Shown here: positions 1 through 61,667 of the stretch, one piece after another
Layout: each line of letters begins with the position of its first letter
Numbering within the stretch: position 1 is the first letter of the stretch
Source: Herbaspirillum frisingense
GTDB lineage: Bacteria > Pseudomonadota > Gammaproteobacteria > Burkholderiales > Burkholderiaceae_D
Assembly: GCA_009914615.1 (NCBI GenBank)
Contig: WNDX01000006.1
Span: forward strand, 1-61,667
DNA: 61,667 nucleotides
Reading direction: 5' to 3'
Program-made: the position numbers and the translations under genes
The notes under the pieces: generated by a model
Seen by the model: only the letters and a program-made list of their open reading frames with translations
What the model was told of the DNA's origin: nothing
Databases searched by the model: none

Positions 1-252
1 GAAAGCGTTCTCCTCCTCCAGCCGCGCCACTTCACGTTTGAGCCGTGCATGTTCGGCCAACTCCAAGCGTTGTGCCTGATCGTCCTGGTCGTGCCGCCGC
101 GCCTGGGCGCGCCAACTGTACAGCTGGGCAGGCTGCAACCCCAGATCACGAGCCACCGTGGTTACCCCTTCTGTGGCCGCTCGCAACAGTGCCTGCTGCC
201 TGAACTCCAGGCTGAACTCCTGCCCCTTTCTGCCTGCCTTGCTCTTGGTCAT
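1..252 (-). CDS. IS3-family transposase OrfA, 3' end outside window
   Basis: The frame starts MTKSKAGRKGQEFSLEFRQQ and shows a helix-turn-helix of the IS3 OrfA type (residues about 12-50) followed by a leucine-zipper-like stretch ending RLEEENAF, where the window stops. OrfA proteins bind the element ends and are usually joined to OrfB by programmed frameshifting; that region is not visible. A very strong ribosome-binding site (AGGAGGTGG) lies just upstream of the ATG at 252. Only 84 codons are present. The assignment to the IS3 family is firm, but the subgroup was not determined. Confidence 0.85.
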   Translation of the reverse strand, partial: MTKSKAGRKGQEFSLEFRQQALLRAATEGVTTVARDLGLQPAQLYSWRAQARRHDQDDQAQRLELAEHARLKREVARLEEENAF

Positions 253-316
253 CGTCCACCTCCTATTGCGATAGTTAATCGCTTATAGGGGTGTCCGTGA
301 AACGGGGGCAAGATCA
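1..316 (-). mobile_element. Partial IS3-family insertion sequence
   Basis: The window opens inside an IS3-type element read on the minus strand. Its orfA begins at 252, and its outer end appears to be the terminal motif starting TGATCTTGCCCCCG when read on the minus strand, which places the junction near 316. From 317 onward the plus strand is a porin reading frame, so the element sits inside a porin gene. The other end and orfB lie outside the window, so a target duplication cannot be checked. The exact boundary is inferred from where porin coding begins. Confidence 0.8.
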
Positions 317-1036
317 CACTTCGATCCGCTGACCGTCGGCAACTACGACAGCAACTCCTGGCTGCCTGCCGCGACCACTCGCGTGCGCACGCCGAACATG
401 ATCAAGTACTACGGTAGCTTCGGCGGCTTCTCCGTCGGCCTGAGCTATGCTGCTGGCGAACAGGCCGGCTCCGCTCGCCGCGGCAGCCAGGTCAGCTCCT
501 CGCTGCAATACACCGCGGGCGACTTCTCGATCGGCGGCGGCGCACAGCAAACCGTCAGCGCGGCCAACTCGGACTTCAAGGCGACCGCCTACAACCTGAG
601 CGCCTCCTACAAGATCGGTGCAACCAAGCTGTTCGGCGGCTACTACAACATGAAGGACAGCACCGGCGATACGCCGTTCTACACCGCCATGTCGGGTAGC
701 CTGGCCAACGGTGGCGGCGTCGCCGGCATCCAGCGCAAGGACAACGGTTACTTCTTCGGTACCTCGTACCAGGCAAGCGCAGCCCTGTCGCTGACCGGCG
801 CGTTCTACTACGACAAGAGCCAGAACGTCTCGATCAACGGCCTGGGCAACGTCGGCGACGGCCGTCGCTACGCGCTGGTCGGTTGGGCCGAGTACGCACT
901 GTCCAAGCGTACCCAGCTGTACACCACCATCGACTACAACAAGGCAAAGGACGCAGCCCGTTACGAGCTGCCGGGCCAAGCCGCCGGCAAGGACAACGTC
1001 ACCAGCGTGGGCGTTGGCATCCGCCACATCTTCTGA
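317..1036 (+). pseudogene. Gram-negative porin, C-terminal part, 5' end removed by IS
   Basis: An open frame with no natural start runs from the IS junction (codon at 317) to the TGA at 1034-1036, about 239 codons. It reads as the C-terminal two thirds of a trimeric Gram-negative porin: alternating beta strands, a typical HFDPLTVGNYDSNSWLP segment and a C-terminal Phe (IRHIF) recognised by the BAM machinery. Burkholderiales porins of this family are usually about 350-400 residues. The N-terminal strands, signal peptide and promoter are missing because of the IS insertion, so a functional porin cannot be made from here. A terminator follows directly. Confidence 0.85.
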
Positions 1037-1098
1037 TCGGACTTGAACCGCGTCGCCTTCTTCGGAACGGTGGCGCGGCGCGGCCTGAAGCAGAAAGC

Positions 1099-1134
1099 AA
1101 AAAGCGCAGTTCCGAAAGGAACTGCGCTTTTTTA
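1099..1134. terminator. Bidirectional rho-independent terminator, porin/purL
   Basis: The perfect stem AAAGCGCAGTTCC / GGAACTGCGCTTT has a GAAA loop, with a T-run on the plus strand and an A-run before the stem. It can therefore end both the porin transcript and the convergent purL transcript. A second GC hairpin (1151-1168) lies between it and the purL stop. Confidence 0.85.
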
Positions 1135-1185
1135 TTGCCCAGAATCTCAAGGCCCGCCGAAGCGGGCCTCACATACTCAAGCCAA

Positions 1186-4100
1186 TCAGCCGACCCACTT
1201 GCGCGCGTTGCGGAACATGCGCATCCACGGCGAATCCTCGCCCCAGGTGTCCGGGTGCCAGGATTGCGTCACGCTGCGGAACACGCGCTCGGCGTGCGGC
1301 ATCAGCACCGTGAAGCGGCCGTCCGGCGTGGTCACCGAGGTGATGCCTTGCGGCGAGCCGTTGGGGTTGAACGGATAGGCTTCGGTCGCCGCGCCCTTGT
1401 TGTCCACGTAACGCATGGCAACGATGGCCTTGGCGATGTCGCCGGTCTGCGAGAAGTCGGCGAAGCCTTCGCCGTGGGCGGTGGCGATCGGCGCCTGGGT
1501 GCCGGCCATGCCCTGCATGAAGATGGACGGCGAATCGGCCACTTCCACCATCACCGAACGCGCCTCGAACTGCTCGGACTTGTTGCGGGTGAACTTGGGC
1601 CAGGCTTCCGCGCCCGGGATCATGGACTTCAGGTTGCTCATCATCTGGCAGCCGTTGCAGATGCCCAGCGAGAAGGTGTCGCCGCGCTGGAAGAAGCGCG
1701 AGAACTGCTCGGCCAGTTGCGCGTTGAACAGGATGGTCTTGGCCCAGCCTTCGCCCGCGCCCAGCACGTCGCCGTAAGAGAAGCCGCCGACTGCGATGAA
1801 GCCCTTGAAGTCGTCCAGCCTGGCGCGGTTGGCGATCAGGTCGCTCATGTGCACGTCCACCGCGGTGAAGCCGGCCTTGTGCATGACGAAGGCGGTCTCG
1901 ATGTGCGAGTTCACGCCCTGCTCGCGCAGGATTGCCACCTTGGGACGCGCGGCGGCGCCGATGTTGAGGAAAGGCGCGGCGATGTCTTCCTGCGTGTCGA
2001 AGCTCAGCTTGGGCGTCATGCCGGGATCGGCGGCATCCAGGATGCGGTCGTATTCGGCATCGGCGCAGGCCGGGTTGTCGCGCAGGCGGGCGATGCGCCA
2101 GCTGGTTTCGCTCCAGGCGCGCTGCAGCTCGACGCGGGTCTGGCTGTAGACGTTCTTGGCGTCGCGCATGAATTCGACCACGTCGCGATCATTGAGCTTG
2201 CCGATGATGTGGCTGCAGGCGCCCAGGTTGAAGCTGCGCAGCACGTTCATCACCTCCGACTTCTGCTCGGCGCGCACCTGGATCACGGCGCCCAGTTCTT
2301 CGCTGAACAGCGCGCGCAGCGTCAGTTCGTTGCGGCGCTCGGCCACTTGCGAGGTCCAGTTCTTGGAGTCGCCCCAGTCGGCCGCGTGCCCGGCTTCCAT
2401 GGTCAGGATGTCGAGGTTGACCGAGATGCCGGTATGGCCGGCAAAGGCCATTTCCGCCAGGGTCGCGAACAGCCCGCCGTCGGAACGGTCGTGGTAGGCC
2501 AGCAGGCTGCCTTCGCTGTTCAGTTTCTGGATGGCATTGAAGAAGCCCTTCAGGTCATCGGCGCTGTCCACGTCCGGGGTCTCGTTGCCGATCTGCTGCA
2601 TCACCTGCGTCAGCGCCGACGCGCCCATGCGGTTCTTGCCGCGGCCCAGGTCGATGGCGATCAGCACGGTGTCGCCCTGATCCTTGCGCAGCTGCGGCGT
2701 GAGCACGCGGCGCACGTCGGTCACCGGCGCGAACCCGGACACGATCAGCGACACCGGCGAGGTCACCGACTTGGCGCCGGCCTCGTCGCTCCAGGTGCTG
2801 CGCATGGACAGCGAATCCTTGCCCACCGGGATGGAAATGCCCAGCGCCGGGCACAGTTCCATGCCCACCGCCTTGACGGTATCGAACAGCGCGGCGTCCT
2901 GGCCCGGCTGGCCACAGGCCGCCATCCAGTTGGCCGACAGTTTGATGTCGCCGATCTCGGCGATCGGCGCGGCGGCGATGTTGGTGATTGCTTCGCCCAC
3001 TGCCATGCGGCCCGATGCGGCGGCATCGATCACCGCCAGCGGCGTGCGTTCGCCCATGGCCATGGCTTCGCCGCGATAGCCTTCCAGGCCCATCGCCGTC
3101 ACCGCCACGTCAGCCACCGGGATCTGCCACGGACCGACCATCTGGTCGCGCACGGTCATCGCGCCCACGCTGCGGTCGCCGATGGTGATCAGGAAGGACT
3201 TGTCGGCCACGGCCGGCAGGCGCAGCACGCGGTGCGAGACTTCCACCAGATCCATGCCGGTCAGATCCACCGGCGGCAATTCCTTGGCGACGTGCTTGAC
3301 GTCGCGGTGCATCTTGGGCGGCTTGCCCAGCAGCACGTCCATCGCCATATCGACCGGGCTGTTGTTGTGCTCGGGATCGATCACCTTCAGCTGGCGCTCT
3401 TCGGTGGCCGTGCCGACCACGGCGAACGGCGCGCGCTCGCGCTCGCACAGGTACTTGAACAGTTCAAGATGCTCGGGTGCGATGGCCAGCACGTAGCGCT
3501 CCTGGGATTCGTTGCTCCAGATTTCCTTGGGCGCCAGGCCGCTTTCTTCCAGCGGCACCTTGCGCAGGTCGAACAGCGCGCCGCGCTTGGCGTCGTTAGT
3601 GATTTCCGGGAAGGCGTTGGACAGGCCGCCGGCGCCGACGTCGTGGATCGACTGGATCGGGTTTTCATCGCCCAGCGCCCAGCAGGCGTTGATCACTTCC
3701 TGGGCGCGGCGCTCCATTTCGGGGTTGCCGCGCTGCACCGAGTCGAAGTCGAGGTCGGCGGTGTTCACACCGGTGGCCATCGAGGACGCGGCGCCGCCGC
3801 CCATGCCGATACGCATGCCGGGGCCGCCCAGCTGGATCAGCAGGCTGCCCACTGGCAGGTCGTTCTTCTTGGTGTGCTTGGCCGAGATGTTGCCCATGCC
3901 GCCGGCGATCATGATGGGCTTGTGGTAGCCCATGACCTCGCCGCCCACGTTCTGCTCGTAGGTACGGAAGTAGCCGCCCAGGTTGGGACGGCCGAATTCG
4001 TTGTTGAAGGCGGCGCCGCCCAGCGGGCCGTCGATCATGATCTGCAGCGGCGAGGCGATGCGCTCGGGCTTGCCGTAGATGCCGCCCTGCGCATGCGCGT

Positions 4101-5211
4101 CGCGCGCGGCCACCGGCTGCGCCACGTCGCGCGCGTTTTCCCATGGCTGGACCGCGTGCGTGACCATCAGGTTGGACACGGTGAAGCCGGTCAGGCCGGC
4201 CTTGGGCTTGGCGCCGCGGCCGGTCGCACCCTCGTCGCGGATTTCGCCGCCGGCGCCGGTGGAGGCGCCCGGGAACGGCGAGATCGCGGTCGGGTGGTTG
4301 TGGGTTTCCACCTTCATCAGGATGTGGGTCAGTTCTTCCGACGCCTCATACACGTTGCCGCGGCCCGCGCCGCGCTGGTAGAAGCGCTGCACCGTGGCGC
4401 CCTCGATGACCGAGGAGTTGTCCGAATAGGCCACCACCGTGCCCTTCGGATTCAGCTGGTGGGTGTTCTTGATCATGCCGAACAGGGATTTGTCCTGCGG
4501 CACGCCGTCGATGGTCCAGTCGGCGTTGAAGATCTTGTGGCGGCAGTGTTCGCTGTTGGCCTGGGCGAACATCATCAGTTCGACGTCGGTCAAATTGCGC
4601 TGCACCTTGGTGAAGGCTTCCACCAGATAGTCGATCTCGTCGTCCGACAGCGCCAGGCCCAGTTCGGTGTTGGCGCGTTCCAGCGCGGCGCGGCCGCCGC
4701 CGATCACGTCCACCGATTCCAGCGGCTTGGCCTGCAACTCGCCGAACAGGCCGGCGGCTTCGTCGGGGTGGCGCAGCACGGTTTCGGTCATGCGGTCGTG
4801 CAGCAGTGCCGCCACGGCCGGGATGCTGGCGTCATTGAGCTTCTTGGCGCCGCCCAGCAGGCCGCTCTTGACCTGCACGTGGTAGATGATGCCGCGCTCG
4901 ACGCGGTGGATGTGGCCCATGCCGCAGTTGCGGACGATGTCGGTGGCCTTGCTGGCCCAGGGCGAAATCGTGCCGAAGCGCGGGATCACCACGAAGGCAT
5001 CGCCCTCGTCGCTGCCGTTGAACGGGTCGCCGTAGGTCAGCAGGCCGTTCAGGCGTGCCTCGTCCTCGCGGGTCAGCGCCTGGGCGGCATCGACGAAATG
5101 CAGATAGCGGCCGGATACGCCGGTAATGGCGGGATCGACGGCTTGCAATTGGGTCAGGAGGCGTTGGGTACGGAAAGCGGAAAGGGCATTGGAGCCCGGC
5201 AGAATCAGCAT
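1186..5211 (-). CDS. purL: Phosphoribosylformylglycinamidine synthase (large single-chain PurL)
   Basis: The product converts FGAR, glutamine and ATP to FGAM in purine biosynthesis. At 1341 residues it matches the single-chain proteobacterial form, which fuses the synthase and glutaminase. The N-terminal linker region is followed by two AIRS-like synthase halves and a C-terminal class I glutamine amidotransferase. The nucleophile Cys is in [10 protein letters not shown], and the catalytic His/Glu region is near the end ([11 protein letters not shown]). The start [13 protein letters not shown] at 5211 was preferred to the longer open frame upstream because the family N-terminus begins there and the upstream translation is unrelated. 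No frameshift is visible. A long open frame on the opposite strand is a GC-driven shadow. Confidence 0.97.
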
Positions 5212-5829
5212 GGCGAGGTCGAGGCAGTTAGCTTGAATCGGGAAAACCGTCGCAGCATCGCGGCAGGGATCGGTCCACCGACACCGGGCGCATCCTGCAT
5301 GCCGCATTGCAACAGGCGGGCGCCTGCGCAGACATGGGATACGGCGCCGGACTGATGGATCGTGCGCGCGTTTGCTGGCAAAGCCGGAATTATACAGTGG
5401 ACAGGGGTGTTCGGCCCACTGAAAGCGAGCGCTTTGGCCCTGCTTTGGCCCCGTGCGCCCGCGCGCCCTGCCCGGCCCCGGTTTGTGCTGCGCCGTATGA
5501 AGCGCCGCCGGCGCCGCCCCGGCCGATGACTTATTTACAAGAATCCCCGCCGCGCGCCCCGGCGCCTTGTCATCGGCCGGTCGCCTCCAAACGTTGTCCT
5601 CCTGCAAACCGACGCAGTCATGACGGCAAATCACGTTGACGGTTTGTCGGCCTGGCTAAAATGACATGGCATTCCGGCAATATCCGGGCGGCAAGGAAAA
5701 TTCGATGTATCATTCGGGCCGCATCGGGAAACCTGCTCCGGCGCCTGGCGGAATTGCCGATCCGGCCAGACAAGACCGCCGGCCCGTGACGAACACCACA
5801 GCGGCCGATCCGCATCCAAGATAAACAGA
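5212..5829. other. Intergenic region between divergent purL and DadA-like gene
   Basis: These 618 bases hold no convincing gene. A perfect TATAAT on the minus strand at 5394-5389 lies about 180 bases before the purL start and is a plausible -10 element, though no good -35 is visible. On the plus strand, TTGACG (5636-5641) and TAAAAT (5657-5662) with a short 15-base spacer could drive the oxidase gene at 5830. Both promoter calls are inference from motif similarity only. Confidence 0.4.
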
Positions 5830-7104
5830 GTGAACAGCACACATCGACAGATCGCCGTCATCGGCGGGGGACTTTCAGGGATTTGCACCGCCTACTTCCT
5901 GGCGTCGAAGGGGTATGAGGTCGCCGTGATCGAACGGCGCGCCCACGTCGCCGAGGAAGCCACCTTCGGCAACTCCGGCCTGCTGGCGCCCGGCATGGCC
6001 ATGCCGCTGACGCTGCCCGGCGCGTTCGCCACCTTCGCCTGCCGCTTCAAGGAAGAGCCGCGCGAGCTGCTGGCGTCGGGCGCCGATTTCGTGCGCAACC
6101 GCTGGATGCGCCAGACCCGCCAGGCCCAGCAGCAGCACTTCGCCGCCAACAAGCTGCGCCTGTCGCGCCTGTCGGCCTACGGCCAGGAACTGACCCTGCA
6201 ACTGCAGGCGCACTACAACATGGAACACGAGAACGGCAACGGCCTGTTCCACCTGTTCCGCCAGCCTTCCGAGGCGGCGCGCATACCGCAGATCCAGGAA
6301 GCCGCGCAGCAATGCGAGTTGAAGCACAAGGCCCTGGACGCCGAGGCGATCCGCGAACTGGAGCCGGCCTTCTCGTCCGAAGCCGAGCTGGCCGGTGCGC
6401 TTTACTACCCCGACGACATCGCCGGCAATTGCGTGCTGTTTGCCAAGCAGATGCGCAACGCGGCGCAGGAACTGGGCGTGAGTTTCCACTTTGGCTCCAC
6501 CGTGAAATCCGTCCAGCCGGAATTCGGCGGCCGCGTCGCGCTGGAAATCGAATCGCCGCACCTGTCGCAGCGCCTGACCACCGACGGCGTGGTGCTGGCC
6601 GCCGGCATGCAGACGGCCGACCTGCTGCGCCCGCTGGACACCCCGCTGCCGCTGCGCGCCATGCAAAGCTATTCGGCACTGGTACCGGTCAAGAATCCCG
6701 ACGACGCGCCCAGCATGGCGCTGTTCGACGACAGCTACAAGGTCGCCATGACGCGCCTGGGCGGCCGCATCCGCATCACCGGCCTGCTGGGCTTCGTGCC
6801 GCCGTCGCAGACCATCCCGCCCAAGGCGTTGCGCAATCTGCTCAAGATCGCCGGCGATTATTATCCGAACGCGGCCAACTACAACCAGGCCCACTTCTGG
6901 AGCAATACCATTTCCATGCTGCCCAGCGGCATGCCGCTGTTCGGCCCCACCCGCCACGGCAACGTCTTCGTCAACGTCGGCCACGGCGTGACCGGCTGGG
7001 CCGCCGCGGTGGGCTCGGCGCGCGTACTGGCCGACATGATCGCGGGCGAGGAGCCCGAGATGGAAGCCGACGGCTTCCTGCCGCGCGACCTGGCCGCGGC
7101 CTGA
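5830..7104 (+). CDS. D-amino-acid dehydrogenase family FAD oxidoreductase (DadA-like)
   Basis: This is a 424-residue member of the DAO/DadA family, with the FAD-binding motif IGGGLSG at residues 11-17 and a C-terminal GHGVTGWAAAVGSAR segment that also contacts FAD in the family. DadA enzymes deaminate D-amino acids and pass electrons to the respiratory chain at the inner membrane. The start is GTG (reading MNSTHRQIAVIGGG) with no strong ribosome-binding site. The gene stands alone with its own terminator and is not next to an alanine racemase or Lrp-type regulator, so the true substrate is uncertain; other amine or hydroxy-acid oxidases share this fold. Confidence 0.8.
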   Translation: MNSTHRQIAVIGGGLSGICTAYFLASKGYEVAVIERRAHVAEEATFGNSGLLAPGMAMPLTLPGAFATFACRFKEEPRELLASGADFVRNRWMRQTRQAQQQHFAANKLRLSRLSAYGQELTLQLQAHYNMEHENGNGLFHLFRQPSEAARIPQIQEAAQQCELKHKALDAEAIRELEPAFSSEAELAGALYYPDDIAGNCVLFAKQMRNAAQELGVSFHFGSTVKSVQPEFGGRVALEIESPHLSQRLTTDGVVLAAGMQTADLLRPLDTPLPLRAMQSYSALVPVKNPDDAPSMALFDDSYKVAMTRLGGRIRITGLLGFVPPSQTIPPKALRNLLKIAGDYYPNAANYNQAHFWSNTISMLPSGMPLFGPTRHGNVFVNVGHGVTGWAAAVGSARVLADMIAGEEPEMEADGFLPRDLAAA

Positions 7105-7138
7105 CGACGCTCGATTCCGCGTTCCCGCCAGACTAAAT

Positions 7139-7167
7139 CGGTACGGAGTCATCCGTACCGTTTTTTT
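7139..7167 (+). terminator. Rho-independent terminator after DadA-like gene
   Basis: A nine-base perfect stem (CGGTACGGA / TCCGTACCG) with a GTCA loop is followed by seven Ts. It lies 35 bases after the stop codon of the oxidase gene. Confidence 0.9.
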
Positions 7168-7281
7168 CATCTGCCCGCGCTCAGCGCGTAAAGTCCAATT
7201 GCCTTAGAATCGTTTCAGTCCGTCGCAACACCTCTGTCTTACCCCATCCACCGCAGCACTAACTCATCAGCGATCACAGCC

Positions 7282-8850
7282 ATGAGCGCGCTCTATTCCG
7301 TTGCCGAAATCCGCGAAGTCGAACAGAAGGCATTATCCGGGTTGCCGCCCTACACGCTGATGCGGCGCGCCGGCGAAGCCATCGCCGAATATGCGCAAGA
7401 ACTGCTGTGCTCGACCACCGAATCCTCCCCCTCCGTACTGATCCTGGCCGGCCCCGGCAATAACGGCGGCGATGCGCTGGAAGCCGCCTGCCTGCTGGAA
7501 GAAGCCGGCATCGAAGTGGCGGTGCAACTGCACGCCGACGAGAGCAAGCAACCCGACGATGCGCGCAACGCGCTGGCGCGCGCCCGCGAAGCCGAGATCC
7601 AGTTCATCGACGACCTGACGCCGGCCGGCCTGCGCGGCCAGTCCTGGGCGCTGGTGATTGACGGCCTGTTCGGCATCGGCCTGGGACGCGCCCCCAACAG
7701 CAAGCTGCGCGCCATCATCGAATACGTCAACGGCCTGCGCTGCCCGGTGCTCTCCATCGACGTGCCCAGCGGCCTGAATGCCGACAGCGGCAGCATCGTC
7801 GGCGGCGCGGACGGCGCCGCGGTCAACGCCACCCACACCATCACCTTCATCGGCGACAAACCCGGCCTGCACACCTGCGACGGCAAGGATCACAGCGGGC
7901 ACATCTCGCTGCGTCCATTGGAAATCGACCACGGCTGCTACAAGCCGACCCGCGCCTTCCTCAACGGCCCGCAGTATTTCGCTGCCTCGCTCAAGCCGCG
8001 CGCCAACAATTCGCACAAGGGCAGCTATGGCGACGTGATCGTGGTGGGCGGGGCGCGCGGCATGGCCGGCGCGCCGGTGCTGGCGGCCCGCACCGCGGCC
8101 TTCGGCGGCGCCGGGCGGGTATACGTGGCCTTCGTCGATGACGGCCCGGCCTATGACGGCGAACATCCGGAACTGATGTTCCGCGTCGCCGACCGCGTCG
8201 AATTCGGCGCCAGCGCGGCGCTGGTGGTCGGCCCCGGCATGGGCACCTCGCGCCACGCCTACGACATCCTCTCGCGCGCGCTGGATAGCGAGGCCGACAT
8301 CGTGATCGACGCCGACGCCCTCAACCTGATCTCGGCCGAACCGACGCTGCAGCACAAGTTGCACGACCGCAGCCGACCCAGCGGCGAGACCGTCAGCATC
8401 ATCACCCCGCATCCGCTGGAAGCCGCCCGCTTGCTGGACATGACCACCCAGCAGGTGCAGAACGACCGGCCGCAGGCGGCACGCCTGCTGGCGCGCCACT
8501 TCAACGCCATCACCGTGCTCAAGGGCGCCGGCACCGTCATCGCCTTCCCCGACGGCGAGATGGCAGTCAACCCCAGCGGCAATCCGGCGCTATCGACCGC
8601 CGGCACCGGCGACGTACTGTCGGGCCTGTGCGGCGCCCTGCTGGCGCAAGGCTGGCCCACGCGCGCCGCCGCCCTGGCCGCCACCTGGATCCACGGCGCC
8701 GCAGCCGACAGGCTGGTGACCGAGGGCCTGGGCCCGGTCGGCCTCACCGCCAGCGAATTCATCCCGGCCATCAGAGACGTGTTCAATAACATCATCCGAG
8801 ACCATGTCCACCACCGCCCTGCCACCGTTACGCATCGCACACACGCCTAA
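7282..8850 (+). CDS. nnr: Bifunctional NAD(P)HX epimerase / ADP-dependent dehydratase
   Basis: The 522-residue product repairs hydrated NADH and NADPH. The N-terminal YjeF_N domain (about residues 1-220) epimerises the R form and carries GPGNNGGDALEAA. The C-terminal ribokinase-like YjeF_C domain (about 235-505) dehydrates the S form using ADP and carries the phosphate-binding motif STAGTGDVLSGL. Length and domain order match the standard fused bacterial enzyme. The last 47 bases overlap the start of the downstream permease gene in another frame, suggesting translational coupling. Confidence 0.95.
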   Translation: MSALYSVAEIREVEQKALSGLPPYTLMRRAGEAIAEYAQELLCSTTESSPSVLILAGPGNNGGDALEAACLLEEAGIEVAVQLHADESKQPDDARNALARAREAEIQFIDDLTPAGLRGQSWALVIDGLFGIGLGRAPNSKLRAIIEYVNGLRCPVLSIDVPSGLNADSGSIVGGADGAAVNATHTITFIGDKPGLHTCDGKDHSGHISLRPLEIDHGCYKPTRAFLNGPQYFAASLKPRANNSHKGSYGDVIVVGGARGMAGAPVLAARTAAFGGAGRVYVAFVDDGPAYDGEHPELMFRVADRVEFGASAALVVGPGMGTSRHAYDILSRALDSEADIVIDADALNLISAEPTLQHKLHDRSRPSGETVSIITPHPLEAARLLDMTTQQVQNDRPQAARLLARHFNAITVLKGAGTVIAFPDGEMAVNPSGNPALSTAGTGDVLSGLCGALLAQGWPTRAAALAATWIHGAAADRLVTEGLGPVGLTASEFIPAIRDVFNNIIRDHVHHRPATVTHRTHA

Positions 8851-9756
8851 ACTCTGGCTCGGCATTCTCTTTCTGGTCACGGGACTGTGGACGCTCTCGC
8901 TGCTGGATGCGGCCGGCAAGCTGCTGGCCATCTCCGGCTACCACGTGGTGATGATCGCGTGGATGCGCTACACCATCAATGTGCTGTTCATGGCGGCCAC
9001 GCTGGTGCCGCTCTACCAGCGCAGGAGCGGGCGCAGCATCTTCCGCTCCAATCGCCTCTACCTGCAGCTGGGGCGCGGCGCGCTGCTGCTGGCGTCAACG
9101 CTGGTGTTCTTTTCTGTCTTGAAGATCGTGCCGCTGGCCGAAGGCACGGCGATGAATTTCTGCGCGCCGCTGATCGTGCTGGCGATCTCGCCCTGGCTGC
9201 TGGGAGAACGCACTTATATGTCGCGCTGGATCGCGGTGCTGGTGGGCTTCACCGGCATGCTGATCGTGATCCGCCCCGGCGGCGACATTGCGCCGCACGG
9301 CGTGGTGCTGGGGCTGCTGTCGGCGCTGACCATGGCCATGATGTCCATCCTCAACCGCAAGGCCAACCAGGCCGACGATCCCATGGTGACGCTGTTCTAC
9401 GGCGCGCTGGTGGGCAGCGCGCTGTCCACGCTGCTGGTGCCCTTCTTCTGGAGCGCGCATACGCCGACGCTGGTGGAGCTGGCAATCCTGACCTCCACCG
9501 GCATCACCAGCACCATCGGCCACTTCCTGCAAAACCATGCCTACCGCCACGCCGAAGCCTCGGTGCTGACGCCCTTCTTCTACGCCCAGATCATCTCGGC
9601 CTCGGGCATGGGCTGGCTGGTGTTCGGGCAATTCCCGGACGGCGTCACCCTCCTGGGCATCGCCATCATCTGCGCCAGCGGCATGGGCATCGCTTATGTC
9701 GAGCACCGGCGCGCGCGCGTCCCCTGCCGCCGGCCGATCCCATGGAATCGGTCTAG
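8804..9756 (+). CDS. EamA/DMT-type permease with probable 1-base deletion near the 3' end
   Basis: About ten hydrophobic segments and two EamA-like repeats identify a drug/metabolite transporter family inner-membrane permease; the substrate is not predictable. As read, the frame does not stop where expected. It runs on to 10015 with arginine- and serine-rich translation lying antisense to the ATPase gene next door. Adding one base in the CCCC run near 9721-9724 gives a tail reading VPLPPADPMESV and a stop at 9756, making about 317 residues, a normal size for the family. The coordinates given are for that restored form. The gene start overlaps nnr by 47 bases. Confidence 0.75.
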
Positions 9757-9762
9757 GCGCGC

Positions 9763-10482
9763 TCAGGCCAGGCGGCCCGCGGCGATCGTGATGGTGCGCG
9801 CACAGCGCGCGGCGATGGAATTGTCGTGGGTCACCAGCACCAGCGTGGAGCCGCGCTCCTGGTTCAGTTCGAACATCAGCTTGATCACTGCTTCGCCGGT
9901 GGCCGCATCCAGGCTGCCGGTCGGCTCGTCGGCGAACAGCAGCGGCGGCTCGGTGACGAAGGCGCGCGCCAGCGCCACGCGCTGCTGCTCGCCGCCCGAG
10001 AGATACTTGGGATAGTGCTTCAGGCGGCTGCCCAGGCCGACCCGGCCCAGCATCTTTTCCGCCTTGGCGCGCGCCTGGCCGTCGCCGCGCAATTCCAGCG
10101 GCAGCATCACGTTTTCCAGCGCGTTCAAGTGGCCGAGCAACTGGAAGGACTGGAACACGAAGCCCAGCTTGCGCTTGCGCAGCGAGGCGCGGCCATCTTC
10201 ATCGAGCGCGTAGATGTCTTCGCCGTCCAGCCGCACGGAACCTTCGCTGGGCGTATCCAGTCCAGCCAGCAGGCCCAGCAGCGTCGATTTGCCCGAACCC
10301 GAGGCGCCGACGATGGCCAGCGTGGTGCCGGCGGCCACGGTAAAATCGATGCCGCTCAAGATGGTGAGCTGGCCGGATTCGGCCGAAACATCGGCAACGC
10401 GTTTGGATAACTGAAGGACTTCAATGGCAGGCACAGCGGAAGTGGCGGCGGTAGCGGAATTGACGGCGGCGGAATCGGGCAT
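9763..10482 (-). CDS. ABC transporter ATP-binding protein, YbbA/LolD type
   Basis: The 239-residue ATPase has a Walker A motif (GASGSGKST), signature LSGGEQQRVALARA, Walker B with LLFADEPTGSLD and an H-loop (VTHD). It belongs to the MacB/LolD/YbbA branch that powers FtsX-like permeases. It is divergent from the TesA-like esterase, as ybbA is from tesA in E. coli, which supports YbbA. The usual large partner permease (YbbP) is not downstream, where a convergent permease of another family sits instead. The start at 10482 was chosen over a frame reaching 10566 because the extra residues would cover the tesA start region; 10491 is also possible. Confidence 0.85.
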   Translation of the reverse strand: MPDSAAVNSATAATSAVPAIEVLQLSKRVADVSAESGQLTILSGIDFTVAAGTTLAIVGASGSGKSTLLGLLAGLDTPSEGSVRLDGEDIYALDEDGRASLRKRKLGFVFQSFQLLGHLNALENVMLPLELRGDGQARAKAEKMLGRVGLGSRLKHYPKYLSGGEQQRVALARAFVTEPPLLFADEPTGSLDAATGEAVIKLMFELNQERGSTLVLVTHDNSIAARCARTITIAAGRLA

Positions 10483-10531
10483 GCAGGGCATTCGGGCAAG
10501 AAGGTCCGGGACATTCGCGGCGCGGACAGGC

Positions 10532-11158
10532 ATGGCGGAATGGCTGTTCCGGCTGCTGGCGGGCATCGCCCTGATGGTGGCGGCGACGAGCGCTTATTCT
10601 GCCCCAAAAACCCTGCTCGTGCTCGGCGACAGCCTGTCGGCCGAATACGGCCTGGAACGCGGCAAGGGCTGGGCCAAGCTGCTGGAGCAGCGCCTGCAGC
10701 AGAACAAGGTGGAAGCCGTGGTGGTCAATTCCAGCATCAGCGGCGACACCACCATCGGCGGACGCAACCGCCTGCCGGCACTGCTGGAAAAGAACAAGCC
10801 CGACGTCCTGGTGATCGAACTGGGCAGCAACGACGCCTTGCGCGGCCTGCCGATCAAAACGACCCAAGACAACCTGCAATCGATGATCGACTTGGCGCGC
10901 AAGAACAAGGCCCAGGTGCTGCTGGTGGGCATGCAGATGCCGCCCAACTACGGCGCCGACTATACGCGCCGCTTCTCCGACATGTTCCAGAACCTGGCCA
11001 AGCAGAACAAGGCCTCGCTGGTGCCCTTCTTCATGGACGGCATCGCCGCCGACCTGGATCTGTTCCAGGCTGACCGCATCCATCCCAACGAACGGGCCCA
11101 GCCCATGCTGCTGGACAACGTCTGGCCGCATCTCAAACCGCTGGTCGGCCTGAAATAG
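10532..11158 (+). CDS. tesA: Arylesterase / TesA-like periplasmic SGNH lysophospholipase
   Basis: The 208-residue protein starts MAEWLFRLLAG with a clear signal peptide (hydrophobic stretch, cleavage likely after SAYSA). The SGNH/GDSL blocks are visible: GDSLSAEYGL with the catalytic Ser, the oxyanion Gly, IELGSNDALRG with Asn, and the Asp-His pair in DRIHPNERAQ. TesA enzymes hydrolyse acyl thioesters and arylesters in the periplasm. The start at 10532, with GGACAGG just upstream, was preferred to an in-frame ATG at 10424, which would bury the signal peptide and overlap the divergent ATPase gene. Confidence 0.92.
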   Translation: MAEWLFRLLAGIALMVAATSAYSAPKTLLVLGDSLSAEYGLERGKGWAKLLEQRLQQNKVEAVVVNSSISGDTTIGGRNRLPALLEKNKPDVLVIELGSNDALRGLPIKTTQDNLQSMIDLARKNKAQVLLVGMQMPPNYGADYTRRFSDMFQNLAKQNKASLVPFFMDGIAADLDLFQADRIHPNERAQPMLLDNVWPHLKPLVGLK

Positions 11159-11188
11159 ACCGGTCCGGGCCAACCAAGTCCCATCGGC

Positions 11189-11228
11189 AAAAAGCCCTTG
11201 CTGCCTGACGCCGGCAGCAAGGGCTTTT
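11189..11228. terminator. Bidirectional terminator between tesA and the amidotransferase gene
   Basis: A 16-base perfect stem from AAAAGCCCTTGCTGCC to its complement has a seven-base loop and T-runs on both strands. It lies between two convergent genes. Confidence 0.9.
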
Positions 11229-11264
11229 GATTGTTCCGGCGCCGGCCACGACCGGCGGCCGTCA

Positions 11265-11984
11265 TCAGTGGCGCGCGTGCAGCTCCAGGAAGCGGCGCAG
11301 CAACCCGGTCGATTGCGGCGTCTCGCTGACCTTTTCGCACAGCGCCATGGCGTCGATGCCGCAGCCGCGATAGACATCAGCGTAATAGTTCAGGTGGGCG
11401 CGCACGAAGGCCGGCGAGAACTCCGGATGGAACTGGGTCGAATAGACGTTGTGCTTGTGCTTGATCATATGGTGCGGATCCATGGGCGAACGCGCCATCA
11501 CGATCGCATCCTTGGGCGGACGCAGCACCGACTGCATGTGCAGCATGTGGGCCGGGAACTGCGACGGCAGCACGCCCAGCAATTCATCCTTGCGGCAGCA
11601 TTCGAAGGTCTCGACATGCATGGTGCCGGCCGCGCGGCCCGCCGGGTTGTAACCGACCTCGCCGCCGAAAGCGTGGGTCAGCAACTGGTGGCCGTAGCAG
11701 ATGCCGAACATCGGCGTATCCTGGTCGGCTGCGTCGCGCAGCCATTCGGCGGTGCGCTCGCTCCAGTCTTCCTTGTCGGTCACCATGGCCGGAGAGCCGG
11801 TGATGAAGACCGCGCGATAGTCGCCGGGCGAACCCAGGGCCTCTCCTTCATACACGGTCACCGTTTCGATATCGCTGTCGCACAGTCCGGCGGCGCAGCC
11901 TATCTGCTGGGCGTAACCGCCATAGCTGTTCTTGAGAATTTGATTGGCATCGCCGGTTTGGATGATCAGGACTGGGGCAGGCAT
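11265..11984 (-). CDS. Class I glutamine amidotransferase (GuaA-N-like, stand-alone)
   Basis: The 239-residue protein consists only of a GATase class I domain. The nucleophile Cys lies in MFGICYGHQLLTHAFGG, and the His-x-Glu pair is in STQFHPEFSPAF. Stand-alone proteins of this type are often labelled GMP synthase-like, but the synthase half is absent, so it is not guaA. Known relatives include gamma-glutamyl hydrolases of polyamine catabolism; no polyamine genes lie nearby. The frame can be extended to a TTG at 12011, but the ATG at 11984 (MPAPVLIIQTGDANQ) is the more conventional start, with no obvious ribosome-binding site. Confidence 0.85.
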   Translation of the reverse strand: MPAPVLIIQTGDANQILKNSYGGYAQQIGCAAGLCDSDIETVTVYEGEALGSPGDYRAVFITGSPAMVTDKEDWSERTAEWLRDAADQDTPMFGICYGHQLLTHAFGGEVGYNPAGRAAGTMHVETFECCRKDELLGVLPSQFPAHMLHMQSVLRPPKDAIVMARSPMDPHHMIKHKHNVYSTQFHPEFSPAFVRAHLNYYADVYRGCGIDAMALCEKVSETPQSTGLLRRFLELHARH

Positions 11985-12435
11985 GGAAACGTGGTCGGTA
12001 TTCAAGGGCAAAACATTGCATCCAAGACATTTTTTTATTGCAACATCTTATGCGATGCCTTTCGAATTCGACTGGAGGCAACGACAACTCGTACGGCAGC
12101 CGGACAATTCTGAAACGGCACACACGGCCATCCGGATGACAAGAAAGCGATCGCCTGCGCATATGCCGATGCATGTTCCCATCGGCTGAAAAGCTGACAA
12201 GCTGAAAGATGGCCTGAAAAACGGCGAACATGCCGCGGATTCCCCTGGGCCGGCTCCCTCGCGCATCCCGGTGGAATGCAGCGCCGGTCTCCATGATGAA
12301 ACAAAAAAGGCCGCTGGGAAAGCGGCCTGTATAAATTTTTTAGCAGTTTGTCTCACCCATGCATACGCATCACCCGCATGGGGCGCCGCGCGACCCGGAT
12401 TCACAACTCCGGTGCGCCGGCGGCGGGGTCACGCA
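11985..12435. other. Intergenic region between ppiD and the amidotransferase
   Basis: Apart from the ppiD terminator at 12303-12327, I see no gene or RNA here. The part next to the amidotransferase is locally AT-rich (12020-12055) and could hold its promoter, but no pair of -35/-10 boxes is convincing. Confidence 0.4.
12303..12327 (-). terminator. Rho-independent terminator after ppiD
   Basis: Read on the minus strand, the stem GGCCGCT / AGCGGCC with a five-base loop is followed by six Ts. It lies about 110 bases past the ppiD stop. Confidence 0.85.
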
Positions 12436-14358
12436 TCACTTTGCGGCATCGTCGGCGCTGACCGAAGCGGCGCCCTTGAGCAGCTTGGTCTTGGCCTTTT
12501 CACGCAGGTAGCCGAGGTAAGCCAGGGCTTCCTGCTGCGACAGCGCATTGGCGATCTGGTCCTGCTCGGTCTTGCGGCGGGCGGCGTCCACCGTCTTGGG
12601 CTGCTCCACCTTGGTCACGCGATAGATCTGGTAGCCCAGGCCCGGCGTTTCGGCGCCGACGTAGGCCGGCAGCTTGGCGGTGTCGGCTTTCATCACGGCG
12701 TTGAAGGCTTCCTCGGTCCAGCCGTCGGCCTTCACGCGCGAGACCACCTTGGTATCGCTGAAGCCGGCGCCGTCATCCTTGGCTTGCAGTTCCGCCAGGC
12801 GCGCCTGGCCGGCCTTGGTCGCCAGCGCCTGTTCTTCCTGCTGCAGCACGGCTTTCTGCACATCGGCCTTGACCTCGTCGAACGGACGCTTGGCCACCGG
12901 CTTGTACTCGGTGATGCGGCCGGCGATCAGGGTATTCGGCGCGGACTGCACGGCTTCGCTATTGTGCTTGGCCTTGATCACGTCGTCGGTAAACAGCGCG
13001 GTCAGGAACTTGGCATTGTTGTACGGAGCGGCGCCAGCGGCCGGGTTCGGATTGCGCATCACACCGGTGGCGGTCTGGATCTTGAGCTTCAGCTTCTCGG
13101 AGACGGCCTTCAGGCTGTCGCCGTTTTCATAGACCAGGTTGCCGAACTGGTCGGCCAGTTCGGAATACTTCTTGGCGGCGATCTGCTTCTTGATCTCGCC
13201 GGCGATTTCATCCTTGACCGATTCCAGCGGCTTGACCGCGGCCGGCTTGACACCGGTCACTTCGATCACGTGGTAACCGAAGTCCGACTCCACCGGATCG
13301 CTGATCTCGCCCTGCTTCAGGCTGAAGGCCGCGTCTTCGAAGGACTTGACCATCGCGCCGTGGCCGAAGAAGCCGAGATCGCCGCCGTTTTCGGCGGAGC
13401 CCGGATCCTGGGAATTCGCCTTGGCGAGCTTGGCGAAATCGCCCGGGTTCTTGCGCAGTTGGGCCACCAGGCCTTCGGCCTTGGCCTTGGCGGCAGCCTT
13501 GTCGGCGGCCGACGCGTCCTTCTTGACCGCGATCAGGATGTGGCTGGCGCGGCGCTGCTCGTCGGTCGAATACTGCTTCTTGTTCTGCTCGTAATAGGAC
13601 TTGATGTCGTCATCGGTCACCGACGACTGGGCCGCCACGGCGGCGGCGTCCAGCACCACGTACTCGATATTGGCCTGTTCCGGGGTCTCGAAGCGGCGGC
13701 CGTTCTTGTCGTAGTAGGCCTGCAGCATCTCATCGGTCACCTTGACCTGTGCGGCGTAGGTGTCAGGCTTGAAATTGAGCATCTGCACCGTGCGTTCCTG
13801 GTCGTTCAGGTTCGACAGGTTCTCGGACACGGCCTTGGGCGCGAAGGCGGTGGTCTGGATCGCGGCGTTGAGCTGCTGCAGCGCCATTTCGCGGCGCAGG
13901 CTGGCTTCGTAGCTCTTCGGGGTCAGGCCTTGGGCGGCCAGCAGCACGCGGTACTGCTCGTTGTCGAAGCTGCCGTCCGGCTTGGTCAGGCCGGGAATCT
14001 GCAGGATGTTCTGCTGCAGCACCTGGTCGGGCACCACCAGTTTGTTGGCCACCACTTCGGCGCCCAGGGCGCGCTGGGCAATCAGGTTTTCCAGGATGGC
14101 GCGGCGCGCTTCCGGGGTGTCGAACAGCTTGGCATCGAATTGATTGCCATAGACCTGGCGCATGCGATCCAATTGCTGGCGATGCGCGGCATCCCACTCT
14201 TCCTTGGTGATGGTCTGGCCGGCCACCTTGGCCACGCCGTTATCACCGTCGGTCAGGCGGCTGTAGCCCTCCAGGCCGAAGAACGCGAACGACGGGAAAA
14301 TGAACAGCAACAGCAAGAACTGCATCAGGCGCTGGTGGGTACGAATGAATTCAAACAT
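12436..14358 (-). CDS. ppiD: Periplasmic chaperone / peptidyl-prolyl isomerase PpiD
   Basis: The 640-residue product is anchored by one N-terminal membrane helix ([18 protein letters not shown], residues about 12-30). A SurA-like chaperone region follows, then one parvulin (PpiC) domain around residues 260-360 containing [13 protein letters not shown] and [16 protein letters not shown], and a second helical chaperone region. PpiD sits at the Sec translocon and assists outer-membrane protein folding. The start [14 protein letters not shown] at 14358 was chosen because the upstream frame has no family similarity. In many betaproteobacteria ppiD follows hupB and tRNA genes; neither is present here. 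Confidence 0.95.
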
Positions 14359-14430
14359 GAATAGCCAATCAATAAACGATCCGGTCAATGAAGGCGCGCG
14401 GCCGTCCCCGTTTTGCCGGACAGGGCTAAT

Positions 14431-14454
14431 AAAAAAGGCGAACTCACGTTCGCC
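14431..14454 (-). terminator. Rho-independent terminator after the TonB-like lipoprotein gene
   Basis: On the minus strand, GGCGAAC-GTGA-GTTCGCC is followed by a six-T run. A second small hairpin (GAGACC/GGTCTC, about 14465-14481) precedes it. It separates the lipoprotein transcript from ppiD. Confidence 0.8.
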
Positions 14455-14590
14455 CTGATCCGGCGGAGACCACGGGGTCTCGGACGCACAACGCACTCAG
14501 TCGTGCACGCGCGACATTATACACATGCCAATGCCCCGCGGCACCCCGCAACGGCCATCGCCGGCCCTGCGCTCATCGCCCGCGCGCCGC

Positions 14591-15115
14591 TCACTCGCCC
14601 ATCTGCGCCAGCGCGACGCTGCGCAACTGGAAACGGCCATCATTGTTGAACAGCCAACTTTCCGACAACTCGATCCGGCCGTTCTTGAGCAGCGTCTCGG
14701 GCGGCTTGGGGAACGGCGCGGCGGTCTTCAGACTGCCCATGGCGCTGGCCTCTGCCTGCTTGTCCCTGTTGGTGCGCAGGATCTCGCTTTTCACCAGGTT
14801 GCCGTCGCGGTCCACGATGTACTTGATCACGATCACCGAACGCAGCAGCGCCTGCGGCCGCTCCACATAGACGCTGGTGAAGTTGACCTGGGAAATGCGC
14901 TTGGCGAGATCGGTCTTGTAGCCGTCCGCCGTGGTGGCCGTGGAGGTGCCGTCCTCGGTGGTCTTTTTCTGTTCGATGATGGATTTGGCCAGCTCGTCGC
15001 GCTGCTCCTTGGTGCTTTCCGGCGCGGAACAGGCCGCCAGCAGCGCCGCCACGCCCAGCCCCGACGCCGCCAGCCGCGCGCCCAACCTGGGCTTGGGTCT
15101 GTTTGCCTTGTTCAT
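14591..15115 (-). CDS. Putative lipoprotein with a TonB C-terminal-like domain
   Basis: The 174-residue protein starts MNKANRPKPRLGARLAASG and has a lipoprotein signal ending in the lipobox LLAACS, so it should be lipid-anchored through Cys28 or close to it. The C-terminal half (VERPQALLRSVIVIKYIVDR to PFPKPPETLL) resembles the small beta-alpha-beta fold of TonB C-terminal domains. It lacks the transmembrane anchor and Pro-rich spacer of true TonB, so a role in energising receptors is unlikely. A good ribosome-binding site (AAGGAGAAC) precedes the ATG at 15115. No ExbBD genes are nearby. Confidence 0.75.
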   Translation of the reverse strand: MNKANRPKPRLGARLAASGLGVAALLAACSAPESTKEQRDELAKSIIEQKKTTEDGTSTATTADGYKTDLAKRISQVNFTSVYVERPQALLRSVIVIKYIVDRDGNLVKSEILRTNRDKQAEASAMGSLKTAAPFPKPPETLLKNGRIELSESWLFNNDGRFQLRSVALAQMGE

Positions 15116-15498
15116 TCTTGTTCTCCTTGCATGTTGCCCTTGGGCTCCTTGCGTCTTTGCCCCCGCTTGCACATCGGCAAGCTTGCCACATAAAAAGATA
15201 TCGATCATCCGTTCAGCCATCGCATGGATGACTGGAAATTCGACAAGATTTTACGTCCGCGATTCCCTGACGGCGCTGGCAAAAAGGCGCCATCCATAAC
15301 TTCAAGCTATAGATCGGATATTACCCCGCTATCACAGGAGAGGGTGTCATCCAGCAGTCATATTAGCTACGTAACATCCGCTTGCCCTGAGACCGGCGAC
15401 GCCCCGCAAATGCGCTACAGCACTGCGTTTGGGCGACAAGAACAATAGCTTCGGCAGTATCGCGGCAAGCGCCGCACCAACAGCGAGACCACCCCAAG
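15116..15498. other. Intergenic region upstream of the phosphonate transporter operon
   Basis: These 383 bases between divergent genes contain no supported coding sequence. A moderately AT-rich patch (15300-15370) is the likely promoter area for the operon starting at 15499. I could not find a clear operator or Pho-box-like direct repeat. Confidence 0.35.
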
Positions 15499-16623
15499 AT
15501 GACGCAGACCTTCTCCCCCGTTCCAGCCAGCCGGCAAGCCGATAGCGACGAGACCTTCCTTTCGGTGCGCGGCATCGAAAAGCGTTTCGGCGCCTTCACT
15601 GCGCTGGAAAGCGTGTCGCTGGACGTCAAGCGCGGCGAGATGGTCTGTCTGCTGGGACCGTCCGGCTGCGGCAAGACCACCCTGCTGCGCACCATCGCCG
15701 GCCTGGAACGCCAGGACGCCGGCCAGTTGCACGCCGGCGACCGCGACATCTCGCTGCTGCCGCCGCAGGCGCGCGATTACGGCATCCTGTTCCAGTCCTA
15801 TGCGCTGTTCCCCAACCTTACCGTGGAAGACAACGTCGCCTACGGCCTGCACGCCGGCCAGCGCAAGCTGTCGCGCCAGCAACGGCACGCGCGCGTGGCC
15901 GAGATGCTGGGCATGGTCGGCCTGTCAGGCAGCGAGCGCAAGTATCCCGGTCAACTCTCCGGGGGCCAGCAGCAGCGCGTGGCCCTGGCCCGCGCGCTGG
16001 CCCCCTCGCCGTCGCTGCTGCTGCTCGACGAGCCGCTCTCGGCGCTGGACGCCCAGGTGCGCGAACACCTGCAACTGGAAATCCGCCGCCTGCAAAAGGA
16101 ATTCCGCATCACCACGCTGATGGTCACCCACGATCAGGAAGAGGCGATGGTGATGGCCGACCGTATCGCCGTCATGAACCGCGGTCGCATCGAACAGTTC
16201 GGCACGCCCGGCGATATCTACCGCCGCCCGGCCTCGCCCTTCGTGGCGGATTTTATCGGCCAGTCCAACTGGCTGCCCTTCACCCGCATCTCCGGCTCGC
16301 AGGTGGCGGTGGGCTCGCTGCAACTGGAGATCCAGCCGGAGGAAGAAGAACTCGCCAGCGGCCGCCTGTTCTGCCGCCCGGAGGCGGTGGAGCTGTTCCC
16401 GGCCGAGCAGGCCACCAATCGTTTCCGCGCCCGCGTGGTGGACCGCATCTATCTCGGCAACCGCTACCGCCTGGCCTTGTCGGCCGAGGCCCTGCCCGGC
16501 CAGACGCTGCTGGCCGACGTCATGGGCGACGCGCACGAGCGCATCGACGCCATGCACGGCGCCAACGGCCCGGAAGGCATCTGGATCTCGCTGCCGCGCC
16601 AGGCGCTGCAGGTGTTCGTCTGA
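15499..16623 (+). CDS. 2-aminoethylphosphonate-type ABC transporter, ATP-binding protein
   Basis: The 374-residue ATPase has Walker A GPSGCGKTT, signature LSGGQQQRVALARAL, Walker B LLLLDEPLSALD and the H-loop MVTHDQEEAM. A C-terminal TOBE-like regulatory region of about 120 residues follows, as in the PotA/FbpC/PhnT group. The assignment to phosphonate rather than iron or polyamine uptake comes from the operon: a double-length permease, a binding protein and an FAD oxidase typical of 2-aminoethylphosphonate (AEP) clusters. It is the first gene of a four-gene run and is 18 bases from the permease gene. Confidence 0.8.
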   Translation: MTQTFSPVPASRQADSDETFLSVRGIEKRFGAFTALESVSLDVKRGEMVCLLGPSGCGKTTLLRTIAGLERQDAGQLHAGDRDISLLPPQARDYGILFQSYALFPNLTVEDNVAYGLHAGQRKLSRQQRHARVAEMLGMVGLSGSERKYPGQLSGGQQQRVALARALAPSPSLLLLDEPLSALDAQVREHLQLEIRRLQKEFRITTLMVTHDQEEAMVMADRIAVMNRGRIEQFGTPGDIYRRPASPFVADFIGQSNWLPFTRISGSQVAVGSLQLEIQPEEEELASGRLFCRPEAVELFPAEQATNRFRARVVDRIYLGNRYRLALSAEALPGQTLLADVMGDAHERIDAMHGANGPEGIWISLPRQALQVFV

Positions 16624-16641
16624 TTCAGGAAACGGACCGCG

Positions 16642-18390
16642 ATGAACTCTTCCGTCTCCACTACCGCCATCACCGGCATGGATAACAACGCCGAACGCGC
16701 CGCCCCGACTGAGGCCGCATCACGCCAGATCGACGGCAGCCAGCTGCTGACCTCGGGCCTGAAATGGCTGCTGCTGGCCGCGCTGATCGTCGCGCTGGGC
16801 TGCCCGCTGCTGTTCATCCTCGGCCAGGCGGTGCTCACGCCCGAAGGCGCCTGGGCCGGCACGCAGCCCTTCGCCCGGCTGTTTTCCAACATCAATTTCC
16901 TGCCCATGCTGGGACGCAGCCTGTGGGTCTCCTTCGTCACGGCGGCGGTGACAGTGCCGCTGGCCTATGTGTTCGCCTACGCGCTGCAGCGTACCTGCAT
17001 CCCGCTCAAGGGCATGTGGCGCGGCGTCGGCCTGCTGCCGCTGCTGGCGCCATCGCTGCTGCCGGGCATCGCGCTGATCTACCTGTTCGGCAACCAGGGA
17101 CTGTTCAAGGAACTGATGAGCGGCGGCATCTACGGTTTCTGGGGCATCCTGCTGGGCGAGGTGTTCTATACCTTCCCGCATGCGCTGATGATCCTGCTGT
17201 CGGCGCTATCGCAGGCCGACGGCCGCCTCTACGATGCCGCTAACGCCATGGGCGCCTCGCGCTGGCGCACCTTCACCAGCGTCACGCTGCCGGCCACGCG
17301 CTACGGCATCTTCGGCGCCTTCTGCCTGGTGTTCACGCTGACCATCACCGACTTCGGCGTGCCCAAGATCACCGGCGGCGCCTATAGCGTGCTGGCGGTG
17401 GAGGCCTACAAGGCGGTGGTCGGTCAGCAGCAGTTCGGTCGCGGTGCGCTGATCGGCTTGCTGCTGCTGGTGCCGGCAGTGCTGACCTTCGCCGTCGATG
17501 CCTGGCTGCAGCGCCGCCAGCGGGCCCAGATGAGCAGCCGTTCGGAAGCCTACGTGCCGCGCCCGGACAGGCGCCGCGACGGTTTCAATCTGTTCGCCGT
17601 GCTGCTGATCTCGGCCGCCATCCTGCTGATGATCGCCGTCGCCATGGGCGCCTCGCTGGTCAAGCTGTGGCCCTACAACCTGCAACTGACGCTGCAGCAC
17701 TACGACTTCGACAACATGGACGGCGGCGGTTGGCTGGCCTACTGGAACAGCCTGAAGCTGGCCTGCGGCACCAGCGTGGTCGGCACCATCGTGATCTTCA
17801 CCGGCGCCTGGCTGATGGAAAAGACGCGCGGCCAGGCGCTCTTGAGTCCCCTGCTGCGCTTCCTCTGCTTCCTGCCGATGGCGGTGCCGGGCCTGGTGCT
17901 GGGCCTGGGCAGCCTGCTGTTCTTCAACCATCCGGCCAATCCCTTCAATTTCCTGTACGGCACCATGGCGCTGCTGGTGGTGTGCTCGGTGGTGCACTTC
18001 TACACCACGGCCCACCTGACCGCGGTCACCGCGCTCAAGCAGCTCGATCCCGAATTCGAAGCCGCCTCGCTGTCGTTGAAGGTGCCACTCCTGAAAACCT
18101 TCTTGCGCGTCACCGTGCCGCTGTGCCTGCCCTCGCTGCTGGAGATCTTCCGCTACCTGTTCGTGTCCTCGATGACCACGGTGTCGGCGGTGATCTTCCT
18201 CTATCGGCCCGACACCGTGCTGGCCTCGGTTGCCGTGCTCAACATGGATGACGCCGGCGACGTCGGTCCCGCCGCCGCGATGTCCACGCTGATCCTGCTG
18301 ACCTCGGCCGCCGCCTCGCTGCTGATGCACGTCGCCGGCAGCGGCTGGGTGTCGCGCGCCCAGGCCTGGCGCCGCGGGCGCGGCCACTGA
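16642..18390 (+). CDS. 2-aminoethylphosphonate-type ABC transporter, fused permease
   Basis: The 582-residue inner-membrane protein has about twelve hydrophobic segments arranged as two BPD_transp_1 units in tandem. Each carries an EAA-like loop (DAANAMGASRWRTFTSVTLP in the first half; a related segment EFEAASLSLKVPLLKTFLRV in the second). A single fused permease plus a PotA-like ATPase is the architecture of FbpB and of the PhnU2-type AEP importers. The ribosome-binding site AGGAAACG lies ahead of the ATG at 16642. The downstream binding protein gene is separated by 80 bases. Confidence 0.85.
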   Translation: MNSSVSTTAITGMDNNAERAAPTEAASRQIDGSQLLTSGLKWLLLAALIVALGCPLLFILGQAVLTPEGAWAGTQPFARLFSNINFLPMLGRSLWVSFVTAAVTVPLAYVFAYALQRTCIPLKGMWRGVGLLPLLAPSLLPGIALIYLFGNQGLFKELMSGGIYGFWGILLGEVFYTFPHALMILLSALSQADGRLYDAANAMGASRWRTFTSVTLPATRYGIFGAFCLVFTLTITDFGVPKITGGAYSVLAVEAYKAVVGQQQFGRGALIGLLLLVPAVLTFAVDAWLQRRQRAQMSSRSEAYVPRPDRRRDGFNLFAVLLISAAILLMIAVAMGASLVKLWPYNLQLTLQHYDFDNMDGGGWLAYWNSLKLACGTSVVGTIVIFTGAWLMEKTRGQALLSPLLRFLCFLPMAVPGLVLGLGSLLFFNHPANPFNFLYGTMALLVVCSVVHFYTTAHLTAVTALKQLDPEFEAASLSLKVPLLKTFLRVTVPLCLPSLLEIFRYLFVSSMTTVSAVIFLYRPDTVLASVAVLNMDDAGDVGPAAAMSTLILLTSAAASLLMHVAGSGWVSRAQAWRRGRGH

Positions 18391-18470
18391 GCATCGCTCC
18401 CTTGCGCATGACCGTTTCTCCACCCTGCGTTCCACTGACGCTTTTTCAACCCAGCCATTCAAAGGCCATC

Positions 18471-19505
18471 ATGAAAAAAACCAAGCTGTTCAAACTGCTC
18501 GCATCGGTCATCGGCGCCGGCATGCTGTTCTCGGCATCGGCCGCCCACGCAGCCACCACGCTGACGGTCTATACCGCGCTCGAAGCGGACCAGATCAAGG
18601 CGTACCAGGCGGCTTTCCAAAAGGCCAATCCGGACATCGAGATCAAGTGGGTGCGCGACTCCACCGGCATCGTCACCGCCAAGCTGATGGCTGAAAAGGC
18701 CAATCCACAAGCCGACGTGATCTGGGGCCTGGCCGCCACCAGCCTGGCTCTGCTGGACAAGGAAGGCATGCTGACCCCGTACGCCCCCAAGGGCCTGTCG
18801 GCGGTCGAAGCCAAGTACCGCAGCGCCGCCAACCCGCCGTCGTGGGTGGGCATGGACGTGTGGGCCTCGGCCATCTGCTTCAACACCGTGGAAGCGCAAA
18901 AGCTGGGCCTGCCCAAGCCGACCTCCTGGGCCGACCTGACCAAGCCGGTGTACGCCGGCAAGATCGTGATGCCGCACCCGGCCTCCTCCGGCACCGGCTA
19001 CCTGGACGTGTCCGCCTGGCTGCAGATGATGGGCGAAGACAAGGGCTGGGCTTACATGGACGCCCTGCACAAGAACATCGGCCAGTACACCCACTCCGGT
19101 TCCAAGCCCTGCAAGCAGGCCGCCACCGGCGAATTCCCGATCGGCATCGCGTTTGAATACCGCGCCGTGAAGACCAAGAAGGAAGGCGCGCCGATCGACG
19201 TGATCCTGCCGTCCGAAGGCCTGGGCTGGGACATCGAAGCCACCGCCATCGTCAAGGGCACCAAGAACCTGGAAGCCGCCAAGAAACTGGCCGACTTCTC
19301 GGCCAGCAAGGACGCCATGGCCCTGTATGAAAAGAACTTCGCCGTGGTCGCCATCCCCGGCATCGCCAAGCCGGACGAGCTGCTGCCGGCCGACTACGAG
19401 AAGCGCCTGGTCAAGAACGACTTCACCTGGGCCAGCACCAACCGCGACCGCATCCTGACCGAGTGGAGCAAGCGCTACGAAAGCAAGGCCGAGAAGAAGC
19501 AATAA
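18471..19505 (+). CDS. 2-aminoethylphosphonate-type periplasmic binding protein
   Basis: The 344-residue extracytoplasmic binding protein starts MKKTKLFKLLASVIGAGMLF, with signal cleavage likely after AAHA (residue 27 or so). The mature part begins TTLTVYTALEADQIKAYQAA, the opening of the iron/AEP-type class of binding proteins that includes FbpA and PhnS2. The Tyr pair that ligates ferric iron in FbpA near the C-terminal half is not apparent, which favours an organic ligand. The start at 18471 sits after AAAGG; the in-frame start at 18402 would hide the signal peptide. Ligand identity is inferred from context. Confidence 0.8.
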   Translation: MKKTKLFKLLASVIGAGMLFSASAAHAATTLTVYTALEADQIKAYQAAFQKANPDIEIKWVRDSTGIVTAKLMAEKANPQADVIWGLAATSLALLDKEGMLTPYAPKGLSAVEAKYRSAANPPSWVGMDVWASAICFNTVEAQKLGLPKPTSWADLTKPVYAGKIVMPHPASSGTGYLDVSAWLQMMGEDKGWAYMDALHKNIGQYTHSGSKPCKQAATGEFPIGIAFEYRAVKTKKEGAPIDVILPSEGLGWDIEATAIVKGTKNLEAAKKLADFSASKDAMALYEKNFAVVAIPGIAKPDELLPADYEKRLVKNDFTWASTNRDRILTEWSKRYESKAEKKQ

Positions 19506-19674
19506 GTCTCGCCGCGCGCATCTGGCCGCATGCAGCACCCTGCCGCCGCGAGGCTTCGCGCAGCGCGGCGGCATGCCAGGGAAGATCGGCAATATCCGGA
19601 CGGGCGACATCAGAGCGTCCGCTGACAACAAGCATTACGACATCTCGCAAACAGAATCCGATGGAGCATTCTTC

Positions 19675-20853
19675 ATGACCAGTACCGATCCCAATCACTT
19701 CGACGTCGCCGTCGTCGGCTCCGGCATCCTCGGCCTGGCGCACGCCTATGCCGCGGTCAAGCGCGGCCTGCGCGTGGCCGTCTTCGAACGCACCGGCACC
19801 CCGCTGGGCGCCTCGGTGCGCAACTTCGGCATGGGACTCGTCACCGGCCAGCCGCCCGGCATCATGCTGGACCTGGCCCGCGAAAGCCGCGAATTGTGGC
19901 TTTACCTCGCCTCGCGCGCCCACTTCAGCGCTCGCGAAGCCGGCACCCTGCTGTTCGCCCGCACGGAAGCCGAACACGACGTGCTGCAGGAATTCATGAT
20001 CGTGCGCGCCCGCCAGTACGAATACCGCGTCTCGCTGCTGCAAGGCGCGAAGCTGGACGCGCTCTACAATGGCCGCTTCCGCCACCACCGCGCCGCTTTG
20101 CATGGCACCGAAGACCTGCAACTGTATTCGCGCGAAGCCATGCCGGCCCTGGTGGCCTACCTGCATTCGCAGGGCGTGCATTTCCGCTTCAACACCCTGG
20201 TGCACGGCACCGCCGACGGCCGCCTGTCCACCACCGCGGGCGAATTCCGGGCCGAGCGCGTGATCGTGTGCTCGGGCCACGATTACCTCACGCTGTTCGC
20301 CGACAAGCTGCAGTCCATGAATCTCAAGCAATGCCGCTTGCAGATGCTGCGCCTGAAGACCGAAGACGCGCTGCCGCTGACCCACGCGGTGCTGACCGGC
20401 CTGTCCTGCACCCATTACGGCGCCTTCTCCGACCTGCCCACCGCGCGCGCGGTGCACGCCGAGATCGACGCCACCGCGCCGCTGCTCAACAAGCACGGCA
20501 TCCATCTGCTGGTCAGCCCGACGCCCTATCAGGAGCTGATCGTCGGCGATTCGCACCACTACGGCACCGACTCGCCGCCGTTCAACAGCGAGGAAGTGGA
20601 CGAGCTGATGCTGGGCCTGGTGGAACACACCCTGGCCACCCGCGTCAAGGTGATCGAGCGCTGGCAAGGCGTCTATGGCAGCAAGGGCCCCGGCCCGTTC
20701 TCGGCGCTGCAGATGGACGACAAGACCTCGGTGGTGCTAATGCATACCGGCATCGGCATGAGCGTGGGCCTGGGCCTGGGCGAGCGCGTGGTCAAGGCGC
20801 TGCCGTCGGGCAATCCCGCGGTGGCAACGATGCCGACCACGGCGCTGGCCTGA
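19675..20853 (+). CDS. FAD-dependent oxidoreductase of phosphonate clusters (TIGR03364-like)
   Basis: The 392-residue DAO-fold protein has the dinucleotide motif VVGSGILGLAHAYAA at residues 14-28 and a family-specific SVRNFGMGLVTGQPPGIML segment. This family is known to travel with AEP transporters and phosphonatase-like genes, and members oxidise AEP or its N-methyl derivatives to phosphonoacetaldehyde. Here it follows the importer, making an uptake-plus-oxidation operon. No phosphonoacetaldehyde hydrolase (PhnX-like) or dehydrogenase gene follows in the window, so the next step must be encoded elsewhere. The operon ends in a strong terminator. Confidence 0.78.
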   Translation: MTSTDPNHFDVAVVGSGILGLAHAYAAVKRGLRVAVFERTGTPLGASVRNFGMGLVTGQPPGIMLDLARESRELWLYLASRAHFSAREAGTLLFARTEAEHDVLQEFMIVRARQYEYRVSLLQGAKLDALYNGRFRHHRAALHGTEDLQLYSREAMPALVAYLHSQGVHFRFNTLVHGTADGRLSTTAGEFRAERVIVCSGHDYLTLFADKLQSMNLKQCRLQMLRLKTEDALPLTHAVLTGLSCTHYGAFSDLPTARAVHAEIDATAPLLNKHGIHLLVSPTPYQELIVGDSHHYGTDSPPFNSEEVDELMLGLVEHTLATRVKVIERWQGVYGSKGPGPFSALQMDDKTSVVLMHTGIGMSVGLGLGERVVKALPSGNPAVATMPTTALA

Positions 20854-20920
20854 TCCGACCACCTTGCGCAAGAAATCCGCTTAAGGATGCAATGCCCCCG
20901 CTAAGGCAATGCGCCCGACA

Positions 20921-20959
20921 AAAAAGCGCCGCGACGAATACATCGTCGCGGCGCTTTTT
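20921..20959. terminator. Strong bidirectional terminator after the phosphonate operon
   Basis: A 17-base perfect stem (starting AAAAAGCGCCGCGACGA) with a five-base loop ends in T-runs on both strands. It separates the phosphonate operon from the convergent transporter gene. Confidence 0.92.
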
Positions 20960-20997
20960 CATTGTCGGACTCCACAGCCCGGCCGACCCCTGAATCC

Positions 20998-22319
20998 TCA
21001 ATAGAACAACTTCATCAGCACCGTCGCCACCACCACCATCGCCGCTCCGCCGATGCGCGTGGAAATCTGCGCGAACGGCACAGCCCCATGCGGTTGGACG
21101 AAGACAGGATGGCCACGTCGCCGGTGCCGCCCAGGCCGCTATGGCAAGCCGTGACGATGGCCGATTCCACCGGATACATCTTCAGCCAGGCGCCGACAAA
21201 GAAACCGGTCGCCACCATGGCCAGCACAATGGTGGCGCAGATCACGAAATAGGCCGGCGAAAACGCCGCCATCAGCTTGTCCCAGGAGACGAAGAGCGTG
21301 CCCAGGCCGACCAGGATGGCGAAGGTCAGGTTGGTGGACATGAATTTGTACATCTGATACGCGCCGGTTTCCATGCTCTCGGGAATCGCGCGCGCCACCT
21401 TCAGCAGCGCCGCCGCCAGGATCATCAGCACCGGCCCGGGAATGCCGGTCAGCGGCGCCAGCAGCTCGCCCAGGATGAACAGCGTGCAGCCCAGCAGCAA
21501 GCCGGCGCCCATCAGGCGCAGGTCGATCGGCGCCTCGTCCTTCTTCTCGCGCAGCAAGGCTTGGTCTTCGCCGGTGCGCACCAGCACGCCGTCGCCGCTG
21601 TAATGACGATGCTTCTCGCCGAAGCGCTTGAGCAGGCCGGCCGAGAGGATCGCCACCACGTTGCCGATCAACGCCGCCGGCACCAGCGAGGCGATCAGGT
21701 CGCCCTGCGGCGTCCCCAGGATCTGCGCATAGCCGATCGACAGCGGCAGCACGCCCTCGCCGATGCCGCCGCCCAGGATGGGCACGACGATGAAGAAGAA
21801 GGTGTGCTTGGGATCGTAGCCGAACGCCAGGCCGACCAGCATGCCGGCGCCGACCGCCGCCGCGGTGCCTGCCAGCAGCGGCACGAACATCTTCATGAAG
21901 CCCTGGATCAGGATCTTGCGGTTCATGCCCAGGATGCTGCCGGCCACCAGGCAAGCGATGTAGAGATATTGCAGATTGGCCGTTTTCATCGTGGTGGTGA
22001 TGGTCTTCAGCGCCGCCGGATCCATCAGCTTGTAGCCGATCAGCGCCGACGGCACGAACAGGCACAGAATGGCCGGGCCGCCGATATGGCGCAACACGGG
22101 AATGCGCTTGCCGATCTCGGACAGCAGCAGGCCGGCCAGCATCAGCACGGCGAAACCGCCGATCATGTCGTTGGGCAGGCGCCCGGTGGCAATCGCCAGC
22201 GCGGTCACCAGCGTGACCGCGGCGAACATGGTCAAGGGCATGCCGCCGATGCGCAATTGCGCGATGGCGGAAAGACGGCCGAGCGCCGGCGCGTCCTGTT
22301 GGATGGATGGACTTTCCAT
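20998..22319 (-). CDS. 2-hydroxycarboxylate:cation symporter (CitS/MaeN family), frameshifted near 3' end
   Basis: About eleven hydrophobic segments and both family hallmark loops identify a 2HCT transporter: PILGGGIGEGVLPLS in the first half and HSGLGGTGDVAILS in the second. Members import citrate, malate or related 2-hydroxy acids with Na+ or H+. As read, the frame goes off after SNRMGL into a Trp-rich, non-family tail stopping at 21015. Adding one base at about 21080/21081 (expected CTGATGCCG) gives a tail reading MPFAQISTRIGGAAMVVVAT and a stop at 20998, about 440 residues, the normal length. It is followed on the same strand upstream by the leuCD-type genes, so they probably form one operon. 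Confidence 0.82.
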
Positions 22320-22399
22320 GTCTGTCTCCTTTTGGTGTTGGAATTGTCCGGCCCGCCGTCGCGGACCGGTGTGCCGTCATGCGGCGACCTGGCTGCGCG

Positions 22400-23047
22400 T
22401 CAGGCCTGCGCGACCGATGCCTGCTGGCGCGGCAGGTCGATCTGCATCCACGGGTTCTGCGCCCGGTGTTGTTGTTCGAAAGCGTCGATCGCGCCGGCGT
22501 CGGCCAGGGTCATGCCTATCATGTCCAGGCCTTCGGTGAACATGCGTTTCTGGCGCGGCGGCAGCTCGAAGGGATACTCCAGGCCGTCGGCCGCGATCAC
22601 CACCTGGCGTTGCAGGTCTATCGTCAGCCTGCTCGATTCCGGCTGGCTGACCGTTGCGTTCAGTGCCGCCACCAAGGACGCATCCAGCGTCACCAGCAGC
22701 AGGCGGTTGTTCTGTGCGTTGAAATAAAAGATTTCCCCGAAGCTGGGCGCGATCACGGCCTCGATGCCGGCTTGCATCAGCCCCCAGACGGCGTGCTCGC
22801 GGCTGGAGCCGCAACCGAAGTTGGCGCCGGCCACCAGGATGCGCGCCTCGCGGTAAGGCGCGCGGTTGAGCACGAAATCCGGACGCGGCCGGCCCTCGCC
22901 ATCCATGCGCAGGTCATACAGCACGCCGCGCGCCAGGCCCTGCTTGTCGATGCCCAGCAGGAATTGCTTGGGCATGATCTGGTCGGTATCGAGATTGGCG
23001 ATGTTCAGCGGCGCGGCGATGCCGGCCACGGTGTCACGCTTGCTCAT
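22400..23047 (-). CDS. leuD: Isopropylmalate/citramalate isomerase-type small subunit (LeuD family)
   Basis: The 215-residue swivel-domain subunit contains LDTDQIMPKQFL and the GANFGCGSSREHAVW motif that closes over the substrate in aconitase-family hydro-lyases. It pairs with the large subunit, overlapping it by 14 bases with a start inside the leuC 3' end. The start at 23047 (MSKRDTVAGIAAP) was preferred to 23074. The context is a 2-hydroxycarboxylate transporter and a divergent LysR gene rather than leuB/asd, so this copy may act on a catabolic 2-hydroxy acid such as citramalate instead of serving leucine synthesis; that is inference. Confidence 0.88.
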   Translation of the reverse strand: MSKRDTVAGIAAPLNIANLDTDQIMPKQFLLGIDKQGLARGVLYDLRMDGEGRPRPDFVLNRAPYREARILVAGANFGCGSSREHAVWGLMQAGIEAVIAPSFGEIFYFNAQNNRLLLVTLDASLVAALNATVSQPESSRLTIDLQRQVVIAADGLEYPFELPPRQKRMFTEGLDMIGMTLADAGAIDAFEQQHRAQNPWMQIDLPRQQASVAQA

Positions 23048-24443
23048 GGGGAAACTCCTTGCGCACATCGACAATGCGGCCAGCCAGCGCGGCGGCGGCA
23101 GCCATCGCCGGACTCATCAGATGGGTACGGGCGCCGCGTCCCTGGCGCCCCTCGAAATTGCGGTTGGTGGTGGAGGCGCAGCGCTGGCCGGGCTTGAGCA
23201 CGTCGTCGTTCATCGCCAGGCACATCGAACAGCCCGGCTGGCGCCATTCGAAGCCGGCGTCGATCAGCGCCGCGGCCAGTCCTTCCTGCTCGGCCTGTTC
23301 GCGCACGCGGCCGGAACCCGGCACCACCATGGCTCGCACGCCGGCGGCCACCTTGCGCCCGCGCACCACGGCCGCGACTTCACGCAGATCCTCGATGCGG
23401 GCATTGGTGCAGGATCCGATGAAGACGTGATCGACGGCCAGGCCCTCCAGCGCGGCGCCGGCATCCAGTCCCATGTAGCGCAGCGCCTTGGCGCCGCTGG
23501 CCTGATCGGTCTGGTCGGCCGGAATGTGCCCGCTGACCGGAATCGCCTGGTCGGGACTGGTGCCCCAGGTGACATACGGCGCAACCCCGGCGGCGTCGAA
23601 GCGGTGTTCGATGTCGAAGACGGCATCCGTGTCCGATTTCAGCGCACGCCACTGCCGGATCGCTTCGGCGACGGCAGCGGGCGGCATGTCGCGGATACGA
23701 TCGGCGACGTAACGCACGCTGACCTCGTCCGGCGCGATCAGCGCGCCGCGCGCGCCGGCCTCCACCGTCATGTTGCACAGGGTCATGCGGGCCTCGGCCG
23801 AGAGCGCCTCGATGGCGCTGCCGCAGTATTCCACCGCATAGCCGCGCGCGCCCTGCGCGCTGATCGCCGCGATGATGTGCAGCACCAGGTCCTTGGAGGT
23901 GACGCCCGCGCCCAGCCTGCCGTCGACGCGGATGCGCATGTCCTTGGCCACGCGATAGATCAGCGTCTGCGTGGCCAGCACATGCTCGACCTCGGACGTG
24001 CCGATGCCGAAACCCAGCGCACCCAGCGCGCCGTAAGTGGTGGTGTGGCTGTCGCCGCACAGCACCACCATGCCGGGCCGAATCAGGCCGATCTCGGGCG
24101 CCACCACGTGTTCGATGCCTTGTTCACGGTCCTGCACGTCGAACAGGTGGATGCCGTGCCGGCGGCAATTGCGGGTGAAATTGGCGGCCTGCTGCGCGGC
24201 GGCGTCGATCATGATGGTGCGCCGCTCGCGCGCCACCGGATGCGTGGGGATCACGTGATCCACGATGCCCATCTGCTTTTCCGGGCAGCGCACCGGCAGG
24301 TTCTTTTCCGCCAGGCCGGCAAAGGCCTGCGGGCTGGTGTACTCGTTCATGATGTGCAGGTCGGCGTACAGCGCGACGTGCTGCTCATCGACACGGAATA
24401 CCGTATGGCTGTCCACGATCTTCCGGTAAAGGGTCTGTCCCAC
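23034..24443 (-). CDS. leuC: Isopropylmalate/citramalate isomerase-type large subunit (LeuC family)
   Basis: The 469-residue catalytic subunit carries the [4Fe-4S] ligands of the aconitase family: the first Cys in HVFIGSCTNARIEDL and the CSMC pair in WRQPGCSMCLAMN. The substrate-site segment CGDSHTTTYGALG is also present. LeuC/LeuD dehydrate and rehydrate 2-substituted malates. It starts MGQTLYRKIVDSHTVF. Its gene order (LysR divergent, then leuC, leuD, 2HCT transporter) suggests a substrate-induced uptake-and-isomerisation operon. Whether the genome has another leuCD for leucine cannot be seen here. Confidence 0.9.
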   Translation of the reverse strand: MGQTLYRKIVDSHTVFRVDEQHVALYADLHIMNEYTSPQAFAGLAEKNLPVRCPEKQMGIVDHVIPTHPVARERRTIMIDAAAQQAANFTRNCRRHGIHLFDVQDREQGIEHVVAPEIGLIRPGMVVLCGDSHTTTYGALGALGFGIGTSEVEHVLATQTLIYRVAKDMRIRVDGRLGAGVTSKDLVLHIIAAISAQGARGYAVEYCGSAIEALSAEARMTLCNMTVEAGARGALIAPDEVSVRYVADRIRDMPPAAVAEAIRQWRALKSDTDAVFDIEHRFDAAGVAPYVTWGTSPDQAIPVSGHIPADQTDQASGAKALRYMGLDAGAALEGLAVDHVFIGSCTNARIEDLREVAAVVRGRKVAAGVRAMVVPGSGRVREQAEQEGLAAALIDAGFEWRQPGCSMCLAMNDDVLKPGQRCASTTNRNFEGRQGRGARTHLMSPAMAAAAALAGRIVDVRKEFPHEQA

Positions 24444-24518
24444 GATTCCTCCTGAAACGCCACGCGATGGAATTCATCGCTTCCTCTGGCGAAATCAGTG
24501 TAACTTCACCTCAATATC

Positions 24519-24529
24519 TGCATAATGCA
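24519..24529. promoter_or_regulatory. Palindrome in the leuC/LysR divergent region, candidate LysR operator
   Basis: TGCATAATGCA is a perfect 11-base dyad within a very AT-rich 121-base gap between divergent leuC and the LysR gene. LysR proteins usually bind T-N11-A dyads in such gaps. The link to this regulator is inferred from position. Confidence 0.5.
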
Positions 24530-24564
24530 TACTTATTTAATCTATTTTTAAATTTAACTTAATA

Positions 24565-25482
24565 ATGGACCCGATCAGCGACCTCGAATTCTTCACCCGC
24601 CTGGTGCGCTACGGCAGCCTCTCCTCGCTGGCGCGCGACCTCGGCGTGACGCCGCCGGCGATCAGCGCACGGCTGGCGCAACTGGAAAAGCGGCTGGGCG
24701 TGCGCCTGCTCAACCGCACCACGCGGCGGCTGGCGATGACGCAGGAGGGAGAGCTGTATCTGGGCACCGGCTCCAAGCTGCTGGAAGACATCCTGGAGCT
24801 GGAACGCATGGTGTCGAGCAGCCGCGAGGTGCCGCGCGGGCTACTGAAGGTGAATGCCACCTTCGGCTTCGGCCGCCGCCACATCGTGCCGGCGCTGTCG
24901 GCGTTCCGGCAGCGCTATCCGGAAGTCGACGTGCAGCTGGATCTGACCGACCGCCCGATGAACCTGGCCGAATCGGCCTTCGACGTCGGCATCCGCTTCG
25001 GAGAACTGCCGGATTCGCGCCTGGTGGCGCGCCGGCTGGCCGCTAACAACCGCTTCGTGTGCGGCGCGCCGGGCTACCTCGATGCCCACGGCACGCCGGC
25101 CGATCCCGACGATCTGCGCCAGCATCGCTGCATCGTGCTACGCGAGAACGACACCGCCTATGGCACCTGGCACTTCAGCAAGGGCAAGCGCCACCAGACC
25201 GTGAAAGTGCATGGCGCGATGAGCAGCAACGATGGCGAGGCCACGCTGCATTGGGCGCTGGACGGCCACGGCCTGCTGCTGCGCTCGCAGTGGGACGTGC
25301 AGCAATACATTGACGCCGGCCGGTTGCGCCGCGTGCTGCCAGATTGGGATCTGCCGCCGGCCGATATCTATGCCGTCTATCCGGAGCGTCTGAACCTGTC
25401 GGCCAAGGTGCGGGTGTTCGTCGATTTCCTCGAAAATTCCGTCAGTTTCGACCAAGTCCTCACGCCGCATGCGGCCCGCTGA
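24565..25482 (+). CDS. LysR-family regulator divergent from the leuCD/2HCT operon
   Basis: The 305-residue regulator has an N-terminal winged helix-turn-helix (residues 1-62, with SLSSLARDLGVTPPAISARL) and a C-terminal periplasmic-binding-like effector domain (about 90-295). The effector part begins GLLKVNATFGFGRRHIVPAL, like the DsdC/GcvA-neighbouring LTTR subgroup. The gene is transcribed away from leuC from a shared AT-rich region, the usual LysR arrangement for controlling a neighbouring catabolic operon. No strong ribosome-binding site precedes the ATG. Confidence 0.9.
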   Translation: MDPISDLEFFTRLVRYGSLSSLARDLGVTPPAISARLAQLEKRLGVRLLNRTTRRLAMTQEGELYLGTGSKLLEDILELERMVSSSREVPRGLLKVNATFGFGRRHIVPALSAFRQRYPEVDVQLDLTDRPMNLAESAFDVGIRFGELPDSRLVARRLAANNRFVCGAPGYLDAHGTPADPDDLRQHRCIVLRENDTAYGTWHFSKGKRHQTVKVHGAMSSNDGEATLHWALDGHGLLLRSQWDVQQYIDAGRLRRVLPDWDLPPADIYAVYPERLNLSAKVRVFVDFLENSVSFDQVLTPHAAR

Positions 25483-25793
25483 TCGCTGCGCCGCAAAATC
25501 GCCGTCCTCCTCGCAAAGCCGCTCCCCGGGCGGCTTCTTTTGCTGCATTGCAGCTCATTTCCGCTCGTTCCCGCCTGTAAGCTTGTGTAAGTTTCAAGCA
25601 AGTCCTGCGTAAGGTTGGCGTCGCACACTCGCGCCGTGGACAAGTGGGCCATTACGCAAGCAATGCGGACCAATATCGCAGTTTGTGTACCGGGGATGGC
25701 TGTCGCATCGTCACGGCGTCTCTGCTGCGTTCTTGCATAACGCCCCATTCGGCCATGTACCGACACATCATTATTAAAACCAAGGAGACCAGC
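25483..25793. other. Upstream region of the MHS symporter gene
   Basis: In this 311-base gap I see only a good ribosome-binding site (AAGGAGA) before the ATG at 25794. A few near-repeats of GTGTAAG and GCGTAAG lie at 25575-25620. No gene or convincing promoter pair is visible. Confidence 0.4.
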
Positions 25794-27458
25794 ATGACGA
25801 CAGCATCAGTCAACACGACTGCGCGCGGCATCACATCCGAAGAGCGCAAAGTCATTTTCGCCTCTTCGCTCGGCACCGTTTTCGAATGGTATGACTTCTA
25901 CCTCTACGGCTCGCTGGCGGCGATCATCGCCAAGCAGTTCTTCGCCGGCACCGACCCCAACACCGCGTTCATCTTCGCGCTGCTGGCGTTTGCCGCGGGC
26001 TTCATCGTGCGTCCCTTCGGCGCGCTGGTGTTCGGCCGCCTGGGCGACCTGGTGGGCCGCAAATACACCTTCCTGGTGACCATCCTGATCATGGGCGCCT
26101 CGACCTTCATCGTCGGCATCCTGCCCAACTACAACTCGATCGGCATCACCGCCCCGATCATCCTGATCATCCTGCGCATCCTGCAGGGCCTGGCGCTGGG
26201 CGGCGAGTACGGCGGCGCAGCCACTTACGTGGCCGAGCATGCACCGGAAGGCCGCCGCGGCGCCTTCACCGCCTGGATCCAGACCACCGCGACCCTGGGC
26301 CTGTTCCTGTCGCTGCTGGTGATCCTGGGCGTGCGCACCTCGGTGGGTGAAGCCGCCTTCGCCGAATGGGGCTGGCGCATTCCCTTCCTGGTCTCCATCC
26401 TGCTGCTGGCCATTTCGGTGTGGATCCGCATGTCGATGAATGAATCGCCGGCGTTCCTGAAGATGAAGTCGGAAGGCAAGGGTTCCAAGGCGCCGCTGAC
26501 CGAAGCCTTCGGCCAATGGAAGAACCTGAAGCTGGTCATCCTGGCGCTGATCGGCCTGACCGCCGGCCAGGCCGTGGTGTGGTACACCGGCCAGTTCTAC
26601 TCGCTGTTCTTCCTGACCCAGTCGCTGAAGGTCGATGGCGCCACCGCCAACATCCTGGTGGCCCTGGCGCTGGTGCTGGCGACGCCCTTCTTCCTGTTCT
26701 TCGGCTCGCTGTCGGACAAGATCGGCCGCAAGCCCATCATCCTGGGCGGCTGCCTGATCGCCGCATTGACCTACTTCCCGATCTTCAACGGCCTGACCCA
26801 CTTCGCCAACCCGGCACTGGAAGCTGCCCTGCAAAAGGCCCCGGTGATCGTGACCGCGGATCCGGCAAGCTGCCAGTTCCAGTTCAACCCGACCGGCACC
26901 AAGAAGTTCACCTCCTCGTGCGACATCGCCAAGGCCAAGCTGTCGGCCGCATCGGTGAACTACGAGAACGTGGCCGGCGCACCGGGCTCGGTGGCCACCA
27001 TCAAGATCGGCGACAAGACCATCACGTCGTATGACGCCGCCGGCCTGTCGAAGGAAGAAGCCGCTGAAAAGGACAAGGCGCTCTCCAAGGAACTGGCTGA
27101 CGACATCAAGGCCGCCGGCTATCCGAGCAAGGCCGATCCGGATCAGATGAACAAGCCGATGGTGCTGTTGCTGCTGTTCATCCTGGTGCTGTACGTGACC
27201 ATGGTGTATGGCCCCATCGCCGCCGCTCTGGTGGAAATGTTCCCGACCCGCATCCGCTACACCTCGATGTCCATGCCTTACCACATCGGCAACGGCTGGT
27301 TCGGCGGTCTGCTGCCGACCACCTCCTTCGCGCTGGTGGCCTACAAGGGCGACATCTACTACGGCCTGTGGTATCCGATCGTGATCGCCCTGGCGACCTT
27401 CGTGATCGGCCTGTTCTTCGTGAAAGAAACCGTTCACAACAACATCGCCGCTGACTGA
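25794..27458 (+). CDS. Metabolite:H+ symporter (MHS family MFS) with large inserted loop
   Basis: This 554-residue major facilitator is of the ShiA/KgtP/ProP type. It has the opening TVFEWYDFYLYGSLAAIIA, the MFS motif GRLGDLVGRKYTF between helices 2 and 3, GGEYGGAATYVAEHAP in helix 5 and its loop, and a second copy of the loop motif (GSLSDKIGRKP). Unusually, about 110 polar residues (starting near QKAPVIVTADPASCQFQF and ending before the helix beginning KPMVLLLLFIL) are inserted in the second half, making it longer than the usual 430-450. This loop should face the periplasm and holds two Cys. The gene is monocistronic with its own terminator. The substrate is unknown, probably a carboxylate. 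Confidence 0.85.
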   Translation: MTTASVNTTARGITSEERKVIFASSLGTVFEWYDFYLYGSLAAIIAKQFFAGTDPNTAFIFALLAFAAGFIVRPFGALVFGRLGDLVGRKYTFLVTILIMGASTFIVGILPNYNSIGITAPIILIILRILQGLALGGEYGGAATYVAEHAPEGRRGAFTAWIQTTATLGLFLSLLVILGVRTSVGEAAFAEWGWRIPFLVSILLLAISVWIRMSMNESPAFLKMKSEGKGSKAPLTEAFGQWKNLKLVILALIGLTAGQAVVWYTGQFYSLFFLTQSLKVDGATANILVALALVLATPFFLFFGSLSDKIGRKPIILGGCLIAALTYFPIFNGLTHFANPALEAALQKAPVIVTADPASCQFQFNPTGTKKFTSSCDIAKAKLSAASVNYENVAGAPGSVATIKIGDKTITSYDAAGLSKEEAAEKDKALSKELADDIKAAGYPSKADPDQMNKPMVLLLLFILVLYVTMVYGPIAAALVEMFPTRIRYTSMSMPYHIGNGWFGGLLPTTSFALVAYKGDIYYGLWYPIVIALATFVIGLFFVKETVHNNIAAD

Positions 27459-27551
27459 TCGTTGAGGGAAATGGCGGGGGGGTGCCTTCCCCGCCGGCCA
27501 AGTCCGGCAGGGAAAGGCGACATAAGAAAACCAGTATTCCTTCACACGCTG

Positions 27552-27587
27552 GGCCGATCGGAACCGGATATCCGATCGGCCTTTTTT
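27552..27587. terminator. Terminator shared by the MHS symporter and convergent LysR gene
   Basis: An 11-base stem (GGCCGATCGGA / TCCGATCGGCC) is followed by six Ts. The LysR stop codon on the minus strand lies within the T-run, so the two genes end back to back. Confidence 0.88.
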
Positions 27588-28542
27588 ATGGCCGCCCGCG
27601 CGCCCTTGCCGGCGCCTTCTTTTGTCGCGCATCGCCGGCTTCCAGCGCGGCCTTCTCGGCTTTCTCTTCCACCAGTTCCAGCAATCCCTGCGCCGCGATC
27701 GACAGGCTGCGTTCCTTGGGCGTGACGATCAGCAGCGGCCGCACCAGCTCCGGCGCATCCAGCGGAATCGCCACCAGGTTGGGCAGGCGGAACTGGAACA
27801 GCGTCAACTCCGGCACCACGCTCACGCCCAGGCCGCTTTCGATCAGCGCCGCCACCGTGGCCAGATGCTCCACTTCAAGGCCGGTATTGATGGTGCCACC
27901 GGGATGCAGCATGGCGTCCAGGTGCTGGCGCACGCTGGTCGATCTGGCCAGATGGATCAACTCGCAGCCGGCCAGTTGCGGCACCTTGATGCGGCGCCGC
28001 GCCGCCAGCTTGTGATCCTTGCGGCAAACCAGGTAGAACGGATCCGAGCATAGCGGCTGGGTATCGAATTCCAGCAGATTGGGGCCCGGCGCGGTCAGCG
28101 CGATATCGGCCTTGCCGTGGCGCAGCAGATCCAGGCAATGATCGGAAATGGCGTCGAACAACTCCACCTGCACGCCCGGATAGCGCGTACGGTAATCGGC
28201 CAGCACCGGCGGCAGCCAGCCCGCCGCCAGCGACGGCAAGGCGGCGATCGCCACGCGCCCCTTGCGGCGCGCCACGTAATCGCTCATGTCGGAAAATGCC
28301 GCCTCGATGTCAGCCACCAGCTGGCGCGCCACTTCCACGAACAACTCGCCCTCCGGCGTCAGCGTGACGTTGCGCGTGTCGCGCTCGAACAGGCGCGCGC
28401 CGGCGGCGGCTTCCAGCTTCTGGATCATGGCGCTGAAGGCCGATTGCGAGACGTGGCAACGCTCGGCCGCGTGACCGAAATGACGGCAGTCGGCCAGCGC
28501 CAGGAAGGCCTGCAACAGGCGGGTGGAAATATTGGCTTGCAT
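27586..28542 (-). CDS. LysR-family regulator of the CitMHS/AtuA operon
   Basis: The 318-residue protein has the winged HTH at residues 1-65 (DCRHFGHAAERCHVSQSAFS, a CysB/GltC-like LTTR opening) and an effector-binding domain from about 92 to 300. The last 20 residues are Lys/Arg/Ala-rich and low-complexity. It is divergent from the CitMHS transporter, with a 205-base gap containing two dyads, and so probably controls the CitMHS-AtuA operon in response to the transported acid. Confidence 0.9.
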   Translation of the reverse strand: MQANISTRLLQAFLALADCRHFGHAAERCHVSQSAFSAMIQKLEAAAGARLFERDTRNVTLTPEGELFVEVARQLVADIEAAFSDMSDYVARRKGRVAIAALPSLAAGWLPPVLADYRTRYPGVQVELFDAISDHCLDLLRHGKADIALTAPGPNLLEFDTQPLCSDPFYLVCRKDHKLAARRRIKVPQLAGCELIHLARSTSVRQHLDAMLHPGGTINTGLEVEHLATVAALIESGLGVSVVPELTLFQFRLPNLVAIPLDAPELVRPLLIVTPKERSLSIAAQGLLELVEEKAEKAALEAGDARQKKAPARARGRP

Positions 28543-28589
28543 GCGTTGAAACCCGGTCCGGAGTGGGCGGAAGATTGACCTGGAAAACA

Positions 28590-28612
28590 GATCAATTGAT
28601 CGAAAAAATCGA
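28590..28612. promoter_or_regulatory. Tandem dyads between LysR and CitMHS genes, candidate operator
   Basis: A perfect 12-base palindrome GATCAATTGATC (28590-28601) is immediately followed by TCGA-AAAAA-TCGA (28600-28612). Both lie between the divergent LysR and transporter genes. The arrangement fits adjacent LysR recognition and activation sites; the function is inferred. Confidence 0.5.
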
Positions 28613-28747
28613 CTTTACAACAAAATCGGCCGAAACCTACACTCGCTGTGCTCTCTTTCCGCGCGCTTCATTCGCATAGAAAAAACAAGTCCGGCCGCGG
28701 CGCAAGAGCTCACAAGAACATCGAACCAAAAAATCTGGAGACCCCGC

Positions 28748-30049
28748 ATGCTAGCCCTGCTCGGCTTTGTCACGATCGTCCTGTTGTTCACGGCCATCCT
28801 CACCAAGAAGATGTCGCCGCTGGTGGCGCTGATCGCCATTCCCATCATCGCCGCGCTGGTCGGCGGCTTCGGTCTGCAGACCTCGAAGTTCATCGTGGCC
28901 GGCGTGACCTCGATCGCGCCCGTGGCGGGCATGTTCGTGTTCGCCATCCTGTTCTTCGGCATCGTCACCGACGCCGGCATGCTGGATCCCATCATCAGCC
29001 GCATCCTGAAGACGGTCGGCAGCCGCCCCACCCGCATCGTGCCGGGCACCGCTCTGCTGGCGCTGCTGATCCACCTGGACGGCTCGGGCGCGGTGACCTT
29101 CCTGATCACCATCCCGGCCATGCTGCCGCTGTACGACCGCCTGGGCATCGACAAGCGCATCCTGGCCTGCGTGGCCTCGATGGCCGCCGGCGTCAATTTC
29201 CTGCCGTGGACCGGCCCCATGATCCGTGCCTCGGCCGCGCTGCACATTCCGGTGTCGGACATCTTCACGCCGCTGGTGCCGATCCAGCTGGTGGGCCTGA
29301 CGTTCGTGTTCATCGCCTCCTACCTGCTGGGCCTGAAAGAAGAACGCCGCCTCGGCCTGGGCAAGGGCTCCACCGTCGATTTCGTGCAGCAGCATGAGCT
29401 GACCGAGGCGCAAAAGAAGATCCGTCGCCCGCAGAACTTCTGGATCAACATCGTACTGACCGTGTTCGTGCTGGGCGTGATGATCAGCGGCAAGATCGAT
29501 CCGGTGGTGATGTTCATGATCGGCGTGGTGCTGGCGCTGATGGTCAACTACCGCGACGTCGCCATGCAGCGCGAACGCATCGACGCGCACGCCAAGGCCG
29601 CGCTGCTGATGGCCAGCATCCTGTTCGCCGCCGGCGTGTTCACCGGCATCATGACCAAGTCCGGCATGCTGACCGCGATGGCCAAGACCGCCGTCGGCTT
29701 CGTGCCGCCGGAGATGGCCAGCCATATCCCGGTGGTGCTGGGCCTGCTGTCGATGCCGCTGTCGCTACTGTTCGATCCCGATTCCTTCTATTTCGGCGTG
29801 CTGCCGGTGATCGCCGAAGTCAGCCACATGCTGGGCGTGCCGACCATCCAGGTGGCGCAGGCCGCCCTGCTGGGCCAGATGACCACCGGCTTCCCGGTCA
29901 GCCCGCTGACGCCGGCTACCTTCCTGGTCTGCGGCCTGGCCGGCATCGAACTGGCCGACCACCAGAAATACACCATCCCCTTCCTGTTCGGAGCGTCGGT
30001 GGTGATGACCATCGCCTGCGTGGTGATGGGCCTGTTCCCGCTGTTCTGA
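28748..30049 (+). CDS. CitMHS-family metal-citrate/tricarboxylate:H+ symporter
   Basis: This 433-residue inner-membrane transporter of the CitMHS (CitM/CitH) family has about eleven to twelve hydrophobic helices. Hallmark segments include LALLIHLDGSGAVTFLITIP and SLLFDPDSFYFGVLPVIAEV. Characterised relatives import citrate complexed with Mg2+ or Ca2+, or other tricarboxylates. A ribosome-binding site (GGAG) precedes the ATG. It is the first gene of a transporter/AtuA/AtuA-small operon, which suggests the transported acid is the substrate of the AtuA-like pair. Confidence 0.88.
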   Translation: MLALLGFVTIVLLFTAILTKKMSPLVALIAIPIIAALVGGFGLQTSKFIVAGVTSIAPVAGMFVFAILFFGIVTDAGMLDPIISRILKTVGSRPTRIVPGTALLALLIHLDGSGAVTFLITIPAMLPLYDRLGIDKRILACVASMAAGVNFLPWTGPMIRASAALHIPVSDIFTPLVPIQLVGLTFVFIASYLLGLKEERRLGLGKGSTVDFVQQHELTEAQKKIRRPQNFWINIVLTVFVLGVMISGKIDPVVMFMIGVVLALMVNYRDVAMQRERIDAHAKAALLMASILFAAGVFTGIMTKSGMLTAMAKTAVGFVPPEMASHIPVVLGLLSMPLSLLFDPDSFYFGVLPVIAEVSHMLGVPTIQVAQAALLGQMTTGFPVSPLTPATFLVCGLAGIELADHQKYTIPFLFGASVVMTIACVVMGLFPLF

Positions 30050-30094
30050 GGGCGGAACGCAATGCATGAGGAGCAACAAGGTTTGGAGAGCAGC

Positions 30095-31459
30095 ATGAAC
30101 AGCACAGCAGACAAGGCGCAACGCGTGGTACGCATCGGCGCCGGCGCCGGCTACTCGGGCGATCGCATCGAGCCGGCCGCCGAGCTGGCCGAACACGGCG
30201 ACATCGATTACCTGATCTTCGAATGCCTGGCCGAGCGCACCATCGCCATCGGCCAGCAGGCGCGCCTGGCCGATCCGGCCAAGGGCTATGACCCGCTGCT
30301 GGCCGAGCGCATGCACGCCGTGCTCAAGACCTGCGCCGCCAAGGGCATCCGCATCATCACCAACATGGGCGCGGCCCATCCCGAAGCCGCCGCGCGCCGC
30401 ATCCGGGACATCGCCCGCGAACTTGGACTGACGCGCCTGAAGGTGGCTGCCGTCACCGGCGACGACGTGCTGCACGTGGTCAGGGAAAGCGCCTTCGCCA
30501 TCGAAGACAACGGCCAACCCATCGCCTCGCTGGGCGAGCGACTCATCTCGGCCAATGCCTATCTCGGCATCGCCCCCATCGTCGAGGCGCTGCAAGGCGG
30601 CGCCGACGTCGTGGTGACTGGCCGCGTGGCCGATCCGGCGCTGGTGCTGGCGCCGCTGGTGCATGAATTCGGCTGGGCCATGGACGATTGGGACAAGCTC
30701 GGCCAAGGCACGCTGGTGGGCCACCTGCTGGAATGCGCCGGCCAGATCACCGGCGGCTACTTCGCCGATCCCGGCAAGAAGGACGTGGCGGGCCTGGCGC
30801 GACTGGGCTTCCCCATCGGCGAAGTCAGCGCCGACGGCAGCGCCGTGATCACCAAGGTCGCCGGCTCCGGCGGCCAGGTGACCGAGCGCACTTGCAAGGA
30901 ACAACTGCTGTACGAGATCCATGATCCGCGCAGCTACTACACCCCCGACGTCGTGGCCGATTTCTCGCAGGCGCAGATCCGCGAGATCGGCCCCGACCGC
31001 GTCGCCGTCACCGGCGGCCGCGGCCGCCCCGCCACCGCCACGCTGAAGACCACGCTGGGCTATCGCGACAGCTTCATCGGCGAAGGCCAGATTTCCTATG
31101 CCGACCCGGGCGCCCAGGCGCGCGCGCAACTGGCGCTGGACATCGTGCGCGAACGCCTGGCGCTGACCGGCGTGCAAGCCGATGAATTGCGCTTCGACCT
31201 GATCGGCGTCAACGCCATCTGCGGCAGCGGCATGTCGCAAGCCGCGCCCGAGCCGTTCGAAGTGCGCGCCCGCGTCGCCGGCCGCACCGCCAGCATGAAA
31301 GAAGCCGTACGCATCGGCAACGAAGTCGAAACGCTCTACACCAATGGCCCGGCCGGCGGCGGCGGCGCCACCAAATCGGCGCGCGAAGTGATCGCGGTGC
31401 TGTCCATGCTGCTGCCGCGCGACCTGGTGCGCACATCCGTCCACATCGAGGAGATCTGA
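30095..31459 (+). CDS. AtuA-like protein (DUF1446 family), large subunit
   Basis: The 454-residue protein belongs to the acyclic terpene utilisation AtuA family, with the start RIGAGAGYSGDRIEPAAELA, a DVVVTGRVADPALVLAPL segment and a Gly-rich C-terminal stretch YTNGPAGGGGATKS. AtuA is required for citronellol/geraniol catabolism in Pseudomonas, but its reaction is not settled and no terpene genes occur here. The start at 30095 was chosen because GGAGAG stands before it; an in-frame ATG at 30062 is possible. The stop is one base from the next ATG, pointing to tight coupling. Confidence 0.82.
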   Translation: MNSTADKAQRVVRIGAGAGYSGDRIEPAAELAEHGDIDYLIFECLAERTIAIGQQARLADPAKGYDPLLAERMHAVLKTCAAKGIRIITNMGAAHPEAAARRIRDIARELGLTRLKVAAVTGDDVLHVVRESAFAIEDNGQPIASLGERLISANAYLGIAPIVEALQGGADVVVTGRVADPALVLAPLVHEFGWAMDDWDKLGQGTLVGHLLECAGQITGGYFADPGKKDVAGLARLGFPIGEVSADGSAVITKVAGSGGQVTERTCKEQLLYEIHDPRSYYTPDVVADFSQAQIREIGPDRVAVTGGRGRPATATLKTTLGYRDSFIGEGQISYADPGAQARAQLALDIVRERLALTGVQADELRFDLIGVNAICGSGMSQAAPEPFEVRARVAGRTASMKEAVRIGNEVETLYTNGPAGGGGATKSAREVIAVLSMLLPRDLVRTSVHIEEI

Positions 31460-31460
31460 C

Positions 31461-31769
31461 ATGCTGCTGCGTGACATCGCCCATTCCCGCGCCGGCGACA
31501 AAGGCGACATTTCCAACATCTCGGTGATCGCCTACCGCCTGGAAGACTACGCGCTGCTGGAACGCGAACTGACGGCCGAACGCGTGCGCGCGCACTTCGC
31601 CGGCGTGGTGCACGGCGAAGTGGTGCGCCATGCGCTGCCGCACCTGGGCGCGCTCAACTTCGTCATGCAGAAGGCGCTGGGTGGCGGCGTGACGCGGTCG
31701 CTGGCGCTGGATGCCCATGGTAAATCGCTCTCGGGAGCGATGCTGAACCTGGAACTGGATAAAAAATAA
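31461..31769 (+). CDS. AtuA-associated small protein (AtuA C-terminal-like domain)
   Basis: The 102-residue protein begins MLLRDIAHSRAGDKGDISNI, the signature opening of the small ferredoxin-like-fold domain found either fused to the C-terminus of AtuA proteins or encoded directly after them. It is probably the second subunit of the AtuA-like enzyme. Here it is a separate gene starting one base after the large-subunit stop. No Cys cluster is present, so the ferredoxin-like label refers only to fold. Its function is unknown. Confidence 0.8.
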   Translation: MLLRDIAHSRAGDKGDISNISVIAYRLEDYALLERELTAERVRAHFAGVVHGEVVRHALPHLGALNFVMQKALGGGVTRSLALDAHGKSLSGAMLNLELDKK

Positions 31770-32073
31770 TTCCGATGGAAGGCCGGTTTTCGATAGCCGG
31801 CAGCCGCCAGCCTCCCCTTTGCCTCATTTGATAAAAATGCACTTTGACGCCATTTGCGTTCTATAGGCAACGTATTAGAAGATATTGCCTCGCAAGGCGT
31901 GCCAATGCTCGCATTATTGATTTCCCTCGAGCAATTTCAATGATTCACATCAGGATGCGTCAAGGGATGACTGCGGACATTCCGGCTGTCCAAATCGGAC
32001 AAGATTTGGTATCGTCCGCCCGTTATTGATTTCTCGCACTGCATCAGCACCCGACTGATCCTTTCTTCCCCTT
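31770..32073. other. Intergenic region upstream of purT
   Basis: These 304 bases hold a weak hairpin (about 31781-31802, GCCGG/CCGGC arms without a T-run) and a more AT-rich tract before purT (31840-31960). I find no gene, riboswitch-like structure or clear promoter boxes. Confidence 0.35.
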
Positions 32074-33285
32074 ATGAAAAAACCCACCCGACTCGGCACC
32101 CCGCTTTCCCCTTCAGCAACCAAAGTCATGCTGCTTGGCTCCGGCGAACTCGGCAAGGAAGTCATCATCGCGCTGCAGCGCCTGGGCGTGGAAGTGATTG
32201 CCGTGGATCGTTATGAGAATGCGCCCGGTCATCAAGTCGCGCATCGCGCCCATGTCATCAACATGACCGACGGCGCCGCGCTGACCGCGCTGATCGAGAA
32301 GGAAAAACCGGATCTGATCGTGCCCGAGATCGAGGCCATCGCGACCGAAACCCTGGTCAAGCTGGAAGAAGCCGGCAAGGCGCATGTCATCCCGACCGCG
32401 CGCGCCGCCTGGCTGACCATGAACCGCGAAGGCATCCGCCGCCTGGCCGGCGAGACGCTGAGCCTGGCGACCTCGCCTTACCGCTTTGCCGACAGCCTGG
32501 AAGAACTGAAGGCCGCGATCCAGCAGATCGGTTATCCCTGTGTGATCAAGCCGGTGATGTCGTCCTCCGGAAAGGGCCAGTCCAAGATCGACGGTCCCGA
32601 TGAGATCGAAGCCGCCTGGAACTACGCGGCCGCCGGCGGCCGCGTCGATGCCGGCCGCGTGATCGTGGAAGGCTTCATCGACTTCGACTACGAAATCACC
32701 CTGCTGACCGTGCGCTCGCTCAACGAAAACGGCGAGACCATCACCAGCTTCTGCGACCCGATCGGCCACGTGCAGGTCAAGGGCGACTACGTCGAATCCT
32801 GGCAGCCCCATCCCATGCCCAACGGCGCGCTGGAAAAGTCGCGCGACATCGCCCGCAAGGTCACCGAAAACCTGGGGGGCCTGGGCCTGTTCGGCGTGGA
32901 GCTGTTCGTCAAGGGCGACATGGTCTGGTTCTCCGAAGTCAGCCCGCGTCCGCACGACACCGGCATGGTGACCATGGTCAGCCAGGTGCAAAGCGAATTC
33001 GAGTTGCATGCCAAGGCCATCCTGGGCCTGCCGGTCAATACCGCGCTGAAGACCCCGGGCGCCTCCGCCGTGATCTACGGCCAGCACGACGCCAAGGCCA
33101 TCGCCTTCGACGGCGTGGCCGATGCGTTGCGCATCCCAGGCGCCGACATCCGCCTGTTCGGCAAGCCGGAATCCTTCCAGCGCCGCCGCATGGGCGTGGC
33201 CCTGGCTTCCGGCGACACGGTGGAAACCGCCCGCATCCGCGCCAAGCAGGCGGCGGCCAAGGTCAAGCCGGTGATTCCTCAGTAA
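32074..33285 (+). CDS. purT: Formate-dependent phosphoribosylglycinamide formyltransferase PurT
   Basis: The 403-residue ATP-grasp ligase makes formyl-GAR from GAR, formate and ATP, a folate-independent version of the PurN step. Visible blocks are the N-terminal nucleotide/substrate fold ([20 protein letters not shown]), GAR-site residues in [17 protein letters not shown], the ATP-grasp loop [16 protein letters not shown] and the metal/ATP segment [16 protein letters not shown]. It is full length and has its own terminator. It complements purL at the other end of the window functionally but is not linked by operon. Confidence 0.97.
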
Positions 33286-33307
33286 GCTGCCGCACTGGCG
33301 ATTCCCG

Positions 33308-33347
33308 AACCGGGTTCCGATGCAAATCGGGCCCGGTTTTGTTTTTT
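33308..33347 (+). terminator. Rho-independent terminator after purT
   Basis: An interrupted stem (AACCGGG..CCGAT / ATCGG.CCCGGTT, loop GCAA) at 33308-33338 is followed by a T-rich tail to 33347. Confidence 0.75.
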
Positions 33348-33565
33348 GGGTGGGGATGCGCGGCAGACGACGCCGGATCCCGACTTTCGCCAGGACGACG
33401 GTAAAACGGCAGGACGGGAAGACGGCAGCTTGAACCGGCAGATGGCCTGGGCCCGCCATTCCGTGAACCAGGCACCGTCGTACGGAAGCCGGCAATGCAA
33501 CGCGGCATCACCCGCCGCCATACCCCTCATAAAACGATATAAACAGTATGACCGGCAATGCTGGT

Positions 33566-33571
33566 TATAAT
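33566..33571 (+). promoter_or_regulatory. Putative -10 element of nadB
   Basis: A consensus TATAAT lies 38 bases before the nadB ATG within an AT-rich stretch of an otherwise GC-rich gap. A -35 box is weak (around 33543-33548). The rest of the 33286-33609 gap holds only the purT terminator. Confidence 0.5.
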
Positions 33572-33609
33572 CACCGCCTCTCCCCACAACAGCAGTCTTG
33601 CTCACGATC

Positions 33610-35220
33610 ATGAAGTTCGATGTCGCCATCATCGGCAGCGGTCTGGCCGGTCTCTCCGTTGCACTCCATCTCGCCGAGAAATACAAGGTAGTGGTCGTCT
33701 CCAAGGGCGAGCTGCTGGACGGCGCCAGTAACTGGGCCCAGGGCGGCATCGCCGCGGTGCTCGATTCGGGCGACAGCCATGACCAGCATATCGGCGACAC
33801 GCTGGTGGCCGGGGCCGGGCTGTGCGACGAGGCGGCAACCCGTTTCATCGTCGAACACGGCCGGGAAGCCATTGAATGGCTGATCGCGCAAGGCGTGCCG
33901 TTCACGCGCGACGACAACGCCGAGCTGGGTTATCACCTCACCCGCGAAGGCGGCCACAGCCAGCGCCGCATCATCCACGCCGCCGACGCCACCGGCCACG
34001 CGGTGCAGGTGACGCTGGAGCAGCGCGTGCGCGCGCATCCCGATATCACGCTGCTGGAACACCACTGCGCCATCGACCTGATCCATGCGCGCAAGCTCGA
34101 TCCCAAGGCCGAGCCGCGCTGCCTGGGCGTCTATGTGCAGGACACGCGCGACGGCCACGTGCTGTCGATCGCCGCGGCGCGCACGGTGCTGGCCACCGGC
34201 GGCGCGGGCAAGGTGTATCTCTACACCTCCAATCCGGATTCGGCCACCGGCGACGGCATCGCCATGGCCTGGCGCGCCGGCTGCCGGGTCGCCAACATGG
34301 AGTTCATCCAGTTCCACCCGACCTGCCTGTATCACCCCTACGCCAAATCCTTCCTGATCAGCGAAGCGCTGCGCGGCGAAGGCGCGCTGCTGAAGCTGCC
34401 GCAGTCGGCGGGCGCGGCGGCCGGCATGCGCTTCATGCCCGACCACGATGAACGCGCCGAACTGGCGCCGCGCGACATCGTGGCGCGCGCCATCGACTTC
34501 GAGATGAAGAAGCGCGGCCTGGATCACGTCGATCTGGACATCAGCCACCAGAGCCCGGCCTTCATCCGCGAGCACTTCCCCACCATCCTGGCGCGCTGCC
34601 TGGAATTCGGCATCGACATCACCACCCAGCCCATCCCGGTGGTACCCGCCGCGCACTACACCTGCGGCGGCGTGGTGACCGACATGGCCGGCCGCACCGA
34701 CCTGCCCGGCCTGTATGGGGTCGGCGAGACCGCCTATACCGGCCTGCACGGCGCCAACCGCCTGGCCAGCAATTCGCTGCTGGAATGCCTGGTGCTGGGC
34801 CGTTCGGCGGCGGCCGACATCGAACGCGAACTGGCGGCCGGGGTCTGGCGCGTCGGCGAAGTGCCGCAGTGGGACGAGAGCCGCGTCACCGACGCCGACG
34901 AAGAAGTGGTGATCGCCCACAACTGGGACGAGCTGCGCCGTTTCATGTGGAATTACGTCAGCATCGTGCGCACCGACAAGCGCCTGGAGCGCGCCCAGCA
35001 CCGCATCCGCCTGCTGAAGGAAGAAATCGACGAGTATTACGCCAACTTCCGCATCTCGCGCGATCTGCTGGAGCTGCGCAACCTGGTCGACGTGGCCCAG
35101 CTCATCGTGTCCAGCGCGCTGACGCGCAAGGAGAGCCGCGGCCTGCACTTCAGCCAGGATTATCCGCGCACGCTGCCGCGCGCCACGCCGACCATCCTGC
35201 CGGGCCAGCAGGAGCGCTAG
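33610..35220 (+). CDS. nadB: L-aspartate oxidase
   Basis: The 536-residue flavoprotein oxidises L-aspartate to iminoaspartate, the first step of de novo NAD synthesis. It has the FAD motif [14 protein letters not shown] near the N-terminus, [20 protein letters not shown]-type active-site region ([13 protein letters not shown]), the fumarate-reductase-like FHPTCLY segment and [15 protein letters not shown]. The ATG at 33610 ([14 protein letters not shown]) was chosen over 33598. Its partners nadA and nadC are encoded about 10 kb away on the other strand, so the pathway is not one operon here. Confidence 0.96.
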
Positions 35221-35333
35221 CCGGCCGGCGCGGCTGACGCCGTGCAACATCGATTCCTCTTGCCAGGCCGCGCGCCGCGCGGCTAGCATTTTCAGCACGG
35301 GCCAGCCGCGCCCTTACGGCCGAGGAGGTCATC

Positions 35334-35612
35334 ATGAGCATCACCCGCATCAATACCTTCCGCGCGCGAGAGCACCATGCCGCCGACCTGAAACATTTCC
35401 TGACGGGGATTCTGCCGGCGATCCGCGCGTCGGCCGGCTGCCAATCCTGTGAACTGCTGCAGGATCATGCCGATCCGTCGCGTATCGTGATCATGGAGGT
35501 GTGGGACAGCATCGAGGCGCACCGCGAATCGCTGCGCCACGTGCCGCCGGAGAGCATCCGCCAGGCCAAGGAATTCCTGGCCGAACCGCCCAGCGGCGCC
35601 TATTACTCCTGA
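35334..35612 (+). CDS. Putative ABM-domain quinol monooxygenase
   Basis: The 92-residue protein has the single ferredoxin-like alpha-beta fold typical of antibiotic biosynthesis monooxygenase (ABM) domains: MSITRINTFRAREHHAADLK, a central GCQSCELLQD strand and SRIVIMEVWDSIEAHRESL. Relatives such as YgiN oxidise quinols or act as small cofactor-free monooxygenases, but many are uncharacterised. An excellent ribosome-binding site (GAGGAGG) precedes the ATG. It sits alone between nadB and the patatin gene, and its substrate is unknown. Confidence 0.72.
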   Translation: MSITRINTFRAREHHAADLKHFLTGILPAIRASAGCQSCELLQDHADPSRIVIMEVWDSIEAHRESLRHVPPESIRQAKEFLAEPPSGAYYS

Positions 35613-35772
35613 ACACCGCGCTGCCGGGCGCCGGCGCCTGATGGATTGCCGCGCCGACGCCCGGCTGGTGTAATATCCGCCATCGATCCTCGGCGTGTCT
35701 GGCCTGTATCGCCCTCCAGCCGGGCGTTCCGGGCCGTCGCGCCGGCTCCCCATTTGATGCGGATACCCTGCC

Positions 35773-38091
35773 GTGCAACGGTTCTTCTACGACTTCTACG
35801 ACTTCGTGCGCCATCGCTTGCGCCCTTTACTCCTTGTTGTTCTCCTGACGACTGCCATGCCTGGCGGCCCGGCTCATGCCGCCGATGCGGCCGATGCAAC
35901 TGACGCCGGCGCTGCGCAGGGCGCGCCGCAAAAGCGTCCGCGCATCTGCCTGGTGCTTTCCGGCGGCGGCGCGCGCGGCTACGCCCATCTGGGCGTGCTG
36001 CAATACCTGGAAAAACTGCACATCCCCATCGATTGCATCGCCGGCACCAGCATGGGCGCCCTGATCGGCGGCCTCTATGCCAGCGGCATCGAGGCTGATG
36101 CACTGGAACATCGCCTGGCCGCGACCAACCTGTCGGACATCGCCTTCGACCGCAGCGAGCGCTCGCGCCTGCCGCAGTCGCAGCGCGAGGATGAGTTCCA
36201 GTATCCGATCTCGCTGTCGGCCGGCCTCGATGGCGGCAAGTTCAAGCTGGCCGCCGGTCTGGTTCAGGGCAACAATCTGTTGGCGCTGCTGCAGAACTGG
36301 ACGGCGCAGCTACCGGCCAACATCGACTTCGCCAAACTGCCGATTCCCTTCCGCGCGGTCGCCACCGACCTGAGCCAGGGTACCGAAGTGGTGCTGGAGA
36401 ACGGCTCGCTGCCGCGCGCCATGCGCGCCAGCATGGCGGTGCCCGGCCTGTTCGCGCCTTTCCGCATCGGCGAGCGCACACTGGTGGATGGCGGCCTGGT
36501 GAGCAACCTGCCGGTGCAGACGGCGCGCGACATGGGCGCCGACGTGGTGATCGCGGTCAACATCGCTACGCCGCTGCAGGACGCCTCGCAACTGCAGTCG
36601 CCGACCGCGGTGGCGCAGCAGATGGTGGGCATCCTGATCCAGCAGAACGTGAAGGCGCAGAAGGCCTTGCTGGGCCAGAGCGACGTGCTGATCGAACCGG
36701 AACTGGGCGGCATGTCCTTCACCGATTTCGCGCGCGGCAAGGATGGCATCAACGCCGGCTGGGACGCCGCCCAGCGCCAGAACGAGCGCCTGGTCAAGCT
36801 GTCGCTGCCGCCGCGGCAATGGCAGGCCTACCTCGATGCCCGCGCGCACGGCGGCGTGGCGCTGGCCGGCGGCACCCGCATCGACGCCGTCGAGATCCGC
36901 AGCGGCGGCCATATCCCGGCCGCTTATGTGCGCAACCGCCTGGGCGTGAAGGAAGGCGATGTGTACGACGGCCAGCGCATCAACCAGCAGCTGGCGGAGC
37001 TCTCGGTCAACGGCGACTTCAACGCCGTGACGCAGGAGCTGGTGAGCAAGGACAACGGCAAGCACGTGCTGGTAATCGATGCGGAAGAAAAATCCTGGGG
37101 ACCGCAATATCTGCTGTTCGGCCTCGGGCTGTCGAACAACTTCAACGGCCGCGGCGGCTTCAACCTGCAACTGGGGCACCGTTATCCCTGGATGACCGAC
37201 AGCGGCCTGGAATGGCGCAACGACCTGGTGCTGGGCAACAAGCTGGCCAGCCTGCAAAGCGAACTGCGCCAGCCGATCTGGGGCACCTCCGGCGTGTATC
37301 TGGCGCCCTACGTCGAGATCAGCCGCCGCTACGTCGATCTGTATCTGGACGGCAGCGACGTCAAGTCCTCCCCGATCAACGAATACCGCATCGACTCGGC
37401 CATCGGCGGCCTCGACCTGGGCGTCCCCATCACCCGCCTGGGCGAGCTGCGGCTGGGCATGAGCTATCAGCGCGTGAAGTATTCGCCGTCGTATAACTTC
37501 CCGCCCGAGAGCGGCATCCAGTTCGACTCTTTCCAGAGCAGCCAGCCGGTGGCGCGCCTGCGCTTGACCATCGACCAACTGGACGATGCGCTGTTCCCGC
37601 GCAAGGGTTACTACGTCTCGGCCGAGGCCAACCGCGGCTTCGGCGGCGAGGAGCGCCGCTTCTCCGATGTCGAGGCCAGGACCCTGTGGGCCTTCAGTCA
37701 TGAGCGCAACACCATCAACGTGGCGCTGGAGGGCGCCAGCAGCCTGTCGGCCAACAGCGCCGGCATCGGCTTCACGCTGGGTGGTTTTCAGCACTTGTCG
37801 GCGTATGCGCCGGACCAGTTCTTCGGCAACTATCTGCTTTACGGCCGCCTGACCTGGCTGCGCGACCTGGCCGAATACAGCCTGCCGGGGCTGCGCAACC
37901 CGGTGCTGGGCACCAGCCTGGAGGCCGGCAACGTCTGGCAGAGCCGGGATTCCTTCGGCGACGGGCCGTACAAGAAGAGCGTGAGCCTGTTCGTCGGCGG
38001 CACCAGCCCGGTCGGCCCGCTCTACTTCGGCGTGGCGCTGGGTCAGCAAGGCGTATGGAACGTGTATCTGCAACTGGGGCGGGTGTTCTGA
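35773..38091 (+). CDS. Patatin-like phospholipase with outer-membrane barrel (PlpD/type Vd-like)
   Basis: The 772-residue secreted protein has a signal peptide (hydrophobic 18-30, cleavage around PAHA). The patatin domain (about 56-320) carries oxyanion loop GGGARG at 64-69, nucleophile Ser93 in GTSMG and catalytic Asp239 in DGG. A POTRA-like segment (about 360-430, from RIDAVEIRSGGHIPAAYVRN) and a C-terminal BamA/TpsB-type beta-barrel ending in Phe follow. This is the PlpD layout in which the lipase is displayed or released through its own barrel. The start is GTG. The chain is complete, and both catalytic residues are present. Confidence 0.9.
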   Translation: MQRFFYDFYDFVRHRLRPLLLVVLLTTAMPGGPAHAADAADATDAGAAQGAPQKRPRICLVLSGGGARGYAHLGVLQYLEKLHIPIDCIAGTSMGALIGGLYASGIEADALEHRLAATNLSDIAFDRSERSRLPQSQREDEFQYPISLSAGLDGGKFKLAAGLVQGNNLLALLQNWTAQLPANIDFAKLPIPFRAVATDLSQGTEVVLENGSLPRAMRASMAVPGLFAPFRIGERTLVDGGLVSNLPVQTARDMGADVVIAVNIATPLQDASQLQSPTAVAQQMVGILIQQNVKAQKALLGQSDVLIEPELGGMSFTDFARGKDGINAGWDAAQRQNERLVKLSLPPRQWQAYLDARAHGGVALAGGTRIDAVEIRSGGHIPAAYVRNRLGVKEGDVYDGQRINQQLAELSVNGDFNAVTQELVSKDNGKHVLVIDAEEKSWGPQYLLFGLGLSNNFNGRGGFNLQLGHRYPWMTDSGLEWRNDLVLGNKLASLQSELRQPIWGTSGVYLAPYVEISRRYVDLYLDGSDVKSSPINEYRIDSAIGGLDLGVPITRLGELRLGMSYQRVKYSPSYNFPPESGIQFDSFQSSQPVARLRLTIDQLDDALFPRKGYYVSAEANRGFGGEERRFSDVEARTLWAFSHERNTINVALEGASSLSANSAGIGFTLGGFQHLSAYAPDQFFGNYLLYGRLTWLRDLAEYSLPGLRNPVLGTSLEAGNVWQSRDSFGDGPYKKSVSLFVGGTSPVGPLYFGVALGQQGVWNVYLQLGRVF

Positions 38092-38104
38092 TCCGGAACC
38101 GGTC

Positions 38105-39019
38105 TCAGGCCACGGCCGACAAGGCCTCCAGCAAGAATTCCGCGGCCACGCGCACCCGTGTCGGCAGCCCGGTGCGCGCCCGCGTCATGATGAGGATCGG
38201 CGCCTGGTCGAACTGCCACCCCTCCAGCACCCGCACCAGCCGGCCCTGGCGCACCGGCTCCTCGACATCCCATTGCGAACGCAGCACGAAGCCCAGCCCC
38301 TGCTCGGCCCAGTAGCGCGCGGTGGCGCCGTCGTTGCTCAGCAGTGCCGGCTGCACGCGCAGCGATTCGCGTGCGCCGGCGCGCCCTTCCGCAGCCTGCT
38401 TCTCGCGCCGGTAATGCCACAGGCTGCCGTCCTCTTCGTTCTCGCGGATGCAGATGCAGGCGTGCGTCAGCAGATCCCTGGGCGCAGCCGGTTTGCCGCG
38501 GCGCTTCAGATAGGCCGGGCTGGCGCACAACCAGCGTTCGTTGCCGGCCACGGTGCGCGCCACCCAGGAAGAATCGCGCACGCTGCCGATGTGGAACACG
38601 ATGTCGGCCTCGTGCCGATCCGGCCAGGGCGTTTCGCGCAGATCCAGTTCGATGCGCAGGCCCGGATGCAGACGGGCCAGGCGCGCCACCAGCGGCGCCA
38701 CGCGTTGCCGGCCGTAGCCGAACGGGGCGGCGATCTTGAGCTTGCCGTCCAGCCCGCGCCCCTGTTGTTCGAACATCGCCGGCAGTTGCGCCATCCTCGC
38801 CAGCAGGCCTTGCGCTTCCTGCGCCAGCGCCTGGCCGTCGTCGGTCAGCGCCAGCCGGCGCGCGGTGCGGGTGGCCAGCAGCACGCCCATGGCCGCCTCC
38901 AGCGCGCGCAACCGCATCGACAGCGCCGGCGGCGTCAGGTTGAGCTGGCGCGCGGCTTCGCTGAGCGAGGCGCTGCGCGCCAGCGCCGCCATCAGCTGCA
39001 GGTCCTCGACCTTGATCAT
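38105..39019 (-). CDS. LysR-family regulator divergent from the aldolase/OCD gene pair
   Basis: The 304-residue protein has an N-terminal HTH (SASLSEAARQLNLTPPALSM) and an effector domain from about 90. Its architecture and GKLKIAAPFGYGRQRVAPLV block resemble the other DsdC/GcvA-like regulator at 24.6 kb. It is divergent by 94 bases from the D-threonine-aldolase-like gene and is the likely controller of the two-gene operon there. It is convergent with the patatin gene, 13 bases apart. Confidence 0.9.
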   Translation of the reverse strand: MIKVEDLQLMAALARSASLSEAARQLNLTPPALSMRLRALEAAMGVLLATRTARRLALTDDGQALAQEAQGLLARMAQLPAMFEQQGRGLDGKLKIAAPFGYGRQRVAPLVARLARLHPGLRIELDLRETPWPDRHEADIVFHIGSVRDSSWVARTVAGNERWLCASPAYLKRRGKPAAPRDLLTHACICIRENEEDGSLWHYRREKQAAEGRAGARESLRVQPALLSNDGATARYWAEQGLGFVLRSQWDVEEPVRQGRLVRVLEGWQFDQAPILIMTRARTGLPTRVRVAAEFLLEALSAVA

Positions 39020-39113
39020 TCAATTTTCCTTAATGATGGATTCGCCCATATTTAAGCACGGCTGCGCGCAAAGCCTCTATATTCGCGCTACCCCTTCTCT
39101 CCCCGGACTCGCC

Positions 39114-40246
39114 ATGACCGCGCTCAGCCAGCTCAACACGCCCGCCGCCCTGATCGACATTCCGCGCATGCAGCGCAACATCGCCCGCATGCAAACGCGC
39201 ATGGATGCGCGGGCGTGAGCTTCCGCCCGCATGTGAAGACCAGCAAGAGCACTGACGTCGCCGCCTTGCAGCGCGCAGCCGGCGCGCGCGGCGTCACGGT
39301 CTCGACGCTGCTGGAGGCGCAACACTTTCATGCCGCCGGCATCGACGACATCCTCTACGCGGTCGGCATGGTGCCGGCCAAGCTGCCGCAGGCGCTGGCC
39401 CTGCGCCGCCAGGGCTGCGCGCTCAAGATCATCACCGACAGTCTGGCTTCGGCCCGCGCCATCGCCGATTTCGGGCGCGCGCACGACGAGGTCTTCGAGG
39501 TCTGGATCGAGATCGACAGCGACGGCCACCGTTCCGGCATCCGGCCGGAACAGGAGGCACTGCTGGAGGTCGGCCGCTGCCTGCATGAAGGCGGCATGCG
39601 CCTGGGCGGGGTGCTCACGCATGCCGGCTCCAGCTACGACTACGACACGCCCGAAGCGCTGCAAGCGATTGCCGAACAGGAACGCGCGGCTTGCGTGAAT
39701 GCCGCCTTGCGCCTGCGCGCCGCCGGCCTGCCCTGTCCGGTGGTCAGCATCGGCTCGACGCCGACCGCGCTGTCGGCGGCCAGCCTGGAAGGCGTGACCG
39801 AGGTGCGCGCCGGCGTGTATGTGTTCTTCGACCTGGTGATGCACAATGTCGGCGTCTGCACCCAGGATGACATCGCCCTAAGTGTGCTCACCACCGTGAT
39901 CGGTCACCAGGAAGAAAAAGGCTGGGCCATCGTCGATGCCGGCTGGATGGCCATGAGCCGCGACCGCGGCACACAGAAGCAGAAACACGACTTCGGCTAC
40001 GGCCAGGTGTGCGACGCCGCCGGCACGCCGCTGAAGGACTATCTGATCACCGGCGCCAACCAGGAACATGGCATCCTCTCGCTGCGCGAAGGCGTGGACC
40101 GGGACATCGTCAAGCGCTTCCCGGTCGGCACGCAATTGCGCATACTGCCCAACCACGCCTGCGCCACCGGCGCCCAGTTCCCGAGCTACCAGGCGCTCGC
40201 GGCCGACGGCACCGTCCAGAACTGGCCGCGGCTGCACGGCTGGTAA
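39114..40246 (+). pseudogene. D-threonine aldolase / DSD1-family PLP enzyme, frameshifted at codon ~33
   Basis: The ATG at 39114 opens with MTALSQLNTPAALIDIPRMQ, then stops at 39219. A second frame continues directly with SFRPHVKTSKSTDVAALQRA to 40246. Adding one base after 39209 (expected GCGCTGGGCGTG) merges them into about 377 residues, the normal length for this fold-type III PLP family. The PLP-Lys is in the HVKTSKS segment. The metal-binding HAC motif near the end (PNHACATGAQF) matches D-threonine aldolases, D-serine dehydratases and beta-hydroxyaspartate aldolases. The stop near the start would silence it unless the deletion is a sequence error. A ketimine-reductase-like gene follows. 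Confidence 0.82.
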
Positions 40247-40269
40247 GCCCCTCACCAGAAAGGTCATGC

Positions 40270-41271
40270 ATGAATACGTCTTCCTCCAGCCCGGCTACGT
40301 CGTCCACCGCAGAAGCGCGACTGCTGCTGCTGGACAAGCATGCCGTCGAGGCCCTGCTCACGCCCGAAGCGGTGCTGCCAGCCGTGCGCGAAGCCTTCCT
40401 GCTACATGCCGCGCGCGAAGGTCGGGTGTTTCCGCTGGTGCGCGAAGCGCTGTCCACCGGCGGCGTGTTCGGCATCAAATCCGGCGACGTGCCCTCGCAA
40501 GGCTTGCTGGGCTTCAAGGCGGCCGGTTTCTGGCCGGCCAACCGGGCGCTGGGCGGCGAGCCGCACCAGGCCACCATCATGCTGATTTCGCCGGAAACCG
40601 GTCGCCCGCTGTGCATCATCGACGGCAATGCCGTCACCACCATGCGCACCGGCGCCGCCGGCGCGCTAGGCCTGATGCAATTGGCGCGTCCCGACAGCCG
40701 CCGGCTGACGATCTTCGGCATCGGCGTGCAAGCCAGGATCCAGCTTCGCTTCGCGCTCGACAGCATGCCGTCGCTGCAGCAGGTGCGCTACGCCGGCAGC
40801 CGCGGCGAGCGCGATGCCGGCTTCGAACAGGCGTTCGCCGCGCGCTGCGACATCGCCCCGGCCGCCGACCGCAACCAGGCCGTGGCCGACAGCGACATCG
40901 TCATCACCGCCACGCCCGGCAAGGGCGCCTTGTTCGACGCCGATGCGGTGCAGCCGGGCACGCATCTGAACTGCGTGGGCGCCGATACCAAGGGAAAACG
41001 GGAATTGCCGCAAGAGCTATTGCAGCGCGCCAGGATCTGCGTGGACGACGCCGCGCAGGCGCGCCAGGTCGGCGAAATGCAATGGGCGCCGGAACTGCCG
41101 GTGGTGGAACTGGGCGACCTGCTCGGCGGCCAGGCCCGTCTGGAACGCGCCGACGATGACATCACGCTGTTCGACATGACAGGGCTGGCGCTGCAGGATC
41201 TGACGGTGGCGCGCAGGCTGTATCGCCAGGCGCTGGAAGACGGTCAGCCGGGCGTCGCCTGGCCCTGGTGA
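40270..41271 (+). CDS. Ornithine cyclodeaminase / mu-crystallin family imine reductase
   Basis: This 333-residue protein of the OCD/mu-crystallin fold has a dimerisation/substrate domain with the KSGDVPSQGLLGFKAAGFWP segment and CIIDGNAVTTMRTGAAGALG, then a Rossmann domain with LTIFGIGVQARIQLRF. Family members include ornithine cyclodeaminase, pyrroline-2-carboxylate reductase, alanine dehydrogenase and iminosuccinate reductase. Pairing with a D-threonine-aldolase-fold enzyme recalls the bhcC/bhcD pair of the beta-hydroxyaspartate cycle. The start at 40270, with AAAGG upstream, was preferred to the long frame that begins inside the previous gene. Confidence 0.85.
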   Translation: MNTSSSSPATSSTAEARLLLLDKHAVEALLTPEAVLPAVREAFLLHAAREGRVFPLVREALSTGGVFGIKSGDVPSQGLLGFKAAGFWPANRALGGEPHQATIMLISPETGRPLCIIDGNAVTTMRTGAAGALGLMQLARPDSRRLTIFGIGVQARIQLRFALDSMPSLQQVRYAGSRGERDAGFEQAFAARCDIAPAADRNQAVADSDIVITATPGKGALFDADAVQPGTHLNCVGADTKGKRELPQELLQRARICVDDAAQARQVGEMQWAPELPVVELGDLLGGQARLERADDDITLFDMTGLALQDLTVARRLYRQALEDGQPGVAWPW

Positions 41272-41287
41272 TGCGGCAGGCTGCGCG

Positions 41288-42136
41288 TCAGCCGGGTTCG
41301 CCGGGCTGCGCGCCTTCTTGCGGATCTTGCGCAACGCCGCGCTCGCGACGGCGCTTGCGCGTTTCCTGCGGCGGGAAGCCGAAGAATTCCAGCACGCTGT
41401 TGGCGACCTGGTCGCGGTCGTTGTCCACGCAGATCATGTGATAGCTGTTTTCCAGCACCACCACGCGCGCATCGGCGATCTGATCGTTGAGGAATTCGGC
41501 CGAGCGCAGGCTGGTCAGCTCATCCTCGCGGGCATGCACCACCAGCGTGGGCGCGGCAATGTTCCTGGCGCCGGCCATGGCCCAGGCGCGCAAGCGGTCC
41601 ACCTGGCGCACGCAGATCAGCGGCACCCAGCGGTAATGGAAATTATCGCCGCGCTCGAACTTGGCCTTCACCACCGCGCGCACCAGCGTGTTCTTGATGC
41701 CGAAAGGCTCGCCCTCTTCCACCTTCATGCGCTTGGACAAACCGGGAATCAGGTAGAACAGCGTGCGCAACCCCGCATACCAGGGCGTGGACCAGCCGTC
41801 GATATAGATCGGCGGCGCCAGCGTCACCAGCTTGCCCTGCGCCGGGCCGTGGCCGACGCGCTCGGCCAGCACCAGCGCCACCAGCGAGCCCATGCACATG
41901 CCCACGATATGCAACTGGTCATAGTGCGGCTGCAGCGCGCGGTATTGCACCCGCACCGCCTCCACCCACTGCTCGGCGCGCACGCCAGCCAGGTCTTCCG
42001 GCGTCGTGCCGTGCCCGGCCAACGTGATGGCGTGCGTCTCCACCCCCGCTTTGTTGAGGATCTTGTGCAGTGAACCCAGATCGTATTGGGTGCCGCCCAG
42101 CCCGTGGATGAGCAAGGCGCCGACGCGTGCGCTCAT
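41288..42136 (-). CDS. Alpha/beta hydrolase with cysteine at the nucleophile position
   Basis: The 282-residue hydrolase resembles Est30-type carboxylesterases: oxyanion region IHGLGGTQYDL, cap-region residues in the middle, Asp in VHAREDELTS and His in NSYHMICVDND. The nucleophile elbow reads GMCMGS, with Cys81 where Ser is expected, an arrangement seen in dienelactone hydrolases but unusual for this group. The C-terminal 25 residues are charged (ETRKRRRERG) and absent from typical members. The gene start overlaps the MASE1 gene stop by one base (TAATG), so they are probably cotranscribed. Confidence 0.8.
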   Translation of the reverse strand: MSARVGALLIHGLGGTQYDLGSLHKILNKAGVETHAITLAGHGTTPEDLAGVRAEQWVEAVRVQYRALQPHYDQLHIVGMCMGSLVALVLAERVGHGPAQGKLVTLAPPIYIDGWSTPWYAGLRTLFYLIPGLSKRMKVEEGEPFGIKNTLVRAVVKAKFERGDNFHYRWVPLICVRQVDRLRAWAMAGARNIAAPTLVVHAREDELTSLRSAEFLNDQIADARVVVLENSYHMICVDNDRDQVANSVLEFFGFPPQETRKRRRERGVAQDPQEGAQPGEPG

Positions 42137-43422
42137 TACTCGCTCCGGCCCGCCGCGTTGGGTGCGTCCGGCTGCGCATCGGCGAAGCGCCAGACGCCGG
42201 CCACCACGGCCAGCCGGTCTTCAGCGTCCAGCAGGCTGCGGCTCATGTCGAGCACCACCTCGCCGCCGGCTTGCAAACGGAACGGCATGTCGGCGCGCTC
42301 GTCGCCGTCGGCGCCATCCAGCCAGCGCTGCCGCAGGCGCGCCTGATCCAGCGGCGAGATCAGCTTGAGCACCTGCTCCAGCGTCTGCACGCGCGCGGCC
42401 GGCTGGCCCAGCAAGGTCTCGACGTCGCCGCTCCAGGTGAAGCTCAGCTTTTGCGGATCCAGCGTGTAGGCCAGCTGGCGGCTGGCCGACAGCGACAGTT
42501 CGACCTCGTTCTTCCAGCGCGCCACGTCTTCATGCAATTGCTCACGCGTGGTCTTGAGCGCGCTGATCAGCAGCGACAGCAGTGAAGCCACGGCCAGATA
42601 AACCTGCAGCTCCAGCAAGGCATTGCTGGAATGCAGCTGCACCAGTTGCACGAAGGGGCCGCGTCCCAGCGAGTTATAGACGAAGGCCATCAGCGATAGC
42701 ACCGCCACCGACAAGGCGCCGCCGCGCCCGCCCCAGAGGATGGTGACCAGCGCCAGGAAGAACAGCGGCACATAGGTCGTGGCGAAGTCGATATCGAAGA
42801 TGATGCGATCAAGGTCGCTATCGAAAGCCACATAGGCCGAGAGCACCATGGCCGCGAAAGACGCCAGGCCCAGCAGGAATTCGGTGCGCGCGATGCCGCC
42901 CGAGCGGGTGGCGCGAAATTGCGACCAGCCGGCCAGCACCGGCGTCATGATCAGGATGCCCACCAGGTCGGACAGCGACCAGATGCGCAGCGTCTGCCAG
43001 AACGACACGCCTTGCATGACCTGGAACCAGCCCGCGCCGAAGATGCCGCTCACCACGCTGGCGCCGACGCCAATCAGCAGCAGCCCGCGCACGAAGTACA
43101 GGCCCTCCATCGGGAACGGCGCACGCCGCACCAGCCACACGGCGATGGCGGCCACGCCGATTTCATTGAGCGAAAACAGCATCATGCGCAACAGGTCGCG
43201 CTGCTCGACCCAGCCCAGCAGCACCTGCGCCGCCACCAGCAGCACCAGCAGCGGGAACCAGCGCGCCGTCGGCGTCAACAGCAGCGCGCCCACCGTGATC
43301 CCGGCCGGCAGCCAGATGTAGCCGCTGGCGATGAAAGCGCCGTTGAGCTCATGCGAGGCGAAGCCGAACAGGAAATAGACGACAGCCCACGCCAGCGGCG
43401 CGACGAGATAATTTGATTTCAC
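42136..43422 (-). CDS. MASE1-domain membrane sensor protein without an obvious output domain
   Basis: The 428-residue protein has about eight hydrophobic segments with the MASE1 pattern (GFASHELNGAFIASGYIWLP near the start and a WSLSDLVGILIMTPVL motif). After the last helix a short coiled-coil-like linker (TTREQLHEDVARWKNEVELS) leads to a PAS-like region of about 110 residues. No GGDEF, EAL or histidine kinase domain follows, unlike most MASE1 proteins. The start used is GTG at 43422 with GGGGA upstream; the open frame reaches 43518. Tight coupling to the hydrolase gene suggests joint function, unknown. Confidence 0.78.
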   Translation of the reverse strand: MKSNYLVAPLAWAVVYFLFGFASHELNGAFIASGYIWLPAGITVGALLLTPTARWFPLLVLLVAAQVLLGWVEQRDLLRMMLFSLNEIGVAAIAVWLVRRAPFPMEGLYFVRGLLLIGVGASVVSGIFGAGWFQVMQGVSFWQTLRIWSLSDLVGILIMTPVLAGWSQFRATRSGGIARTEFLLGLASFAAMVLSAYVAFDSDLDRIIFDIDFATTYVPLFFLALVTILWGGRGGALSVAVLSLMAFVYNSLGRGPFVQLVQLHSSNALLELQVYLAVASLLSLLISALKTTREQLHEDVARWKNEVELSLSASRQLAYTLDPQKLSFTWSGDVETLLGQPAARVQTLEQVLKLISPLDQARLRQRWLDGADGDERADMPFRLQAGGEVVLDMSRSLLDAEDRLAVVAGVWRFADAQPDAPNAAGRSE

Positions 43423-43592
43423 GATGAAGTCCCCGGGATGAAGGCGACGGCCGGCGCGATGTTCGATGGGCGATCCACGATGCATTTCGCGTGCCGGTCC
43501 GGCGCGGACGCGGGCCATTCTATCAGGCCGGGTTGAAGGTTTCGTGAGCGTTTGCCGGACTGCTATCGCGCGCCGGGCCGCAATCGTTATAG

Positions 43593-43611
43593 AATGCGAA
43601 CAATTCTCATT
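43593..43611. promoter_or_regulatory. Fur-box-like operator before the FecI/receptor chimera
   Basis: AATGCGA-ACAAT-TCTCATT is a near-perfect 7-5-7 dyad matching the Fur consensus arrangement. It ends two bases before the ATG at 43614. It implies iron-repressed transcription of the former fecI gene; inference by motif. Confidence 0.7.
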
Positions 43612-43613
43612 AA

Positions 43614-44923
43614 ATGTCCCGCATTCCGATGGCCGCTTCAGACCTGTGCGCCGCCGACGGCGTCGCCGCTCCTGATTTCAGCACGCTCTATGCCCAGCAC
43701 CACGGCTGGCTGCATCAGTGGCTCCGCGCGCGCCTGGGCAACGCCTTCGATGCCGCCGACCTGACTCAGGACACCTTCACACGGGTGCTGGCCGGCCGCA
43801 ACGTCGCCGCCATCGGCGAGCCGCGCGCCTATCGCACCACTGTCGCCAAGGGCATCCTGTTCGGGCGCACCCACAGCGCGGTGCTGGGCGCCAACTACAA
43901 CCGCTATGCCTACGACTACGGCAACTACAGCCGGCTGCTCAATACCGTGGATCGTCAGGCGGTCAACATTCTCAACCTGGGCGCGGTGGCGCGACCCGAT
44001 TTCCGCTATCCGGTCAACCAGTTCAGCGGCGTGACCGAGGAAAAGGCGGTCTATGGCGCGCTGCGCTTCAAGCCGACCGATGCTTTGTCGGTGATCGTCG
44101 GCAGCCGTCTGTCCTGGTACGACAACGACCTGTTCAGCCGCACCTGGCAAGGCGGCGCCAACGGCCGTGGCGTGGCCAGCAGCTCGGGCCATGAAAGCGC
44201 GGTCTTCACGCCCTATGGCGGCATCGTCTATGACCTCGACGACACCTGGTCGGCCTATGCCAGCTACACCAACATCTTCCAGCCCAACACGGTGAGCAAC
44301 GCCAGCAACCAGATCATCGATCCGCGGCGAGGCACCAACCTGGAATTGGGGTCAAGGGCGAACACATGGGCGGCAAGCTCAATACCAGCTTCGCCGTGTT
44401 CAAGGTGGAAGAAGACAACGCCACCGAACTCGATCCGGGCGCCGCACCGCTGCCCGACGGTTCGGCCGCCTATCGCGCCGTCAACGGCGCCAGCACGCGC
44501 GGCTTCGAGACCACCGTCTCCGGCGAAGTGGCGCGCGGCTGGCAGCTCATGGCCGGCTATACCTACAGCGCCAAGTTCACCAGCAAGAACGTGCTGATGA
44601 ACACCAACTATCCGCAGCGCATGTTCCGCCTGGCGACCAGCTATCGCCTGCCGGGCGCCCTGAGCAAGCTGACCGTGGGCGGCAACCTGTCCTATCAGAG
44701 CGGGATTTCCTATGTCGAGACCTACAGCAACCAGACCGCCACCATGGGCGGCATGACGCTGATCGGCCTGATGGCGCGCTACGAAGTCACGCCGCAACTG
44801 AGCCTGTCGCTCAACGTCGAGAACCTGACCGACAAGTACTACTACACCGGCCTGGGCGGCTACAACGGCTACACCTACGGCAATCCGCGCAATACCTGGC
44901 TGAAGGCTAACTACAAGTTCTGA
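43614..44923 (+). pseudogene. Chimera of FecI-type sigma factor N-terminus and TonB receptor barrel, also frameshifted
   Basis: Residues 1-80 read as a FecI-type ECF sigma factor (LYAQHHGWLHQWLRARLGNA, DAADLTQDTFTRVLAGRN, then TTVAKG). Without a break the frame becomes a TonB-dependent ferrisiderophore receptor barrel (ILFGRTHSAVLGANYNRY onward). The rest of fecI, all of a fecR and the receptor plug are missing, about 3 kb by usual sizes. A second lesion follows: the frame leaves the receptor after NLELG at about 44350, where one missing base in GGGG shifts it. The barrel then continues in another frame to its proper end, WLKANYKF, at 44923. Neither a sigma factor nor a receptor can be functional as written. 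Confidence 0.85.
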
Positions 44924-44933
44924 CGCGGCCAGC

Positions 44934-44970
44934 AAAAAGGCCCGTCACGGTCAACGTGACGGGCCTTTTT
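44934..44970. terminator. Bidirectional terminator between the receptor remnant and nadC
   Basis: A 16-base perfect stem (AAAAAGGCCCGTCACG and complement) with loop GTCAA has T-runs on both strands. Confidence 0.92.
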
Positions 44971-45002
44971 TCATGGCGCGATGTCGCGGCAACGCGGCCG
45001 GC

Positions 45003-45908
45003 TTACTCCACCACGCGCAGCGAAAAATCGGCCGCCTGGATGTCCTTGGTCAGGCTGCCGATGGAGATGCGGTCCACGCCGGTGTCGGCGATGGCGCGCA
45101 CGGTCTGCATGTTGATGCCGCCCGAGGCTTCCAGCACGGCGCGGCCGGCGTTCACTGTCACTGCTTCGCGCATCATCTCCAGCGAGAAGTTGTCCAGCAG
45201 GATGGAGACCGCGCCGGCCTGCAGCGCTTCGTTCAGCTCGGCGATGTTCTCGACTTCCACCTGGATGCTGACGCCGGCGTTGAGCTTCTGCGCCGCGCCG
45301 ACCGCCGCGGTGATGCCGCCGGCGGCGGCGATGTGGTTTTCCTTGATCAGGATGCCGTCGTACAGCGCCAGGCGCTGGTTGGCGCCGCCGCCCACGCGCA
45401 CCGCGTACTTCTGCGCCAGGCGCAGGCCGGGGAGCGTCTTGCGGGTGTCGAGGATGCTGGCCTTGGTGCCGGCCACCACGTCCACGTAGCGGCGCGTGGC
45501 GGTGGCCACGCCGGACAGCAACTGCAGGAAGTTCAGCGCGCCGCGTTCGGCGGTCAGCAAGGCGCGTGCCGGGCCGGCGATGGCGCAGACCTCGGTATCG
45601 GCTTGCATCAGGTCGCCTTCGGCATAGCTCCAGGTGACTTGCAGGCGCGGGTCGAGGCGCGTCATGACGGCTTCGAACCAGGGCGCGCCGCACAGCACGG
45701 CGGCTTCGCGCACGATCACGCGGGCCTTGACGAATTCGCTCTCCGGCACCAGCAGGCCGGTGTAGTCGCAATCACCGACGTCTTCCGCGATGGCGAGGTT
45801 GACGTTGACGTCGAAGGCCGCATGCAGCGCGGCGTCGAACGGCGCGAAGGGATTGCGCAGGTTGCTGGCGGCGATGCTGGAGTTGGGTTTGATGGCGTGA
45901 AGTGTCAT
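45003..45908 (-). CDS. nadC: Nicotinate-nucleotide pyrophosphorylase (quinolinate phosphoribosyltransferase)
   Basis: The 301-residue enzyme converts quinolinate and PRPP to nicotinate mononucleotide in NAD synthesis. Visible blocks are [17 protein letters not shown], the [20 protein letters not shown] phosphate/substrate loop and the closing [19 protein letters not shown] barrel strand. The start overlaps the nadA stop as ATGA, so the two form a nadA-nadC operon. Length is normal and the frame is intact. Confidence 0.96.
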
Positions 45909-47044
45909 GCTGGGCCGATTCCTGCAAACAGTTGCTGTTCGTCTTCAAGGCGCGCCGTCGGGCGTACCTTGGCCTTTTTCGTGGCTGCGAAATCCAGCAT
46001 GCGGTCGATGCACACCACGGCTTGCTTGCCGATGGCGGGATCGACGTGAATCTCGTTGGCTCCGGTTTCCAAAACGTGAAGCAGGTTCTGCAAGCCGTTC
46101 ATCGCCATCCAGGGGCAATGCGCGCAGCTCTTGCAGGTGGCGCTGTTGCCGGCCGTGGGGGCGTCGATGAAGAGCTTGCCCGGCGCGGCGGCGCGCATCT
46201 TGTGCAGGATGCCGTTGTCGGTGGCGACGATGAAGGATGGCGCGCTCGAAGCCTGCACGGCAGCGATCAGCTGCGAGGTGGAGCCGATCACGTGGGCCTG
46301 CGCCACCACCGCCTCCGGCGACTCCGGGTGCACCAGCACCAGCGCCTCGGGATGCTCGGCGCGCATCAGTTCCAGTTCCACGCCCTTGAATTCATCGTGC
46401 ACCAGGCAGGAGCCCTGCCACAGCAGCATGTCGGCGCCGGTCTGCTTCTGGATGTAGCCGCCCAGGTGCTTGTCTGGCGCCCAGAGGATCTTCTTGCCCT
46501 GGGCATGCAGGTGCTGCACGATCTCCAGGCCGATGGACGACGTCACCATCCAGTCGGCGCGCGCCTTCACGGCGGCGCTGGTGTTGGCGTACACCACCAC
46601 GGTGCGATCCGGATGCTGGTCGCAGAACGCGGCGAATTCATCGGGCGCGCAGCCTAGGTCGAGCGAACAGGTGGCGTCCAGATCCGGCATCAGGATGCGC
46701 TTTTCCGGGCTCAGGATCTTGGCGGTCTCGCCCATGAAACGCACGCCCGCCACCACCAGGGTCTTGGCCGGATGGTCGCGCCCGAAACGCGCCATCTCCA
46801 GCGAGTCGGAGACGCAGCCGCCGGTTTCCTCCGCCAGGTCCTGCAGGTCGGCATCGACGTAGTAGTGCGACACCAGCACCGCTTCCTTTTCCTTCAGCAG
46901 TTGCCTGATGCGCGCCTTGAGACTGGCGCGCTCTTCGGCGCTGGGGGTAGGTGGCACCCTGGCCCAGGCGTTGGCGGTACAACTGCCGCCGGTCTCCATT
47001 TGCGGCCGCTCGAATTCGACGACCTTGGTTGCTGTTGCTTGCAT
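45905..47044 (-). CDS. nadA: Quinolinate synthase
   Basis: The 379-residue [4Fe-4S] enzyme condenses iminoaspartate with dihydroxyacetone phosphate to quinolinate. The three cluster cysteines lie in [23 protein letters not shown] and [33 protein letters not shown], the NadA opening, is present. The start [15 protein letters not shown] at 47044 was preferred to a longer frame to 47131, which would run into the ABC-F gene. It is upstream of and overlapping nadC. The ABC-F gene ends only 22 bases before it on the same strand, so all three may be cotranscribed. Confidence 0.95.
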
Positions 47045-47066
47045 GGCGGTGAAAATGCTCTGCGGG

Positions 47067-48665
47067 TTATTCGATGCCCTGGCTGGCCAGGTAGTCTTCG
47101 TAGTTGCCCCGGAAATCGATGACCTTGCCATCCTTCACTTCCAGGATGCGGGTGGCCAGCGAGGACACGAATTCGCGGTCGTGCGAGACGAAGATCAGCG
47201 TGCCGGCGTACTTTTCCAGCGCGATGTTGAGCGATTCGATGGACTCCATGTCCATGTGGTTGGTCGGCTCGTCCATCAGCAGCACGTTGTGGCGGCCCAG
47301 CATCAGCTTGCCGTACATCATGCGGCCCTTCTCGCCGCCGGACAGCACCTTGACCGATTTCTTGACGTCATCGCCGGAGAACAGCAGGCGGCCCAGGATG
47401 CCACGCACGGCCTGGTCGTCATCGCCTTCCTGGGTCCACATGCTCATCCAGTCGGTCAGGGTCTCGCCCTTGGCGAATTCCTCGGTCGGATCCTGCGGCA
47501 TGTAGCCGACGTTGGCGTTCTCGGCCCACTTCACCTGGCCGGAATCCGGATGCAGGCCGGTGGTATCGCCGCCGATGCTGCGCAACAGCGTGGTCTTGCC
47601 GGCGCCGTTGGCGCCGATGATAGCGATCTTTTCGCCGGCTTCGACCATGATGCTGAAGTCCTTGAAGAGGTCGCGGTCGTAGCTCTTGCTGATGCCCAGG
47701 GTTTCCACCGCCAGACGGTGCAGCTTCTTCTCGCCTTCGAAACGCACGAAGGGGTTGACGCGGGACGACGGCTTGACGTCTTCGATCTTGATCTTCTCGA
47801 TCTGCTTGGCGCGCGAGGTCGCCTGGCGCGCCTTGGACTTGTTGGCCGAGAAGCGGCGCACGAAGTCCTGCAGTTCGGCGACCTTTTCCTTCGCCTTGGC
47901 GTTGACCGCCAGCTGCTGCGCGCGCGCCTGCGACGAGGCCAGCATGTATTCGTCGTAGTTGCCCGGATAGACCTTCAGCGTGCCGTAGTCCATGTCGGCC
48001 ATGTGGGTACAGACCTGGTTCAGGAAGTGGCGATCGTGGGAAATGATGATCATGGTGGAATTGCGCTCGTTGAGCACATTTTCCAGCCAGCGGATGGTGT
48101 CGATGTCCAGGTTGTTGGTCGGTTCGTCCAGCAGCAGGATGTCGGGATTGGAGAACAGCGCCTGCGCCAGCAGCACGCGCAGCTTCCAGCCGGGCGCGAC
48201 GTTGCTCATCGGACCGTTGTGCTGTTCGATGGGCACGCCCACGCCCAACAGCAGCTCGCCGGCGCGCGCTTCGGCGGTGTAGCCGTCGTATTCGGCGAAC
48301 TTGGCTTCCAGGTCGGCGGCCTTCATGTAGTCGTCATCCGTCGCATCCGGGTTGGCGTAGATGGCGTCGCGTTCGGACATCGCGGCCCACATCTCGACGT
48401 GGCCCATCATCACCACATCCAGCACGCGCATTTCTTCATAGGCGAACTGATCCTGGCGCAGCTTGCCCAGGCGTTCGTTGACGTCCAGGCTGACGTTGCC
48501 GCCCGACGGATCGAGGTCGCCGCCCAGGATCTTCATGAAAGTGGACTTGCCGCAGCCGTTGGCGCCGATCAGGCCATAGCGGTTGCCGTCGCCGAACTTG
48601 ACGGAAATATTCTCGAACAACGGCTTGGCGCCGAACTGCATGGTGATGTTTGCGGTGGATAGCAC
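47067..48665 (-). CDS. ybiT: ABC-F family ATPase, YbiT-like
   Basis: The 532-residue soluble protein has two ABC cassettes joined by an ABC-F linker. Cassette 1 has Walker [10 protein letters not shown] and [12 protein letters not shown]; the linker contains [18 protein letters not shown]; cassette 2 has [23 protein letters not shown] and [16 protein letters not shown] proteins act at the ribosome rather than in transport. The DEPTNHMD variant and overall length fit YbiT, often essential in gammaproteobacteria. The start is GTG at 48665 (reading [12 protein letters not shown]) with AAAGG eight bases upstream; the upstream frame lacks similarity. Confidence 0.9.
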
Positions 48666-48909
48666 TGCGAAAACCTTTTCTAAAATGAAACTTGCGCGCA
48701 CAAATGAGCAGCCGATGCCGCAGCGCACGAAACGCCGGATTTTACCACTGCAAGCCCGACGCGGCTTGACTTACAGCCTCAATGACGGATGATTCGTTGC
48801 CAAGCGGCAAACAGGCGGCAGGCCGCGCCCTTGCGCCGATTGCAATCTCCGGGATTTTTCATGCCCCGGCCGGGCTCCAAATCACTTTGCCACCACGGAA
48901 ACACCACGC

Positions 48910-49470
48910 ATGAACCAAGCAAGAAAACGCGTCATCACCGCTCTGCTGGCCCTGGGTCTGGCTCAGGGTGCGCATGCCGCCTACAACGTCTGGACCAACG
49001 AATACAGCTTCTCGAAGCAGGAACTGGAGGCGGCGATCGCGCCGCAGTTTCCGCGCAAGATGCGCTATATGGAGATTTTCGACGTCACGCTCAGCAATCC
49101 GCGGCTGGGCATGGATCCCGACAAGAATCGCTTGACCACCGTGGTCGATGCCCAGATCGCCAACCAACTGCTGCTGGCGCGGCCGGTCAACGCCGCGCTG
49201 ACCATGAGCAGCGGCTTCAAGTACGACCCCGCCTCGCGTTCGCTGCGGCTGGATGCGCCCAAGGTGGAAAACGTCGATTCCAAGGATCTGCCGCCGCAAT
49301 ATGCCCAACAACTGACGGCGCTGGGTAATGCCGCCGCCGACCAATTGCTGCGCGACTATGCGCTCTACACCTTCAAGCCGGAACAGCTGGAAATGAACGG
49401 CAAGCGCTTCGAGCCGGGCAAGATCACCGTCGAAAAGGACGCGGTGAAAGTCGAGATCAAGGAGCAGTAA
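48910..49470 (+). CDS. DUF1439 family secreted protein
   Basis: The 186-residue protein starts MNQARKRVITALLALGLAQG with cleavage after AHA, so it is exported. The mature part shows the DUF1439 layout: YSFSKQELEAAIAPQFPRKM near the N-terminus, a FDVTLSNPRLGMDPDKNRLT strand region and a C-terminal half of amphipathic strands, resembling lipid-binding tubular folds. E. coli YceB is a lipoprotein relative, but no lipobox Cys is present here. Its function is unknown. It is convergent with ldcA, 13 bases apart. Confidence 0.78.
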   Translation: MNQARKRVITALLALGLAQGAHAAYNVWTNEYSFSKQELEAAIAPQFPRKMRYMEIFDVTLSNPRLGMDPDKNRLTTVVDAQIANQLLLARPVNAALTMSSGFKYDPASRSLRLDAPKVENVDSKDLPPQYAQQLTALGNAAADQLLRDYALYTFKPEQLEMNGKRFEPGKITVEKDAVKVEIKEQ

Positions 49471-49483
49471 GGATGCCGGCCAA

Positions 49484-51551
<2,068 letters not shown>

Positions 51552-51684
51552 GAATCAGTGTTTTCCAGGAGAACTTGCCGGAAGCGTCCGGCAAGCGATG
51601 AGCATGAAGCGATTGTAATCAAACGGCATGGCGGCGCACAGCGCACGGCTGCCATGAAGGGCCTGCCCGGCGGCGAATGCGCGG

Positions 51685-52320
51685 TCAGGGAATATTGAGC
51701 AGCTTGTGGGTCTGGATGCTCAGCTTCCATTTCGGATTGTTCTTGACCATCTCGATGGCCAGCCTGGTATTGGCGGCGGCATTCGGGCCGTCCATCGGCT
51801 GCAGCAGGAAATTCTGGAAATCCAGCGTCTCGTACTCGCCCAGCGGCTGGCCGGCCTGCGGAATCACGACCTTCAGTTCGCTGCCGCGCAGAACCTTCAG
51901 TTCCGCACCCATCTTGGGGCTGACGCAGATCCAGTCCACGCCCGGCGGCACTGGGATGGTGCCGTTGGTCTCGATGGCGATCTCGAAGCCGGCGGCGTGC
52001 ATGGCCTCGATCAGCGGGCCATCCAACTGCAGCAGCGGCTCGCCGCCGGTGAAGACCACGTATTTGCTGGGCGCGTAGGTGGCCGGCCACAGGCTGTCGA
52101 TCTTGGCCGCCAGCTCTTGGGCCGACTTGAACTTGCCGCCGTTCTCGCCGTCGGTGCCGACGAAATCGGTGTCGCAGAACTGGCAGATGGCCTTGCTGCG
52201 GTCTTCCTCGCGCCCGGTCCATAGGTTGCAGCCGGAAAAGCGGCAGAACACCGCCGGACGGCCGGCGTGCGCGCCTTCGCCCTGCAAGGTGTAGAAGATT
52301 TCTTTGATGCTGTAAGTCAC
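51685..52320 (-). CDS. queE: 7-carboxy-7-deazaguanine synthase (radical SAM)
   Basis: The 211-residue radical SAM enzyme converts 6-carboxytetrahydropterin to 7-carboxy-7-deazaguanine. The cluster cysteines follow the CX14CX2C pattern of Burkholderia-type QueE (CNLWTG... to CQFC), not the common CX3CX2C. FTGGEPLLQ and the GTIPVPPGVDWICVSPK region are present. GTG at 52320 (reading MTYSIKEIFYTLQGEG) was used because homologues begin there; the frame extends to 52416 and no ribosome-binding site is strong. It acts directly after QueD in the pathway. Confidence 0.93.
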   Translation of the reverse strand: MTYSIKEIFYTLQGEGAHAGRPAVFCRFSGCNLWTGREEDRSKAICQFCDTDFVGTDGENGGKFKSAQELAAKIDSLWPATYAPSKYVVFTGGEPLLQLDGPLIEAMHAAGFEIAIETNGTIPVPPGVDWICVSPKMGAELKVLRGSELKVVIPQAGQPLGEYETLDFQNFLLQPMDGPNAAANTRLAIEMVKNNPKWKLSIQTHKLLNIP

Positions 52321-52595
52321 GATATCGGAGCGGACATGCCGCGAAAAGCTGAAGAAGCCGGCCGCCATGACTGCGGCGACGGCCGGAAGCGGCCGCGGCG
52401 GCTTGCCGCCCCGCACTCGGAATGTTGCGTAAATGCCTGATATTTCTGGACATTTTCCTCGCGGCCAGGGGCGACATTATAGCCGTTCGGGCCCGCCGGC
52501 GCACCCGGCGAAGTGGCCGCCCTGGCCGGACACTGTTGTTTCGCGGCGTGATTTTTATCGAACGGGGACTTGAAGTTCTCTTGCTCAGCCCATAA

Positions 52596-52613
52596 AATGA
52601 GTGCGTACTCATT
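52596..52613. promoter_or_regulatory. Operator-like palindrome upstream of tetR
   Basis: AATGAGT-GCGT-ACTCATT is a perfect 18-base dyad 27 bases before the TetR gene start. A close relative of it stands before the SDR gene. The queE-tetR gap (52321-52639) otherwise shows nothing. Confidence 0.7.
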
Positions 52614-52639
52614 CATTTTAGTGAAAGCGCTTCAAGCCC

Positions 52640-53212
52640 ATGGCCCGTCCCAAGAGCGAAGACAAACGCAACGCCATCCTCGCCGCCGCCATCAAGGTGA
52701 TGGCCGAGCTCGGCCCGGGCGCGCCGACGTCGAAGATCGCCCGCGAGGCGGGAATCGCCGAAGGCACGCTGTTCACCTATTTCGCCACCAAGGACGAACT
52801 GCTGAACCAGCTTTACCTGGAGGTGAAGGGCACGCTGCACGAAAAAATGATGGACGGCTTCCCCCACGGCGCGCCGCTGCGCGAGCGGGTGCATCATGCC
52901 TGGCATGCCTATGTGCACTGGGGTGCGCTGGATCCGGCGCGGCGCAAGGTGATGCAGCAGTTGACGGTATCCGAAGCGATCCTGCCGGCTACCCGCATCA
53001 AGGGCGCGGAAGCCTTCTGCGGCATCAGCGAGATGATTGCCGAGAGCGTCTCGGTGGGCATGCTGCGCGACCAGTCGCCGGATTTTGCCGGGGCCATCAT
53101 GAGCTCGCTGGCCGACATGACCATCGACTTCATGCTGCGCAGTCCGGATCGGAAAGAGAATTACTGTGAGGCGGGTTTCGTCGCCTTCTGGAACGCCATC
53201 GGCGGCAAATGA
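52640..53212 (+). CDS. TetR-family repressor
   Basis: The 190-residue regulator has an N-terminal HTH (TSKIAREAGIAEGTLFTYFA, residues about 25-50, typical TetR) and an all-helical ligand domain. The YFATKDELLNQLYLEVK segment is the usual helix 3-4 region. It is followed by an SDR/epimerase pair whose upstream region carries the same palindrome half sites (ATGAGT/ACTCAT) as its own, so it probably autoregulates and represses those genes. The ligand is unknown. Confidence 0.88.
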   Translation: MARPKSEDKRNAILAAAIKVMAELGPGAPTSKIAREAGIAEGTLFTYFATKDELLNQLYLEVKGTLHEKMMDGFPHGAPLRERVHHAWHAYVHWGALDPARRKVMQQLTVSEAILPATRIKGAEAFCGISEMIAESVSVGMLRDQSPDFAGAIMSSLADMTIDFMLRSPDRKENYCEAGFVAFWNAIGGK

Positions 53213-53270
53213 GCCGGCGGCGCAAGCATGGGGAGGAACGGATTTTTCCGTTTTCTTTTTATACCAATAA

Positions 53271-53290
53271 ATGAGTGATTACACACTCAT
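53271..53290. promoter_or_regulatory. Second TetR-operator-like palindrome, before the SDR gene
   Basis: ATGAGTG-ATTACA-CACTCAT shares half sites with the tetR upstream dyad but has a wider centre. It lies about 50 bases before the SDR ATG, where it would block transcription when bound. Inferred from repetition and position. Confidence 0.65.
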
Positions 53291-53341
53291 ATCGTACACG
53301 ATCACCGTCATTCCATCGAACATCCTCTGAAAGGAAGCATC

Positions 53342-54205
53342 ATGACCCGACAAGTCTGGTTCATCACCGGCAGCGCCAACGGCCTCGGCCGCGACATCAC
53401 CAAAGCCGCGCTGGCGGCCGGCCATCAAGTGGTCGCCGCGGCGCGCACGCCCGCGCAACTGGCCGACCTGGCGCAGCGCTATCCCGAGCAATTGCTGGCG
53501 GTGCCGCTGGACGTCACCGACCGCCCCGCTATCGGCCGCGCCGTCGAGCAAGCGATCGGCTCCTTCGGCCGTATCGACGTGCTGGTGAACAATGCCGGCT
53601 ATGGCCAGATGCTGCCGTTCGAACAGATGAGCGAGAGCGATTTCCGCGCCCAGATCGACACCAACCTGTACGGCGTGGTGGACGTCACGCGCGCCGTGCT
53701 GCCCTTCATGCGTGAACGCCGCAGCGGCCATATCATCAACGTCTCCTCGGTCGGCGGCCGCATCGGCGTGCCGGGCATGAGCGCCTATCAGGCGGCGAAG
53801 TGGGCGGTGGGTGGCTTCACCGAAGTGCTGGCGCTGGAAATCGCGCCGCTGAACATCAAGGTCACCGCCATCGAACCGGGCGGCATGCGCACCAATTGGG
53901 CCCAGCGCGCCCGCGGCGACATGCCGCAAGTGATGGCCGGCTACGAGGAATCGGTGGGTGCCTGGATGAAGCAGTTGGCGCAACTGGCCGGCAGCGAGCA
54001 CAGCGATCCGGCGCGCGTGGCGCAGGTGGTGCTGAAGCTGGCTGCCCACCCGGCACCGCCGATGCACCTGATGCTGGGCGAAGACGCCCTGCACTACTTC
54101 GGCATGATCGAGCAGCAGCGCGTGGCCGCGGCCGAGCGCTGGAAGCACGTCACCACCGCCACCGGCTACTCTGACCAGCCGGTGCCCGAACTGCCGGCGC
54201 AATAA
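53342..54205 (+). CDS. Short-chain dehydrogenase/reductase (classical SDR)
   Basis: The 287-residue classical SDR has cofactor motif TGSANGLG at residues 9-16, NNAG at about 82-85, catalytic Ser in NVSSVGG and Tyr-Lys as YQAAK. AARTPAQL, with Arg after the second strand, favours NADP. The C-terminal extension is longer than in basic SDRs and is like those of fungal-type and YdfG-like oxidoreductases. It sits behind the TetR-operator palindrome and ahead of the epimerase-like gene, so it is probably TetR-controlled. The substrate is not predictable. Confidence 0.88.
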   Translation: MTRQVWFITGSANGLGRDITKAALAAGHQVVAAARTPAQLADLAQRYPEQLLAVPLDVTDRPAIGRAVEQAIGSFGRIDVLVNNAGYGQMLPFEQMSESDFRAQIDTNLYGVVDVTRAVLPFMRERRSGHIINVSSVGGRIGVPGMSAYQAAKWAVGGFTEVLALEIAPLNIKVTAIEPGGMRTNWAQRARGDMPQVMAGYEESVGAWMKQLAQLAGSEHSDPARVAQVVLKLAAHPAPPMHLMLGEDALHYFGMIEQQRVAAAERWKHVTTATGYSDQPVPELPAQ

Positions 54206-54249
54206 GCGGCACGCACGCCCCGCCTGACACCCCACGGAAAGGAAACTCC

Positions 54250-54969
54250 ATGAAAGTATTGATCTTCGGCGCCAGCGGCATGGTCGGGCTGGGCGTGCTG
54301 CGCGAATGCCTGGTCGCCTCCGACGTCACCCAGGTGACCACGCTGGGCCGCAGTCCGGCCGACATCCGCCTGTTCCGCAAGGACCGCGAAGATGCCGGTT
54401 TCAACTACGCCGTCAGCAACAAACTGCGCCAGGTGGTGCATGCCGACATGTTCGATTACCGCTCCATCGAGGAGCAATTGCGCGGCTTCGACGCCTGCTT
54501 CTTCTGCCTCGGCGTGTCCTCGCTGGGCATGCGGGAAGACGCTTATGCGCGCATCACCTACGACCTGACGATGGCGGCGGCGCAGACGCTGCGACGGCTT
54601 AATCCCGAGATGACCTTCATCTATGTCTCCGGCGCCAGCACCGACAGCAGCGAACACGGCAAGGTGATGTGGGCGCGCGTCAAGGGCAAGACCGAGAACG
54701 CGCTGATGAAGATGGGCTTCGGCCGCGCGCTGATGTTCCGTCCGGGCGCGATGATCGCCATGCACGGAGTGCGCTCCAAGACCCTTGCCTATCGCCTGCT
54801 GTACCCTCTTCTGGGGCCGCTTTTGCCGCTGGCGCGGGCGATCAGGCCGGATCAGATCCTGACCACCGAACTGATTGGCCAGGCCATGCTGGAAGGCGCA
54901 CGGCGCGGTGCGCGCGAAGGCGTGCTGGAGAGTCCCGACATTCGCAAGCTGGCCTTGCGGATGGCTTGA
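54250..54969 (+). CDS. NAD(P)-binding epimerase-like protein (atypical SDR)
   Basis: The 239-residue Rossmann protein begins MKVLIFGASGMVGLGVLREC, with the GASGMVG nucleotide loop. It resembles the small NmrA/HTATIP2-like epimerase family (FFCLGVSSLGMREDAYARIT, FIYVSGASTDSSEHG). Catalytic Tyr-Lys of classical epimerases is not clear, so it may be a redox sensor or a small reductase. It lies 44 bases after the SDR gene in the same direction and has a good ribosome-binding site (AAGGAAA). It is convergent with the MacA-MacB fusion, 18 bases apart. Confidence 0.78.
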   Translation: MKVLIFGASGMVGLGVLRECLVASDVTQVTTLGRSPADIRLFRKDREDAGFNYAVSNKLRQVVHADMFDYRSIEEQLRGFDACFFCLGVSSLGMREDAYARITYDLTMAAAQTLRRLNPEMTFIYVSGASTDSSEHGKVMWARVKGKTENALMKMGFGRALMFRPGAMIAMHGVRSKTLAYRLLYPLLGPLLPLARAIRPDQILTTELIGQAMLEGARRGAREGVLESPDIRKLALRMA

Positions 54970-54987
54970 TGCGCCTGTTTTAAGCTC

Positions 54988-57126
54988 TTATTCGGCAGTC
55001 AGCGCGGCCACCGGATCCAGCCGCGCCGCCTTGCGCGCTGGCATGTAGCCGAACAGCAGGCCGGTGGCGACCGCGCAGCCGAAGGCGGCGAGCATCGAGG
55101 TCAGCGAAAAGATCAGCGGCACGCCCGCCAGCATCAGTGCCAACCCGATCGCTAGGCCAGCGGCCACACCGGCGCTGCCGCCCACCAGCGTCACCAGCAC
55201 CGCCTCGGTCAGGAACTGGCGCAGGATATCGCGCCGGCGGGCGCCGGTGGCCAGGCGGATGCCGATCTCGCGGGTGCGCTCGCGCACCGTCATCAGCATC
55301 ACGTTCATCACGCCGATGCCGCCCACCAGCAGCGACACCGCCGCCACCAGCGACAGCATCATGGTCATGGTGTCGCGCGTCCTGGCCTCCGCCGCGATTG
55401 ACGCCGCCGCGTTGCCGATGCTGAAGTCGCGTAGGCGGTGGCGCTCCAGCAGCAGCGCTTCGACCTGTTCCTGCGTATCGAGGATGCGCCCGACGTCGGC
55501 CACCGCCATCACGGTATAGGTCGGCTCGCGCTGGCCGAACACCTTCACGCCGGCAGTCGAGAACGGCATGATCAGGATATTGTCTTCGTCGCGGTCGCCG
55601 GTCAGCGCGCCCTTCTGGCTCATCACCCCCACCACCTGGAACGGCACGTTGCCGATCAGCACATGACGGCCGACCGGGTCTTCCACGCCCGGCATCAGCT
55701 CGCGCGCCAGCTTGTGGCCGAGCACCGCCACCGAGGCCAGCTCGCGCTCGTCGTCGCGCGAGAAGAACGCGCCCCGCGCCACCGGCCAGGTCTGGATTTC
55801 CGGCAGGCCGGCGCCGGTGCCGCGCACATAGGTCTGGATGTCCTGGTTACCGTAACGCACCACCTTGTTGCCGGTGACATTGGGCAGCACCTGGACGATG
55901 TTGGGAATCTCGGCCACCGCTTCCAGGTCCTGCAGCGTGATGCTGCGCCCGGGGATGCGCGAACTCTCGCCGATCGAGGCCATGTACATCAGGTTGGAGC
56001 CGAAGCGCCCCAACTGCGCCACCACTTGCTGCCGCGTGCCCAGGCCGATGGCCATCATGACGATCACCGAGGCCACGCCGATGACGATGCCCAGCAGCGT
56101 CAGCCCGGTGCGGAAGCGATTGATCCACATCACCCGCCAGGCGGCACGCGCGGCCTCGCGCAGTTCGGCCAGCAACAGGCGCGGCGGATCGGATTGCGGG
56201 AGCGGCGGCTGCGCCGTCATCTGCGGCATCAGCTCGCCATCCTTGTTATCGACATCAAACAGCGCGGTATAGACGATCACCTTGTTGCTCGACGGCGCCA
56301 GCGCGCTGTCGGCGCTCTTGCCCTCGGACGACGGCGGCGCCGGCAGCACCTGGCGCACCTGGCCGTGCCAGCGGCGGCGCTCGGCGCCCAGCGTGGAGAA
56401 ATACACCGGCATGCCGGCGCGCACCTTGCGCACCTCGGCTTCGGACACTTCGGTCCACACCGTCATCACCGACAGATCGGCGATGCGCAGGATATTGGGC
56501 GTCTGGTAGGTGGCGTTCAGGGTCTGGCCCTCGCGCGCCTCGACCGACACCACGGTGCCGTCCATGGGCGCGTAGATGCGGGTATAGCCCAGGCGCACCT
56601 CATCGGCCTGGACGGTAGCGGAGGTCTGGGTGATTTGCGCCTTGATGTGATCAATGCGGGCGGCCGCCGTGGATAGCGCTGCATCGGCGATATCGATGTC
56701 CTCGGCGCGGGTGGCGCCGCCGACATCGAGCTGGCGCTGGCGCGCCGACTGGCGTACGGCCAGCATGTGCTGGGCCTGCTGTTCGGCCAATTGGGCGCGC
56801 AGCCCGGTGAGCGAGGCGCGGCCGGCATCGACGGTGGCCTTTTGCACGCTGGGATCGATCTCGACCAGCAGTTGGCCCTTCTTGACGGCGTCGCCCGGCT
56901 GTACGTGCAGGTGCTGGATCTGGCCCGAGACCTGGGCGCCCACATCGACGAAGCGGCGCGGCTGCAGCTTGCCGACCGCGGTCACGCTGGATTCGATGTC
57001 GCCGCGCCCGATCAGCGCGGTATCGTATTCGACCGCCGGCCGCGAGAACTGCCATGCGGCCGCGCCGGCCGTAGCGGCCAGCGTCATTCCCAGGAATATC
57101 TTGCGTCTGTTCTTGCCCCCTCTCAC
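54988..57126 (-). CDS. MacA-MacB fusion lacking the ATPase domain (probable deletion product)
   Basis: Residues 1 to about 306 are a MacA periplasmic adaptor: N-terminal anchor, lipoyl and hairpin region with VGAQVSGQIQHLHVQPGDAV and APMDGTVVSVEAREGQTL. At MPQMTAQ, where MacA normally continues to its C-terminal beta-domain, the protein switches to PPLPQSDPPRLLLAELR. From there it is the MacB permease: first helix at about 340-360 and a periplasmic core. The three terminal helices run from VSLLVGGIGVMNVMLMTVRE to VAALTAE. The MacA tail and the whole MacB Walker ATPase are missing, about 1 kb. The frame is intact, but transport without an ATPase is unlikely. The start is GTG at 57126 with GAGGGAGG upstream. 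Confidence 0.82.
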   Translation of the reverse strand: MRGGKNRRKIFLGMTLAATAGAAAWQFSRPAVEYDTALIGRGDIESSVTAVGKLQPRRFVDVGAQVSGQIQHLHVQPGDAVKKGQLLVEIDPSVQKATVDAGRASLTGLRAQLAEQQAQHMLAVRQSARQRQLDVGGATRAEDIDIADAALSTAAARIDHIKAQITQTSATVQADEVRLGYTRIYAPMDGTVVSVEAREGQTLNATYQTPNILRIADLSVMTVWTEVSEAEVRKVRAGMPVYFSTLGAERRRWHGQVRQVLPAPPSSEGKSADSALAPSSNKVIVYTALFDVDNKDGELMPQMTAQPPLPQSDPPRLLLAELREAARAAWRVMWINRFRTGLTLLGIVIGVASVIVMMAIGLGTRQQVVAQLGRFGSNLMYMASIGESSRIPGRSITLQDLEAVAEIPNIVQVLPNVTGNKVVRYGNQDIQTYVRGTGAGLPEIQTWPVARGAFFSRDDERELASVAVLGHKLARELMPGVEDPVGRHVLIGNVPFQVVGVMSQKGALTGDRDEDNILIMPFSTAGVKVFGQREPTYTVMAVADVGRILDTQEQVEALLLERHRLRDFSIGNAAASIAAEARTRDTMTMMLSLVAAVSLLVGGIGVMNVMLMTVRERTREIGIRLATGARRRDILRQFLTEAVLVTLVGGSAGVAAGLAIGLALMLAGVPLIFSLTSMLAAFGCAVATGLLFGYMPARKAARLDPVAALTAE

Positions 57127-57148
57127 CCACCCTCCCTCTTGCGGTTCA

Positions 57149-57853
57149 TCAGTGCGCCACCTCGAAGCTCAAGGTCGCCACGTGGCGCACATCGGTAAAT
57201 TCCTTGCCGTCGATGGTGACGGAGCCGTTGACCTTGGCCGTCACCTCCAGCACATACAGCCCCGGGAACGGCGTGCCCAGCGTCACGCTGCCGTCCTTGG
57301 CGGGCGTGAGTACACGACGCCAGCCTTCCGAGGTTTCCACGTTGACTTGCGACGCGGCCACCGCACTGCCCTTCCACATCAGCCGGAAGGTATTGCCGCC
57401 CGGCGTGGTCGGCACCAGCTCCAGGTCGTTGACGGCCTTGGTCTCGCTGCGGCCGTAACGCGCCTGGTAAAACACCACCGTGTTGGCGCCGGTGATCTCG
57501 CGCGCCGAAAAGCGCAGGTCGCCGGCGGCGGGCGCCTTGTCGATCTGCAAGTGGTCGCCCACCGTGGTCAGCGGCAGACTGGCCGAGGCGTCGGCCGGAA
57601 AGGCCTTGGGCATGTCGATCTTCGGCATGGCCGCGTCGCGCTGGGCCAGCTCGCCCGAATACACGCGGAAGCGGTTGCCCGCCTGGCCACCGGCCTCGTC
57701 CTTCTCCAGCCAGAGATAGTTGGCATAGGCCGGATTGGCCAAGGCCAGCGACGCGGTCAGCGCCACGGCCGACATGAGTTGCTTGCGGCCGCTGCTCAGG
57801 CAGTTGGAGACCGCCGCCGGCAAAGCCGGTGTTTTCCTGTTCGTGATGTTCAT
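57149..57853 (-). CDS. DUF4198 periplasmic protein
   Basis: The 234-residue exported protein has signal residues up to ANPAYA (about 40; the N-region is long, and a start at an internal Met is possible). The mature part NYLWLEKDEAGGQAGNRFRV and two beta-rich modules match DUF4198, found beside TonB receptors and metal-uptake genes. It is followed by the MacA-MacB fusion on the same strand, 22 bases on, and is preceded by a Fur-like box. This suggests an iron-repressed operon exporting or handling a siderophore or metal. The function is otherwise unknown. Confidence 0.78.
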   Translation of the reverse strand: MNITNRKTPALPAAVSNCLSSGRKQLMSAVALTASLALANPAYANYLWLEKDEAGGQAGNRFRVYSGELAQRDAAMPKIDMPKAFPADASASLPLTTVGDHLQIDKAPAAGDLRFSAREITGANTVVFYQARYGRSETKAVNDLELVPTTPGGNTFRLMWKGSAVAASQVNVETSEGWRRVLTPAKDGSVTLGTPFPGLYVLEVTAKVNGSVTIDGKEFTDVRHVATLSFEVAH

Positions 57854-57924
57854 GATGTCTGCGTTGAATGCAATGGAATTCGGACGGTGGCGGCAAGCGC
57901 GACCGGCTTGCGCGTCACCCTTCA

Positions 57925-57943
57925 AATAAAAACGATTCTCATT
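57925..57943. promoter_or_regulatory. Fur-box-like operator upstream of the DUF4198/MacAB operon
   Basis: AATAAAAACGATTCTCATT is a 7-5-7 dyad with five of seven arm matches. It shares the ATTCTCATT core with the stronger box before the chimera at 43.6 kb. Its position upstream of the DUF4198 gene (minus strand) fits Fur control. Confidence 0.6.
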
Positions 57944-58019
57944 TGAATTTTACTCCGAGGCGGCGCGATACTCCATTGATATTCAATTCAAAACGTAACT
58001 TTTTTGCCGGATATCCTCT

Positions 58020-58964
58020 TCAAGCCGGGATGAACAGCTCCTCTTCCGGCTGCAAGGCGAAGCCGCCGCGCTTCATGCGCAACAATTCTTCCGCCGGCGG
58101 CAGGCCGAACAGGCGCTTGAATTCGCGGTTGAATTGCGAGGCGCTCTCGTAGCCCACCTGGCCGCTGGCAGACACCGCGCTCAGACCGTGCCGCTGCATC
58201 AGCATGCGCGCCCGGTGCAGCCGCACCGATTTCAGGTATTGCAAAGGCGAGCTGCCGGTGGCGTGACGGAAATGCACGTGGAACACCGGCACGCTCATGC
58301 CGGCCTCGCGCGCCATCCGTGCCACCGTCAGCGGCTGCATGTGACGCGAGATCATCAGCCGTATCGTGCGCGCTACATCGCCGAAGCGGCCCTTGCCGCT
58401 CAACGCCGCGCGCCAGGCCCCGCCCTGTGCGCCGCTCAGCGTGCGGAAGAATATCTCGCGCAACAGCGAGCGGCCCAGCACGCGCGTCTCGGTGACGTCG
58501 CCCGCCACTTCCAGCAGACGTTGCAGCGATGCGCTCATGTGCGCATCGAGATCGACCTGGATGCGCGCCCGCGGCGCCGGCAACTCGACGCTGCGCTGCT
58601 CGGTCTCGCGCAGCAGTTCGTTGACCAGCTTGCCGTCCAGCCGCAGATGCGCGGCCAGCAGCGGCTTGTCTTCGCTGGCCTCGATCTCGCAAAAGAACGG
58701 CAACGGTACCGTCAGCAAGCGGTAATGGCCGACATCCGATTCGGCGGCGTCTTCGGCGATGTAATCGCGCTTGCGGCCTTGCGCCACCAGCAGGATGCCG
58801 GGGCCCTGCAAGACCGGCATGCGCGGCAAGGGCCGGTCGGCGCGCAATACGCGCAGCTCGGCCAGGCTCGTCGGGTTGTAGCCCTCTTGAGGGGCAAGCG
58901 CTGCCAGCAATTCCACCGTGCGTGATGAGGCTGGGTCTTCGGACGCGTGTGCGCGCTTGTTCAT
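58020..58964 (-). CDS. AraC-family regulator
   Basis: The 314-residue regulator has an N-terminal AraC-N type sensing domain (about 30-190, GILLVAQGRKRDYIAEDA, FFCEIEASEDKPLLAAHL). The C-terminal double HTH (about 205-305) contains LTVARMAREAGMSVPVFHVH and GYESASQFNREFKRLFGLPP. The start at 58964 follows AAGGAGT. It lies between the DUF4198/MacAB operon and the receptor remnant, all on the minus strand, and may have regulated either; the ligand is unknown. Confidence 0.88.
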   Translation of the reverse strand: MNKRAHASEDPASSRTVELLAALAPQEGYNPTSLAELRVLRADRPLPRMPVLQGPGILLVAQGRKRDYIAEDAAESDVGHYRLLTVPLPFFCEIEASEDKPLLAAHLRLDGKLVNELLRETEQRSVELPAPRARIQVDLDAHMSASLQRLLEVAGDVTETRVLGRSLLREIFFRTLSGAQGGAWRAALSGKGRFGDVARTIRLMISRHMQPLTVARMAREAGMSVPVFHVHFRHATGSSPLQYLKSVRLHRARMLMQRHGLSAVSASGQVGYESASQFNREFKRLFGLPPAEELLRMKRGGFALQPEEELFIPA

Positions 58965-59090
58965 GCATTACTCCTTGGGTTTTATTGTTGTTCGCGGCAC
59001 GGGCCGCGGGTTGAAGGATCCGCATGCGGCGGATGGCTGGATCTGTTTTCTCCTTGTCAGGCCCTGTCGTCACGCGACAGGCGCCGCGCA

Positions 59091-59127
59091 TAAAATGGCC
59101 GGACACCGCCTCGCGAGGCATCCGGCC
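59091..59127 (-). terminator. Terminator-like hairpin after the receptor remnant
   Basis: On the minus strand, GGCCGGA / TCCGGCC enclose an inner perfect dyad (GCCTCGCGAGGC), and the hairpin is followed by ATTTTAT. A smaller hairpin (59063-59081, CCTGTCG/CGACAGG) lies farther on. Confidence 0.6.
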
Positions 59128-59139
59128 GCCCCTCCGCGA

Positions 59140-59894
59140 TCAAAACGCCACGCGCGTTCAGACCGAGCGTGCGCGGCGCTCCCCGCAAAAATGTAATTGG
59201 CGCCGTTGTAGACCCAATAGCGGTTATCGGTCAGGTTCTGGATCTGGATCTGGGCGTTGAAGCCGACATCCTTGCCACCCATGCGCGTGCGATATGGCGC
59301 GTCGACGTCGACGCTGTAGTAGGACGGCAGATCCAGGTCGGTAGTGGCATTGAGCTTGCAGCGCCCGACATCGCGGCCGCCGGCATTGAGCGTCAGGCCA
59401 GCCCCTTGCGGCACGCGGTAGCGCACGGCGGCGGCAGCCTGGAAGCGCGGTGCGCCGGTCACCGCCTTGCCTTCCATCGCGGCGGCGGCCTGCTTGTATT
59501 TGGCGTCCAGCCACATCGCGCCGCCGCTCAGCGACAGCCCCGGCGTGACGTCATCGCGGCCCGACAGATCCAGGCCCGGGTAGCGTGTCTCGCCGTCCTG
59601 TGCGTCGTAGTTGGCGGTGTTAACGTATTCAGCGGTGCGCTGAAGATGGAACAGTGCGGCGCTGGTCATCCAGTGCGATTGTTCCAGCGGACCGGCCGGA
59701 ATGCTGTAACTCAGCGTTTGGACGGTGCCCCGGGCCGGTGCCGGCACAGCCTCGGCAGCACGCGCCTGCACCGCCGTGGCCGCGATCGCCAGCGCCAGGC
59801 CGCCGGCCATGGGCACATGCGAAGTGGCGGACAGCGCCCGCGACGGGCGGCATTGAGCAAGGGACAGGCCGTAGCGGACGGCGGGATGGTGCAT
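59140..59894 (-). pseudogene. TonB-dependent receptor with its middle deleted and a scrambled 3' end (FecA type)
   Basis: After a signal peptide and the first lines of a secretin/STN signalling domain (LSYSIPAGPLEQ, residues 61-72), the frame jumps at about 59678 to the last third of the barrel (SHWMTSAALFHLQRTAEYVN). Plug and most strands, roughly 1.5 kb, are missing. The last strand is also out of frame: one extra base near NYIFAGS and two missing bases later separate the visible frame from the expected ...NARVAF end at 59140. The wrongly framed translation runs on to 59070. The gene starts with a good ribosome-binding site (GAGGATAGC) at 59894 after fecR. A working receptor is not encoded. 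Confidence 0.82.
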
Positions 59895-59965
59895 TCTTGC
59901 TATCCTCGTTGGCGAGTTAGGAAATGGAGGTCTTCATTTCCTTTACGAACGAGAATCGGAAAGTG

Positions 59966-61003
59966 CTACGGCTGCGTGCTGTTTTTTTCCGGCGCAGCGG
60001 CCAGGTTGATCCAGTAGCGCGTATGGCGCTCAACGCGTATCGGGAAAGCCAGCTCCAGCGCCTCCAGGATGCGGTCGCTGCCGTCCAGCGGGAACACGCC
60101 GGTGATGCGGATGGCGGCAACGTCCTCATCCACGCTGAGCAGGCCGCGCCGATAACGCGCCAGCTCGGCGACCAGCTCGCCCAACGGGCGGTCGCGCACC
60201 ACCAGCATGCCCTGGATCCAGGCTTGCCCGTTGGGATCGAGCGCCGCGATCTCGGCCACGGCGGCGGCGTCGAACACGGCTTGCCGCCCGGCCTCCAGCA
60301 CCAAGCCTCCGTCGACACCGTGACGCGGCGAAATGCGCACCGCGCCTTCCATCACCTCCACCTTGCTCAGTCCTCCACCGCCGAAGAAGTCGTCCGGCCT
60401 GAGCTGGCGCACGATGAAGTGCGTGCCCAGCGCGCGCACCCGGCCCTGGGCCGTATCGACCACGAAGGGCTGGGCGCGCCATACCGGATCGTGTGCCGTC
60501 TCGATCATGATCGCGCCGCGCCGCAAGGCGACCCGGCGCAAGCCATCCTCGAAACGGATATCGACGGCGCTGTCGGTATCCATGACCATCCTGCTGCCGT
60601 CCGGCAGCGTCAGTTCGCGCCGTTCGCCCACACCGGTGCGGTGGTGGGCGGCCAGCGCGATCAGTTCATGGCGGCCGCCATGGCACAGCGCGCCGAGCGC
60701 GGTCGCCCCCACCAGGCCCAGCACATGACGCCGCGATATCCGCGGGCGCGCGGCCCGGGTGTTGCCGCGCAGCGCCTGCCCGGCTGCCTGCGCCGGCATG
60801 CCCTGCAAGGCGGACTGGAAACCGCGCACGGCTTCCCAATACTGGCGATGGGCCGGATCGGCCTCCAGCCAACGGGTGAAATCCTGGCGTTCCTGCGTCG
60901 TCACTTCCCCGGACGCCAGCACCACGAACCAGTTCAAGGCCTGGTCGAGCGCGTCGCCGGCGCAAACCGTGCGTTTTTTGGGGCGCAAGGAAATCACGGA
61001 CAT
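59966..61003 (-). CDS. fecR: FecR-type anti-sigma/sigma regulator
   Basis: The 345-residue membrane regulator has a cytoplasmic N-terminal DUF4880-like part (DALDQALNWFVVLASGEVTT, FTRWLEADPAHRQYWEAVRG), a single helix region after RRHVLGLVGATALGALCHGG and a periplasmic FecR core (ERRELTLPDGSRMVMDTDSA, GLVLEAGRQAVFD). Its C-terminal STN-like segment ends NSTQP. FecR relays receptor occupancy to FecI. It appears intact, but both its partners here are damaged: the sigma factor gene is cut by an IS and the receptor is deleted, so this signalling unit should be inactive. Confidence 0.9.
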   Translation of the reverse strand: MSVISLRPKKRTVCAGDALDQALNWFVVLASGEVTTQERQDFTRWLEADPAHRQYWEAVRGFQSALQGMPAQAAGQALRGNTRAARPRISRRHVLGLVGATALGALCHGGRHELIALAAHHRTGVGERRELTLPDGSRMVMDTDSAVDIRFEDGLRRVALRRGAIMIETAHDPVWRAQPFVVDTAQGRVRALGTHFIVRQLRPDDFFGGGGLSKVEVMEGAVRISPRHGVDGGLVLEAGRQAVFDAAAVAEIAALDPNGQAWIQGMLVVRDRPLGELVAELARYRRGLLSVDEDVAAIRITGVFPLDGSDRILEALELAFPIRVERHTRYWINLAAAPEKNSTQP

Positions 61004-61019
61004 GGACGTTCGCCTCTTT

Positions 61020-61525
61020 TCAGCGGGACGCCGGCGCAGCGCCCGGATCCTGCATCGCCAGGAAGCAGGCGCGGGTCGCCGTCAGCATGTGTTTGCGCAC
61101 GGTGGCCACGGCGATGCCCAGCGCGTCGGCGATAGCGCTGTAGGTCATCCCGTCGAACTGGGACATGAAGAAGGCCTCGCGCACCTTGGCCGGCAAGCCC
61201 GCCAGCGCACAGTCGATGGCGCCCAAGGTCTGCAGCACGATCATGGTGTCTTCATGGGAGGGGGAAACCGCTTCGGGCAAGGCTGCCAGCGCCTCGAGAT
61301 AGGCTGCCTCCAGCTTGCGGCGACGATACAGGTCGATCACCAGATTATGGGCGATGCGCACCAGATACGGGCGCGCTTCTTCCGGCCTGGGCATGGTGCG
61401 GCCGGTGGCCACGCGCACATAGGTATCCTGCGCCAGGTCGGCGGCATCGCCGCTGTTGCCCAGCTTGCGCTGCAGCCACTGCACCAGCCAGCCGTGATGG
61501 CCGCTATACATCTGATGCAGAGGAT
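61020..61525 (-). pseudogene. fecI: FecI-type ECF sigma factor, 5' end cut off by IS insertion
   Basis: Read leftward from the IS junction near 61525, the frame gives PLHQMYSGHHGWLVQWLQRK and continues through region 2 (DAADLAQDTYVRVATGRT, YLVRIAHNLVIDLYRRRKLE). Region 4 (LAGLPAKVREAFFMSQFDG, IADALGIAVATVRKHM) runs to a stop at 61020, 17 bases before fecR. Family members have about ten residues and a start upstream of this point, exactly where the IS begins. An internal ATG at 61511 could restart translation and lose only the extreme N-terminus, so partial function cannot be ruled out. Confidence 0.85.
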
Positions 61526-61667
61526 TGACCTGCCCCCGGAATATCCGTACAGGTCAAAACTAGAGGTAAGGTTGCTTCTCAGCGCCCCGAAGCGGGCAAG
61601 GAGTAGCCATGAAACGATCGAGATTTAGCGAAGAGCAAATCGCCTATGCGTTGCGATTGGCCGAGGG
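61526..61667 (+). mobile_element. IS3-family element (IS407-group type), left end only
   Basis: The terminal motif TGACCTGCCCCC, starting at about 61526-61527, is characteristic of IS407-like IS3 elements. It is followed by a leader and orfA. The element runs past the window end. It lies in the 5' end of the fecI gene. Its terminal sequence and OrfA differ from the element at the left edge. Confidence 0.85.
61609..61667 (+). CDS. IS3-family transposase OrfA, N-terminus only
   Basis: Nineteen to twenty codons are visible, reading MKRSRFSEEQIAYALRLAE, the stereotyped start of IS407-group OrfA, with AAGGAG upstream. OrfB and the remaining part lie outside the window. Confidence 0.88.
   Translation, partial: MKRSRFSEEQIAYALRLAE

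Follow-up and report, generated by a model that had tools for sequence, protein, structure and literature searches.

The open reading frame at 43614-44597 of the Herbaspirillum frisingense window (the whole stretch of DNA that was analysed, 61,667 nucleotides, contig WNDX01000006.1, here C211) is in all likelihood part of a pseudogene, namely, of a fecIRA operon that decayed by a deletion of about 2.8 kb and a frameshift, in a neighbourhood with further deletions, relaxed selection and illegitimate recombination being the likely causes. The genome (4.69 Mb, 254 contigs) is 99.32% complete, and the deletion junction, J1, is known only from this one draft assembly. As is typical of a pseudogene formed by deletion, relatives carry intact orthologues at this position, searches of the remaining genome did not recover the missing DNA, and the frame is disrupted.

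The ORF (plus strand, 327 aa) joins in a single frame the start of a FecI-type sigma factor and a siderophore receptor barrel, as was described in an earlier note made from the sequence (about 80 sigma factor residues followed by a barrel); the sigma factor part amounts to 81 codons. Pfam profiles identified Sigma70_r2 at residues 25-80 (33.3 bits, profile positions 1-59 of 71) and, in the same frame, a TonB receptor barrel (67 bits). In NCBIfam, the start of the product points to FecI-type sigma families and the barrel to FhuE/FauA-type receptors, with scores far below the FecI and FauA cut-offs. In alignment with both parents, the DNA follows FecI until about 43856 and the receptor from there on, the translation at J1 reading KGILFGR, which includes the GILFG stretch in which the note had located the joining. 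The locus and its syntenic anchors comprise the following features:

42136..43518, minus strand: MASE1-domain gene, left syntenic anchor (synteny, domain search)
43590..43612, plus strand: Fur-like operator block, kept, upstream of fecI (conservation in relatives; a putative Fur box, named by similarity to a Fur consensus)
43614..43856, plus strand: fecI remnant of 81 codons from the start of the gene, with sigma region 2 and without region 4 (Pfam Sigma70_r2)
43855..43862, plus strand: deletion junction J1 (alignment of both parents)
43857..44923, plus strand: receptor barrel remnant, equal to residues 496-850 of the receptor of H. robiniae HZ10 (G009), with a frameshift near 44350
45003..45908, minus strand: nadC (quinolinate phosphoribosyltransferase), right syntenic anchor (synteny, domain search)

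The fused frame does not run to 44923, as had initially been assumed. It stops at 44597, and 44923 is the end of the receptor gene, whose barrel is split near 44350, with the last 185 codons (44366-44923) lying in another frame; thus, the gene carries two lesions, J1 and this frameshift. Sigma region 4, which the 176-aa orthologue of G009 has in addition to region 2, is absent from the 327-aa ORF, and no FecR sigma regulator was found between 43614 and 44923. A receptor with plug and full barrel, both of which are present in the G009 protein, was not found at this locus, where the barrel is partial and frameshifted. The N-terminal region of the receptor is gone as well; even in the intact G009 receptor, the STN domain scores 15.7 bits and thus stays below the cut-off of 28.4.

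A DNA search of 34 genomes of the genus, including that of the window, revealed four others with a barrel closely similar to this one: G009 (90%), G031 (89%), G027 (83%), and G002 (73%). In the first three of these, a complete fecI-fecR-receptor operon is located between the MASE1 gene and nadC, so the alignment to syntenic relatives that the note had proposed recovered the full operon at the same place in three of the 34 genomes. The operon of G009 encodes a sigma factor with regions 2 and 4, a FecR protein of 328 aa (FecR domain, 83.2 bits), and a receptor of 850 aa with plug and barrel. In G031 and G027, fecR was matched by tblastn, and the matches to fecI, fecR and the receptor are free of stops. 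The barrel and fecI matches of G002 are on a contig other than that of its MASE1 and nadC genes.

In alignment with the three syntenic relatives, the window is shorter by 2828, 2773, and 2816 bp, which is close to the loss of about 3 kb estimated previously. The DNA lost at J1 comprises the 3' end of fecI, the entire fecR, and receptor codons 1-495. Two origins suggested in the note, a deletion by short homology and the remnant of a once complete fecIRA, are supported together by synteny, while the homology is a matter of merely 4 bp common to both deletion ends in G009 and 3 bp in G031 and G027; the alignment of both parents gave no longer shared sequence at J1. Among random pairs of points, at least 4 bp are shared in 2.8% and at least 3 bp in 6.9%. 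Homology of this length is compatible with illegitimate recombination, and is no proof of it.

The synteny with three relatives suggests that the ancestor had a complete cell-surface-signalling operon behind the Fur-like operator between the MASE1 gene and nadC, with genes of the FecI sigma factor, the FecR sigma regulator, and an FhuE/FauA-like TonB-dependent receptor. As the alignment shows for this assembly, one deletion of about 2.8 kb took away sigma region 4, fecR, and the N-terminus, the plug and the first barrel part of the receptor. J1 happens to be in frame, and the frameshift near 44350 breaks the barrel again. To judge from the known parts of FecIRA systems (reviewed in PMC9249621), sigma region 2 should recognise no promoter in the absence of region 4. 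A frameshifted barrel that has neither signal peptide nor plug should not reach or gate the outer membrane.

The Fur-like operator that the note had reported as preserved is indeed present at 43590-43612, with zero to two differences in four relatives: all 23 bp are shared with G031 and G027, G009 differs at one base and G002 at two, while the DNA upstream of the block has diverged. It is a putative Fur box by its 12 of 19 matches to a Fur consensus. Scores of 12 or 13 of 19 were obtained at 36 places of the window on both strands, two of them being the block itself, and hence the consensus score alone means little. For this predicted Fur site, conservation of the block means more than its score.

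A second iron cluster lies nearby, on the minus strand:

61020..61511, minus strand: fecI2, intact (Pfam sigma regions 2 and 4; 88% to G025)
59966..61003, minus strand: fecR2, intact (Pfam FecR and DUF4880; 73.6% to G025 over the full length)
59070..59894, minus strand: second receptor remnant, with junction J3 near 59680, then a frameshift near 59170
58020..58964, minus strand: AraC-family regulator of the second iron cluster, intact
54988..57126, minus strand: macA::macB fusion of 712 aa, with junction J2 near 56190-56210

The note had mentioned a second damaged fecIRA 16 kb away; this description fits the receptor at 59070-59894, which is broken, and does not fit fecI2 and fecR2, both of which look intact. 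The second receptor is of 274 aa, as compared to 839 aa in G025, and about 1.7 kb is missing. J3 unites the signal-peptide region and the start of STN with the final portion of the barrel, and a frameshift follows near 59170, as seen from the C-terminal motif, which is in another frame. In the 712-aa ORF, a broken exporter beyond what the note had described, residues 1-306 of MacA are fused to the MacB permease from about residue 249, and the approximately 1.0 kb missing at J2 includes the ATPase domain of MacB. A search with macA::macB at 1e-60 gave any match in 23 of the 34 genomes. Among the matches listed, the closest represent separate macA and macB genes (G025, G027, G018, G004, G020, G002, and G022), and none outside the window's own genome covers both halves. 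No long shared sequence is evident at J2 and J3 on inspection by eye; the exact breakpoints are uncertain, as 16 and 78 window bases, respectively, align to neither side there. According to the alignments, two further deletions within 16 kb broke the receptor and the MacAB-type exporter of the second cluster. We infer that the fused ORFs are non-functional.

The likely cause of these losses is relaxed selection on redundant siderophore uptake, with the deletions themselves probably made by random illegitimate recombination. In Herbaspirillum seropedicae, 28 TonB-dependent receptors and a normal rice colonisation by a triple receptor mutant are reported in PMC6037834, which makes it plausible that one or two such systems can be lost without strong cost. 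Our survey of fecIRA sets, which covered the window and 13 other contigs or contig parts of the same genome, identified at least four other fecI-fecR-receptor sets that are full-length by alignment (contigs C23, C181, C213, and C247). The loss of an iron-sensing system, as postulated in the note, applies to the operon at 43590-44923, and at least these four full-length sets persist.

In kind, the locus represents ordinary gene decay, and the clustering of the lesions is mildly interesting. What remains puzzling is that three in-frame deletions are clustered in two iron modules within 16 kb; J1, J2, and J3 are all in frame, for which the chance is 1 in 27 if the frame is random. Conceivably, though this is unlikely, the two iron modules (about 10 kb apart) were dismantled together by three independent in-frame deletions, which the compared relatives do not show, through counter-selection of the receptors or through a local deletion-prone process that favours in-frame products. 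The remainder of the window stayed mostly whole, as did the four other fecIRA sets. If so, a phage or bacteriocin using both receptors, or a vanished siderophore source, could serve as examples of such counter-selection.

The age of the loss was addressed by counting substitutions in the remnants of the first operon (fecI and the two parts of the barrel) and in those of the second cluster (macA, macB, and the receptor). In the barrel, synonymous and non-synonymous changes are 23:11 on the window's own branch vs. 26.5:15.5 on the G009 branch (p = 0.81, rounded counts), with no clear non-synonymous excess that would indicate relaxed selection on this remnant. The second receptor leans to relaxation (own 18:21 vs. 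10:5, p = 0.23), as does macA (p = 0.14), and the macB counts are 31.5:15.5 (own) vs. 31:9; since the intact controls, nadC and the MASE1 gene, lean in the same way (73:44 vs. 64:20, p = 0.046), nothing is concluded from these leanings. The fecI remnant, of 77.7% DNA identity to G009, is more diverged than the barrel, and the fecI genes of relatives differ among themselves about as much as the remnant does. If the loss is real, it is too recent for a clear substitution signal. Remnants without a clear excess of amino acid changes favour the word "recent", which the note had used, and this support is only indirect: the absence of a relaxation signal would be expected equally from a recent deletion and from an assembly error.

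Such an error, i.e., a misassembly or chimeric consensus in which the assembler dropped the middle of an operon that is intact in the organism, appears to us quite improbable. The draft state of the assembly with its 254 contigs, the absence of clear relaxation, and the fact that a single contig holds all three large in-frame losses together with frameshifts at three places (near 21085, 44350, and 59170) can be read in its favour. However, the missing pieces were found on no other contig. The missing G009 stretch gave in the window's own genome matches of paralogue level only (65-68% over pieces of at least 400 bp), the best one being 1.1-1.2 kb at 66%, while in the positive control the whole probe of this stretch matched G031 at 82% and G027 at 77%. 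The missing fecR and receptor plug, which the note had recommended to search for elsewhere in the genome, were thus not found in a 99.3%-complete assembly, paralogues being the only matches. The probe for the second receptor, taken from G025, gave nothing in the own genome or in G002 and one 80-bp match in G031, and it matched G027 at 81% and G009 at 78%; the macAB probe found in the own genome nothing better than an ABC gene on contig C2 (71%), which lies in a region colinear with G009. Usual assembly overlaps are far longer than the 3-4 bp shared at J1, and the four paralogous fecIRA sets were assembled whole.

In a small control that comprised 4 of 20 stretches of own contigs, those aligning over more than 2.5 kb to the compared part of G009, no two-gene fusion was evident among 64 ORFs. 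These stretches, each from a different contig other than that of the window, amount to about 68 kb of alignment; ten of the 64 ORFs were flagged, one being matched over just 39% of its length. For the window itself, 51 selected ORFs of the syntenic part of G009 were compared, of which 38 were unflagged (matched in one piece) and 13 flagged. The latter include both receptors, a pair of antisense ORFs located in or beside the missing part, and one frameshifted gene near 21085; the remaining eight are ORFs with a coverage of 0.22-0.93 or an extra short piece. One unflagged ORF (335427, antisense, within the missing part) has its sole match, of 41%, at a paralogous place. The frameshifted gene, at 21001-22319 on the minus strand, is that of a 2-hydroxycarboxylate transporter, and its frameshift near 21085 is near the 3' end.

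Linkage of the two anchors, the MASE1 gene and nadC, was seen in 22 of the 34 genomes, and the fec operon at this site is patchy: the matches to the anchors are 124-327 bp apart in 17 genomes and about 4.4 kb apart in the three that have the whole operon, while the distance is 1.55 kb in the window and 8.7 kb in G014. No leftovers of the operon were evident at the two empty sites that were read (G025 and G003). The 8.7 kb of G014 has no match to fec or mac proteins; by eye, the two largest ORFs of this stretch (on contig C102 of G014) resemble a large filamentous surface protein and its outer-membrane exporter, so that the site would take other cargo too. About 3.2 kb of the window has no counterpart at the corresponding position of G009, G031, and G025, and it carries the following genes:

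within 38092-41334: LysR regulator, D-serine-dehydratase-like gene, ornithine-cyclodeaminase-family gene

It is very improbable that this lineage acquired the remnant horizontally, as a fragment, and never had the complete operon. The patchiness of the operon, with nothing of that size between the anchors in 17 of the 22 linked genomes, may suggest this, but both operon ends agree in order and location with those of G009, G031, and G027, whose barrels share 83-90% identity with the remnant. A working protein, e.g., a truncated regulatory sigma domain kept in frame by selection, could draw on the in-frame J1, the kept operator, and the two neighbouring deletions that are likewise in frame, but we rejected it as having hardly any likelihood, since the frame is lost again near 44350 within the barrel, the plug and sigma region 4 are missing, and the search of the other 33 genomes of the genus showed no such fusion.

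Taken as a pseudogene, the locus provides a clean case of the loss of an iron-sensing operon, in which the intact copies at the same site in sister species make the deletion ends directly readable. With the second broken iron cluster nearby, nature offers a small test for distinguishing random decay of receptors from their selected loss. For annotators, the 327-aa and 712-aa ORFs are a warning, as they most likely represent debris rather than novel fusion proteins. Among the papers listed on FecI, TonB-dependent receptors or genome reduction in Herbaspirillum, on sigma/receptor fusions, and on fecI/fecR or receptor pseudogenes, none dealt with this locus by its title or the opening of its abstract.

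Among known systems, the FecI-FecR-FecA signalling operon, as presented in PMC9249621, is resembled by the order of genes in the relatives (sigma factor, sigma regulator, and receptor behind a Fur-like site), and it differs from the locus at 43614-44923, which is without fecR, sigma region 4, and the receptor N-terminus and plug. A natural sigma/anti-sigma fusion, IutY of Pseudomonas putida, is described in PMC9249621 (see also PMC5411451); there too, an iron-responsive ECF sigma factor is fused to another part of the same pathway, but IutY works and keeps both sigma domains and a membrane-anchored regulator. In the window ORF, by contrast, the sigma factor ends with region 2, where a frameshifted barrel takes over, so that the combination of both sigma domains with the regulator in a single open frame is not found in the 327-aa product. 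Both parent genes of the 712-aa ORF, presumably members of the MacA-MacB family, have the domains of the MacA-MacB tripartite exporter, while the fusion differs from this exporter by having no ATPase domain. In bacterial gene loss, pseudogenes are formed by internal deletion. Related studies concern Bordetella (PMC5045587) and Aeromonas (PMC2556355). The private deletions and frameshifts of the window, in dispensable genes, are of the same type as such internal-deletion pseudogenes, from which the window departs solely by its three in-frame joins within 16 kb.
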